Below are positions 1 to 64,000 of a DNA stretch of 64,000 nucleotides, piece by piece (within the stretch, counting starts at the first letter, position 1; each line of letters opens with the position of its first letter). Made by a program: the position numbers and the translations under genes. The stretch spans positions 10,591,001-10,655,000 of the forward strand of contig NC_079885.1 in NCBI RefSeq assembly GCF_029227915.1, written 5' to 3'. The notes under the pieces are model-generated. The model worked only from the letters and a program-made list of their open reading frames with translations, did no database searches and had not been told where the DNA came from. This DNA comes from Hydractinia symbiolongicarpus (taxonomy: Eukaryota > Cnidaria > Hydrozoa > Anthoathecata > Hydractiniidae).

Positions 1-600
1 CTTAAGACGTTAAAGAAAAAAAACTAACAAAATTCCAACTAATACACATACAGGTAGCTAGTAATACTCTATACCGAATTTAACATACACATCAAAACAT
101 CTCTCGACCGCCAAGACAGTGTTGACATAAATTGCCTCAGTTAGCTATCTCGTTTAGCATTGGGCTTTTATGTTTATAAACAATGCATTTGATCAAGGCC
201 AAGTTAAAACCTTTTGTTTTGATAAGAAAAAGATTTAAATTACACGTTTTGTAAGAACATCTGGTGGTTTACCACTTTTATGAATAGTTCTTGACACAAA
301 AGTGCCTAAAATTCAGGAGCAGCTAAAACTAAAATATTTCAAGTATTACTGAATTTATTGTCTCTTGCAGAGGAAGATAAAGGTTTGGTTTGAGACAACA
401 ACACGGCACACGTGGCCAAAATACTTCTCTCCAGCATTTCCAATCCTTTCAATATCTGAAAAGGTTTCCAAATTCAAAACTTCTTTATTTAACTTAGGTG
501 GCATACAATTGCTTTAATATTCTAGACATTTGAAGTGCTCCCTGCAATTGGACCTGATCCAGGTAAACCATGTTGAAAAAGAAACATCCACTCCATGTAA
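1..600. other. AT-rich intergenic DNA, nothing recognised
   Basis: I see no convincing exon, RNA gene or repeat structure here. Short open frames carry no recognisable domain. Confidence 0.5.
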
Positions 601-790
601 CCGTACCCGTGGTCGTTTTAGGCGTTTAAACTTTAAAACCCACAGACGTTTTAGGCGTTTTTTCTTCACATTCCAGAATTTCATTCATTGGAACTTGAAA
701 ACCCGCGGACGTTTTAGGCGTTTTTTCTTCTATCTGTGATTTTCATTCATTCGGAACTTTAAAACCCGCGGACGTTTTAGGCGAATAGAC
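601..790. repeat. Tandem repeat, about 75 bp unit, roughly three copies
   Basis: The core GGACGTTTTAGGCGTTTTTTC recurs three times with the linker CATTCATT-GGAACTT-AAAACCCGC between copies. A small open frame through the repeat (530-739) is a by-product of the periodicity and is not called as a gene. Confidence 0.7.
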
Positions 791-1004
791 ATTTTGCCTA
801 AGATCGCCCCGGGTTTGCTTATTTGAGTAAAATAAAACACGCACGCCGCGCATCGTCATAGTCGAAATCGGCGGATGCCAAAAATAAATTGATAAAAATA
901 ATTTAGTTTTTTTTATAGATTATTCTATCTATAGAGAATTTTTTTTCTAGTTCACAAAACTAGGCTTAGGCAATTGCCTAGGCTGCCTAACCCTAGATCC
1001 GCCC

Positions 1005-1290
1005 CTGCGTTTGTCGAAAACATGTGATCCTATACATTATTTTCATCAGCGTTTTAACCTCTACACATTACAGGCAACGAATAAACTAAACTTCGCCAAT
1101 TTTTTTTGTACCTGCACTGCTGACGTCAGCAAAAAATCTAAAAAAACCTATTTTCCATTGTCCCTCTGCCTAAGTGGATTACTCCACGGGCCTTATCGAC
1201 TAGTCTATATAATAACACGCTAGTTCCGTGTGTCTGTGACAGGCAAAGTGGATGTGTTGCTTTTTCTAAAGAAACAGCCGCGGTAACATG
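1005..1290. repeat. Interspersed repeat with TGACGTCAGCAAAA and CCACGGGCCTTAT motifs
   Basis: The segment shares long stretches with 41.1-41.56 kb: a block about a viewpoint 'CTACACA-AT..GGCAACG', then GACGTCAGCAAAA, then CTGCCTAAGTG, then CCACGGGCCTTAT..ACTAGTCT. It is a dispersed repeat family in this genome. It is not coding. Confidence 0.6.
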
Positions 1291-1368
1291 TCACTTTTGC
1301 TGAACTTTTTTATTTTTATTCTGTTCTTTGTGTGCGATTTCAAATTGAATCAAAAATTTTTATATAGG

Positions 1369-1860
1369 TGAATATTTATCATAGCACATCCGTATTTCAT
1401 TCTTAACAGAGAATGCTTCAACCCAATCAGACCTCTGATCATGACGGGCGAGTATAATGCGTGTAAGTCATAATGAAAGAGAACTAATTTGTTCATCACT
1501 AACATACTGCCTGGCAGCGAGCGGGATTCGATCCGCGGTCCCCATAACTGGGAGCCGCAGACGAACCCACAACACTTCTCTTTCATTATGACTTACACGC
1601 ATTATACTCGCCCGTCATGATCAGAGGTCTGATCGGGTTGAAGCATTCTCTGTTGAGAATGAAATACGGATGTGCTATGATAAATATTCACCTATGTATA
1701 CACACCATCCGGATAAACTATCTGAGTAAATCACTAACATATTGCCGCACGTAGTGTTGTGGGTTCGTCTGCGGCTCCCAGTTATGGGGACCGCGGATCG
1801 AATCCCGCTCACTGCCAGGCAGTATGTTAGTGATGAACAAATTAGTTCTCTTTCATTATA
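1369..1860. repeat. Compound foldback element with a tRNA-like T-arm
   Basis: A unit at about 1369-1575 is followed by its inverted partial copies. Bases 1576-1690 are the reverse complement of the first half (1369-1482). Bases 1752-1860 are the reverse complement of the second half plus the start of the first. Identity between arms is very high, so this is recent. The core has GGATCGAATCCC, which resembles the B box of a tRNA gene, so a tRNA-derived SINE trapped in a foldback is possible. Confidence 0.75.
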
Positions 1861-2140
1861 TCAAAAATTTTTGTTTAAAAAAGTCACGGTTAATTTATTT
1901 TATTGTTCTCATTAAAATCTTTGTGTAATGATGTAAACTTTATGACACAAAGGTCACGGGTAATTAATTTTTATTATTCCCTTAAGCACGTGTCCATTGT
2001 CTACTGTTATATAAAAAAGATATTGGTTTTATTTATTCTTGCTTGAATGGAATTAACAGCAAAACGTTTTGACGAAAAGAAAAATGAATTTTATGGTTAA
2101 TTTCGCTCACTATTTCGCTGTTTTTTTATTCGGTATCTAT

Positions 2141-2345
2141 AGTGGATTTTTCCACGGGACTAAATACTAGTCTTTATAATAATAGCCGTATTCCGTCTAT
2201 CTGTCTCTGCGCGGACCGGCGCTGAGTTAGAAAGTGGTGTTACGGAAAATATCAAAGGCGATATATTTTTATCCACTTTGTTGCGACGGGTAAATATAAA
2301 GGACGGGAGAACCCGTGGATTATTTCACGGGCAACGACTAGTATA
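2141..2345. repeat. Foldback repeat of the CCACGGG / GACTAGT family
   Basis: It starts with a short palindrome (GTGGATTTTTCCACGGG) followed by ACTAGTCTTTATAATAATAG. It ends with CCCGTGGATTATTTCACGGG and CGACTAGTATAATAATAATAG. Related ends occur near 1.2, 17.7, 19.3, 26.0, 36.6, 40.6-40.9 and 44.0 kb. It looks like a non-autonomous element family; no protein is encoded. Confidence 0.6.
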
Positions 2346-3185
2346 ATAATAATAGAATAAATACGCTCAAAAATATTGAAATATGTAACAAGAACATAAA
2401 AACACTCAAAAATATTGCAGAGATTTTTCTCGGTACTGCGCGATAATTAGTACTTTTCGAAAATTTACGTTGGGCCTGGAAATAATGTAAATATGATAAT
2501 GGTTTGTTTCAAGTTAACTTAAAAACGCAAACTAAGTTTTTTTAATAAACAGCTAAAAAAACGAGGATAAGAGTAGGAAAAGAGGAAAAGCAATATTTGT
2601 TTATCAAGAAGACGTCTAAACGTTGGATTTGTTCTAAAGAGCAGAGCTTCCAAGCATTCCGTCATCCAATTCAGTTTAATTTGAAAATGCACTACACTTA
2701 AAAGGTCATAATAGTGCTATAAAAAGAGGGCGACACGATTTTTTTTTCATGCACATGCAAAGGGACTTGTTTCATTTCTTGCTCCTGAACATGTTGCGCG
2801 TGTAGCTACCACAAAAACTAACAAACCTTTTTTACAAACGAAACAAGGAAAGATAGAATCACGTAACGGCTTTGTCGACCGAGAAGATGTATCTGAAACG
2901 TGATAGCGGGCTTTTTGTGCGAAAACGTACCATCTAAAAGTTGGTTGCCATTAAGAATACGATAGCCCCTTAGAGCTGAAATTTTCAATTTATTTTTTAT
3001 TTTTTTTACGGATGTAACTTCTATGCTAAGTTTCTAGTAAGTTTTAGAAAAATTATTCTATAAAAGTGTTATTTTGGTGGGATAATACAGAAAAAATTTC
3101 TTTATAACATTATCTTGCCCCGAATATGAGTCACGAATTTTATTTATTTTTAAACACACACACTCTGTATCAAAATTAAAGACTT
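2346..3185. other. AT-rich intergenic DNA, nothing recognised
   Basis: No exon or structured repeat is recognised. A short stretch near 2745-2775 resembles a CATGCACATGCAAAG motif that recurs at 21.1 and 21.8 kb. Confidence 0.4.
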
Positions 3186-3189
3186 TATG

Positions 3190-3612
3190 GGGGGGGGGTT
3201 CACACTAAAATTTTAAAGGCATGCTATAAATTTAAAGCATGATTTAAAGCGTGCTTAATAATGTGAACGCATTTTGCTTTATTAAAATGTCTTTCAAATT
3301 ATGTTTACTTGCTTTAAACATGCTCTAAATGAAGCAAAAATAAAGAGTGCTTCGAGGCACTCTTTATTTTTGCTTTAGCTGCTATAAGTGCATAAAACAA
3401 TAGAATGAAAATTATGCACAAATATTTGAATATTAAAAGTGAGGATTTTGAGCGGGTATTATGAAAGTGAAAGTTCATTCGTATGTGAGAAAAACAAAAA
3501 CATGAACGTTCTGTTTTAAATTTTGTTTATAAATCTCCCTTTGATGTTACAGGCAACTTGCTTTAGTCAAAGCATGCTTCATTTTTATACTAAGCATGCT
3601 TTATACTTTCCT
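3190..3612. repeat. MITE-like palindromic element with central hairpin
   Basis: Repeated AAAGCATGC / GCATGCTTT motifs occur in opposite orientations near both ends. A perfect 18 bp stem lies at 3333-3350 and 3357-3374 with a 6 nt loop. No coding capacity. The exact ends are uncertain. Confidence 0.45.
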
Positions 3613-3984
3613 TTTATATACTGTTTTTTTAATATTTATTTTTTCTATTATCATCGTTTTTATTTGTACGTTTAGAAGCCATGTTTCACATTTATCAATA
3701 CAAATTTTTAACTTACTTGTTTGTTTAAAAAAATTTTTCTCCGTTCCAGTTCTTTTTTTTTACAAATTTATTTTCTTATATACTCGTAGGAAATTTATCA
3801 ATGTTTTATAATATATAAAAATGTTTTTAAAAAGGGACATGTTAAGGAGATACTTTGAATATACTGAACATGTGTCAAAAGGGTCTACCATATCTTTAAA
3901 TATCTTCGTAATATACCAAACAATTTTGCTACCAATATACGGCAAGAGTTTGCGGTTTATATTATAAATGAGCGTAACAATTTT
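3613..3984. other. AT-rich DNA up to the inverted duplication
   Basis: Nothing recognised. This segment does not match the flank beyond 22.12 kb, so it lies outside the duplicated arm. Confidence 0.4.
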
Positions 3985-4474
3985 TAGCCACATGCTGAAT
4001 GTTAACATTTTAAATATGGGTGATTTTAAATGATTAATAGAAAATATGTGTCAAAAATGTGTTGCAACAACCTGCAGAAAATGGCAACACAATAAAACGT
4101 TTAAAAAAAATGTTGCTAGCACAAAATTTGTTTATGCAACAAAATTTGTTCCTGTAGCAAAATAGAATGGATCTGTTTTGTCCACGTGTTGCAGCAGCAA
4201 TTTTTTTGTACCCAAGAAATTGTTGCTTATGGGGCACAACGGGTCTTTTACATGCGAGTGCAATGTATCATGTTGCATTTCATGCACAGGAAAAGAGTAC
4301 CGCGTAACGCCCTAGCTTCAGAAGCGATATGAATTACAATTAATTGGCATATTTTTTATTGAAGCCGAAAAGTTGCTAAAAAGACTTATGCTTGCCATTC
4401 TTAATGCTTTTTTATAGAGACAAGCGAATTTTCTTGAATTTTTCACATAATGACTTTTTAGTTAATTATTTCAG

Positions 4475-7400
4475 ATTTTATCGTTTCGTCAATATACAAC
4501 TCCAGTGGTAAACTCTCACAGTGACTGGGATCCCCTAGAAGAAGTTATTGTTGGTAGGGCAGACAATGCATGTATACCAGTACTTACACCATAAGTAAAA
4601 GCTTGCACAGGTGAAACACAGTGGGACTACTTAAGAAAGCATGGCGGGCAAAAATACCCTCAGGAGTTAATCAATAAGATGAACGCGGAAGTCGAAATAC
4701 TTTGTGATATTTTGCGCCAGGAGGGCGTTATTGTCAGACGCCCCGATATCGTCGATCATCAAAAAGTAAGAACCTTCATAGTTGCTTACATTGTCAGTCG
4801 CAGATTGTTTTTGTTTGTTTTGTTGTTGTTGTGTCATGGTATCATGTACTGTCGTGTATTATTCTTTATAGGTCTCTATCGTTGCCTGTTGTTTTTTTGT
4901 GTTTTTGTTTGTTGTCTGTTTGTATCGTCTATTGTTGTTCATTTTTTTCTATGGAAATCTGAAGTTATCAGTTTATTTAGTTTGTTGTTACCGTTGTTAT
5001 CTGTCTCTTGTTTCTGTTGTCGTGTTTCTGTTTAGATCATCTGTTGTCGTATATGGTTAAGTCTTCCGTAATTTTTTGTTTCTATCGTCGATCGCTGTCT
5101 GTTTTTATGTGTAAATTTTTTTTCTGTTGTTTTTTGTTGCTGTCTGCTGTTGCTTTCTATGATTTTCTTTGGCAATGTGGATGTATGACAATTATAAATG
5201 CATGTTGCAGTTTATTCCCCTCCATTGTCACCTGCTTTTGCCAGATGTTATATGCTGTTGTCGTCGCAGAGAATTACATAACAGATTGTTGTGCATTTTT
5301 AGGAATTTAGTACACCAGATTTTACTTCAATTGGATTGGAAGCAGCTATGCCTCGTGACTTTCTTTTAGCCGTCGGAAATGAATTAATTGAATCACCTAT
5401 GGCATGGAGAAACCGTTTCTTTGAATATCGTGCATACCGAACATTAATAAAGGAATATTTTTCGAGAGGTGCTAAATGGACAGCGGCACCAAAAGCTACT
5501 ATGTCAGACGAGCTGTATGATCCAGTAAATATAATGATTTATTTCTTTAATTTTCGATAGATTTTGTTTGCTTAATCACCTTAATACATGACACCATAAT
5601 ACATCCATAAATTTTGCAATATTAGGAATATCAAATAAAATCTACGAAGGACAGACACGAATTAGCAGCTCAGGGTAGATTTGTGACAACTGAATACGAG
5701 CCATGCTTCGATGCCGCTGATTTTATGAGAGTTGGAAAAGATATTTTCGTGCAAAGAAGCCAGGTATGGTAATTATTTAAGTTTAATTTTAGTCATTTTT
5801 ACTTGAAAGGGAGCCATTAAAGTACCAGTCTAATGAAACGGTACGGAAATCATAGCTGTCTTGTCAATAGAACCGCCTTAACAAGGTACAAAAATGTTTT
5901 ACAAACCATTTTGTATTAATACTTTGAATTTAGTTATATTTGCTGATACCAACTATTAACGATTCCTTGTGAAACAAAGAGGATCAGGGATTCAGTAGAA
6001 TGTAAATATTATGTTACAGTCACTGAAAACTGTATAAATTAACTCGCCAGTTATAATTTGCTAATGAATATAAATGTTCAGCTATTTTAAATTAGCAATT
6101 AGCAATTAGGAAAGGCTCCTTGAATCCACTTAGCAAGCAATGACTTCCTAAGTGGATTGTGGCTTCAATTTATAAACTAAAAATGCCTGTCAGAATAAAC
6201 AACAACAATTTTTTCCGGATTAATACAAACCTCATTTTAGATGAGCACTATTTTGAAATGTTAAGCTGTTTAGATTCTTTCTTAAAACGCCCCGAATGTG
6301 TTTATTTTTTGGTATAGAATTTTTTTACGCGAAATTCTCAATATCTCATCCCTTTTCGCGATTGTGAGGAAAAAATAAGTTTTTCCTCTAGTAATTCCTT
6401 ATGACTTGGATAGGAATTTTTTTTTTAAAAACAGAATAAAAAATACAGTTATTTCTTGTGAAATCTATCAATTATATAAAATCTTTATAACATGAAAAAT
6501 CGAGCAAGATTCGTGATTGATAATTTGCCGTCCAAAATTTCTTTAACACGACTCAATTTGGCTATACAAACAGAAAGACCGACAAAATAGATAAAAAGAA
6601 CAGATTAATAAATTGTTTTATTGGATTTGCTTACTCTTCCAGCTTTTTTTAATCCCAATTATCCAGACTTTTATTCAAATCATTAGTTGGAGAAGGTGTT
6701 CACAAACTGATATGGGTAAATTTCCATTTTTGAGGCCTGAAATATAGGCGCGTCACTTGGTCGGTGCGATGCAGCCGGTAAACTGCAAACATTTTACTTT
6801 GTCGACCAGCACGTCCAGTAACCAAGATCAAAGGTGCGCCAGCTGTGCTTTCTACAATATCCTCATTTTGGCCTGAAAAATCAGCAGCAAAAATAGCACC
6901 ATTTAAGATTTGGGACCTAACCAAGTGAGATCAGAAGTACTAAAGCTGTAAACATTTAGAAGTGAGTGTGAGTGTGAGCTTTACCTCGTTTGCAGTGCGG
7001 TTACTTACATAGAAGCAGCTTTTCAATTGCTTCTGGTCATACGCGTCATTTTGTTTCATTTCCCAGCTGTAATGAATACTGTCTTCAAAGGATGTGTGGT
7101 TCTAATGAAAGGAAGGAGGTCAAATTTCCGAATTTCTTTTATAATGGGCGTAGGGGCAGTAGGAGAAGGGGTGGTTATTTAATCGAAATAAGTGGTGAAA
7201 CTTTCGTTATTTTGGTGTCCCTTTTTACAAGTCCCTAAATCTCACCTTTCTCACATGCCATGATATTACTCTGCTCTTCGTAATATTTTCTATTAAAAAT
7301 TTACCCTGCATCTCTAATCTTAAGTCCCACTTTTTCCGTATGCCACTTTTTCGTGATGTGGATTTTCATGGAACTTGATTATGAATTGCTTGTAAGCGGT

Positions 7401-9897
7401 TTAAGTTGTTTTAATTGCTATGTTTCGTGTATTTTACTCTCGTTATTGGGAATTCTTTTGCCATATTTGAGCGCATGCAGCTACTCCAACACACACTCCT
7501 GCGTTAACATTCCGGTAGGAGTCTACAACAGAACCTTTTTGCTACAATGGCTTGTTTAATTTCTTTTATTACATGTTTGTTTTAGGTGACAAATATGATG
7601 GGTATTGAATGGATGAGGCGCCATCTTGGTGAAAAGTATAACCTTCATGTTTTGTCCTTCTCGCCTCCAGGTAGCATGCATATTGACGCAACAATTAACA
7701 CAGTTAGAGAAGGCTTAGTGATCGTTAACCCTGACAGGCCATGCAATGAGCTAGATATCTTTCCAAAAGCAGGCTGGAAAATAGTGGAAGCACCTAGACC
7801 TGCTAAACCTGACTCGCATATTTTGCGGATAAGTAGCCCTTGGATAAGTATAAATGTGTTATTGTTGGATGACAAAAGAGTAATCGTGGAGAGTTCGGAA
7901 GTACCAACACAAAAAGTATGTTTTCTACCTTTTTTAATAATTAGTCGTAAGCCAATGGAAATTCTCAGGAATTAACCTGCCATTACTTTCCGTTAGCATC
8001 TTTGGGTATCATAATATAGACAGTAGTCGTGATTCGTGAAAGAATTCACGGGGTCGCCTGCCAGTAAATTATACACTCTGAAAGGAAACCAGAACAAAAC
8101 TGCGCCCAATCATTTTGCACAAAATATAGCTTTTATTACAAAGACTAGCTGACTAGCCAATATTATTTATTTTGCGTTTCCTTGAATGTCCAAAACTTAA
8201 TCGTAACAGCGGGCTGAGCTCTTATTATATACAGTTCAACCGTGTGACCAATCCATAAAGGCGTAGTACCCTTTTTCAGAAAAACTTTATCACAGCTTCA
8301 GTTTAAATTGGATTATTGGAAACAGTCTGTTTTTTAACAGCAGGTGAATGGCTTAGTACAGGTAAACCGTGTACCACATGCATAGCTATGGGTGTAACAC
8401 TCTTTTTCCAAAAAAAACTGTATCACAACTTCAGTTTAAATAAAAACACAGGTAACAGCCTGCCGTTACTCGTCTACCTAAAAAATCACACAGCGATTTT
8501 ATTTTCTAGAATGAATTTTCACGACAGTAATAAAAGGTGCAGCCACCTAACTGCATTAAGTGTAAGGATTACTAATTAAGAAATTTCTTTTGTCAAACTT
8601 CATTTTACTACTTTCACTTTTTAGCCAGATGCAGCTAATAAAGAGCTAGCTAGATAGCCGCAACTCCAACATGAAAATATACAATAATATAACAAACTGA
8701 ATAAAAAAGTTAAAACGATAAGAATAAATAAGAATAGCTATACCTAGCTAACTGGCTTCAGCAGGATACTGCCTTGAGATCTACGTTTGTAGCTAAAATC
8801 ATAAAACTGATTGGTTTAAGGTTTTACATGGTTAGAGAGCATGATGATATATTCATCTTAACATATAAAAACGCACAGACAATAAATATTCCTATAAATA
8901 CAAAATATAGAGAAGAGGAGATCCGCAAACCTCATACCATAAATTTTCAATCAAAATGGCCCTCGTGAGCTTAATTAATTAGCTTAATCAGGCATATCTC
9001 TTGTTTGTTCATAAACGCGTGCTCTAAGTCCAGTTGGAAGATAGCTATCCGAACTTTCAAATGTATTTCCAGAAATAATATTCTTTTTAAAATGCTGCAA
9101 ATAAGTACTTCCCCTATATTTCTATTTTTATTTATATTTATTTCTATTTTTATTTATAATTTAGTAATTGCCGCAAATAATCACGAGTTGTTCAATATTT
9201 CTGTTTCAAGGTTATTTACTTAGGAAAATAAAGAAGACTGCTGAAATTGCAGTCAACTTATCTCTTTCATATAGGGATAGGTAAACCTAAAGGAAGGGGG
9301 GTTTCCGCGAAGCGAATTAAACGGTGAATTCGCCGGCGAATTGTATCTGTGTGTGCATAGTTTTGTTTGTTATGATTTTGCTTCAAAAAATTTGCTTTGG
9401 CGTGAAGTTTCTAAACAGTTTCTAATCTTTAGCGGCGAAATATTTCCCTCTAAACTTTTAAACAATTAAAACGCAATATTCAGTGTTTATTCTAAAAAAA
9501 AATAATTATTGAAAAGAAATTAAAATGAGTGTTTACATTCAGTATTTTAAATTCATCTCATGCTTTTTGTTTCTCGTGGAAATCAAAAAGATGTTTCGCT
9601 TCGTACAAAATAAAAAATTCGAATTTTGCGAGAATTAATGTTTGCCAACACCGAGTTGCGCAAAAACCCACGATTTTTAAAAAATTGTTTCCATTAAGGT
9701 ACCAATTGTATAATGATGTAAAGAAAATGCAAATGAGTAAGCCGATGATTTAGTACTACTTCTCTTTACAGATGTTTGAATCACTTGGTTTCACCTGCAT
9801 TAAAGTAAATATGGAGCATGCTAATGTCCTAGGAGGAAGTTTTCACTGCTGGACATGCGATGTAAGAAGAACAGGAGAATTGAAGAGTTATTTTTAG
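4475..9897 (+). pseudogene. GATM: Glycine amidinotransferase copy with a premature stop
   Basis: Five exons are seen: 4475-4765, 5303-5524, 5626-5763, 7586-7915 and 9772-9897 (369 codons with the stop). All have AG/GT borders and phase 0 joins. The encoded family transfers the amidino group of arginine to glycine, giving guanidinoacetate for creatine synthesis, normally in mitochondria. The active-site set is kept: Asp in FDAADF, His in SMHIDA and Cys in [10 protein letters not shown]. Codon 40 of the first visible exon is TAA (4592-4594), where the sister copy has GAA. No other lesion is seen and all splice sites look intact. An upstream exon for the N-terminus and targeting peptide was not found. 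It is probably a young pseudogene; a polymorphism or sequencing error is possible. Confidence 0.85.
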
Positions 9898-10560
9898 ATT
9901 CGTCATTATTTTTTAACTTATTTAACATACCAGTTAATTAAAGAAGATATGGAGTGAGAGATGAGTGTTTTTTTCATATGTCAAGGATTTTCTGTTTACA
10001 ATTATAACATATGTAACATTTCTATGCCAGTGTAAGATAAATTGTGTCATTTATTTTGGTGTTTTTTTCTTTATCTCTTACATAACTTCGATACCATTGC
10101 AATTGCGACAGTTAAAAAATTTTTGTAGCCATAATGGTCATGAACTTCTAAAAAACTGTGGCTTTTTTAATGGTGACCAAGCACGTAGTATTGTATGTTG
10201 CGCTTAATATCCAGGTCTTGATTAAAATTAGCTTGTTTGCTGTTAACATAAGCCTTTTCCAATGCAAGAAAGGACTCCAATGAGGAAATAAAAGTGTGCC
10301 AAAGTAGGGACTTGAAATCGCCAAAAACAATGTCGACTCTAAGTGAGATTTCGGAGGTGACGAAAATTTAGGCTATAGCGTCTTCGTTTTTCTTTAATTT
10401 TTTGCACATCAAACAGTTATGATATGTTGTGCAAAATATTTTACTTTCGACAGCATTTTCTGCTGCAGAGCATGCTACCCAAGAATCTTTCATAAAAAAA
10501 TTCTTATTGTTGAAAAATATGAATGCTTTGTGCTTCCCATGTGCCAAATCTTTCTGAAAA
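9898..10560. other. Duplicated downstream DNA of the amidinotransferase copy
   Basis: There is no gene here. The stretch matches 15.05-15.77 kb in reverse complement, so it belongs to the duplicated block. It merges into Helitron-derived sequence to the right. Confidence 0.5.
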
Positions 10561-10579
10561 AACATGCATTAGCATTTTG

Positions 10580-11289
10580 TGATTTAAACTCTCATTTTAC
10601 AGATGCATGAACATATAAAAATGCGGTAAAACTCTATTATAAAGTTCAATGACATCTTCATGTGCACACATAACACCTTTTCACCATCTTTTAAATCTTT
10701 TTTCAAAGCATGTAATTTAACACCCTTGCAATCAAATCTTGTTTAACAGAAGCAGATTGACCAGGTGACAAATTAGTAACAATTTCTGCCCATTCTGGGT
10801 TAAAGGTAAAGTTAAGGTAATCCATCAGTCCTTGTTAAGACTCTGTTCGAAGCTTGTTTTGATTTCAACAAATAAATGCAGGCCCTTGGCCTTACAACTA
10901 AGAAAGCCGATGTTTAACTACAGTTGCATGCTCCCTGACATCGGCCATTTTTTTGTCTCAAGTAGGCTCATCGCTACGTAATAAAATGAGAGAGATTATC
11001 ACAATGAGATCAATATTGCACAATATATAATGAGTTTGCGACAAAGATTAACATATATCCTAAAACTGGGAGGTCTATAGCCTGCTGGTGGTCTTAAGGT
11101 TGCCGACGAAAAAGCAAAACTAAATGCATTATTGCATACCCTAATATACTTTTTTACTTGAGATGAATTCCGGCTTGATAATTCACGTACTTCAGTAGAA
11201 AATTCTACTAATGCAGAGACATTGTGACAACACTTAACATAGCTGTGATTATTAAATTTTTTCCATAAAATTCACATACAATATTAAAA
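10580..11289 (-). mobile_element. Helitron Rep/helicase remnant, left arm
   Basis: Read on the - strand, the segment contains frames resembling Helitron replicases: a block with EIVTNLSPGQSAS, equivalent to the LPGQSASDRPD motif of the copy at 14.7 kb, and further upstream a YIRVCNNAF-like block. Several stops and frameshifts are present, so it is dead. It is the counterpart of the remnant at 13.8-15.05 kb and marks the inner end of the arm. Confidence 0.65.
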
Positions 11290-12600
11290 GGTTTGCTCTA
11301 CGGCGGGCATTTGCTCACTCATACAAAAAAATCTATAACTTAGCGGTAAAGTCTTTTGTGTCAATTTCTGAACGTATATCAAGTGGAAGTTTATTATAGT
11401 TCTGTGCAGCATTGATGAAAAAAGCCTTTTTCGTCGATTCGAACTCTGGGAGATAAAGAAGGTGTTAGTGTTTGCTTGTCCCGATCTTATAACAATCACC
11501 TCAAAATACTCTTCAAAATTAGGAACGTTACTTAGTAAACATTTATGCACGGTGGTACAGAGCTTTCTCATCTGATAATTATGAATTGCTGTAGTGTTAG
11601 TGCTGTATCGGATGATACTATGTGCTCTGCTGTCTAGTAACTTCAACATATGTATTCTGTATAGCTGGTGGAAGTAATTTGTAAGTGAAAATTATGTTTT
11701 GCTCGGTTCGATCATAGCCTGGTAGATACACAGTTGTGCGGTAGCTATTATATGAGATCTAATTTTACGTAACAGTCGAAGTCTCCCATATATTTTCTTG
11801 TGTACAGACTTGAAATGATTAACCAGAGTTACTTATAAATCCAGGTTGATTCTAAATACTTGTATCTTTCAGTATTGTTAAATTTATCTAGGCGATACAA
11901 AATGCTGATGTCTTGGTTTTGTCTTGCAAGTCATGATTGTGTCCCAAAAAGCATGACATCTGTTTTTCCTTGTTTAAGGTTCAAGATTAGTGCATTTTCT
12001 TCTAACTAGTCCGATAAATTCTTTGAGCCATTGGTGAGTGTATGTTCGATTGAAGAGATATTGTTAAAATGGAAGTAAATAAGTATGGCGTCGGCGTGCA
12101 TTATAATTTCAAAGTTCTTTAGTTACTTTTCAGTCTGTTAAAATAGAGCAAAAAAAGGAGCGGATCCAGTATTAATCCTTGAGGGACGCCACAAAATACA
12201 GTTGACTCGAACATAGGTGATGTTGTAGGAAACGTGCTGCCAACGGCTAAACAGGTAATCAGTAAAAAAATGCTTTTCATGATCGAGAATGCCATAATTC
12301 AGGAGTTTATTCAGAATGGCGGTATGACTTATGGTATCGAAAGCCATGCTAAGATCGATAAAAATGGCGTTAGTTAGTTGTGATTTATTCATTGGTTTGT
12401 GAATGTCATTCAAGAACAAAGTTGCAGGAGTTTCAGTTGATCTATGCTTACGGAACCCAAACTGTTTTGATGACAAAAGATTATTTTCATTCCATGTATT
12501 TTGAAAGTTGTTGATGAACACATTTCTCGAGTATCTTTTATATGATTGGTAACACCTTGATTGGCCGATAGAATCACAATTAATTTTGCAAATTTTACGA
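11284..12600 (-). mobile_element. Non-LTR retrotransposon (LINE) reverse transcriptase remnant
   Basis: Reading right to left, the frame at 12521-12138 has NNLLSSKQFGFRKHRSTE, then IFIDLSMAFDTISH (RT motif A region), then a degraded GVPQGLILDPLLF. The frame at 11649-11284 resembles the C-terminal region after the RT. The YADD block was not found and frames are broken, so it is inactive. The style fits CR1/L2-type LINEs. It lies in the spacer between the inverted arms. Confidence 0.75.
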
Positions 12601-13800
12601 AAACCGATCCCACAAAATAAAATTATTGTTCTCCTGCTTTAGCCGGTAGAACTTTAAGATGGACTTCTTCTTTATCTCCGTTTTTACTACCGAGACCACC
12701 GAAGCACGAAAGAATACCAGTCTAGTGTAGCGGTACGTGAATTATTAGTTTGTTGAGTGCTGAAAACAGAACTAACTTGTTGAACGGTACAAAAGGTACA
12801 AATACAAAAAAACCCTATTATTTTAGCAAGTAAATGATTTTCCATTATTATTTTATGCTTAGTCGGTTTCGCCAATTTCATCAAGTGACAGCAGTCGTTT
12901 GTTATTTATTTTTTTTTTTTTTTTGTGATGTGAAATTTAATAAAGCTTACGAGGAGTTTTAACAGGCTAAAATTCTGTTTAAAAAACGAAATAAATCCAA
13001 AATAGTTGGTTTTATTGACTTTTATGTTTCATCTAGGTTTCATAAAAGCTTAAACTCATTTTTTATTGAAGATATTATTTCGGTTTGTCTGTTCAGTATT
13101 CATATTACTGTGGAAAGTTTATCATTTCTTGAACATGATAGTTTAGTAGGCGACGTTTCGGGAGATCCTTCTCCCATTTTTTTACTTACATATTTTTTAT
13201 CGTCGTTTGGTGTACCAGTTAAAATAGTTAATTATTAATCACAACATACTGTAACTTGGATTTTTGGGACGATTTTTTCTGCACTTAAGTACTTAACATG
13301 ACGTTTACCCTTTTTTTTACTGTGTCTGTGCTGAGGTCACCGAATAGTCTCTTTGATAATAAATGTATTCTGTGTGTTCAAAATGTTTGCGCGCAGCTTT
13401 ATCTTTTGAATTCAAGGAGAGCCCAAGGTTTTTAGTTTTCGACCCAGCTTTTGTTTGAAGAAAATAACAGAAATAAACAAGGAGACGAGCAAAGTGGAAG
13501 CAAGTGAATGAAGAGGTAAATTTCTGAATTAAGGAAAGTTCTTATTTAGTTGGTCTGAGCACTTTGTTCTGTTTTCTACTTGTGAGAAAACATGTTTACT
13601 TTGTTTGCTTGCTCTGAGAGCACTCTCGTGGTTAGCCAGATCACTTAGTTGCCTTTCATTTTGTTCTAATTTTTGTTAATTGTTTACAAAGGAACACGTA
13701 GCTATTTTTGAATATTTTTCCTCTACCCATTTTCTATTTCAGCATAGCTATTTCCCACCTGCAATTGTAAATAATAATGTTTAATTTTAACGCATAACTA
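12601..13800. other. Spacer of the inverted duplication, repeats only
   Basis: About 12715-12830 resembles the segment at 5820-5930 (ACCAGTCTA-TG...CGGTACG, then GGTACAAA), so it is a dispersed repeat. The rest shows no exon or recognisable element. Confidence 0.4.
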
Positions 13801-15060
13801 TGCACATTGTCTTTCTGGCCTACGAAATGATGCAGATGTTAATAGTTCTCATGTTGAATAACAAAGGCAACATCATGATTCACCAGGTAATTGAAATGTT
13901 AATGCTGTCAACGAGGCTAGGGAAGAAAATGCTCGGCAATAAAATGTAAGACGTGCAAATGAAAATGTTGGACTGGCAAATGCCGGCGTAGAGCAGACTT
14001 TTTGCGTCATCAAACTAGGCCCCACAATGTTTAATTTTTTCTCGACATAGTGATAAGATTAAGTTTCCTCCTTTAAATTCTGCAGGTGATTTTAATATTG
14101 CATGTCAATTTAACGGATTAAATTTAATAATGACAACTATTTTAAGTGTTGTCACAATGTCCCTGCCTTAATAGAGTTTTCTACTGAAGTACGTGAATTA
14201 TCAAGCAGCAACTCTTCTCAAGTAAAAAAGTATATTAGTGTAATGCATTTAGATTTACTTTTTCGTCGGCAACCTTTAGGCCACCAGCAGGCTGTAGACC
14301 TCCCAGTTTTAGAATATATGTTAATCAATCTTTGCGAAAATTCCTTATATATTGTGAAATATTAATCTCATTTTGATGATTTCCCTCATTTTTTTACCTC
14401 GTGGTGAGCCTAGTTGAGACCAAACAATGCCCAATGTCAAGGAGCATGCAACTGTAGATAGTAATAGACTTACCCAGTTAGAATGAATGCCCTTCATTTA
14501 GCAAAGGAATTTCTTTAGCTATTCTTAGTAAACGCATATGTTAAAGGTAAAGGCTAACGGCTTGCAATTATTTATTTATTCGTCGAAATCGAAACCAGCA
14601 TCGAGCGAGTCCTAACAAGGACTTATGGATTACCTGGAAAATACTGCACATCAGTGTAACGTGCAGGTAGTATTGTTGTCTTGCCTTCTACCTTTCCTAG
14701 CTCACCGCGTAACATACATCAGATGTACCTTGATGCAATTGCCTTGGTTTTAAAGAAAGGTTACCCAGATTTTACTTATCTTCTACTTGAAACCCAAAAT
14801 AAACCAGAAATTGTTACTAATTTGTTACCTGGCCAATCCGCTTCTGATAGACCAGATTTCGTTGCAAGGGTGTTTAAATTACATGCTTTGAAAAAAGACT
14901 TGATTGATGGTGTATTAGGTGTTCTGTGTGCACATGTAGATGTCATAGAATTTCAGAAAAAGAGGTTTACCGCATGTTCATATGTTTCATATGCATCTGC
15001 ACAACAAGTTTAAATCATGAAATGCTGATTTTTTGCAGGTTTTTTCAGGACATGCGCATC
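13800..15060 (+). mobile_element. Helitron Rep/helicase remnant, right arm
   Basis: The frame at 14681-15013 begins PSTFPSSPRNIHQ and carries LLPGQSASDRPDFVARVFK and HVIEFQK-like text (VDVIEFQKK). These are hallmarks of the Helitron rolling-circle replication initiator region. The HUH pair is not recognisable after VIEFQKK and the frame ends soon after. Upstream, 13.8-14.4 kb has broken frames that match the left-arm remnant. The element is inactive. Confidence 0.75.
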
Positions 15061-15773
15061 ACAAGGCACAAGTCAATCATTTTCTCAAGCGATAGGATTT
15101 CTTACTTTTTATTGTAGATAAATATTCTTGAGTACTATCTTTTGCTGTAGAGAACGCTGTCAAAAGTGAAATGTCGAAAGTAAAAAATATTTTTGCATAA
15201 CATATCATAACTGTATGATGTGCAAAAAATGTAAAAAAAATACTTAAACGCTGTAAAAAGTTGTAGCCAAGTTTTCTTCACCTCCGAAACCTCACTTAGA
15301 GTCAGCTTTATTTTGGGCGATTTTGAGTCCCTACTTTCATACATTTTTATTTCTCCATTGGAGTTATTTGTTGCATTTGAAAAGGCTTATATTACCAGCA
15401 AGCAAGCTTATTTTAATCAAGAGCTGGACATTATAATGTAGCGCAACAGTACTACGCGCTTGGTTGGCATTAAAAAATTCCATCCCTTTTTTTAAAATTT
15501 CATGACCATCATGGCTACCAAAGATGTTTTCCAAAGAATAGGATAATAACTGCCGTAATTACAATGGTAGCCATTTAGGTAAAAGATAAAGAAAAAAACA
15601 CTGAAGTAAATGTCACAATTTATGTTATACTAGTGTGCATAAAAGCATAAACGTAACATATGTTATAAGTATAAACAGAAAATCTTTGACATAGGAAAAA
15701 ACACTCATCTATCACTCCATCTCTTCTTTAATTATCTGGCATGTTAAATAGGTCAAAAAAATAATGAAGAATC

Positions 15774-18700
15774 TTAAAAATAACTCTTTAATTCTCCTGT
15801 TCTTCTTACGTCACATGTCCAGCAGTGAAAACTTCCTCCTAGGACATTAGCATGCTCCATCTTTACTTTAATGCAGGTGAAACCAAGCGATTCAAACATC
15901 TGTAAAAGAAGTAGTGCTAAATCATTCGCTTACTCATTTGCAATTTCTTTACACATTATGAAATTGGTACATTAACTGGTACATTTTCTGAATTTCGTGG
16001 GTTTTTGCAAATTTATAATAATTTTATAATACATTCAGTATTTTAAACTTAAACACTGGTTTGGGTATTGAAACAAGGCAGTTATGTTGAATTCTTTTCA
16101 GTAATGAATTTTTCTAAGAACAAACACTAAAATTTGCGTTCTAATTGGTGAAAAGTTTAGAACGACGCATTTTGCCAATAAAAATTAAAAAATGTTTAGC
16201 TACTTCACGCCAAAGAAACTTTTTCGAAAGAAAATCAAAACAAACAAAACTACGCACACATAGATATAATTCGCCCGGCGAATTCACCGTCAAATTCGCT
16301 TGGTGGAAACCCACCCCCTTTAGGTTTACCTATCCTTATGGGAAATAGATAAGTTGACTGCAATTTCAGCAGTCTTCTTTATTTTTCTAAGTAAAATCCC
16401 TTTGAAACTCAACAACTCATGATCATTTTGCGATAATTACTAAAACATAAAGATAAATAGAAATAAGTAGAAATAAGTAGAAATAAGTAGAAATAAGTAG
16501 AAATAAAAGAAATAAAAGAAATAAATAGAAATAAATAGAAATAAATAGAAATAAATAGAAATAAATAGAAATAAATAGAAATAAATAGAAATAAATAGAA
16601 ATAAATAGAAATAAATAGAAATAAATAGAAATAAATAGAAATAAATAGAAATAAATAGAAATAAATAGAAATAAATAGAAAAAAATAGAAAAAAATAGAA
16701 ATAAATAGAAATAAATAGACATAAATAGACATAAATAGACATAAATAGACATAAATAGACATAAATAGACATAAATAGACATAAATAGAAATGAATACAA
16801 ATTAAAAGTAAAGAGAAGTAAAGAGAAGTAAAGAGTATATTTGCATCATTCCAAAAATAAAATCATTTCTGGAAGTACTGTTGAAAGTTCGGATTGCTCC
16901 CTTCCCAGTGTACTTACGTGTTTTGAGCAAACAAGAGATATGCTTGAAGGTGGTTTAAAATAATTCGAAATTAAAGAGATTAATTTAGAAAAAAAGCTCA
17001 CGAGGCCATTTTGGTTAGGAAATGATGGTTTGAGGTTTGAAGGTTTCCTCTTCTCTTCTAAATAATTTGTATCTATAGGGATATTTATTTTCTGTATGTT
17101 TTAAAATGCTAAGATGAATATACTTTTGAATATACATCACACTTTTTAGCCATGTAGAAATCTTTACAAACTAATTTAAAGATTTTAGCTAAAAACGTAG
17201 ATTTGGAGGCAGTATCCTGCTGAAGCCAGCTAGCTAGGTATAGCTACTCTTATTTATTCCTATTGTTTTTTTTTTAATTTTTTATTCATTTTGTTATGTT
17301 ATTATTCGGGCCACATGGTTCAACGTATATACTAAGCGCTGAACCTGCTGTCACGTTTTAAACATTCACGGAAAATTATTTCGCAAAATAAATAAAATTG
17401 GCTGTTTGTAAACTGTAATTATTTTTTTTTAGGTTAATTTGTTAGAAAAAACAAAAACATGTTACACTCCAAATACTATTCACACGCTTTACTCGATTTT
17501 CGACATACTGTATACCTGTTTGAAATTGCTCCACCTTGATGTGCTACCCAGTTTACGGCTTTATGAAGCGCTTTATTGCTAAACGCACATTGTGGCGTTA
17601 AACACTGGGTCACACAGTTACTTGTGGTTTGATCCGGCGTTAATAACCGCCATATTTTGTGCATTCAAAATGACTGCGCGCAGCTTTAATCCGGTTTCCT
17701 TGCAGAGTAGATAATATGCAGACGACGACCCCGTGGTTTCTTCCACAGGATAATGACTATATTATAACATAATAATGACGATATAATAATACCCAACTTT
17801 CCGTCTGTCAGGCAAAGATAGTAATGGAAAGTAGTGGCAGGCCAATTCCTGTGGATTTCCACGAGCTTATGACTAGTTAGGATAGAAAACATACTTTTTG
17901 TATTGGTAATTCAGAACTCTCCACGATTACTCTTTTGTCATCCAACAGTAATACATTTATACTTAACCAACTGGTACTCATCCGCAAAACATGCGAAGCA
18001 GGCTTAGCAGGTCTAGGTGCTTCCACTATTTTCCAGCCTGCTTTCTGAAAAATATCTAGCTCATTGCACGGTCTGTTAGGGTTAACGATAAGTAAGCCTT
18101 CTCTTACTGCGGTAATTGATACGTCAATATGCATGCTATTGGGAGGCGAGAAGGTCAAAACATGAAGGTTATACTTTTCACCAAGATGGCGCCTCATCCA
18201 TTCAGTACCCATCATATTTGTCACCTGAAACAATCATGTAATAAAAAGTAATTAAACCAGCTACTGCGGACTCCCGCTGGAAGGTTAACGCAGGCGTATG
18301 TAATGGAGTAGTTCTGAATGGTTGCAATTATAAGGAAAGAATTTGCAGTTACAAAAGTAAATTTGAATAGCATAAAGACCAATAAAAACAATTTATTTTT
18401 TATATAGTTCAAATTTTAGTTTCAAAACAAAATTCAGCTTCAGTTGAAACTGATTACAAATAAATTAAAATCTAGCTTCAAAAAAATTCAAATCACGAAA
18501 AAGTGGCATACGGAAAAGGTGAGACCTAAGATTGGGAGTGCAGGACAACTTTATTATGGAAAATATTTCGAAGACCAGAAGTATTATCTCGGCATGTGAG
18601 AAAGGTGAGATTTAGGGTTTTTACTCTTCCTAACCTAATTGTAGAAAGAGACCCCAAATTCTGGAACATTTTACCACTCATTTCGATTTAATAACCCCCT

Positions 18701-20907
18701 GCGCCTCTGCCCATTATAAAAAAATCGGATAATTCACACCATTTCCTTCATTTGAACTACACATTTTTTGAAGACAGTGTTTAGTACAGCTGGGAAATGG
18801 AATAAAATGACGCGTATAACCTTAATTAATTGAGAAAATCGCTTCTATGTAAGTATCTCGCACTTGGCAAACTCACTTCTAAATTTTCTCAGCGATTTAG
18901 TGTTTCTGATCTTATTTGTTAGGTCCAAAATCCTAAATGGTGCTAATTGTTGCTGCTAATTTTTCGGATATTTATTTCCAAGTCCTAGATCGCATTGCTC
19001 CATAATGCGGATATTGTGAAAACAAAGCTAGCGTACCCATGATGTTGCTTACTTGGCCTACACCCCTTGGAAAGTAAAACGTTTGTATTTTACCGGCTGC
19101 ACCGCACTGGCCAAGTGACGCGCCTATATTTCAGGCCTCAAAAATGGAAATTTACCCATATCAGTTTGTGAACACCTTCTCCAACTAATGATTTGAATAA
19201 AAGTCTGGATAATTGGAATTAAAACAAGCTGGAAGAGTAAGCAAATCCAATAAAACAATTTATTAATCTTTTTCCCTTATCTATATATAGTCGGTCTCTC
19301 CGTTTGTAAAGCAAAATTTAATTGTGTTACAAAAACACAAAATGCGATATATAAACGACGGGCGAACCTGTGGATTTATGAACAGGCTACTTATAATCCC
19401 CCCTAATTTGTCTGTGTGCGAGAAAAAAGCTCGTGCTACAGGAACGCAAAAAGGACAGTATTAATACAAATGGTTTGCAAAACAGTTTTTTGTTAAGGTG
19501 GTTTTATTCACAACACTGGACAACTACATTCGCTAGATTAGACTGGTACTCTACCGGCTTAAAACCCATAGAAAAAAAAAAGGAAAGTCAAATTCTACTT
19601 CTTTTAAGTGAAAATAACTAAAATAAACTTAAATAATTTCCATACCTGGCTTCTTTGCACGAATATATCTTTTCCAACTCTCATAAAATCAGCGGCATCG
19701 AAGCATGGCTCGTATTCAGTTGTCACAAATCTACCCTGAGCTGCTAATTCATGTCTGTCCTTGGTAGATTTTATTTGATATTCCTAATATTGCAAAATTT
19801 ATGGATGTATTATGGTGTCATGTATTAAGGTGATTAAGCAAAGAAAATCTATCAAAAATTAAAGAATATATTTACTGGATCATACAGCTCGTCTGACATA
19901 GTAGCTTTTGGTGCCGTTGTCCATTTAGCACCTCTCGAAAAATATTCCTTCATTAATGCGCGGTATGCACGATACTCAAAGAAACGGCATCTCCATGCCA
20001 TAGGTGATTCAATAATTTCATTTCCGATGGCAAAAATAATGTCACGAGGCATGGCTGTTTCCATTCCAATTGAAGTAAAATCTGGTGTAGTATATTCCTA
20101 AAAATGCACAAAAATTGTGTGATGCACTTCGCTGCAACTGCAACAGCCGATAGCTAACATCTAACAAAAACAGGTAGCAATAGAAATTAATAAACTGCAA
20201 GAAGTATTTATAATTTTCATACAACCACATTGCCAAAGAAAATCGTAGAAAGCAACATCAGACAGCAACAAAAATCAACAGCCAAAAATATATATGTACA
20301 AAAAGACAATGACGGACGATAAAACAAAGAATTACGAAAGCCTTTAAACATATACAACAACGGATGATCTAAACAGAAACACGACAACAGAAACCAGAGA
20401 CAGATAACAACGTCAACAACAGGCCAAATAACCAGACAATTACGGACTCAAATAGAAAAAGATGAGCAACAACATACGGCACACAACAGACAAAAGACAA
20501 CGATCGATACCTATAAAAAACAATACACGACAGTACATGATACCATGACAGAACAACAAAAAACAAAGAAAAACAATCTGCGACTGACAATGTAAGCAAC
20601 AACCACGGATACTTACTTTTTGGTGATCAACGATATCAGGGCGTCTGACAATAACGCCCTCTTGGCGCAAAATATCACAAAGTATTTCGACTTCCGCGTT
20701 TATTTTTTTGATTAACTCCTCAGGGTATCTTTGACCGCCATGCTTTCTTAAGTAGTCCCACTGTTTTTCACCTGTGCAAGCTTTTACTTCTGGTGTAAGT
20801 ACTGGTATACATGCATTGTCTGCTCTACCCACAATAACTTCTTCTAGAGGATCCCAATCATTGTGAGAGTTTACCACTGGAGTTGTATATTGACGAAACG
20901 ATGTAGT
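15774..20907 (-). CDS. GATM: Glycine amidinotransferase, mitochondrial type (5' exon not found)
   Basis: Exons in transcript order are 20907-20617, 20097-19876, 19783-19646, 18224-17895 and 15899-15774. They give 368 residues with an open frame and TAA stop. The enzyme makes guanidinoacetate from arginine and glycine, the first step of creatine synthesis. Residues 22-29 read WDPLEEVI, an early conserved block. Catalytic candidates are Asp200 (FDAADF), His249 (SMHID) and Cys353 ([10 protein letters not shown]). The 104-residue His-Cys gap equals that in the vertebrate enzyme. The first visible exon opens in frame after a splice acceptor, so the start codon and any targeting peptide lie upstream. 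They were not identified before 24 kb. All splice sites are GT-AG and each join is phase 0. This is the intact member of the inverted pair, so it is the likely functional gene. Confidence 0.9.
16441..16830. repeat. Expanded decamer microsatellite (AAATAAATAG)n
   Basis: About 35 copies of AAATA-ATAG variants (AAATAAGTAG, AAATAAATAG, ACATAAATAG) in tandem, followed by a few AAGTAAAGAG units. The open frames on the - strand (SIYFYLFLF repeats) are artefacts. The matching point of the other arm (9110-9165) has only a few units. Confidence 0.9.
17700..17880. repeat. CCACGGG / GACTAGT family repeat, in intron of the - strand GATM
   Basis: Contains CCGTGGTTTCTTCCACAGGATAATGACTATATTATAA and ends GTGGATTTCCACGAGCTTATGACTAGTTAG, like 2141-2345. 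Confidence 0.5.
19285..19400. repeat. CCACGGG / GACTAGT family fragment
   Basis: Degenerate copy: GTCGGTCTCTCCGTTTG, then GACGGGCGAACCTGTGGATTTATGAACAGGCTACTTATAA. Lies in an intron of the - strand amidinotransferase gene. Confidence 0.4.
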
Positions 20908-22120
20908 CTGAAATAATTATTAAAAAACTGTAATTAACTTGTGGAAAACCAAAGGAAATTCGCCTGTCGCTGCAAAAAAGCATCAAAAATAGCATGCCTT
21001 TTTATAAACTTTGCGACTGCAGTAAAAAATTGCTTATAAAAAATATGCATCGCTGTGAATGTGAAAAATTGAAGAACCGCCAATTAATTGTAATCCATAT
21101 TATTTTTTAAGCTGAAGCGCCACAAGAGACTTTTTTCATGCACATGCAAAGCAACATGATAAATTGCACGAGCATGTAAAAGTCCCAAAAGGACATACCT
21201 GCAGTAATTTTTGCCCCTGCGGTTAATGTGAGTACTTTTTAGCTGAGTATTGAGGAAGTAGTTTTTGCCCTTGTGCTAAGATAAATTATCAGCGTCCCAT
21301 TTGTAATCCTCTAAAACACCTTGTGCATGGCGTTCGTGTTAGAACAAACCAGGCCATTGGGCATGACAAGAAACTAATTTCTCAAAATTATCTAGGCCGC
21401 TAAATTGAAACGCTACAGAAGCACATAGAATCACAGTTCGCAAAAAGTACATCGACATCACAGTATCCTTCTTATGTATCGAGAAAATGGTTAGTCTCCA
21501 TTACTTGAGGAAGCAGTAAAGCTACTGTACTATACCAATATTAACCCTGTCTGCCCAACAGAGTCCATGTGCTGCAAAGATAATGGATCAAGTGCTTTTT
21601 ATTCCCATAAATTGCCATCATCTATGAAGTACTTGAGAAGATGATTTAGTATGACTACATTAAATGATTCATAAAAACGTAACCTTACCCTGATGTTTAA
21701 CCGAAGTGCAAAGGAATAACATTTAGATAAAGCTCTACGCATCATATTGTGATATCTACCTAAACGAAATATAGTTCTTTATCCATATTGTTTCCTAAAC
21801 TGAGGCGCCACAAAAGACTTTTTTCATGCATATGCAATGCAACATGATACATTGCACGCGCATGTAAAAATCCCATTTCGTCCCATAACTAAATATTTGT
21901 TGGCAACACATCAAAAAGTCCCTGGGTCCAAAAACGTTTTGCTGCAACACGGAGATTCATTTTATTTTATGGCAGAGGAAGCTTTTGTGCTCGCAACAAC
22001 TTGAAACGTTTCATTGTGTCGCCATCCTCCACAGGTTGTTACAACACATTTTCACAATATATTTTCTATTAACCAATTAAATCATTTAAAACTGTTTACA
22101 TGCAGCATTCAGTGATTCCT
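20908..22120. other. Upstream DNA of the - strand GATM, with internal direct repeat
   Basis: The 5' exon of the amidinotransferase gene may lie here or further right, but no frame with a convincing targeting peptide and splice donor was recognised. Two related blocks, about 21110-21195 and 21790-21880, are direct repeats. Both contain GCGCCACAA-AGACTTTTTTCATGCA. Confidence 0.45.
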
Positions 22121-24370
22121 GATTTATTTATGTAAAGATGGTGAAAAAAAAATTAAGCGTTTCCCCTGGCTTCCTTGATTTTGCTGCGAATTCATTAAGA
22201 AAAAGGGGGGTATGATTAATTTTGTCTTATTATGTCTTAGCATTCTATTTATTTTTTTTGCATTAACATTTTTTTAAACATAACGTTATCAAAAACGAAA
22301 AACGCAATTTAAAAATCGTGAAATTTACCAACGTCATTTTAATTATGAGCTCCCGTACGTTTTGTGACACACATACCGTTGTTAAATGCAATAACGGTCT
22401 AGAGATAAAAACGTGCTTGTTGCACGATTCTAACTAGCTTAGTGTTTGCCAACTGGTTAACAAAGACCCTGGAACAGGTTGGTCACGTAATATAAAAGTG
22501 TAACTGTCTATGAAGCATCCACATCCAGCAGTAATATGAATCACTGAAGAGTTGGTGTGGCTTCATTATAACTATGGTTTATTATTTGGATATTTTCCAA
22601 AATCTAAAAAATGTAAAAGAACAGTATAAAATCGAAGCGACAGAAGTATTTCTAGGTGGTGATATACAAATCTGCTAGCAAGAATCGCGTTAACACAACG
22701 ACAAGCAGTATTTTCATGTTTTGTTAGGGTATTAAAACTAGTTTTCATATTTCATTAGAACAATACTCACAGCGTGTAAGTATTGATCAGATGATAGCGC
22801 AATTGACCCATCAATGGTGGTCTTTTGGTCAATTAAAATGCAAAATCACTGTTGTTTTTTCGAATTCCTTGACACAACAAATTCAATGTGGAGTTCTTAG
22901 AAAAACTGACGATGGGAATGGAAAAACAATTAAAAAATTAAAAGGTAAGACATCAACTGTACAAAGAAAATTTCGATCAAATACGAAATAAAAGACCGAA
23001 CGAAGCTCCAGTATATCCAGTTTAAAGCTCCAGCCATGATGAACTTTATAACTCTCTTGCTTATAAAGGACTTCCAGATTTGAACAAAGAGCAGTTCTCT
23101 GTATTAGGTATAGTAAGATTCTGCTTAAGGTAACATCTATCTGTGCATGTGAAAGTAGATTTGATGTACAATTTAACTTTCCTGCAAGAAAGGTTGATTT
23201 GTCACATTGAAACATAATAGAATACGAAACATCACTTAACAAAGTATGTAAGGACGTGAGACGCAAGCCAACGATGATATAAACAAAGGCAAATAAGTTT
23301 AACATCGCAGTGTAAATGCCAGGTACGAAGCACGACTTGACATCGGTGCTGCTGGCTTTTAGACCCTTGGTCAACGAGCATTTTTGATGCACGGGTTTAT
23401 GACCTAAACGCTGGAAGGTATAGTGGGTTGGAAGTCAGTAAATGTTTAAAATAATTAAAGATGAAAAAGAATGAAAAGTCGAAAAGACATGCAATTTTGT
23501 AAACATCTTTTAAAACGATAGTTGAGAAGACGGACATAACAGTTTCACAAGCAACAATTTTTAAAAAACGAACATTTTATTGTCATTAGTTAGATCAACT
23601 TCATTGTGTGTGCGAGGTTCCCGAAATATTGAACATAGAGTAGCTTTTGAATAGTATAGAATTATTAAATGCTATCTCAGGTGTTAGGATGGTGTTCTAT
23701 TAGCTTTGTTCAGAATAAAAAATATTTTACGTCATGTCAACTTTTAGCGTTTTTGTATCCTTCCACGTATAATGTTTCATTCTATCAGTGTCGTGTTATA
23801 CACGTTAATTAATAATTTTATGAATTAAAATAGTATATAGTAAAGAATAAAGAATTCCATAATTACAACGATTTTAATCCTGCATGTAATTGTGACTCTA
23901 AGAACAGGGTCAATCTTATTCAGAATCAGAATTCAATAAACAAAACAAAAACATCTTTCTAACAGTCAGGAAGTGCATTATAAATAGCCATATCATATCA
24001 TTTTTGGCTGTTATGAGAAAAGCTGCTATGCAACAAGCTTTAGTGACTTGCACGAAATGCGGTAGGGTAAAGTTTATAAGCAACGAGAACAGAAAACAAC
24101 ATTAGTTTTTACATATATTGGACACCCAAAAAAAAACTAGAAAAGTACCTTAGAAGTATTTGATGTCAATAAATTGTTCTATATAGGCACCTACCTTGAT
24201 TTTAAAACAAGTTTTCTGGTAAAAAAATATATGAATCTGACTTCATCCTTATGGAAAAAAGGCGCGCCGTATGAATTCTAGTTATGCATTAACCAACAAC
24301 AAACAATACAATAAATGTTTTTGACAATTTTAGCGATAGATAAACGAATACAATTGAGTTACTGCCAACT
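22121..24370. other. Intergenic DNA, no recognised gene
   Basis: The - strand frame at 23392-22883 is the longest open stretch. It has no recognisable domain, no splice context I trust and biased composition, so it is not called. No other structure seen. Confidence 0.4.
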
Positions 24371-24375
24371 AATGT

Positions 24376-24981
24376 GAAACCTCGGCAGCTGTCAAGACCG
24401 TTAAATATGCAATATTCATGAGCACGTAGCGACACATGACCAACGGAAGACCAATCATAATTGAAAGTGGTAAATCTTTAACAGGATTGGCTAATTCTTC
24501 TGTGACGTAGTTAAAGTTATTTCATCCGTCGTTTGCCCATGATCCACGAAAAAAAAAATATCCGATGTCTGATATTCTTGTCCTTGTTCCATCAAATGCG
24601 TTCTTGAAGTTGTCGTTATAACCACAACGTGCAATGAATTTTGATGTTATTTTACATTTAATATCTCACAAATTATTAGAAAATAATTGTTGCAGCGCTT
24701 GTGTTCTTAAAAAACGTTTTAGTACAGAAATTAGATCATTTTAATGCTATGCTTGTTTTCGAAATACATGTGTTCATGGTGTACAAGACGACAGGAAACT
24801 TTAAGCTAAATTTTCATTTAGTATACAAATTATTATGATAGTATTTAATTATTACCTTAAGCCAATCGTACCAATCCACTAACAAAAATATTACATATGG
24901 CGCCCAGTTTAGTAACGCTGAAAATGATTTGAACGTTATTCACCCATCGTCTACTTGCGCAGTTCACGAATACAGTAAGTC
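24376..24981 (-). pseudogene. SLC7 transporter pseudogene, exon 2 and exon 3 remnants
   Basis: The segment 24981-24856 matches exon 2 of the intact gene at 47162-47037 in full length (126 nt), but ends in an in-frame TAA (24857-24859). The segment 24622-24376 matches exon 3 (45114-44846) with TGA (24532-24534) in place of the Trp of YDGW. Both keep the intact gene's strand and order. The intron between them is about 230 bp and lacks the LINE found in the intact gene. Confidence 0.85.
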
Positions 24982-24989
24982 CTATTAAA

Positions 24990-26690
24990 AACTATAAAAT
25001 TTTAGGCGGGCTACAAAACAGCGGAAGTCAGTTCTCCGTCATTGATGCCACACTCCATCCCTGCAGGTCTGAAATAGTATTGTGCATTAAACATACGAAT
25101 CAAGGTGCAAGGACGTAACCCTTTTCGCTTCAAGAACTATTATTATATAGATAGTCAATAAGGTCCGTTGAAATCTGCCTAGGGACAAGAACAATGAAAC
25201 TTTGAAGATAATTTTGTAGGATCTAGTGGAGTAAAGAAATATAAGGTTTTAAAAATTTAGCAAGATCTGCCATAATACAAAAAGTAAAGCTTGATATACT
25301 GATACTACTTTTGATGAATTGTCACAGAGTTATTAAAGGGGCTGCGGAACGGCTGTTGGTTTTCGACATTAGTGACTTAGACGAAAGTCGAGCTAATGAC
25401 GGCGAAAAACAAACTGGCTATTTTTCCGGCATGCATCTAATTCACAGATTCGAACATATAGATATAATTGGAATTTATATCTTCCCCAGCCTTGGTCATG
25501 TTTTCATCCAGAAGGAGTCTCTTTGTAATATACTTTTCTAAAAAAAATATTGAACCAGCGAGCAAAGTGCGCTGGTCTGTTCATTGCACAAAACGCGTTT
25601 GCCGGGATTTTAATAAGTGCGCAAGATATACGGATTGTGAGCATTTAACCGGTTCGTAGCTTCTCCAAGGTTTGAAGGTTTTCTCCATAATGTCATTGCA
25701 GGGTTTTTGCAGAGCCAAACCATTTAAAGGGGGGACGATGCGTCCATGTGCTTTATAAGTTTGCAACCATTAAATATGTTCAAATCATTGTCAATAGTTT
25801 TTTTTCTATTGACAATTTTCAAACAAAAAATATACATTATATAATTTTGTTAAATAAAAAAGAGACTAAGCACGAAATATATAATTTATGTTGAATAATA
25901 TCGAGAAGACGATAAAAAAGTCTAAGTTTTTGTTAAATATAGCAAGCTATTAAGTTGCCGTGGGAAATCGACGGAGTCACCCGTCCTTTATTTACTGTAT
26001 TTCGTGTGTCTCGCTACGTGCGGTACCATCTTTCGCAGAAACAGACAAGCTACGGCTATTATAAAAGAGAAAAAAATCGTCATATCGTGCAACAGTTCAA
26101 AGTTCAACATTAATCGGCAGACCTTAAATTAAAAATTGTGGGTGGGTGGGTGTAACCACCTTTAGTAAATTGGTCCCACTTTGGCCTCAGGTGGTGCTTA
26201 GTTTCCCACGTCGGAAATTATGTCAGTTGTGTTGTCAGTTATGTTATTGACGGCTGTCTAAATGGATTAAATTCGTGTCGTAACGTATTATCTTTTAGAG
26301 CAGTGAAATGCAAAATAAAACAAACAACAGTAAAATCGAAAGTTTCTTTTTATGATATTTTTGTTAAAAAGACTTTTTATTTGTTAAAAATACTGTAAAA
26401 CTTTAAAAAGGTAGGTAATACTTCTAAAAAGATTTTAAAATTATTGTTGGTGCTCCAACTGGCTTTTTATGCAAAAATTGGGTGTGTTTCTGTGCAGAAT
26501 TTGGAAGAAAATATCAAACTATCTAGCTACCTAGGTCTATAAAGTTCAAATTTGTATTAAGTGTAACCAGGAGAAGTTCAACGTGATTTTTCTTACCACC
26601 AAAAAGATTTCGCTGGGTGGCAAACGATTTCCCTGCTGTCCGAATATTGACCGCGCTTTTTTATTGTTGCTTCTATTGTTCTCTATCCAC
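24990..26690. other. Intergenic DNA with dispersed repeats
   Basis: About 25955-26080 is a CCACGGG-family relative (CGTGGGAAATCGACGG ... CGTGTGTCTCGCTACGTGCGGTACCATC). About 26400-26540 resembles 36990-37115 (CTTCTAAAAAGATTTTAAA, then GCTCC-ACTGG). No exon recognised. Confidence 0.45.
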
Positions 26691-26955
26691 GTGGTTATTA
26701 TCGGGCCTTGTGGTTATGAAGTTCGCTTCGCAATCACAAGGTCAGTGGTTCGGTCCACAGCGCGGGCATGCTTAGCAATTGCCTTTACCACAGATACGGG
26801 TCAACCCATCCCATGTGAGGGAAATTCGATAGGTAAGTGTCTTTACCACAGATACGGGTCAACCCATCCCATGTGAGGGAAATTCGATAGGTAAGTGTCT
26901 TTACCACAGATACGGGTCAACCCATCCCATGTGAGGGAAATTCGGTAGGTATTAC
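26690..26955 (+). repeat. tRNA-like SINE head followed by a 58 bp tandem repeat
   Basis: Bases 26695-26770 read like a tRNA-derived SINE head, with an A-box-like TTGTGGTTATGAAG and a B-box-like GGTTCGGTCC. They are followed by three near-identical 58 bp units starting at about 26783, 26841 and 26899. Each unit has CTTTACCACAGATACGGG and GAGGGAAATTCG-TAGGTA. No coding capacity is supported. Confidence 0.55.
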
Positions 26956-27048
26956 CAGTGTATACTTAATTAATACATTCCGAACACAGGACCCACATTG
27001 ATAACAGTGTTTCCAATACTAAAGTGGTTATATCCTGTATCAATATTC

Positions 27049-27049
27049 G

Positions 27050-27144
<95 letters not shown>
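27049..27144. repeat. (AAT)n microsatellite
   Basis: About 32 uninterrupted AAT triplets. The Ile-, Asn- and Tyr-rich open frames across it are artefacts. Confidence 0.97.
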
Positions 27145-27146
<2 letters not shown>

Positions 27147-27201
27147 CATAGGAGATTATTTTTGTTCCGCTACAGCATTCGTTTGTATTACTTAGCAGAA
27201 C

Positions 27202-30200
27202 ATGGCTAACAGGCAACTGCGAAGTGAAGTTTTGAAACGCGCCCTGAAGGCATGCATCGTCCAACCGGTAATAAGAAAATATCAGGTAGTAGCCGTTCGT
27301 GCGATGTGGGGAAGTGATGTTGATGCCCGCGAGGTCATTTGGGGCAAGAGAATGCAGATGGAGAACATATTGCTTAGCAACGAACAAGTATCCTGTTTTT
27401 TTTCTTGTATTACCTATATGGCCAGACCTCGTAAGAGAAAGTCGATGAGGAATGAAGGGGAGGAAGAAGAAGGAGCCGACTCTAGCAGTGAAGGTGATAA
27501 CAGAAACGGCGCAAATGCGCCTGAAACATTTCCTGGCATTTCTTTCTGGATCGCGTGCGACTTGCCAAACTGTACCTTAAGTCAATTTGAAACAAATTTT
27601 TCGAAGTCTTTTATGCAAGCCGGATTGAATTTAACAACGTGCAATGCTATACAGACAAGAGGTAAATACTTGAACCTTTTAGTACTTGAAATACTGTCAA
27701 TGTTTTTCGAATATTTTACGCCACATTTGATATTTGTAGGCAAAACCAGTGCATTGCAAGCATTCTCAGGATCGTTATACCAAGTCTTGAAAGACCACAA
27801 TAGGGAAGAAGCAAAACGGATAGTTGAGATATCCCATCGCACAATGATTAGGAGTGCAGCTAGAGATGAAGGTGTTCAACTTGACCACGTTGCTGTAATG
27901 GAAAGCGAACAGTACTCGATGAAACCCTGTCAGTTAATTCTAACAAAAAATATTGATAAAGAGATATATCAAGATGTAATTCGTGGTTTATCCGAAATCA
28001 GATTTACATCGCTTGATTTAAAAGTAATTGATAAATCGGAAGGTAAGTTGCCACGAACAAATTTACTTACTTCTCCAATAATAAGACTAAGTTTTTTGTA
28101 GAAGTTAAAACATGTTTTTACATTGTTACACGCATAGGCACAGAAGTAACTATTCCCGTTAAGCCAACTAACAAACTTTGTCAATCCGTGGATATAGTTC
28201 GAAGGATGATGGAGAGGAATAGCTTTGGACTGTGCAATGGAGGTGTATATAAAAAAATAGGAGAAAGCAGATACACATACGTTTACTGTTGTTCGGTGAA
28301 AAGCTATCTCTATCGCTCGTTGAAAAACAAAGCAATCGCCAACGAAATTACGCCAAATTTACGAGAGTTGGTATTTTTGCTGTCGGACGGCGAGTGTCAA
28401 ATAATTGATCAAATAACTCTGGATTACAATTACATTGAATGCTTGCCAAATAGAGTTTGTTATAACATCGCCAAAAAATGTTTCGATGTCAAGCCAAATT
28501 TAAAGGGATCACCCCGAGCATTCGTACGGTACTTTCATCGTGAGGGAAAAAATCCCGAACCAAAGCCATTTATAGAAGGTAATTGTTTTTACTTTTCTTT
28601 TAACGCGTTAAGAAAATGTGTTTTTTTTCTTTTAACGCGTTGTAACATATCAAGGTGGTAGTTGTAACGTGTTGTAACGTATTGTAACTTGTTGTAACGC
28701 ATTGTCAGTAAAAAAATGTTGGCTCTTTTTCTTTTAACACGTTGTAACATATCAAGGTGGCAGTTGTAACGTGATGTAACGTATTGTAACTTTTTGTAAC
28801 GCATTGTCAGTGAAGAAAATGTTTTTTTTTATCTTTCAACGCGTTGTAACATATCAAGGTAGTAGTTGTAACGTGTTGTAACGTATTGTAACTTGTTGTA
28901 ACGCATTGTCAGTGAAGAAAATGTTTTTTTTTATCTTTTAACGCGTTGTAACATATCAAGGTGGTAGTTGTAACGTGTTGTAACGTATTGTAACTTGTTG
29001 TAACGCATTGTCAGTGAAGAAAATGTGTTTTTTTTCTTTTAACGCGTTGTAACATATCAAGGTGGTAGTTGTAACGTGTTGTAACGTATTGTAACTTGTT
29101 GTAACGCATTGTCAGTAAAAAAATGTTGGCTCTTTTTCTTTTAACACGTTGTAACATACGTTGTAACATATCAAGGTGGTAGTTGTAACGTGTTGTAACG
29201 TATTGTAACTTGTTGTAACGCATTGTCAGTGAAGAAAATGTTTTTTTTATCTTTTAACGCGTTGTAACATATCAAGGTGGTAGTTGTAACGTGTTGTAAC
29301 GTATTGTAACTTGTTGTAACGCATTGTCAGTGAAGAAAATGTTGGCTCTTTTTCTTTTAACACGTTGTAACGTATTGTAACTTGTTGTAACGCATTGTCA
29401 GTGAAGAAAATGTTTTTTTTATCTTTTAACGCGTTGTAACATATCAAGGTGGTAGTTGTAACGTGTTGTAACGTATTGTAACTTGTTGTAACGCATTGTC
29501 AGTGAAGAAAATGTTGGCTCTTTTTCTTTTAACACGTTGTAACATACGTTGTAACATATCAAGGTGGTAGTTGTAACGTGTTGTAACGTATTGTAACTTG
29601 TTGTAACGTAGTTCTAAAAAAGGTGCACTGAACTACATTTGTAGGTGTCGAAAATAGCTTCCCAGATAGAAATGTGCGGTTGCGTTTTTATCAAAAATGG
29701 TACCAAATTTTGCTCGCCGGTCAGTATCCCATGAAAGAAAAGAAATTGTTGCTGGTAGGTCCTCCTGATAGTGGAAAGACGAGTTGGTTTGCTCCATTTC
29801 AAGGTAATTAAATAAAGTTCGTGAAAACTTCTGACTTTTAGACGGCACTTACTGACATACATTTGTCCTTTTAGGCATTATTCCAGAAATGTACATTGCT
29901 GGCGTGGTTCGGGATGGTCGATTCTCAGGCCACCTGATAAATAGAAATACACAAGTCGTATTTATGGATGAATGGACTAGCGACAGTCTATGTTGTGAAG
30001 ATGCAAAAAGAATATTGCAAGGTAAGTCGATGTCGATGCAGTACATGAACATTTACTTTGAATAAAATGCGGCAATGTGCAGATGGGATACCACTTTCTC
30101 TTATAGGTTTGGTTATGATCCCGCAAAAACACAAAGAACCGGCCCGTTTTCAATACAATTCGGGTTTTTTTATAACAACTAATATAATGCCGGACTTCGG

Positions 30201-31271
30201 AAATGGTGTAGATGGTGAGGCTATCCTGCGTCGTCTTGAAGTTTTCGAAACTAAGACACTTCGAGTGAAGGACAATAGCATAACAAGTAAGTATCTCATG
30301 AGAATAAATGATAACAATGGTGTAAATCAATATGCATAAAAATAAGTAATGACTTTTTTCCTGTAGAGTGGATGAGAATGCACTGCATGGAAATATTTGT
30401 GTACGTTGCCAGCCAGTTGAAAGACATCTCGCTTTTCACCAGCGAAACCAATGTTGCGAAGAAAAATCAAGTAGGCGCTGTGTACAACGACGTTGATTGC
30501 GATCCTTCGGTCTTCTTGGACGAAGAGCAAACATTGGAAGCATCTAGCAGTGGTCTAAGCACACGAGTTCAGATTGAGAATGCAGTTCCGCAAGAGGCTA
30601 TCGACTATGCCATTATTGCGACCGACGATAGGGATGGCATTTTGTACCATGCGCTTAACTTTGATCATGAACTGTTTGACATAGAAAACAAGTTACACAG
30701 TGCTGAATATATGCGCAAAATGTACGAGATAGCCGCTGGGGCATGGGAGGAAATCTGCCCATTAATTAATAACGATGAGACCTTGGTAGCATTTAAACGC
30801 CGTAAAAGGATCAACTGGCAGGGTAGTGACACGTTCTACGACACGTGGTTGCTTGCTACAAACTCCTGCCGCGATTGCTTCCCGACGAAAGAAATGAAGG
30901 AGCTCTACCCTGATTGGGCACAACTAATTGAGCAAGACGAAGACGAAGGAGAAGGTAGTAGCCACGACCGCGAAGAGAACGAGGAAGAAGAAGAGGAAAC
31001 AAACGAAGAGGAGGAAGGTCATAGGGAAGAAGAAGAAACAGAAGAACATGAAATCAATGCTCAGTCGACAAAACCTGTTTCCACTGTTAAGCAAGAATAT
31101 ATGCCGTTTTGTCCAGCAAATAACAGTACTGCTTTTATAGACCTCGTGTCAGATGATGAAAGTGTTCCTGAAATTTCTTCAGTAAAATTAGAGCTATTTT
31201 CCGCAGATAATTCAACCACTTCTCTCGATTGTGATGTTATCTGCATTAGTTCGGACGAAGAAGACAATTAA
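27202..31271 (+). CDS. SF3 helicase (parvovirus NS1 / Rep-like), seven exons, mobile-element encoded
   Basis: Exons: 27202-27661, 27740-28042, 28138-28578, 29645-29803, 29875-30021, 30107-30286, 30367-31271. All introns are GT-AG. The frame closes to 864 residues; a second Met at 27418 (MARPRKRKS) would give 792 and may be the true start. SF3 motifs lie in order: Walker A GPPDSGKT (440-447), Walker B VVFMDEW (482-488), motif C GFFITTN (523-529), arginine pair ILRR (543-546). SF3 helicases unwind DNA at replication origins of small DNA viruses and plasmids, so a replication role is inferred. No HUH nickase motif is seen in the N-terminal half. The C-terminus is very acidic and ends with two SUMO-interaction-like motifs, IDLVSDDE and VICISSDEED. 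Intron 3 (1066 bp) holds a TTGTAAC repeat array; the other introns are 71-95 bp. No function beyond helicase can be assigned. Confidence 0.85.
28629..29611 (+). repeat. Iteron-like array 1 (TTGTAAC), inside helicase intron 3
   Basis: About ten units of roughly 101 bp. A typical unit has one TTGTAAC, a 15 bp gap (ATATCAAGGTGGTAG), then four TTGTAAC heptamers each followed by 3 bp (GTG, GTA, TTG, GCA), so successive copies sit 10 bp apart. The linker is CATTGTCAGTGAAGAAAATG plus a T-rich run. One unit (about 29353) lacks the gap segment, and two (about 29137 and 29525) have an extra heptamer. The pitch places the sites on one face of the helix, as for a protein-binding array. Confidence 0.9.
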
Positions 31272-31366
31272 AAAAAAACTTTTTTTGCGTTTTCCTTCCC
31301 TCATATCCCACCACATACTCCTTTTCTAAAGTGACATGCGAAAAGCGGTTTTCTCTACAGAAATAG

Positions 31367-32550
31367 GTTACAAAGCGTTACAACGTGTTACAAGGCGTTA
31401 CAATCAGCATGTCCATGCGTTACAAGGCGTTACAAGAATCACTCTAGCCATTTCCAAAAATTTCACAGTCATTTTTTCATGGAAATAGGTTACAAAGCGT
31501 TACAACGTGTTACAAGGCGTTACAATCAGCATGTCCATGCGTTACAAGGCGTTACAAGAATCACTCTAGCCATTTCCAAAAATTTCACAGTCATTTTTTC
31601 ATGGAAATAGGTTACAAAGCGTTACAACGTGTTACAAGGCGTTACAATCAGCATGTCCATGCGTTACAAGGCGTTACAAAATCACTCTAGCCATTTCCAA
31701 AAATTTCACAGTCATTTTTTCATGGAAATAGGTTACAAAGCGTTACAACGTGTTACAAGGCGTTACAATCTGCATGTCCATGCGTTACAAGGCGTTACAA
31801 GAATCACTCTAGCCATTTCCAAAAATTTCACAGTCATTTTTTCATGGAAATAGGTTACAAAGCGTTACAACGTGTTACAAGGCGTTACAATCTGCATGTA
31901 CATGCGTTACAAGGCGTTACAAGAATCACTCTAGCCATTTCCAAAAATTTCACAGTCATTTTTTCATGGAAATAGGTTACAAAGCGTTACAACGTGTTAC
32001 AAGGCGTTACAATCAGCATGTCCATGCGTTACAAGGCGTTACAAGAATCACTTTAGTCATTTCCAAAAATTTCACAGTCATTTTTTCATGGAAATAGGTT
32101 ACAAAGCGTTACAACGTGTTACAAGGCGTTACAATCTGCATGTCCATGCGTTACAAGGCGTTACAAGAATCACTCTAGCCATTTCCAAAAATTTCACAGT
32201 CATTTTTTCATGGAAATAGGTTACAAAGCGTTACAACGTGTTACAAGGCGTTACAATCAGCATGTCCATGCGTTACAAGGCGTTACAAGAATCACTCTAG
32301 CCATTTCCAAAAATTTCACAGTCATTTTTTCATGGGGAAATAGGTTACAAAGCGTTACAACGTGTTACAAGGCGTTACAATCTGCATGTCCATGCGTTAC
32401 AAGGCGTTACAAGAATCACTCTAGCCATTTCCAAAAATTTCACAGTCATTTTTTCATGGAAATAGGTTACAAAGCGTTACAACGTGTTACAAGGCGTTAC
32501 AATCAGCATGTCCATGCGTTACAAGGCGTTACAAGAATCACTTTAGTCAT
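31367..32550 (-). repeat. Iteron-like array 2 (GTTACAA on +, TTGTAAC on -)
   Basis: Ten units of about 121 bp. Each has four GTTACAA heptamers on a 10 bp pitch (spacers AGC, CGT, GGC), a 15 bp gap (TCAGCATGTCCATGC), two more heptamers 10 bp apart, then a linker with CCATTTCCAAAAATTTCAC. The heptamer is the reverse complement of that in array 1, and the gap length is the same although its sequence is unrelated. The array lies between the helicase gene and the small ORF. Long open frames through it are repeat artefacts. Confidence 0.9.
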
Positions 32551-32676
32551 TTTAAGTAGGAATGGGGATGAGTGTGCGTTTAATGAATGTCGCATTTGCG
32601 CCATTATTTGCATACTTAAAGGCTTACAGCGTGTAAGTTTCACCTAAATTGTGTGGACGCTTATGTGTACGCTAAA

Positions 32677-33015
32677 ATGGTGAATGAAGAGGCAGTTGTG
32701 GTAAACGTTTCGGATAACGAATGCTCAGCATCTAAGGAGGTTTTACCGTTCTCACATTCCTGTTCAACGCTGACAATTTCCGTGGAAAAAAATATTGTTT
32801 GCCTATCAGATGATGAAGTTTTCCTAACTATACCGATAGCGGCTTTGAAGGGAGAACCAAGTTTTTGCGAACCGCCTTCACACACGAGGGTACTTAATAC
32901 ACCAGATTATTGGCCAAATCGTAAGAGGAAAAAAAGCCTTTATGTGTACGCCGGTTTTGACTGTAACAAAGTTAAAAGACTATTTGAATATTCTGGTTTT
33001 CAAAAATCTTTGTAA
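32677..33015 (+). CDS. Small protein with two SUMO-interaction-like motifs
   Basis: The ATG at 32677 gives 112 residues; a 5' exon cannot be excluded. No family is recognised. It contains AVVVNVSDNE near the start and NIVCLSDDE in the middle. Both are hydrophobic tetrads followed by acidic residues, the layout of SUMO-interaction motifs, and both resemble the two motifs at the helicase C-terminus. Similar motifs suggest a shared partner or a common origin (inference). It lies directly after array 2 and ends 38 bp from the stop of the convergent recombinase gene. It may also be an exon of a longer transcript. Confidence 0.55.
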   Translation: MVNEEAVVVNVSDNECSASKEVLPFSHSCSTLTISVEKNIVCLSDDEVFLTIPIAALKGEPSFCEPPSHTRVLNTPDYWPNRKRKKSLYVYAGFDCNKVKRLFEYSGFQKSL

Positions 33016-33030
33016 ATTTACAAAGTTATT

Positions 33031-33036
33031 TTTATT
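33031..33036 (-). terminator. Polyadenylation signal AATAAA of the recombinase-like gene
   Basis: TTTATT on the + strand reads AATAAA on the - strand, 18 bp past the stop codon at 33054-33056. It lies in the 38 bp gap between the convergent ORFs, so the two transcripts probably overlap at their 3' ends. Confidence 0.5.
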
Positions 33037-33053
33037 ATAAATACAATTTAAAC

Positions 33054-34706
33054 TTATATAAATTTTTTTGTCTTCGCTCTAACCGCCAATGTACTAGCTT
33101 TACGGCTACAATGAAAGGAGTAGTTAGGATCTGCGAGAATGGAAGTCCATTTTGCATTGCCATATTTTTGTAGCCCAGCTTGTAAAAACTTGTCCTCCAT
33201 GGCACTAAAACTAACTTTTTTCTGTCTCGTTTGAACAGGTGTTTCGTCTTCCAAAGTACTTCCAGACGTTTTTACATTTTTGGTGTTACTATTGATTTCG
33301 CTTACAGTTAAAGTACACGTTGTTTGATCTCGTAATTTATCCATACATAACCTGGCTTTTGCAGCTATATTGCGCGATTCAGTCTTCTGGTAATGAACTT
33401 TAGCTACCTGCGACGTGTGTTTTTGATCTTGAGAAAGAATTGCTTGTTCTTTTGTTTCTAAGTGTGCAACACTTTCGGTTTCGATGATTTGCCTATATCG
33501 TGTATATAAATCCTTTATATACTTACCAATTGCTTGATAAACAATTCTACCGAATACGTCCGAAATACGCGTCAACTGCTTACCATTTCGACACACTAGT
33601 AGATAATCGTTGGTGGGGTTCAATCTTCGTCGTACATTGTCAATGTATTCGTTTATTAGTGTGAGTACATCTATGGAAAAATAAAGAGAGTCAAATCCGT
33701 ATTTCTCCGCAGTTTTAAAGACATTCTGATCTATAAAACCATCCTCTTTCACGCCTTTAATCATTGTTACTGTAAGAGTTTGATACGTCATGGGTCTTGA
33801 AGCCTTCACCATTAAAAATAATACAGCTACTATGAAGGAAGTCGAAAATGATAAATCGTGTGCTGCGACACATGCACTTGCGTTTTTAGCATTTAACACA
33901 ATTTGTTTATATTTTTCACTATGGTATGGTATCACCTTTTGTAAATCATATAGTGTCGCCCAACAGTCTATACTGTTTAGATATTCAACACTTAAGATAC
34001 ACTTCCATTCAGCTTTCATTTTACGAAGGAGGAATTTCTTAACACGGTGCAAATAAATCTCTGCAGCAACAAATACCGACAAATTTTTTTCAGTCGTACC
34101 TGTGCTTCGTCTGTAATCAAGCATGTGCCCAATAGCATTCATGTAGCCAATTATTCCTGAGAAGCCAACCTTCCATTGGTCTCTCAAAAAATCTACGAAA
34201 TCAGAAAGCATATTAATAGAGCCAACACAGTAGTCGATAACAGGGAATGGTACTTCCCATACCGAAGGAGAATCCTCGCAGCAATATTTGGCATACTTTA
34301 AAACTTTACAAGTTATTTGATCGGCCTGAGAATGATCTTTACCACCACCACCTGGACTTTTTAACCATGTCCTAAATGCAACTGCCAAATTACATGTTTT
34401 AGCAAAAGACGGCATTGAAAATGTGGAGGCGCGCTTTCTTTGGGGATCTTTTATGCGATTTCTCGTACTGAAGTGGGGAAGTACTTCGTCGATATTCGGT
34501 CTTTTATCGAAATAATAAAACCATCCATGACGGTTATAGACATGTTTTCTACACCCTCTTTTACTTCCATACGACTCGCTGTCACAATCAGCCACAGGAC
34601 AACAAAAGCGGTTATCTTTATCAGGCATTAACTTAAGCCTTTTCGATCTCATTGAGGCTCCCAATGCCTCTTTCCACGCAGGCTTTTGCAAGACTCGTTT
34701 TGTCAT
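33054..34706 (-). CDS. Tyrosine-recombinase-like protein with C2H2 finger and Myb domain
   Basis: 550 residues from the ATG at 34706; the frame stays open upstream to a possible splice acceptor (TTTGTTTCTAG), so a 5' exon may exist. A C2H2 finger has Cys36, Cys41, His55 and His60. A large alpha-rich middle leads to a recombinase-like core: Arg304 in ASRPMTYQTL (box I-like), an RYRQ block near 403-406, then KHTSQVAKVHYQK with His430 and Tyr439 as likely box II residues. This arrangement recalls Crypton-type tyrosine recombinases, which cut and rejoin DNA through a Tyr. Residues about 500-548 look like a Myb/SANT domain (EDKFLQAGLQKYGNAKW then TLAVRAKTKK), close in style to telomere-repeat binding Mybs. 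It is convergent with the small ORF and presumably part of the same element. Box II lacks a textbook HxxR, so the assignment is probable, not certain. Confidence 0.7.
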   Translation of the reverse strand: MTKRVLQKPAWKEALGASMRSKRLKLMPDKDNRFCCPVADCDSESYGSKRGCRKHVYNRHGWFYYFDKRPNIDEVLPHFSTRNRIKDPQRKRASTFSMPSFAKTCNLAVAFRTWLKSPGGGGKDHSQADQITCKVLKYAKYCCEDSPSVWEVPFPVIDYCVGSINMLSDFVDFLRDQWKVGFSGIIGYMNAIGHMLDYRRSTGTTEKNLSVFVAAEIYLHRVKKFLLRKMKAEWKCILSVEYLNSIDCWATLYDLQKVIPYHSEKYKQIVLNAKNASACVAAHDLSFSTSFIVAVLFLMVKASRPMTYQTLTVTMIKGVKEDGFIDQNVFKTAEKYGFDSLYFSIDVLTLINEYIDNVRRRLNPTNDYLLVCRNGKQLTRISDVFGRIVYQAIGKYIKDLYTRYRQIIETESVAHLETKEQAILSQDQKHTSQVAKVHYQKTESRNIAAKARLCMDKLRDQTTCTLTVSEINSNTKNVKTSGSTLEDETPVQTRQKKVSFSAMEDKFLQAGLQKYGNAKWTSILADPNYSFHCSRKASTLAVRAKTKKFI

Positions 34707-34843
34707 TCCGATTTCTTTAAAGTTCTCTAGAAACAAAATTTATAGAAAGTTTATAACAATATTAGTTTTTAACAAAGCATAGAAAGTAGGATAAAAAAAA
34801 GAATCCTATTTACTATAAATTTAAAGTTTGAACAACTTACCTT

Positions 34844-34868
34844 ATACTTTACTTCGTATACAAAGTAT
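34844..34868. other. Candidate recombination site: ATACTTT-11 bp-AAAGTAT
   Basis: Perfect 7 bp inverted repeats flank an 11 bp core (ACTTCGTATAC), 138 bp upstream of the recombinase-like ATG. Tyrosine recombinases often use such inverted arms around a short core. The role is inferred; an AT-rich palindrome this short can occur by chance. Confidence 0.3.
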
Positions 34869-35920
34869 TAGTTGAGAAACTTCTCATTAAAACAATTCCT
34901 TTTTATAATGAAGGACGCTCTCCATAGCAGAGTTAAGGTAGCAGCGAAAACGGAATTATTTCAAGTGGCACAATATAAATTAGACTGCAGAGTATTCATA
35001 ATTAAATAACTATTCCTCAAGATAATCATTTCGCATATATTATCGTTATGATATATAAAAGAATTCAACGGAACAAATAGAGTGGAACGATATATACCGT
35101 CACATAAATTCCATCAAATTCCCTATGGGAACGACACGTTCTTGTCTTGTGAGTAACAATAGAACAATACATTCCGCTTTTATAACAATGTTTTAATAAG
35201 TTGTTAAAGAACACCAAGTTCCTTAAAAATGGTTCTTTTTTAAAAAATTGGAACATGTAAAGTATTTAATGTGTTTAGGGTGTAAGATAATCGCACATAG
35301 AATCACGGACCATTATAATTTCATACGCTATATAATAATAATAATAATAATAATAATGTTCAGCGCGAATAGCTACACCCACCCAAACGAATATAATTAA
35401 TTCTCGTACTATTTGAGAGCGGAATATCTGACCACGCTGGTTTTGTGCTTTTTAGTTGATTTTAATTCCGGACAGCATCTCTGCGACTAAGATTTCGTAT
35501 TAGAGAAACTGAATTTCATATACTCGAAGAAAGCGTAGCTAACTAGGCTACTTTAACCACAAAACATGCTTTATAAACATAGTAAGTGCTTGTGTAGAAT
35601 AATTATGAATATCGAATATTTGTTGTTTTCAGTGTCAATATGATATCTAAGAAGAATTAAGATTTTTTGGTCCTCATTGCGCATAAACTTTCTCCCCTCC
35701 ATAAGCTCGACTTTCATGTAGTTCTCTAAAGTCGAAAATCAACAGCTCGTTTTGTAGCCCCATTAATATAACCGACTTTAGGTTTTCTACCTAGGTATCA
35801 ATGACAGGTTTTTTTTGGATTTTCTTCTATTTTCTTAACTCTTTTTTAGTTAGGAATTTTCAAAAGAACAAGTTTTCAAATCTTACCTTTATTTACGATT
35901 ATTGACCATATACAAACATA
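34869..35920. other. AT-rich DNA right of the mobile element
   Basis: No gene. A short (AAT)8 run lies near 35335-35357. About 35565-35780 resembles 37140-37365 (GTAAGTGCTT..TAGAATAA, then CTAAAGTCGAAAA-CAGCAGCT), a local duplication or repeat. Confidence 0.45.
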
Positions 35921-35982
35921 AAGTTGCTGGATATAGAAATAGTTGATGCAAATATACCGGAACCGATGATAGTTCTGACTAT
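35921..35982 (-). pseudogene. SLC7 pseudogene, exon 1 remnant
   Basis: Matches the part of intact exon 1 that encodes [18 protein letters not shown] (47.69-47.75 kb), with substitutions. It has the same strand as the exon 2 and 3 remnants at 24.4-25.0 kb and lies on their 5' side, so the three probably come from one decayed gene copy. Confidence 0.7.
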
Positions 35983-35999
35983 GTATTTAAAGCAGTATC

Positions 36000-38900
36000 T
36001 TAGGATTGAGAGGAGAAGGACATCGATCACTATTGAAGGAAGGAACTAAAAGGTCACGATTGGAGTCACGAAGGTGTTATAATAAATACACTAAGAACCA
36101 AAAGAAACTATCTAACAGGGTATTGGGTACTGTACTATAAAAGACAAATCGTATAAAATGTTAACTGGATACAAATGAGGAGACAGAAAAAAAATTTTTT
36201 TTACATTTTTTCAGTACATAAATTTCAATATGGATAAAGAGAAGACAGGGGTTAGTTAGAACTGAAAATGTTATTTTAAAGTTCTAAGCAGAAGAATTTA
36301 TTTGGGGTGTTCTAAGCCTGAAAGTAGGAGAATAGAAATCAAAAAGAAGCTTAGATTTAGTTTGACGTCTTAGTAGCCAATGTTTTCCGCTAAAAACATA
36401 AGTAATGCCCAGATTCGTCAACTTTTCGCATCCTACCGGATCGAGATGCAGAAATTGTGAAAAGTAAAGCTACCGTTTCTTTTCGACGTTAGTTTGCACC
36501 CTTGCCAAAGAAACATTTTTGCAGCCTACTGGTAGCGGCTAAACCTATTGTGAGAAAAATCATATTTAAAATGACGCATCTTTTTTTTTAAGTGTATTTT
36601 TTCACCCGTCTTATCGACTAGTCTCGTATACTATTAGACAAAGTTTGTGCGTGTTCCTATTACATGCAAAACAGATACGTTTACTTTTCTTTGATGTCCC
36701 TATTATGTCTTTTTTGTTAGCATATATTATAGCATTTTTGAAATTGGCAAAGCCATTTCATTGCACTTTTATATTTAAGGGGGATAAAACGATTCAATAA
36801 ACTCAATCCCTGCACATTCCGAAGAATGGGTTGTAATGCACGGACCACTCAAAAGGTCAAGGTGCAAGAAATTAGTCACACGTTAGAAACACATAGACGT
36901 CTAGACAACCTGTTTATCAATAATTACTTTTCTATAATGAATTAGATACTTCAGTATTCTTTTTGGTGCTACAATAAGCTACGGTCTAAGAAGGTAATTA
37001 AGGCTTCTAAAAAGATTTTAAAGTCATTGTTTTTGCTCCGACTGGTTTTATATGCAATAAACTTGTACCTTTCTTGCACAATTTCGAAGAGTATAGCCAG
37101 CTAACTAGTTCAAAAAGTTGTTGTTGTTGTTAGAAAAGGTAAGTTAAAAGCAAGGTAAGTGCTTATATCGAATAAATAATACATATCCAATATATGTAGG
37201 GAACTTTTGTGTCATTTTCAGTTATATTTGAATACCCAATATTATATTTAAAATGATTTAAGATGTTGTTTTTGTCCTCAGTGATCATAAACCTTTTAAC
37301 AGCCATTAGCTCAATATTTGTGTAACTCACTAAAGTCGAAAACCAGCAGCTGCTTTAGAGCTCCTTTAAGGCTTTATATCTTAAAAACGGTTGAAAATAA
37401 CTGACGTCGTTTCCTGTGTAGATAATTAGGGACTACCTGAGACCCTAAAGTTGTGCTAACCATGAAGTAATCAAAATATTTTGAACTGCAATTTTTCATG
37501 AGCCGTTAGTCAAAAGTACATGATCTGATACATTTTTTGATGAGATGTTCAACTTCTACACAATAGTGGCAACAGTTAAAAAATTAAAAAAAAATTTTTG
37601 TCTATCGTTGAGTCAAAGCTGACACTTTAACTGACGATCTGTACCACTGTTCTTCTCCCTAGGTAGTTTTTTTTCACAGCCATAACCACAAGTTTATGGC
37701 ATAAAAACATAAAAGGTTAAGCATAAAAAATTGATCGGTTGAGGTAAACATTTTGCTGACGTCTTCGTATTTTTAAGAATCCATGTTTTTGTTGTTGACC
37801 AAAGTCGATTAAGTTGGTGTTCATGTCATAATACCTTGCAGAACCTTTTTTATTGTCAGTCATGAATTCTAAAGAAGTAGTCTGTAGTCCTGTTAAACGC
37901 AAATTGACAATGCTATAACAATGTGGGGCTACTAAACACAACGATGCAAACAGGTGGTAACAGTTGCGAAGGTCTGTCCACTCGAATAAAACGAAGAATC
38001 CATTTCACCTTCGATGCCTGTGGACACGCATCGAGGGAAAAATAGATTCGTTAAAATTCGTCAGCTAAAGCTTCCTATAATGGAGTCATCTTTAAAAGGA
38101 GGTTTCTGGAAACAAACAAAATATCACCATGTCAGTACTTTTTAAGCACATATAAAGCCATAGAATCGGTCCTATTGAGTTAAATGGTATACTACGTCGG
38201 AAATTTGACACTACTACACTGCTGTGTGGTATACAAATCGAGGTCCTTGTTTTATTGCGCACTTTGTATGCTATGTAATAATTTATAAACAATGACTGAC
38301 ACTAGGAGTGGATAACAAACGATGCCACTGTGTGAGTGCGATAACCACATGGCAACCTTTAATATCTCATTTTTCAGACGCTGTCACAACAAAAGTCACA
38401 CATTCTTGTGCAGTAATGGACAAGGCAGGAAATTTGGTTTCATTCTAATAAAGTTTGAAAAGAACGTGTTGTCAGCGATGCGGCACGTTGTGAAAGCTAA
38501 AAGCAAATTAAGGTAGCATCGTTACTGTTTCTACAAAAGGAATGGAAAATTTACCATGTGATCATGTGCTCAAGCACGATTTACGTCGAGATTATTTTTG
38601 GACTTACTTCTGACGTCAATAGTGAAAGATAGTGTCGAAAGGTCGATTATGACGGTTGCTATTTGTCAAGAAGCATCTACATGACACCAAAAACATTGCA
38701 TCGTCTTTTAACAGAAACCTAAAACGGCTATATGATGCTTACCTTGCTGTGTTGCTACCGCCAGTCCTATTATTACCTGTCCTGTCATCTTTTAAATGGT
38801 GGTATAGCGTACAATAGTCATGCTGCTATTGCAGTTTTGAAATTTGTCTTAGGGATTGTACAACTGTTCATAGATACGCATCAATTTTAGCACAATTTAA

Positions 38901-39990
38901 AAAAGTGTTCCTTGCTTGAGTTCGTTGGCATTACCTCACCATATCGTCTTTTGAGCTGGTATTACCTGTTCTAGTTGCCACATGAATCCCTTGCAATTTG
39001 TCTATAGAAATGCACAAGAGTCTATATGTTCGCCCGAAATTGAGAAACGCTTATGCGTACACCGTGGAAAGGTTCTATTATTCTGAGAGAGGCTCCAGTG
39101 AACACACTAAAAATACCTACCTACATAAAAAAACTACCTACTTTTCAAGTAGGTAGTCTTTTTAGTATTTTTAGTATTACGTACAAAACTAAACAGACAA
39201 ATACCTATGGAATGGATGGAATCAATCTAGTAGTGGTAAAAAAATTAGTCATAAAAGTTGTATGCCATCAATCCCCGTAACACTGTGATAGAAGTTATGT
39301 TACTAGCCGTTTTTTAAACTACATCAAGTACTGAAGATAGTCCTTAAAATCGTTACGTCATTGCTAAACTTAAACCCAAATTTAAAATGACTTTTACTTG
39401 ATTGAAGTTGCATATATCAATACAGTGTTGACCTCATGCTACTGTCATACTTTTGCATGTACAGCTGTTCACTGTGTAGGCCAAAACATGTCCTGCGTTT
39501 TAAATGAAAACAAGTGTGATGTCTGAATCATAAGATTGGTCTGTCAATAAAGTGGACCTGCGTATAAATCAGAGTTGGCTAAAGTTTAAAATTGAAACTG
39601 AAATATGCTTTTCTTGGCCAGTGACTAATACAAAATACGATACTTTTCTGAGCTTATAAAGAATTGTATGATAAAATTTGCCAGTACAAACTTTTTTGCA
39701 AACTTTCGCAAAAATTATTTTTCTGCGGTCATAAATTTTGGCTAATCGATGCTCTTGGAAAGCTTCGCGACATTCACAAAAGTTACGAATGATTCTTTAG
39801 TTTAAGTAGTTATATTGATTTTTGCCGTTGTTTTTTGCGGAACCTCCAAAAAATGCATCATTGGAGACCCGTTAAAATATCTTGTCTTTTATACCTAAAC
39901 GTCAGAAATATAGTCATAATCTCAGCACCCGGTCAGCAGTTGAAACTAAAATCCAGTTTGTAAATAAACGTTTTTCATAGACGGAAGTTA
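36000..39990. other. Intergenic DNA with dispersed repeats
   Basis: About 36590-36690 is a CCACGGG/GACTAGT-like fragment. About 36990-37115 is the direct-repeat partner of 26400-26540. About 37400-37640 resembles the TGACGTCA-containing repeats at 1.0 and 41.2 kb. A short hairpin, CTACCTAC-TTTTCAA-GTAGGTAG, lies near 39127-39149. No exon is recognised in the remainder. Confidence 0.45.
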
Positions 39991-39996
39991 AATCGA

Positions 39997-42900
39997 TCAT
40001 TCAGGAATTGCATCTTCAGAAACTGGCATAACAACGTCCATCAATGCTTCAAGTTTGAATGCAATTTTATCTAAATAATAAAAAGTTATATTTTCATGCA
40101 AATGTCTTTTTGAGAAAGAAGCTTATAAGGAAGTGGAAACAAAGCTCTAATATGCAGATATAAAGGTAAAACAGAGACTTACTGTATACTCTGATGAAAG
40201 ATGCAGGTAAAAGTTGATATTTAATAACACAGAGATAAACAGGAATACCAGTTAAAATAAATATGGTACAATATGTTGATTCTAATGGATAATCTACAAA
40301 CGGTGCTGCAACGAGATAGATTGAACATAACAACATCACGATTGGTATAATAATCCACACCTAAACAAAATTAAATTATTGACATGCGCTCAGGATCTTT
40401 GTGGAAAAATAAATAATAAAGCTGTTGTTTGTCAAAATATTAAAGTGCGAACAGTTATAGTGTAGAGTTATCGCCTATAATAATACAGTGTGTCAGTGGC
40501 TATGTGAGGGGCAATTTCATTTGCCTTTGATGTCTCCGAATTTTCTCAAATTTTCTCCATTTTTTTTATATTAACCTGTCGGTGGCCCATAGATAATTAC
40601 ACGGGTTTGCATGTCCTGTACTTACCGCATTTCGTGCGTTTCGCTACTGCGGTTACCATTTTGCGTGACACACAGACAAAGGTATGCGGGTATTTCAAAA
40701 TAGGCTAGTTGGTAGCCCGTGTTTAAAACAAAGAGTTCTACCGTCCCTTATATATTGCATTTCGTTTTTCCGTAACAAAAAGTCAAACAGACGCACGAAC
40801 AGACAGACGGAATACGGCTATTATTAAAGAGACTAGTCGGTGGTACCTGGAACACTCCACGGGATCGCCTGTCCTTTTTATGCAGCTTTGCATGTGTCTC
40901 GCTACTTGTGGTACCATTTTGCGTAAAAGACAGACGTATACGGGTATTATAATATAGATCAAGCCATTACAATGCCCTTGAAATTTAACTTGGACACAAG
41001 GTGGTGACGTCCGTCATTTTTCACTGAGTGGGTATCTAGAGACGACCTGGGACTAAATTGGGTCAGTTTTCCAAACCTGGGTCCTCGAATCTGTGTCGGA
41101 ATGAACGGGTTGATGACGTCATAAAGGAACCTTAGAACATTAATATTTCTGCAATTTTTTGTCATAACTACATGATCTTATACATGTTCTTATACGATGA
41201 AGGCAACTGATGTACAAATTTTTAAGAAAAAATGTTTCATATCCTGACAGCTCCTTTCTGACGTCAGCAAAATTTTTTAAACCTATGTATCTCCTTAACC
41301 GTTCGTCAAAAGCGCCATTCCTATATATTTTCTTCATTAGCCTTTTCAGCTCTACACAATAATGGCAACGTGTAAACAAATTTTTAAAAATTTTATGTAT
41401 TGACGGGTCCTGGCTGGCGTCATTAAAATTCCAGTTATGGTTCCCTTTTCCAATGTACTTCTGCCTAAGTGAAATTTTCCACGGGCCTTATTAACTAGTC
41501 TTATATTATAATACGGAGAGTGTGAGTGTGTGTGTTTGTGTGTGTGTCTGATGCGTTCATTTTCCTTTGAAGGCAACTAGAAGACAAATTTCTAAAAAAA
41601 AATTTTTGTATATTTGGTTGTCTTTGCTGATGTGAGCCAAATCTTTAAGCTCTTATACCTCCTAGGTGTTCGTCCAAAATATATGATCCTATACATTATT
41701 TTAATAAGCTATTCAAGCTCTATGCTGACGTCATGAAAATCCAAGTGATGGCTCTTTTTTCAATTTCCATCTCCCACCTAATTGGATTTTTCTACAGGGC
41801 ATATGAAATAGTTGATAGGATAAACGATCTGCCCAGGATATCAAATAGTCGCGAAAAGACCGCAGACATATCCAACCGCCTTTAATGATATTTAGCGGCG
41901 TGGTGGTTTGTTGCTTCTAATTTATTTTGTAGGTTATCTTTTACAATACTCTATTCACAAATTAGTTGGTCATTTCAAAAAGGCTTGTGAATGCTACGGA
42001 GATCTTACTATCGTAGATAATTTTCTGGAATTGCACTTGTTATAGATTACAATACTTATTTAAAAGGAGTAAATTTCTTATGTATATCTATCATGTTACA
42101 AAGAACGCTAAAAACCTTTCACGCAAATTCTTTGCAGGGGTATAATTAATTGGGTTTTATTTTATAATTAACAGTGATTAATGTTTTGCATTATAAGAGC
42201 ATGCTAATGTCCTCACCTTGTACGGTCGCTTCATTTCCGGTTTTTTAAAGCGTAACCAAATTAACGCTGCAAAAGTGGCACCATAAAATATCCATGCAGC
42301 AAAGTTAAAATAAGTGATAAGAGCGTCAAAGTTTGATGATTCTGGCATGATCATGATACATGAAATAATACACTAAAAATAAAAGTGAATCATTAAGACC
42401 TATAGTTATGTCACTAAAGACATACTATCTCGCTTTGCAACGTTCGTCGATGACAAACTTTTAAAAGTTATGAAACTGTAGAGGAGAAAAGTTTTAAAAA
42501 GTTATGTGCAGTGGAATCTCTCTATCTCGAACTCGCAAGGGACCAAAAAATTTGTTTGAGATAGAGAAAGTTCGAGATAAAGAAAGGAAAATACCTTAGG
42601 TGGACCACAAAGGGACCAAGACTTTAGTTCGAGATAGAGAGTAGTCGAGATAGAGAAATTCCAGCATACTTCCAGATTGAAAAATTATGTAGTTTTTTTA
42701 GTGAGAAGTTAATTTATGCCGTTGTTGAGTAAAAATTAACATAGATGTTCCGTCATGGAGATTGCTGAGTGGAAATTCGTTTGGTTGCTGAGCCTAGAAA
42801 TTGTTAATGTAAGTTGAATGAAAGACAGTAGTATACACCATTTTTACTCGAATTTTCTTACATAAACTATTTAATAATCATAAAAGCATTTTTAAATATA

Positions 42901-45900
42901 CATTTGCTTAATCTCAGTGTCATTTTGGTGCACTAAAAAGCAAAATATTAAAGGAAGTAAACGTGAATTTTTTTCATAATCTTATTATGTAAATGAGAAA
43001 GAACTAAAATGAGGGTAAAGTAGTAGAACGAGATACACAACGTTTATAAGCATTGTTGACGTAAATGAAGAGGCTAGAAAATAGCAATGACAACAACGTC
43101 GGCAATTGCGACACTAGAGTGAGGATGGTGCCTGCGACATTAGCATGACCTTGGAGGAAAGAATACTTATTCTTTCCTCCAAGGCATGACTAAGTTTATC
43201 AGTAATGAGATGTGCGCGCTGTACTGAGAAAAATATTATAGCCCTGTCATCTGGGTGCTATAGCAACTTTGATTCATCTGTTCTCTTCTGAAGTTGAGTA
43301 CTTACAGAGAATACAAGTCCAGGTAATGGTGTGTTTCTTTTTTTATGAACCATAGCAAGTAATCCAGGCATATGACCTTCTCTTGCTGAAGCAAACACAA
43401 GTCTAAGTAGAAAAGTTTATAAGTAATTACACATGATTAACATGCACACTATGTAGAATTTCACTTGCGCAATAGGGTAAGGTCTTGTTGAGATTAAAAA
43501 AATGCACTGTATGTCAATTTTAGTTCCTGGATTACAAATAAATCAACCGCTTGATAGTTTATGCTGATTCTTGTTGATTCTTGTTACACGTTTCCCGAAT
43601 TGCATGTTTTTAAAAATTTTAGAATTTTGAAGTTGTGACTTGAAGATTATATCCAGCATCATAGAAATAGCGTGTGTATAAATCTTTAACTTAATCTGAC
43701 ATGTTATAATGCTATTTTGGTGGTGTTAATGTTACGGTCAAGTCTTCTTAACTTTCGACTTGTACTAATAAGCGTTGGTTTCAAGCAGAGCTCAATTAGT
43801 ACAAAATTATAAAAACTTTATCAGTGTCAGGTGAGGATTTCAAAAATCACATTCATGATTCGGGAAAGGTGTATTCAAGGAAAATTAATGGTATGAAATT
43901 ACGTATTATTATAAATTGTAATAAAAACCGAAATTAGAAACATTTCCGATTCAGATATACTAGTTGTTACACTGTGGATAATCCACGGAAATTATGTCGC
44001 ATTTGCTAGTGCATATATTTCGTGTATCACGCAAACACAGACAAAATATCAACAGAGAGATAAGTGGAAAAATCAACGGGAATTTGCCCGCAAAAAAACT
44101 AAAAAAGGAAACAGAGCAGCCGCTAATTATCCACTTTGTTCTGACAGATAAAATATATCGCATTTGCTTTTTCAAATATCCGTAAAACGACATTTTTTTG
44201 CACAAACAGACAAACTATGGCTATTAAAAATATATTAAAAATAGTAACAGTAAATCTATAATTCTATGTAAGGTCAGGTGGATCATGTCTTCGCAATAAG
44301 AAATTAAAAGCAGATCTAGATATACCTTCCTCCCGTAAATGCTGCGCCATTTGCAGCACCAAAAGTGGAACATGCCACCAATACCGGTATAATCCACGCC
44401 ATTACTCCATACATTCTGTTAGCTACCGTCTAAAGAAATATCCCTTCATAACTATAACACTTTTCAAAGTATGTTAAAGTCGGCAATACTTTTCATCGCC
44501 TTAACAATTTATCGATTGTTTTAGTGAGATAAAATAAATTTAAGTTTACACTATAACGGGGCCTAAATTGCCCCGGACTGAAATTTCCTTCTATACAAAT
44601 TTGGATCACAAAGCAGAAAGGATAAATTCACACTATAGTGTTTGGCATGACTCTGACGGGGTTTGAACCCAAGACTTCCCGCGCTGGAAGCAACGTTCTA
44701 CCATAAGGCTACCTGTCGGTTAAATTTATGAAAGGAGGGCATGGTGTATGAATTCTTGTTATGCACCAAGCAACCACAAACAATACAATTAAATTGTTTG
44801 ACATTTTAAGCGGTATTTTAGTGAATACAACTTAAAAAAACTCACCACTGCTACAGCAGACGAATTCGAAACCTCGGCAGCCGTCAAAACCGTCAAGTAT
44901 GCAATATTCATTAACACATAACAGGACGTGACCAACGGAATACCAATCATAATAGAAAGTGGTAAATCTCTAATAGGATTGGCTAATTCTTCAGTGACGT
45001 AGTTTAAGTTATTCCATCCATCGTAGGCCCATAATCCACCAAAAAAAGCATATCCGATGTCTGATATTCTTGTCGTTGTTCCATCAAATGCGTTCTTGAA
45101 GTTGTCGTTATAACCTAAATTTACGTACTATATGAACTACATTGACTCTACTGGGGGCTACAAACTCGTCTCTAGAGACAATAAGAGTACTGAAAACTAG
45201 GTTGGCATTCTTAGGTATTAATTTGACTGCAATGTCTTCTCATCATCAACTTCGTTCACAGGAAATTTTGCCTCATGATGAACATTGCTCTTTTAAAAAC
45301 ATGCTCTTTAAATCTAATGTGCTTTCTTTAAAAAAAGTTAGACTTTAAAAAGCGTGATGCTGTCTTGCTCATGGATCTAAGCAAGACTTTTGACTGTATT
45401 AACAACAAGCTGCTTATTGCTAAGCTTCATGCTTATAGATTTTCTTCTAGTGCATCATCTTTTATTTGGAGCTATTTAAAGCAGCGCTTTCAGAGAGTAG
45501 ATGTTGATGGGGGTTTTGGTTGTTGGAAGGAAATTTTTTCTGGTATACCACAGGGGTCAATTTTGAGGCCGTTACTGATTAGCATATTTTTAAATGATTT
45601 TCTTTTTCAATATGACGTGAATATGCCGCCCTGCTCTGATATTCTAGTGTGTAACTATGCTGACGATAATACTTTTTGTGCATCAGCCGAAACCTTTCAC
45701 GAAGTAAAATATATGTTAGAACAATTTTTTAGGTCAGCAGCTTTATGGTTTTCCGATAATGGCTTGCAATTAAACGCAAGCAAATGCGATTTTAAAGTAT
45801 TCGGAAAGCCAGAAAGTCCACAAATCCGGCATTTAAAATTAAATGGAGCAATTTTATCTGCATCCAAATGTGTAAAGCTTCTTGGTATTAAATTTGACAG

Positions 45901-47909
45901 TCAACTTAATTTTGCAGATCATATAAACACACTGAGCAAAAGAGCTAGCTGTGAATCTAATGCCCTGAAGAGAATTTCCTGGATTATTGATAATACACAG
46001 AAACGTTTATTATATGCAACATTCATAGCATCTGAGTTCAATTACTGTCCTTTAGTCTGGGGATTTAATAGCAGGAAATCTATAGAAAAGGTGGATAGAG
46101 TTTTAAAAAGGGCAAGGTCTCAGTCTAAAGTGGAATCCATTTCTTCTACGAAAAGAATTCATATGCAACATTGTAGACAATTATTAAAACAGGTCTACAA
46201 GACGAAATGGAAATTGAATCCTTCCTACATGGAAGGTGTGTTTCAGTTTAGAAATAATACTGGATACAATTTAAGGTCATCAAATGTTTTAGTTAGATCT
46301 AGAGTACAATCTTCAAAATATGGGCTGCAAACATTTGGATATCAAATCTGAAGAGTCTTTGGTTAAATTTTGTAGACTTATAGGCGAATTTTCGTCTTTC
46401 CAATGCAAATGTCGGATCTGTGCAGAATACATAATTAATTTAGGATTTATTTAATATATATTTATTTTTATTTTTATTTTATATATTTATTTTTATTTTA
46501 TTATTTAATATATTTATTTATTTTTTTATTAGTATATTTTATTAGTATATTTTAAATCTTTTGTACATTATCGACTATAAATAAAATAATCTATTCTAGT
46601 CTATGTGGCCTCTACATTATAATGATTTAAAGAAAAACAGACCCTGGGAGCAAGAATGTCTTCGGGTTTCTAGTATTTCGAAATACGTCTGTTCATAGCA
46701 TGCAAAAAAATGATTGTAGTAAACAATAAAGTCAAGTGCCATGAAACCTTTCCGGATTATTGTAAAAATTTTTAATAACAGGAGAGCTAGACTGTAGAGC
46801 CCTTTGCTGAGCTCTCATGTGAGAACGTACTGTCAAGCCGCGAAATGTAAAGTGATTTCCAACGGTGAATAATAAGTTAGTTAAAACGTAGACATCGTGT
46901 CACAAGCTTAATTTTTTATTCACTCGGCAAACAAGCATGTCGTTTCTATGCTATCTTCGTAATGCTTTGGCAAATATTCAGGTATGAATGCTATCTGTGG
47001 TATCTGCTAAGGACTTTTAATATATCGAAGTATTACCTTGTCCCAGTCTTGCCAAGCCAGTAGCAATAATAATAACTATGGCACCAAGTTTAGCAACGGT
47101 GAAAACGATTTGAACATTAGTCGCCCATCTTGTGCTTGCGCAGTTCACGAATACAATAAGTCCTGTCAAAAATCGTGACAAAAAAACATGTCAAAGTTGT
47201 CACCTATATATTAAGACATTATTTCAACAGTGCAGCTAATAATATCAACATCAACAATGATTTTGCTGGTATTGTGTATTAAGTTGTTATTAACACCAAC
47301 CTCGCCAATCAAAATACCGCATATTAATACAAACCCAATTACAAAGATCTGTAAAAATTACTGGTATAACTCACCTAGAAATAAAGTCGCTAGTAATTTT
47401 GATGTCGCAATTTTGTCTTCGTTAACACAATCTGATCCATAGAATGGTTCAACAATATAATCCCCAGATGCCACAACAATGGCTGCAACACCCGCGGGTT
47501 TTAACAAAAGATTTGAAGTGTAGATGTATAAAAACGCAGGTAAGTCTCCAAAGGCCTCCTTCAGGTAGCTGTACTCTCCTCCGGAGATGGGAATCATCAA
47601 ACCCAACTCTATATAACACAATGCACCACACATAGCTAATGCACCACAGCCCGCCCATACTACCAATGACATACCAACACTGCCAGAGTTGCTGGATACA
47701 GAACTAGCTGATGCAAATATGCCGGAACCGATCATAGTTCCGACTATTAAAGAAATACCTCCTGTTAATCCAACAGTTCGTTTAACTTTTATATCAGATT
47801 TTGAAGTATCTGTTTTTTGTTGCTGTCGGTTGCCGTCATTTTCGTCGTCAATATAAGCTAAATTGTCGAGATTTATCTCGTGTGGTACTTCAAACTTCTT
47901 TTTAACCAT
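39997..47909 (-). CDS. SLC7-family heteromeric amino-acid transporter light chain
   Basis: Eight exons in transcript order: 47909-47375, 47162-47037, 45114-44846, 44429-44326, 43402-43306, 42372-42217, 40360-40183, 40070-39997. They give 512 residues, all introns GT-AG, phases consistent. Members exchange neutral or cationic amino acids across the plasma membrane as 12-helix LeuT-fold proteins, disulphide-linked to an SLC3 heavy chain. Seen here: GTMIGSGIF (58-65) in helix 1, Cys161 in the loop after helix 3 where light chains bond to SLC3, [14 protein letters not shown] (251-264) in helix 6, and [18 protein letters not shown] in the next exon. The start ATG at 47909 precedes a 40-residue polar cytosolic N-terminus. 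LAT versus y+LAT or b0,+AT type cannot be settled here, so no symbol is given. Introns 2 and 3 carry a LINE and a SINE-like insert. A decayed copy lies at 24.4-36 kb. Confidence 0.93.
40570..40960. repeat. Two or three CCACGGG-family repeat copies, SLC7 intron 6
   Basis: Repeated blocks with CTGTCGGTGG..., GCATTTCGTGCGTTTCGCTACTGCGGTACCAT, ACAGACGGAATACGGCTATTATTAAAGAGACTAGTCGGTGG and CACTCCACGGGATCGCCTGTCC. The family recurs across the window. Confidence 0.55.
41050..41800. repeat. Dispersed repeat block with TGACGTCA motifs, SLC7 intron 6
   Basis: Contains GATGACGTCAT, CTGACGTCAGCAAAATTTTT, CTCTACACAATAATGGCAACG and CCACGGGCCTTATTAACTAGTCTTATATTATAATACGG. The 1.0-1.2 kb segment has the same order. 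A diverged second unit follows at about 41640-41790. Confidence 0.55.
42511..42668. mobile_element. MITE with pogo/Tigger-like terminal repeats, SLC7 intron 5
   Basis: Left end CAGTGGAATCTCTCTATCTCGAA; right end GTCGAGATAGAGAAATTCCAG, a near inverted copy. Extra inverted copies of TTCGAGATAGAGA lie inside. TIRs of this type (CAGT-GAA-CTCTCTATCTCGAA) are common in Tc1/mariner-pogo elements. No coding capacity in about 158 bp. Confidence 0.75.
43149..43184. repeat. Perfect hairpin, 17 bp stem and 2 nt loop, SLC7 intron 5
   Basis: CCTTGGAGGAAAGAATA is followed by CT and then its exact reverse complement. Possibly the centre of a decayed MITE; no RNA gene is claimed. Confidence 0.8.
43970..44235. 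repeat. CCACGGG-family repeat, SLC7 intron 4
   Basis: Starts GTTACACTGTGGATAATCCACGG and ends ACAAACAGACAAACTATGGCTATTAAAAATAT, with the internal text seen in other members (TTTCGTGTATCACGCAAACACAGAC). Two overlapping open frames on opposite strands are not genes. Confidence 0.5.
44640..44735 (-). repeat. tRNA-derived sequence (SINE head or tRNA pseudogene), SLC7 intron 3
   Basis: On the - strand, GGTAGCCTTATGGTAGAACG gives an A box and GGGTTCAAACCCC a B box, with a CTTCC/GGAAG stem between. The 7 nt anticodon loop lacks U33 and the acceptor stem does not close, so it is not a working tRNA gene. Confidence 0.65.
45125..46600 (+). mobile_element. 5'-truncated LINE, SLC7 intron 2 (antisense to the gene)
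   Basis: The frame at 45365-46351 (328 residues) opens inside a reverse transcriptase: [15 protein letters not shown] (motif A region), [12 protein letters not shown], then CNYADDNTF with the catalytic Asp pair. A C-terminal region follows, ending [11 protein letters not shown] and [11 protein letters not shown], typical of CR1/L2/Rex1-like LINEs. The endonuclease domain and the start of the RT are missing. A T-rich TTTATTTTTA tract lies at 46450-46560. The right end is estimated. The insertion lies almost against the exon 3 splice acceptor (45115-45116), and the pseudogene copy at 24.6 kb lacks it. Confidence 0.85.
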
Positions 47910-48340
47910 TTTTACTACTTTCGTTTCTTTCGCTGAGTTGTATGTGATCACAAGTATAGTTGCACTGCATTGAGATTTATTTCAACGAGCTTTATCCTCA
48001 AAACTCGTTACCATGATCCTCTTACACCCGAACCAAAGGCCTGAATTAAAGGACTGGGTATAAGGCAGACTAAAGTAACATTTCTTCCTTAAGTGTTAGT
48101 AAATAAAGGTTGAAAGCTAAAAGGTAAACATGTAACTGATCATTGTTATATATGGCGTCACATTTCTCTTCATCAGACATATAGCATAAACAAAATAATA
48201 TTTGAAAAAATAGAAAGATTCAAATATCTCCCTCCTAACTCCCTCTTAAATAGTTAAGAGTGAGTCAATACGCACGATAGTTTAATAAATGTAAGATTTT
48301 TAAATTCTTTAGGTTCTTATAGATTCCATTCCTGATTCCT
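47910..48340. other. Upstream region of the SLC7 gene
   Basis: Probably contains the promoter and 5' leader of the - strand transporter. No TATA box or first non-coding exon could be defined. The frame stays open to 47951 without another ATG. Confidence 0.4.
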
Positions 48341-48600
48341 AAGACACAGTTTTCAAGGGGAGAGGCGCTAAATTTACTTTGCAAGACAGTGGCAAGTGGG
48401 TGGATGGGTGTTCGGCCAAGGGATTCGTAGGGCCGGGCTACATCTTTCTCTCATAAGAATACAGTTTTATTGCACCACCTACACAACTCCGTACAGAGTC
48501 CCTCTAAGTTGGTTGCTCTTCATACAAGCCAGATTGCTGACAGTTGATAACTATGAACTAACTAACAACATGCGATTGACGTGCTAACCCTTACACCACC
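48340..48600 (-). repeat. Possible tRNA-derived SINE
   Basis: The - strand from 48600 reads GGTGGTGTAAGGGTTAGCACG, like a SINE A-box head, but no clear B box follows. Coding frames are not supported. Confidence 0.3.
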
Positions 48601-49250
48601 GTTATACTTGCATTACTAAGGACAAGAACTTGAATTTGAAAATAAATAAGCATAAACGCTTCAAACATCTGTATCAAACATAAAATAACTTAAGTAAATA
48701 TATACAGAAAATTTTAACTGTGCTTTTATAAACAAACATGCTACTTCTCAGCTTTAAATAAAAATTGTTAGGATGTATTGTACGAACTTATTGTTGCCCT
48801 CTCAGACAACGGAACAGAAATACTAAATGCTCTAAAAACATAATGCTTGATGAGTTCTTCCGTGATTGATAATAAGGAAACAGCGTATTGGGCAAAACTA
48901 ATTCCCTAGGTTGCAGTGCCTGGGTAGGGGGGGGGGGGTTGAAGGGGATAATAATTATTTTTAATAAAGTATATTTTAAAATACAAAGAAGGTATTTTAA
49001 GGGGTCTCGGAGTAAAAAATTGTTTCGTTGCCCAATCATAGTGGGCGACATTTATACTTTCGTAACCTATACACATCAGCCTTGTTCCCAAGGCACTTTG
49101 CCTTGTTGATGAAGTTGATTCCAGATACCAAGTATATGTAGGCATTTTTGGATCACGTGACCAGCCGGTTCCAGGGTCAATGGTGGCCACTCCACTATAT
49201 CGGCTCAGGAGCCACAAGACTCTGAAGACGAGGTTGCTATATAACCACCC
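48601..49250. other. Intergenic DNA, minor repeats
   Basis: Contains a G9-11 run near 48928 and an AGCCTTGTTCCCAAGGC segment near 49078 that resembles the AACCTCGTTCCCAG text near 51838. No gene recognised. Confidence 0.4.
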
Positions 49251-49779
49251 CTCACCCTCCCCCAGTTTATATAAAACAATTTTGTCCCAGGACAATTTCG
49301 TCCCGTTCCGGCTGAGCAGGATCCCGCTTGAGTTAAGAGGGATCCCGGCTTAGGCGGGACATTTTTTTCCATACAAACACACCGTCCCGGGACAAACGAG
49401 GTAATATTTGCACTATCAGCATATTTCAATAGAAGGAAAAAAAACAAACATGGCTGCTAAACGTGTACTTGTTAAGAAGCCAACAGATGTTCCAACCAAG
49501 AAGAAGTGTTTTAGATCAATGATGAAATGGTTTTGAGAACATTGATTTTGATCCAGATAAACCAATGTAATACAAAGTCATTCTAACTGAGTTGGCAAGA
49601 TTATATCAAAATGAAGAAGAAGTGTTTGGGCCAGTGGAGGATACCTCCACTGAGCTCTCCTAAGAAAATGTTACGGAAATGAAAAAAATGATAGCAAGAG
49701 GCTACCAAAGAGTGTTAGAAAAAATAAAAGATTTACGGCAGGGATTTTCTAAAGCAGTAATTAGTGGCACGCGTAGTCA

Positions 49780-50280
49780 GCCAGGGTAAACACCTAATTT
49801 GACGGCATGACCTAATTAGGCGAGTCGTTTAGTTAGGCGACGAATATAGTTTATTTAAGGCTACCCGTTGTCTAACTAGGCGAACAAAAACTTTCTGTTG
49901 TAATTTTTACGTGAATCAAATCTGTCCACTTTGCAGACAATTTTGACCAATTATTGTCTTATTTGCATCGTGCGTTGGCAACTTGTGGCCCAAACCTCAT
50001 GTGGCAATATCTGTTGTTTTAAATAATGGATTTTAGCCATCCACGCAACGGAAAGAAAAATATGGCGGACTAAAACGTGGTATTGATCGATGAAGATTTT
50101 AGCGTTGTTAAAACAGGGCGTGAATCAAAAAGAAACGTTACAAAACAAACAAAATATTTGTTACCACATCCTCTTAAAAAAAACAATATTTTTTTGCGTT
50201 TGTAAAAGAATATCTTCATTAAATTATTGTATTTTACTATTGTCGCCTAAATAGGCGACACGTAACCTAATTAGGTTATG
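49780..50280. mobile_element. Nested MITE with CCTAATTAGGCGA ends
   Basis: Left part ACACCTAATTTGACGGCATGACCTAATTAGGCGA; right part GTCGCCTAAATAGGCGACACGTAACCTAATTAGGTTA. These form imperfect inverted repeats. It sits at the 3' end of the Harbinger transposase and truncates it, so it inserted later. Confidence 0.55.
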
Positions 50281-51059
50281 TATTTCATTTTAACACAATT
50301 CTTCCTTTCGCAAACATATCGAGGAACGATTGACAATTTTGAAATCATGGTCGCGTAGACTATCCAGTTAGTTCTTGCTGACCGGAGCATGTTGTTAAAT
50401 ACCACTTGAGCATTTGTTGAACAACTATGGTACTCTTTCACACAGTACGGTGTCAAGGGGTATGCAGGGTCACCAATCAAATAGTTTGGAACTTTGGCTC
50501 GGCCTGGCAGGATGTCCTCATAAGTAATAGGTATTTCCTCATCTTTAAGTTTAGCAGCAATATTTGAGTTGGCGAACACCTTCGCGTCATGTACACTGCC
50601 TGGCCACCTACAATCAACATCCATGAAATAGCCACGGAAATCGCATACTGCCTGAACGTTAAGAGAAAATTACATTTTGTAGGAAAAATAATCTTGTGAA
50701 TGTTCACTAGGTCGTAAAATTTGTACGTAGGTGCCATCTATGCAGCCGAAAGCTTGCGTCATTCCAAATTTGGCCTCGAATTCTCCTACTTTTTCAAGCA
50801 TCTCTTCTTTCGTTTTTGGCAGGGCTATGTATTTTGGTCCAAGTTTGTAAGTTATGCAGTTACAAACATCTCTTATCACTTTTGACAACGTAGATATATG
50901 CAGGCCAAAAGTGTTTGCTGTCATTGACAAAGATTCTGTGTCTTTCAAGTAGTACAACGTTACTGCAACATTTTTTTCTGCAGACAAGGCTTGATATATT
51001 GGAGACTTGTTGTAAGGAGTAACCCATATCCATATTTGATCTACTAAATCAGTAAACAT
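50271..51059 (-). pseudogene. Harbinger transposase (DDE_Tnp_4), broken
   Basis: The segment 51059-50672 has the N-terminal helical region and GCIDGTYVQI with the first catalytic Asp. After an in-frame TAA following FSYKM, the same frame resumes with FSLNVQAVCDFRGYF, then MDVDCRWPGSVHDAKVF and LIGDPAYPL with the second Asp. The C-terminal part with the catalytic Glu is degraded and cut off by the repeat at 49.78-50.28 kb. The N-terminus beyond 51059 is also broken. Harbinger transposases need a Myb-like partner, which is not intact here. Confidence 0.85.
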
Positions 51060-51525
51060 AGCCTTTGTCTTCCTGAAGTTCTTTTTCCGGGAAGAACATC
51101 AAAGAACATGTTCAACCACCACTATTTCACTCGTCCTTGTTTGAACCATGTTGAACGAGGAATTCGGTTTTTCCTTTGCTCTTTTAATGCTTTCTGTTTT
51201 TTTATCCAACAGTTTCTTTTGCTTCCACTCAAAAGTGATGCAGTTAAAAGAGTTCTATAGTGAATGTATTGAAATGCTAAAATCATTAACAATGTATTGA
51301 GCTGCAACAACAATGTTGATGATGTTATAAAATCTGTTTATTCGCTTGCAATTTAGTTTTGTTTTTGTTTTGACGCGCCATTATACCTTAGAAAAATTTA
51401 AATTTGGCGCTTGTGTTGTGAAATCGTCCCGGCGCACTTCTCCATATAAAGGCGGGCTAAAATCATCCCGGCAAACGTCCCGTCCCAGCAATCATCCCGT
51501 CCCGCCTCTCATATAAACAGCCCTT

Positions 51526-53880
51526 AGCTCCTCGCTTAGCACCTATGTTTTACCTGCATGATTGACATGACCCTTTGGAACGTGCTTGTCATATGACTTT
51601 ATCGTGACTCAATACTCAAAAATATTTACTTGAACGCAGGCCACAGTGTCCCTTCATATGAGAAAAAAGTAAAGGTGAAAATGCATATGGAACGGTTCAG
51701 AATGAACAGTTGTGAACAGAAACTAAAAAGAACTATAACAACGAGTAAATAATTAGAATACAGCGAATCAAATTTAAGTATTTTCTTGTTCTTTTCCGCT
51801 CCGTTTTATAGCTGAGTGGAAATTCAGCTTAAGCCAACCTCGTTCCCAGCGCCTGTTGTCTCTTTTCTACAATCAGGACGGCGGGACGATTACATTTTGC
51901 AATTAAAAAAAAGACATGCTTGCCTCCTCCGACATTTTAATTCGAACAGCTTTTTCCTGTTCGTCTCAGACTCGCTGCCTCGTCAAAATGTTTTTTGCGA
52001 CGCAATATTAATGTGACAAATCTGGGCCAATTAGGTGTAATATTAGACAAGCCTCCTTTAGGGCAATGTTCGTATCGCCGTCCGACGAGTTTGAGCTTAA
52101 GACTCAGTATGGAGAAATGTCAACCTCGATCTTAGGGCCTGTAGCGTTTTTTGATACAAGAATGAAACACGTTTTATTCTCATATCAAAAACACTACAGG
52201 CTCTCCGATCGAAGTTGGGGAAAGTGAGGAAAAAGTGTGAATGTGACGCTTAAAGGTTGTTATGAAAATTGCTTCATTTTTACCTAAGTTGAGCCTAAGA
52301 CTCTTAGCAACTGGGTTGCTTATGAAAATCCAGGTATCAATTTGAGCAAAATAAATAACCAGAAGCGTCTACCAGGTTTATTGGCAACATCGTGAACAAA
52401 GCTTTTTTGTCACTCACCAATGCTGCTCTTCGCCGTCAGAGGTACACAAAAATACACAACATGTCGTATGATAATGTCAGTTTGATCAAAAGAAAGTCAT
52501 TAAAATTTAACTACAGAGTTACAGTGATTTAAGCGATTTCGCCGCCAAAAAAGTATACCAAGAGGCAACCTTATCTCCAGATCTTGATTGTTATTTGTTA
52601 TTGTTCGTAAAAGTTGTACGAAACTTGCTAACAAGCCCTGGGGACGAGATTAACCAAGCAGGTAAAAAAACGTAAACTTCTACTTTTAAATCGTGGATTA
52701 ATAGGTTCCACTCTAGAGTTTAACTAACAATGCGAGTCTCTAGTCCTAAGAGTTATTATTGGTTGTCTTTAAGATGCAGGCTAGGTAGTGACTAGATAAC
52801 AGAAAGTCGCAAACCATTAACAAAACCAACATACACGCTGCTTTCCACCATACACACTACGTCATGTACTCTCTATCGCTGGTGCCTTAATATAATTTGC
52901 AAAAGCGTAGTACGTTCTCCCTAATCTTCTTTTTGTGTTTAGAATGGCACTACACTTGCTTAGCAGATTTATCGAAGCTTATATAGCAAACCACATAGCT
53001 TTTTCCGGTCTCTGGGGTTAACTTGTTATAACAAATTTCTTATATCACATTGCCATTCAGGCGATTCAATAGGAGCAATTGAATATTACCATAGCCCCCG
53101 TGTTAACGCAAGCCAGATAAAGGGAAATTGGGGAGATGGCGCACTGTGTGGGCCGTTGGATGTTGCAGGGAGTTGTCTGGCAGGGCGCTGACCTTAATTG
53201 GGTTTACGTAGCTAAAAAAGAGCATTAAATACTCAAGACTCCGAATCAAAGCCATGGCCCCTCCTGGAAATAATAAACAGGGTATATCCCTCGATATTTG
53301 TGAGGCTAGCCATGTAAAATATGCACATCTAAAAGTGGAAAAACCTTTATAAAATAGTTTAGAAGATGTCACGGTTAAGTTTATTTGGAATTTAAGCGCT
53401 CTTTCTGTGAATCTTTTATCTGTATATATAATATCAGTGAAAAAAATACGTTAGTAATGATGCGCACAGTAGTTTTACTTGGCCCCCAGTGGAAAGAATT
53501 GTCCATCGATTTTTCTGGGCATAGCACTAAAAATATTTATTATTATTACTATTATTATTACTAGACGTATCGAAGTCAGTTGATTTGATTGCTCAAGTTT
53601 GAAATTTGGTCAATACCAACCCAGCAAGTTTTTTACACTCTTCGAGAAAGAAAGTTGGTAGTTTGTACCGCCTTTGTTTGTTTTCGCACTGACAGATCAA
53701 CCATATGAGGATGAACATATCAAAAAAACGCTACAGGCCCTTTGTTCGAGGTTGACTGACAGACACACAAGCAAAAGAAGCCCTGGGAATTAGGATGCCG
53801 TTATTTACCTAGTGCGCATGCTCAATCAAGCCAAACTCGGAGAAAACGAAACATCGAGCCGAACCAGAAGGAAAGTGGAC
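51526..53880. other. Intergenic DNA with one foldback repeat
   Basis: An imperfect inverted repeat lies at 52121-52218, with arms of about 43 bp around AGGGCCTGTAGCGTTTTTTGAT. A single arm recurs near 53726-53757 (ATCAAAAAAACGCTACAGGCCC). The stretch just before 53884 is presumably the COX4 promoter and leader. No other gene recognised. Confidence 0.45.
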
Positions 53881-53883
53881 AAG

Positions 53884-56800
53884 ATGGCAATGCGTGCAGC
53901 GTTACAGAATAAGGCTTTTCCCACTTCTTTGTCACGAATTATTAGGAACTCTTTTAGCACAAACACACGTTTATGCACTGCAGTGTACGATCATACTAAT
54001 CCTGCAGCTGCAGAAAGAGTATCCGAATCTGTTAGCGATGCACTAGCTGCAAAAGAAAAAGGGCCATGGACTGAGCTTTCAAAAGAAGACAAAATTGCGT
54101 GTAAGTTTTTAATATGTTTGCAAAAGTCAAAGCTACTGTATTTTTCAGGTCTTGTTGTGTTGCCATCATTTGTTTAAAGTTAGATCATAACTGCAACTAT
54201 TACCTATTCATTCATGTCTTACACAACGTATTTCTACTTTTCACTCTGAGGTTTGTAAGCATTGAAAGTCATCTAGATATAGTTTTGAGTATCTCAACTT
54301 ATATTTATCAACTAGTAAATTAATAGATGAATTTAGTTGTTTAACTTTTCAGTGGTTATGCTCGGACCCAACTACAGACACAGACACACACAATGATAAA
54401 TTAGGTTTACTAGCCCAGTCTGGAAAGCGTTTGACTCTGTGGGCTAAAATATACGTAATAATAAAATATACATAATCAAATATAAAATAAATAGCTTAAA
54501 AAATAGTTAGCTAGCAACCTGTATATATAACATTACATTACACCGAGCTGAATGTTTTATTTTGATATCTGAGTCATAATTATTTAGCTAGTTATTATGC
54601 ACACAACAATCCAAGTAAAAACAAGTCACTGATTGCTTTAAAAAATGCATTTGATGATCTAGTCTTGCACCAAGAGTTGTCAAGTAGTATTGTTTTTGCC
54701 AACAACAATCTTTAAATGCATAACTCAATTTAATCTCAGCTAGCCATATACAACAATACACCAGGAAAAATTGCAGCAGTCCAGTTTTTTCACTTTAACG
54801 AAGTTAGTTTACGTTTACATACAAGGTCTCGATGTATGTAAACATCTTTTAACGCCATGTCGCAAGTTGGTCATGGCCCGTCAATTGACAGGGCTGCATG
54901 TTAAAAGATGCCCGCTATGTCTAAAGATAGTCCGTCTCGTTTTAAGATGGGTGGTGTTCTAAGTTGGGTCAAAATAGTTAGCTCTTTGGGCTTTGGCACT
55001 TGCGTTGCAGGAAAAAAGATGGGGATGCTAGGTGAAGCAAAGTAGTTGTCAGTCTATTTCATAACACAAAGGCATTCTTAGGACTTAAAATGAATTCAAA
55101 TAAATCAGAGGGTGTCAATCTACGCTCTACACAAGGGTGCCGATAAGCCGTATACATAGAAAAATGTGAGCGTTTTTCGGCAAGTTTGGTGTTTGAAAGA
55201 TCAAGTTTCACCCCGAAAAAGACCTGCATAGTCCTGAACAATGCCCGAAAAAGCGCCTTTTTCCTTGTCGTCAGCATGGTATGTTTACAAGGAATTGCAT
55301 TTCAGGAATGCTCCAGACGAGTTTAGGAAAGTGCAGGTGGTTTCGGAGGACAACCGCCAATTGAATTCAAAATGTCGTCTAAACTCGCCCTTATATATGC
55401 GGGTGTTTGCGGCTTATTGGCACCCTCTTCACTCTAAAATAGTTTACAACCTCCATAATGTTTCTGTAGTGAGGAGAAATCTACAGGAAAATTCTTATCT
55501 TCATCAAGCCCTAGATCTTTTTTTTCTGCTTTTTTTCTTTATTTCAAAATAATAGGAATAAATAAGGCTAGCGGGCTTAAGAAGTAGGATGTTACTTTGG
55601 AATTTACATTTGTAGCCAAATTCCTAAAATTGCTTGTTTCAAGATTTATACATGGCTGCAAACTGTGATAATATTCATCTTAACATTATATAAATCCTAT
55701 ACATTCAAAGAGAAAAATATCAAAAGAGACCTACAAACCAAACAAAAATGGATTTTTCGAAGTCTTACTACTTGCACTACCATTTTACACGGCAGGAAGC
55801 CGTATAATATAGATATATAATATTTTAATGAAATTTTACCCTAGTGACTCGTTGTCACACTGATCATTATTAACAGACCCAACCCCCGCTAAGCAAAGTA
55901 AAACACTAAAATAAAGAAATTGGTCAAAATGGCTGTAGACCAGAATGCCATGCCAAAATATTCGCATTTGTGTAATTAATATTCTTATTACATTTGCATC
56001 TACATCTGTTAGTGTTGCAACAAGCTCTTTAACTGCAGACGTTCATCTGTAAAATGTTGTGCCATGTCCAACCACATAGTCCACTTGATCGATGAATTCT
56101 ATGGAAGAGTAGTAAACTGTAACTGAAGGATTTTTTCATGTAACACTCCATTACGTTGGTGGCATGTTTTGGGAGTCTGACTTATTGTTTTAAAATAATT
56201 ACTATCACAAAGCAAGATAAGTAACTTCCGCTGAAACCTTTTTTTTTACCATAAAGGATGACAACAAAATATTCCAATAGATGGTAACCAATATCTGGGT
56301 TAAATTGATGGATGCATAAATAGTGTCTTTTAAGGAGTTCTTAAAGATTTTCCAACATGATTGTTTGGTGTATATCTATTGAATTGGTTCCCGCCTGTTA
56401 ATTTTGTTGTATTGTCTTGAAAACAGAGTTACTAAGCAACTGTTCAAAGTACTTCTAAAGAAGTTTTGATTCGAGATGGTGAATTTTGCTGCCTGTCACC
56501 GTATTGGAGTGATTCCTTTATTTCTACTTGACCTTGCATTCCACTTCACTTATTTCGTATCATATTGATCAAAAATAGCTCCGAGTTCATCAAACTTAGA
56601 ACCTGTTCATCACTTTTTTAAAAAACTAGAGATGCAAATTCAGTTTTGTTATATGTCAATTTCTTTTCCAATGGTTCAACACCAACAAAATCTCTCATGC
56701 AAAGTAAAACTGAATATATCTGTTTAATCACAAGCTTAAACCAACAAACTATGACTTATAAATTATTCATCAACAAAGAAACTCTTTCCCAAGTAATTGC

Positions 56801-59509
56801 ATTAAGTACCTTAGTATTCTCTTAAATTCTGTTCTTAACTGAAAATCTCAGAGTAATGGGGCTATAGCTAAACTTCGACACCTACCTGGTTCCACAAAAT
56901 GTCGTGAAAACTATTATAATGTTATGTTTGGTGGCCAACTTCGTTACTGTAATGAAATTTGGGGTTAATATGGCCATCACTTTATTCATAGTATTTATCG
57001 TTTGCAACGTTGTGCAGTTAGACTGATTTCCTTTAAACAACGCCGAACCACTTTTGTCCCTTTTTCTCCAATAATGGTATATGTATAGAACTACTCACTC
57101 TGATCCAGTTTTTTACTCATTGTACAGCTAGTTTGTCATCGTTTGTTTTCCTTTTTATATGGTACTTTACACATGCATTTTGCATCTACAATCGTGTGCA
57201 AAAATGTTTTTAAAAAAAGTACCCCCCCCCCCCCACCAATTTCAATGTTGACTGTTTTGACAACAGTGTCTTGACAAGACCTGACATTGTCAATCAAAAC
57301 AACAAATTTAACACTGAATTTGGGTGAAGAGTGGCGTATTCCGAAAGAAGCCTAAAACATAAAAATCAGGACGTTTCCAAAGATTTATGCACACGGTTGT
57401 AGAATTTTGCAAGAAATCCAGTATATTAAAACGAATTTCGCAGACCAAAAAGAAAAAAATACGTTCTGGTCTTGAAATAGTTACAACAATTTAAGACTGT
57501 AAAAATATGCTCAATATTAAGTGACAACATGTGGACAAAATTTCGTTTATCTGCGATAAAAGATAAAATATGAAACAAGGCAGTTTTCTTCATTTTTTAA
57601 ACACTGAAACTCTTTTCCTCAGTCTCTTTGAGGTTCAACTTACTAGAAGTTAACTTTTGTTCTAAAGTTTACCGGGTAAGTTATTTTTGCTCGCATTTTT
57701 GATTTTTTACGGGTATAAAATTTCACGAGTAGTTATCTGGAATAATATATTGAAGGTACATAATAACGCGAATTCGCCAAAAAATTAATGCCTGCAAATT
57801 ATTTTTATGCAAATTGAATTATTTTTGGCAGAATGAGTAATTTCTGGCAAGTTGCTGCAAAGTTTTCGCGAATATTCAGGAAGTTCGTCGCGAAACTACT
57901 TTTTCGCAAATAGTCCGAATTTCGTAGGCCTAATTTTTCGCGAATTGTTATAATGGGAAAATCACTAATGATTTAACCTGAATGGTTCTTGTTAATTTGT
58001 TAACAAAGAGCCAAAAATTAGTGCTTTTATCTCACTCAAATTGTATTTATTTCCCTTTAATGTTTTTAAATAAAGTTTGCAAAAGTATAGTGCTCTGTAG
58101 GTTTCCTTTTTAGACTATTAATAATTGTTTTGCCACTTTTTACCTGTAGTATATCGTTCACAATTCCCCCAAACCATGGTTGAATCAGAAACGAAAGCGC
58201 CAGAATTTGGTCGAATTGTGTTTGGAGTGACAATAGGTGTATCTGTTGCAGTTGCCTTCTTCACCTTTATGAAGAACTATGGTAAGTTAAGATTAACTAC
58301 TTTATTCGGAGAAACTTCCACGAGTCCAAAAACTCGCGAAATTTTTTGGATAAATTTTCGCGAATCTATAAATTAAAAAAATTTCGTGAGATAAACTTTC
58401 GCAAAATCTGAAATTGGAAAGTTTTGGCGACATAAAATTTCGTAATTTTTTATGTTCTTATAAAAAAAGTGGCCTGTATTTTTTATGATAGAAAAGTGTT
58501 TTTAAACGAAGTAATTTTCGTTCTAATAGTATGTAAAAACTTCTATTTACAAACTGGGTTCATCGTCAAAATCGCAAAACAGATCAAACAAGTTTCTAGG
58601 CTCGCCCCCACGCATCATCGTTATTATAAGATATACATACATTTGAAACATCGTCGCTTTTGTTTATTTCTAAGTTTATTCCAATACATCAATTGTCTCT
58701 TTTTAATAGGAGGGCGAGCCAAGAAATACCTTTTAAAACCAGCAAATTTTTTTAAAATTTTAGTGGATAAACTTTCGCGAAGCGACAATTTAGAAAGTTT
58801 GTACTGAATAAACTTTCGCTAATGGCCATTTGGCCAATGGTCATTTTTAAAAGTTTCGCGAAAAAGGCCAAAAAACGCGTATTTCGCGAAAGTTTCTCTT
58901 GCGAAAGTTTTTTCCGAATAAAGTATTGTTTTTTACGCTATGCGCAGTAAACATCCTCTCAGCAACTTGTACAGCAAACATACACTTTTCCCGAATTAAC
59001 TTTCTTTGATGTACCGCTGCTATTTCTATTTTGGAAATCTCAATTGAAAATTGATAAAATGTGAAATCTTTAGATTCATACAGCGAACATTCAATCTGTT
59101 AAAACAGGTTTTTTGGTTTGTGCAAATGGACATCTGCTTAAAACCGAGGCTTTTTAGCACAAGTCGAAAATTGAGAAGAAAACATTTACACTACCAAAAC
59201 AGCATTTTCACATTTCGGATTAAGTTAAAAATTTATACACGTACTAAATGATGCAGAATGTGATCTTTAAGTCAAAACATGTAATTCGGAAACGTGAATA
59301 TGTACGTGAATTTACATCCTTTTTTTTGTGAATGATCGTTCAAAAAGTAAATTCCCTTAAATATACACTATTGGTGTCACGGTTGTATCGTTTTACTCTT
59401 AGTTGGTCCTAGGGCTCCTATCTCCCTCACTGATGAATGGCGTGAAGCACAACGAGAGAAGATGAAGTTGTACAGAATGAATCCCATCACTGGTATTAGC
59501 TCGAAATAA
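53884..59509 (+). CDS. COX4: Cytochrome c oxidase subunit 4, mitochondrial
   Basis: Three exons: 53884-54100, 58150-58281, 59403-59509, giving 151 residues with GT-AG introns of 4.05 and 1.12 kb. COX4 is a nuclear-encoded single-helix subunit of complex IV in the inner mitochondrial membrane, where it supports assembly and regulation. The N-terminus (MAMRAALQNKAFPTSLSRII) is basic and acid-free like an import presequence. The matrix part has GPWTELSKEDKIALYR, spliced across exon 1/2. The membrane helix is IVFGVTIGVSVAVAFFTF. The last exon gives the GP-P..DEW..AQ..KM...NPI.G block of the family. An upstream Met at 53818 is in frame, but the presequence argues for 53884. The length fits the family. 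Confidence 0.88.
54835..54912. repeat. Inverted repeat, COX4 intron 1
   Basis: ACATCTTTTAACGCCATGTCG and GGCTGCATGTTAAAAGATG are imperfect inverted arms about 30 bp apart. Possibly a small MITE. Confidence 0.4.
54920..56600. other. COX4 intron 1, nothing else recognised
   Basis: The + strand frame at 55241-55552 is open for 103 codons but shows no domain and no match to its surroundings, so it is not called. Confidence 0.4.
56700..57065 (+). mobile_element. LINE reverse transcriptase C-terminal remnant, COX4 intron 1
   Basis: Broken frames read like the end of a LINE RT region: SNGAIAKLRHLPG, then YYNVMFGGQLRYCNEIWG, then IYRLQRCAVRLISF. Stops interrupt the frame. A dead fragment. Confidence 0.65.
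57740..57965. repeat. TTCGCGAA-rich repeat, COX4 intron 1
   Basis: Starts CATAATAACGCGAATTCGCC and ends TTTTTCGCGAATTGTTATAATGGG, giving loose inverted ends. It resembles the better preserved elements at 58.30 and 61.64 kb in its TTTCGCGAA content. Confidence 0.4.
58299..58926. mobile_element. MITE with ACTTTATTCGGAGAAACTT ends, COX4 intron 2
   Basis: Left end ACTTTATTCGGAGAAACTTC; right end GAAAGTTTTTTCCGAATAAAGT. The ends are rich in TTTCGCGAA/AACTTTCGCG. The middle (about 58455-58760) is unrelated AT-rich sequence, so the element either is longer or holds an insertion. Same family as 61641-61843. Confidence 0.65.
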
Positions 59510-60729
59510 TTTGTTTATTGTGTATTCCAATCATTCACGGAGTTCATTTAGTTAAATATAAACATCCAGAATGATAATTTGTATTTCTTTGTAAGAGACA
59601 TTGTTGTTCATATGTTTTTATTATTGAAGGTAATGCAGTTTTATAGGAGCCAATTTTCACAAATTTCGTAACATGGGAATACGTGTTACCACAACAATAG
59701 CAGCTGCACGCGTAATTTCCTGGGAATCCCCTCTTTAGAAAAAAGGGCTACTAAACAGTGGGCTATAACGCTGCAGTCTAGGTTTGTTTATAAAAAAAGG
59801 CTAACTTTTCCACAAAGCCTTTTTTTAGTCATAAAAAAACAATTTTTTAAGGTCCTGCATAACCTTCTGTATCAACAGATAACTTCCTATACTCATTTAA
59901 AACGTGTACATGGATCTGGCTGCGTCGTAAATATATCTCTCTTTTCGCGTAGTTGTCGACTAAATAAAGCCCTGTGTCGGTTTTATCATCTCCGTTCTGC
60001 CTCGTCATTTGTTTACATCATACCGCCATTTTAAGTCTCACCATCAGATGACTTGGTTGAGTCACCTCCGCTGCTGACATCAGCATGCTGAGACCTCAAT
60101 CGTATATTATCTTTAATGCTACGTCCATTTCATATTGATCTTGTTGGCAGTTACAGCTTTCGGGTGATAATTTGGATGATTTTTCTGCAAGATATGTATT
60201 ATTTACCCTTAAAAAAATTTCTTGATAATTATCTAGCAACCCTCTTGTTTCATCTAGCTAAAACTAGCTAACAAAAAATAATTCTTACGTAAGTCTTACC
60301 TAAGACGGCCACTACTACATTATTTAGCACGAATAGTAGAAAGTTCTCTTCATGTAGACATGTTAGACCAGGTTGCATTTCAAAAGTATTGCGATTTTTT
60401 AACGTTCTGGATGCTTGACTGCTACAAACAGCTATTTAAAAAAATGTTTTTTGTTTTGTTTATATGGTGGTGGTTAAAATTTGCTAGAATGTTAGAGATT
60501 GGCGGTATAGTAATTTGTAAATATTTTAATACCATGAAGTAAAAGTGAAATAAATAAGTAAATAAAACCAAATGATTAAATTTTATTTACACATCAATAT
60601 AAACAAGCGCTATACTAAGATAGTAAATCTTGAATTAAAAAATCCTATTTTTATTATTACTATTTTTATCCTAGCTTTTATCCATGCCTGCTGTGTTCTA
60701 ATTCTTATTCTTCTAGTAACATTGCCAGC
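59510..60729. other. Intergenic DNA between COX4 and the MGAT5-like gene
   Basis: No gene recognised. The two genes converge here. TTTATT at 60582-60587 reads AATAAA on the - strand, about 145 bp past the stop of the MGAT5-like gene, and is its likely polyadenylation signal. Confidence 0.5.
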
Positions 60730-63085
60730 TTAACGTAAGCAATGATTGCATATTGACACTTGTTCTATTTCATAATCTCTACATGGACATAATCGCGTGA
60801 GATTCTGTTGTTGATGCATGCAACTATAGTGTTGCGTATTCTTTTGTAAGTAGCAAATTTTCGACGAAGCTTCGTACGACGGAGGATGTAGAAAATTTAC
60901 TGTTTGTACTGAATCACATTTTACGTTTCCATATCTGTCAGAAAAAAACAAACAAACTTAAAGAGAAAATATAAACGTAGTTAGAAATCATTACATCAGT
61001 ACGATATATAACAGTATTCAAACTTAGGCACCCACCCGGAATATGTGGACCAAAATGCGCGAAAATTTTGAAAGGAACTGTTAGTTTGCCATTGACTAAA
61101 TCAGTTTTTTGACAAAACGTAAATTGGCAAATGGGAAAATTTTGTTAATTTTAGCGCTAAATTAATTCCACGGACGACAAAATTCTTGGTTTTCAGGTGT
61201 ATCTGTATCACTTAGCATACGCATCCATGGTTTTTTTTCAAAACGCTAATTTATGCTTCTAAACGATATTGTAAAAAAACTTCAAGTACACAAAGCTGTT
61301 TGCCAAGACACATTAGGACCGTTTGCTTCAAAAACAGACACAGGTAAACAAAGACTGCAAAATAATGAGAATACCTTTCTATACTAAACTGTGTATTTAT
61401 GTCAAGAAAATAGGATCGCTCACAAACCAGACCTACAGAAAAAAAACCTACATTAACATTTTAACATTTGACATTATAAGACCGCGAAAACAAAACAGAA
61501 AAAACTATTATACTATAAATTATATTTGAAAAATTCGAAATGCAACAAGATTTGCGATAAGTTGTCTGCAACAAATGTGTTAAAAATTAAGCAATTTCTA
61601 GGAATGTTAGCTCTTGTGTAAATTAAAAAAACACAGAAAAAGTACTTTAATTGGAGAAACTTTCGCGAGAAAAAAAATTTGCGAAATTTTTTGGATAAAC
61701 TTTCGCGAATGAAGAAATTCGGAAAATTTCGCGAGATTACCTTTCGCGAATAAAGAAACCTGAACATTTTCGCGAGATAAACTTTCGCGAAAAATCGCGA
61801 TTTCGCGAAAGTTTCTCTCGCAAAAGTTTTTCCAATTAAAGTCATTACTTTGCTATAAATTTATGTACGGGAAAAGTCACGGGTAATTAAACACTTTATT
61901 GTTGTTAAATTTTCGTTTAAAACGTTTCGAGGCTTCTTAATGAAATTGGCAACGAATAATTTTTTACAATATTTCTCTAAGTGAATTCGTCCACGGTCTG
62001 AAACAACTGGTTTCATTAATTCTATACACAACTTATACCTTTTGACATGCACAAATCTTTGCAAGACTGACCAGGCATTGCTATAAATGTTTGTAGATGA
62101 TCGATTGGTGGCCATCTCGGAGCAAATGGATTGCAATAATCCTACGGGAAAGGAATTGACTAAGAGTGAACAATAACAAAACCAACAACAATAACAAAAA
62201 CGACAACAAGTACCTGGTCAATAGCAAGAATAACAACAATAACGACAATAAAAACAATATCACGACCACAAAACTACCACAACAAAATCAAAAAGTACTA
62301 CAACAACAAGACGACATCAACAACGACTATTACGACGAATACAAACAGCAACAACTACGAGAAAGACGCAAATACAACGGCAACAGCTACAGCAAGAATG
62401 ACGAAGACGACAGCAACTATCACGACAACAACTAATACGATGGCGACAACAACAACTATCACAACAACAACAACAACTACGACGACAACTAATACGATGG
62501 CGACAACAACTATCACGACAACAACTAATACGATGGCGACAACAACAACAACTACGACGACAACAACAACTACCACGACAAAAGCTAATACTATGGCGAC
62601 AACAACAACAACTACGACGACAACTACGACATCAACAACTACCACGACAACAACTAATACTATGGCGACAACAACTATCACGACAAATACGACGAAGACG
62701 ACGACAACAACAACGATTGTCACAACTAATACGACGTCAACAACAACGACAACAACAACAACACAACACCAAAACATCTTACCATATGTTCAGTAAAAAT
62801 GTGTATCCTCTCTAACATTCCTTCATTTGTGAATTCTTTTGGTATCTTCGGTGGTAAGGGCTAAAATATTTGATAGAAAGTGTGAAGAAAGTTCATCGCA
62901 TAACGAAAACTGTTATTTCCATGAATGCAAAATACAATTGGGTATATTGTGTTACAAAAAACACATACCTTCATATCTTTAATTTTCTGCAAAGTCGATC
63001 TAAGTAAAGTTACGTTTTTTATATCTATCGTGTAACAGTACGGTTCGCCAACGAATTCTTCCATATATGGACTTTGTGACGTCAA
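60730..63085 (-). CDS. MGAT5-like alpha-1,6-mannosylglycoprotein GlcNAc-transferase, last five exons
   Basis: Exons in transcript order: 63085-62969, 62860-62783, 62141-62039, 61432-61375, 60934-60730. They give 186 C-terminal residues with TAA; all borders are GT-AG and phases agree. MGAT5-type Golgi enzymes add the beta-1,6 GlcNAc branch to N-glycans. Family text seen: LTSQSPYMEEFVGEPY, then PKEFTNEGMLERI, then RWPPIDHLQTF and PGQSCKDLCMSKGLVCE across an exon join, then the Cys-rich end RLCPCRDYEIEQVSICNHCL. The signal anchor and most of the catalytic domain lie beyond the right edge. Introns hold a triplet repeat and a MITE. MGAT5 and MGAT5B types cannot be separated from this part. Confidence 0.85.
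61641..61843. mobile_element. MITE with ACTTTAATTGGAGAAACTTTCGCGA ends, MGAT5-like intron
   Basis: About 203 bp with near-perfect terminal inverted repeats: ACTTTAATTGGAGAAACTTT at the left, and AAAGTTTTTCCAATTAAAGT at the right. The inside is a run of AACTTTCGCGAA / TTTCGCGAGAT motifs. No coding capacity. Confidence 0.8.
62166..62775. repeat. Imperfect (AAC/ACG)n triplet tract, MGAT5-like intron
   Basis: About 600 bp of ACAACAACG-type triplets with recurring ACTAATACGATGGCGACAACAAC blocks. It gives Thr-rich frames on + and Val-rich frames on -. The tract lies between two well supported exons (62141 and 62783), so it is intronic. Confidence 0.85.
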
Positions 63086-64000
63086 CTGAAATTAATGTAA
63101 ATTACTAGCTGTTTCCCGTGGAAGAATCCACTGTATTCCATTTAATTTATGTAGCAGATATATGTCCATCAAAAAACAAACAATACAGCAGTGCGCATCT
63201 TACATCTGCATTATTATATAAATGACAAAAAAAATTAAAGGTTTTCAACAACTGCAGTATTTATGTGACATTTAAAATCTAAATCTACTAAAATTACTTG
63301 CTCTGACCATCTGACAAATGCGAAAATTATTCGGAAAGAAGTTTCCAAAAGCATTTCAACATACATCTCACCCATAAAATTTAAATCACTCAAAACGCCA
63401 CATATATACAAAAAAGCTGATCAATGTCAAACACAAATCTCTCTCATTGTATATGTTAAAATCAGTTAGTTTATTGCAAACCCTGCCAAAGGTTGACACA
63501 CAATGTGAAAAATAAACAATAAATTGTGCCTCTGGCAGAATTTTTTATCTAAGGTGTAAAAAAAGGGATTTGCAAGGACAAATTATAATGCAATGGTGTT
63601 TAAATCTAAAATTAATAAAGTCCTTTTAGCAATTTGCATGCTGTTTTACCATCAATAAAGTAAACAAAATTTCAAATCTCACATAGTATTCTGTCACAAA
63701 TTTTCATAAAATATATATATAAGTCATAATGAGTCATGTTAAACAACAGCAATCAATCTGTATATAAGTTCATTTTATGTCAATTTTTGCACCAATTTTG
63801 CAACAAAAAATACAAATTCTAAATAATACTAAAATCTCTTATTTTGGTCCTTCACATACCGACGATCTCCCACAAAAGTTTAATCAAAATGTAAAAAATG
63901 AGAGGTAACGACAAAATCAAAGTTTGCAAAATTTAACTATTTCAGTACATATATCTACTGCATATGCCCTCTAAAACAATATTTTAATTCAAAATGCCAA
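63086..64000 (-). other. MGAT5-like intron reaching the window edge
   Basis: AT-rich. No further exon of the family was recognised; the next upstream exon should lie beyond 64000. Confidence 0.5.

Follow-up and report, generated by a model that had tools for sequence, protein, structure and literature searches.

What are two long arrays of one heptamer, built on the same spacing plan and facing in opposite directions, doing next to a helicase gene and a recombinase gene in the marine hydroid Hydractinia symbiolongicarpus? The locus lies in a 64-kb stretch of genomic DNA that we analyzed as a whole (hereafter, the window). A preliminary description had reported two arrays on opposite strands, each of about ten units, in which TTGTAAC recurs every 10 bp except across a single 15-bp gap per unit, and counts in the window bore this out. 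Array 1 (28630..29607, + strand, from its first near-heptamer to the end of its last heptamer) comprises about ten tandem units of ~102 bp and 49 exact TTGTAAC, with no other copy on the + strand of the window. Array 2 (31360..32552, − strand) comprises ten units of ~122 bp and 60 exact TTGTAAC between 31367 and 32534; eight further − strand copies outside it are near the chance level (8–9 per strand per 64 kb under a first-order Markov model). Heptamer pairs at 10 bp number 27 in array 1 and 40 in array 2, and those at 22 bp number 9 and 10. The AT content of the spacers is 82% in array 1 and 68% in array 2, with 65% for the window.

The two arrays share one plan. Units of array 2 read H-10-H-22-H-10-H-10-H-10-H (H, heptamer; steps in bp), two heptamers before the gap and four after it, as first described. 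For array 1 a single heptamer before the gap had been reported, and this can be refined: in 31 of 33 gap-bearing units from three copies, the lone first heptamer is preceded at a distance of 10 bp by a near-heptamer (TTTTAAC in 30, TTTCAAC in one), giving [TTTTAAC]-10-H-22-H-10-H-10-H-10-H and thereby completing the unit, so that both arrays read 2-gap-4. Aligned in register, the arrays agree at 41 of 42 positions within heptamers and at 10 of 30 within the filler, the latter being about chance (binomial P 0.28), in agreement with the earlier claim of shared spacing with unrelated filler. The same comparison bears on possible base pairing between array 1 and array 2 in single-stranded DNA or RNA. 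They are mutually inverted and match in register, and their best complementary arms reach 33 nt at 85%, but selected pairing should include the linkers and the gap, where complementarity does not rise above chance; we rejected this candidate as very improbable.

Both arrays lie within a mobile element of ~8.2 kb (27144..35333, no strand assigned; 8190 bp in this copy), delimited by aligning it (blastn) with the C1 and C2 copies and comparing the ends, which read AACCATAGG on the left and CATACGCTATAT on the right. Because these ends leave the arrays ~1.5 and 2.8 kb inside the element, one of them in an intron, the suggestion that they are transposon subterminal repeats was discarded. An SF3-helicase gene, whose third intron houses array 1, is followed by array 2, then by a small ORF (32677..33015, + strand, ~112 aa) and a tyrosine recombinase (YR) gene. 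The small ORF has no assigned function, and the part scanned (32683–33012) gave no Pfam match. Apart from the helicase exons, the ~112-aa ORF and the YR, an inventory of ORFs of at least 90 aa listed antisense frames and read-throughs of the arrays, with no capsid-sized ORF.

The target of the element is (AAT)n. In the window it is flanked by (AAT)31 on the left (27051..27143) and (AAT)8 on the right (35334..35357), neither with an assigned strand, and at other copies the tracts run from 7 to 143 AAT. Such tracts house single copies of the element and are also found without it. The right flanks of three copies (L052, L055 and L056) are part of a high-copy repeat with at least 40 exact copies, and all 10 other loci of this repeat that were examined bear 3 to 18 AAT (one only 3), with the right end of the element absent from the 60 bases before the tract. 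Five head-to-tail junctions fuse both element ends precisely, as in a circle (CGCTATATAACC), and lack the AAT block. Since the repeat bears AAT without the element and the junctions are free of it, the tracts are unlikely to be part of the element itself. Joining of the ends in a circle or tandem would bring a noncoding region at the right end (34707..35333, no strand assigned) immediately in front of the helicase gene; this region may act as a promoter, and helicase expression might thus be limited to excised or tandem copies.

Judged by divergence among its copies, the element family is young: the genome holds at least 20 full-length recombinase copies, and 14 of the 21 copies compared differ from another copy by 0–2 substitutions over ~2.3 kb. 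The helicase gene accompanies the recombinase in the element and its copies. The heptamers and their spacing are likewise kept, with exact 2-gap-4 units at 23 of 23 loci (L051–L073) and 131 such units within the parts of array 2 covered.

Genome-wide counts of exact TTGTAAC pairs, with the reversed pattern as control, showed a sharp peak at 10 bp (852+794 = 1646 pairs; control 29+30) that was absent at 9 bp (9+15 = 24; control 14+19) and at 11 bp (15+8 = 23; control 20+28). Pairs at 22 bp were also enriched (289+231; control 16+29). Of the two peaks that had been expected, that at 10 bp is clear and tied to the element (97 of 100 places among the matches listed fall in two element copies, the other 3 being isolated). 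At 22 bp, 78 of 100 places among the matches listed fall in element copies or a relic and the remaining 22 in three unrelated C1 sites, which are minisatellites bearing TTGTAAC, so this peak is not purely the element's. For the 10-bp spacing, nothing was found of what the preliminary description had named as counting against it (copies without heptamers or with random spacing, or identical arrays common far from any helicase or recombinase gene); the 22-bp minisatellites do occur elsewhere.

These minisatellites raise the prospect that the arrays are themselves passive, a heptamer-rich unit spread by tandem duplication, with the likeness between arrays inherited or accidental. The number of gap units does vary (9, 11 and 13 in array 1 of three copies, and at least 21 gap pairs in one C2 copy among the matches listed), decayed copies are poor in heptamers (4 in L075, 8 in L076), and column variability, heptamers against filler, is weak evidence: the values for array 1 were 14 of 1120 for heptamers and 32 of 1504 for filler, a comparison not relied on because the unit-picking pattern fixed part of the gap, and that for array 2 was also set aside, its flank columns being out of register. 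Duplication alone, however, does not give 41 of 42 heptamer positions in register beside 10 of 30 filler positions, and we regard passive minisatellites as improbable. The shared plan and its presence at 23 of 23 loci are better explained by sequence-specific protein binding, in line with the original proposal of bound protein.

One candidate for the bound protein is the helicase. Its gene (27202..31271, + strand) was modeled from reading frames and GT/AG borders, with the start codon taken from the homologue P0121, and has seven coding exons (27202–27661, 27740–28042, 28138–28578, 29645–29803, 29875–30021, 30107–30286 and 30367–31271). Array 1 takes up almost all of the third intron (28579..29644, 1066 bp); the remaining ones measure 71–95 bp. 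Seven of 10 homologues match PPV_E1_C or DUF5906, two of these at the curated cut-off, and the predicted model of the Clytia homologue P0122 matches the SaPI5, AAV Rep, B19 NS1, E1 and D5 helicases. On these homologue profiles and this predicted model, we assign the gene product to the SF3 helicases, with viral replication initiators among its relatives. The N-terminal part of the Clytia model has the order strand-helix-strand-strand-helix-strand, which occurs in origin-binding domains. That the structural matches include no YR or origin-binding family is not taken as evidence.

The other candidate is the recombinase (33054..34706, − strand, 550 aa). The catalytic motif of tyrosine recombinases is R, K, R, H and Y in order, with an H-to-Y spacing of 9; here R304, K331, R405, H430 and Y439 occur in this order and at this spacing, and across 82 sequences H430 and Y439 are invariant and the other three are conserved at 90% or more. 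We identify the product as a tyrosine recombinase from these ordered residues; a Pfam scan of the window protein returned no YR match, and a single-sequence fold (mean pLDDT 36.6) was unusable. The protein also carries a C2H2 motif (C36, C41, H55 and H60) and a C-terminal TRF1-like Myb domain (best E 1.3e-5), so that the helicase and the C2H2- and Myb-bearing recombinase named at the outset are both real. If the heptamers were sites for the Myb or C2H2 domain, they would build a recombination complex or regulate the recombinase. Myb domains generally bind AAC-cored sites, lambda integrase binds 10-bp arm sites, and array 2 stops ~500 bp from the end of the recombinase gene. Against this, the recombining ends lie ~1.5 and 2.8 kb from the arrays, ~60 heptamers per array are many for such a complex, and no heptamer clusters were found near the ends with up to one mismatch. 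We consider recombinase sites unlikely.

We tentatively favor, at somewhat below even likelihood, the reading of the arrays as iteron-like protein-binding clusters that form a replication origin to which the N-terminal domain of the helicase binds, in an element that moves as a circle. The recombinase would cut the element out as a circle and insert the circle into (AAT)n tracts. The helicase N-terminal domain would contact the heptamers, and since steps of 10 and 22 bp present roughly the same side of the double helix each time, several molecules could bind next to one another. Helicase loaded at the arrays would then start replication of the circle, and with the arrays facing opposite ways, loading could be bidirectional. 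The arrays consist of direct repeats in fixed helical phase, as in iteron-type origins, and the shared plan, the 10-bp peak without neighbors at 9 or 11 bp, its retention at 23 of 23 loci, the SF3 helicase and the precise junctions all speak for an origin. Several observations speak against it: the two arrays are separated by coding sequence, not by an AT-rich opening element, and the repeats' own spacers give a mixed picture on such an element (82% AT in array 1 and 68% in array 2, with 65% for the window); the sites far outnumber the need of known origins; array 1 is intronic; and a single structural match, to AAV Rep68 (318 residues, rmsd 13.1), spans the N-terminal part of the helicase homologue. 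Four diverged relic stretches also lack an array (0 or 1 heptamer each), but all are decayed, so nothing follows from them on co-variation of site and protein.

Some of these observations would also suit arrays with no role as an origin, whose ligand would be either a host factor or a protein of the element that serves to tether the circle, to partition it or to enhance transcription; EBNA1 and papillomavirus E2 sites are precedents. The high and variable number of sites, the intronic position of array 1 and the long arrays flanking the 3′ exons of the helicase on both sides are in keeping with this. No host factor or tether can be named as a candidate, the present observations do not tell such sites from an origin, and we consider this explanation rather improbable.

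Replication of a mobile element as a free circle, from an origin of its own, is well known in bacteria, and to our knowledge it is not clearly established for capsid-less animal elements. No description of this element was found in the open-licence literature, a scope that leaves out most subscription journals. Cryptons and other eukaryotic YR DNA transposons (PMC3212892) are likewise DNA elements moved by a tyrosine recombinase; in Cryptons the YR is the sole enzyme, whereas the Hydractinia element adds an SF3 helicase and the arrays, and the main text of that paper mentions neither helicase, Hydra, Myb nor C2H2. Polinton-like viruses and virophages also combine a YR with an SF3 helicase, and a circular donor is expected for them (PMC4642659). 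Polinton-like viruses have capsid genes, whereas the ORF inventory of the Hydractinia element shows no capsid-sized ORF; the resemblance lies in the kinds of genes. The telomere-repeat tyrosine recombinases of nimaviruses share the C2H2 and YR layout and insertion into simple repeats, yet belong to large virus genomes and target (TAACC)n, and the available part of PMC10871703 mentions no Myb domain; the likeness is one of layout. In bacteria, helicase initiators are known from SaPI/P4-type satellites (PMC7145576), and the initiators of iteron plasmids bind repeated, helically phased sites (PMC4980987). These sources describe integrative elements or plasmids in which replication is started by an initiator of their own, with far fewer sites than the Hydractinia arrays have; the Hydractinia element resembles them in its predicted initiator and phased repeats. 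Papillomavirus E1, parvovirus NS1 and AAV Rep have the SF3 helicase fold predicted for the family of the Hydractinia protein. That protein differs in that its gene has several exons and belongs to a mobile element of an animal; its origin binding is a prediction.

No relatives were confirmed by protein in viral contigs. A pattern scan of such contigs picked out 36 stretches where three heptamers follow each other at 10-bp steps; 2 of the 36 have any 22-bp pair, and the stretches were judged unrelated.

It is possible, though doubtful, that the element is a capsid-less animal episome: a circle excised and integrated by a recombinase with a TRF-like Myb domain, replicated by a viral-type SF3 helicase from a pair of iteron arrays that face each other, one of them tucked into an intron, and using AAT microsatellites as safe harbours. 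If true, viral SF3 replication would be joined to YR transposition in one element, with a recombinase that chooses AAT microsatellites as its target. The host is a laboratory cnidarian, and its young element family has precise end junctions, a defined target and a short site that is open to testing.

Every one of the 49 TTGTAAC heptamers on the forward strand of the window fell within 28640–29607 (array 1), and 60 of the 68 on the reverse strand fell within 31367–32534 (array 2), against ~8–9 expected per window strand under a first-order Markov model. In both arrays the heptamers were spaced by 10-bp steps and one 22-bp step per unit, and Tandem Repeats Finder gave periods of ~102 bp for array 1 and 122 bp for array 2. 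The preliminary description of the array 1 unit as one heptamer, a 15-bp gap and four heptamers holds for exact TTGTAAC, but 31 of the 33 gap-bearing array 1 units from three copies of the element also have a near-heptamer (TTTTAAC or TTTCAAC) 10 bp ahead of their first heptamer, so that both arrays follow a plan of two heptamers, the gap and four heptamers (2-gap-4). Placed in register, the arrays agreed at 41 of 42 heptamer positions and 10 of 30 filler positions, which bears out the view that they share a spacing grammar with unrelated filler. This combination, read from sequence, argues for protein binding along one face of duplex DNA.

We counted exact TTGTAAC pairs across the whole assembly (480.9 Mb), with the reversed pattern as a control. 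The count proposed earlier yielded a sharp 10-bp peak (852 + 794 pairs versus 29 + 30 in the control), with none at 9 bp (9 + 15 versus 14 + 19) or 11 bp (15 + 8 versus 20 + 28). A 22-bp peak was also present (289 + 231 versus 16 + 29), although not all of it belonged to the element. Among the places listed, the 10-bp peak seems to belong to the element, since 97 of 100 lay inside two element copies and 3 were isolated. The 22-bp peak is only largely due to it: of 100 listed places, 78 lay within element copies or within a relic, and 22 lay at three unrelated places on contig C1. The latter are 22-bp-step repeats (TTGTAACAACTTCTGTCGCAAT and relatives) at C1:5111732–5112156, C1:11914065–11914443 and C1:15503398–15503491, apart from the listed element copies. 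Viral contigs contained 36 stretches with at least three TTGTAAC at 10-bp steps, and a 22-bp pair occurred in only 2 of these.

Comparison with copies on contigs C1 and C2 placed the element's ends at 27144 and 35333, each adjoining an AAT tract. Its helicase gene has seven coding exons on the forward strand, bordered by GT/AG; the third intron (1066 bp) is taken up almost entirely by array 1, and the remaining introns measure 71–95 bp. Since the start codon lies 58 bp from the left end, the promoter would be either external to the element or, where copies are joined in a circle or tandem, within the right-end region of the joined copy. Scanned one by one, the window helicase exons matched no Pfam family above cut-off; 7 of 10 scanned homologues gave weak PPV_E1_C or DUF5906 matches, two of them (P0138 and P0141) reaching the DUF5906 cut-off. 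A profile search of solved structures returned two rows at E 0.5–0.75 only, papillomavirus E1 among them. The structure predicted for the Clytia homologue P0122 (mean pLDDT 76.6) resembled D5-type, SaPI5, AAV Rep, B19 NS1 and papillomavirus E1 helicases, mostly over residues ~258–586. Ahead of ~258 the model has a predicted strand-helix-strand-strand-helix-strand order, and a single AAV Rep68 row spanned this N-terminal part at an rmsd of 13.1, a likeness that is suggestive only. A further ORF (~112 aa) occupies part of the stretch that separates array 2 from the recombinase gene. This ORF (32680–32820) and the helicase C-terminus (31140–31271) each contain short segments of hydrophobic and acidic residues, among them FIDLVSDDE, VICISSDEE, VVVNVSDNE and IVCLSDDE, which we take to resemble SUMO-interacting motifs. 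The reverse-strand tyrosine recombinase (YR; 550 aa) carries a C2H2 domain, YR residues and a TRF1-like Myb domain, and the main alternative to a replication role for the arrays is that the heptamers are sites for its Myb or C2H2 domain. Elsewhere in the window are a minisatellite with a 10-bp unit (ATAAATAGAA, repeated about 35 times, 16453–16802) and an open frame that by eye resembles a retrotransposon reverse transcriptase (45332–46351).

In the comparison with other copies that the preliminary description had asked for, the arrays recurred: exact 2-gap-4 units were present in 23 of 23 loci with element copies (131 in total, 2 to 9 each, in the covered part of array 2). Three copies covered completely had 9, 11 and 13 gap units in array 1, and the listing for the copy at C2:18.27 Mb includes 21 gap pairs. 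That array 1 lies in an intron and that the sites are many and vary in number leaves room for enhancer or tethering roles, or for a passive satellite. Two decayed copies were poor in heptamers (4 and 8), and four diverged relic stretches with helicase or recombinase pieces (~29–88% identity) held 0 or 1 each. Over ~2.3 kb spanning recombinase and right-end sequence in 21 copies (L066 and L068 left out), the nearest other copy was 0–2 substitutions away for 14, and 6 away for the window copy.

The assembly held at least 56 recombinase matches, among them 20 full-length at 96–100% identity, 16 of these stop-free. The right end (≤4 mismatches) was found in 26 of 30 loci with recombinase matches, representing 25 distinct places, and was absent from four, including the full-length copy L068. 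It was followed by 4 to 73 AAT at 18 places, directly by the next copy's left end at five, by an AATAAC repeat at one and by neither at one. Left ends were present in 12 of 15 stretches fetched for them and absent from 3, with 7 to 126 AAT ahead in all 12. One high-copy repeat was common to three right flanks, and because each of 10 other loci of that repeat carried a tract of 3 to 18 AAT that no element right end preceded, the (AAT)n tract is most likely the insertion target. The left joints took two forms, AAT-AACC in 8 and AATATAT-AACC in 4, so that on these sequences the exchange point is not placeable to the base. At L084, the helicase exon 1 matches of a diverged relic begin at 1234, immediately after ~43 TAA repeats (1106–1233), as if an older lineage had used the same target.

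Four copies lie head to tail on C4, and two each on C9 and C10. Their junction, CATACGCTATATAACCATAGGAG, has four exact occurrences in the assembly, all within these tandems, and a fifth junction, at L066, departs from it by a single mismatch on the right-end side. The C9 neighbours were 12 substitutions apart over ~2.3 kb, and L067, one of the two, was closer to a C5 copy (3 substitutions); judged by these differences, simple duplication in place does not explain the pair. Junctions of this kind would arise from site-specific recombination of a circle whose ends are joined, and also from integration of multimers. In the C4 tandem (C4:15230000–15264000), recombinase ends of the three copies compared differed by 0–1 substitutions, and heptamers in the covered part of array 2 numbered 59, 23, 59 and 56.

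No description of the element came up in the open-licence library searched, and the words 'Crypton' and 'microsatellite' were absent, by word search, from the main text of the Hydractinia genome paper (PMC11067881). It is a YR element, yet no plain Crypton. Some Polinton-like viruses and virophages likewise combine a YR with an SF3 helicase, as described in PMC4642659, but the element's ORF inventory includes none of capsid size; simple-repeat targeting and the C2H2-YR layout are shared with the nimavirus recombinases described in PMC10871703. Bacterial satellites carry helicase initiators, according to the account in PMC7145576, and plasmid initiators work at repeated, phased sites, according to that in PMC4980987. 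Given these parallels, and because an element that encodes an SF3 helicase and shows circle-type junctions would need a replication start, we tentatively favour the reading that the arrays may serve as the element's replication origin.
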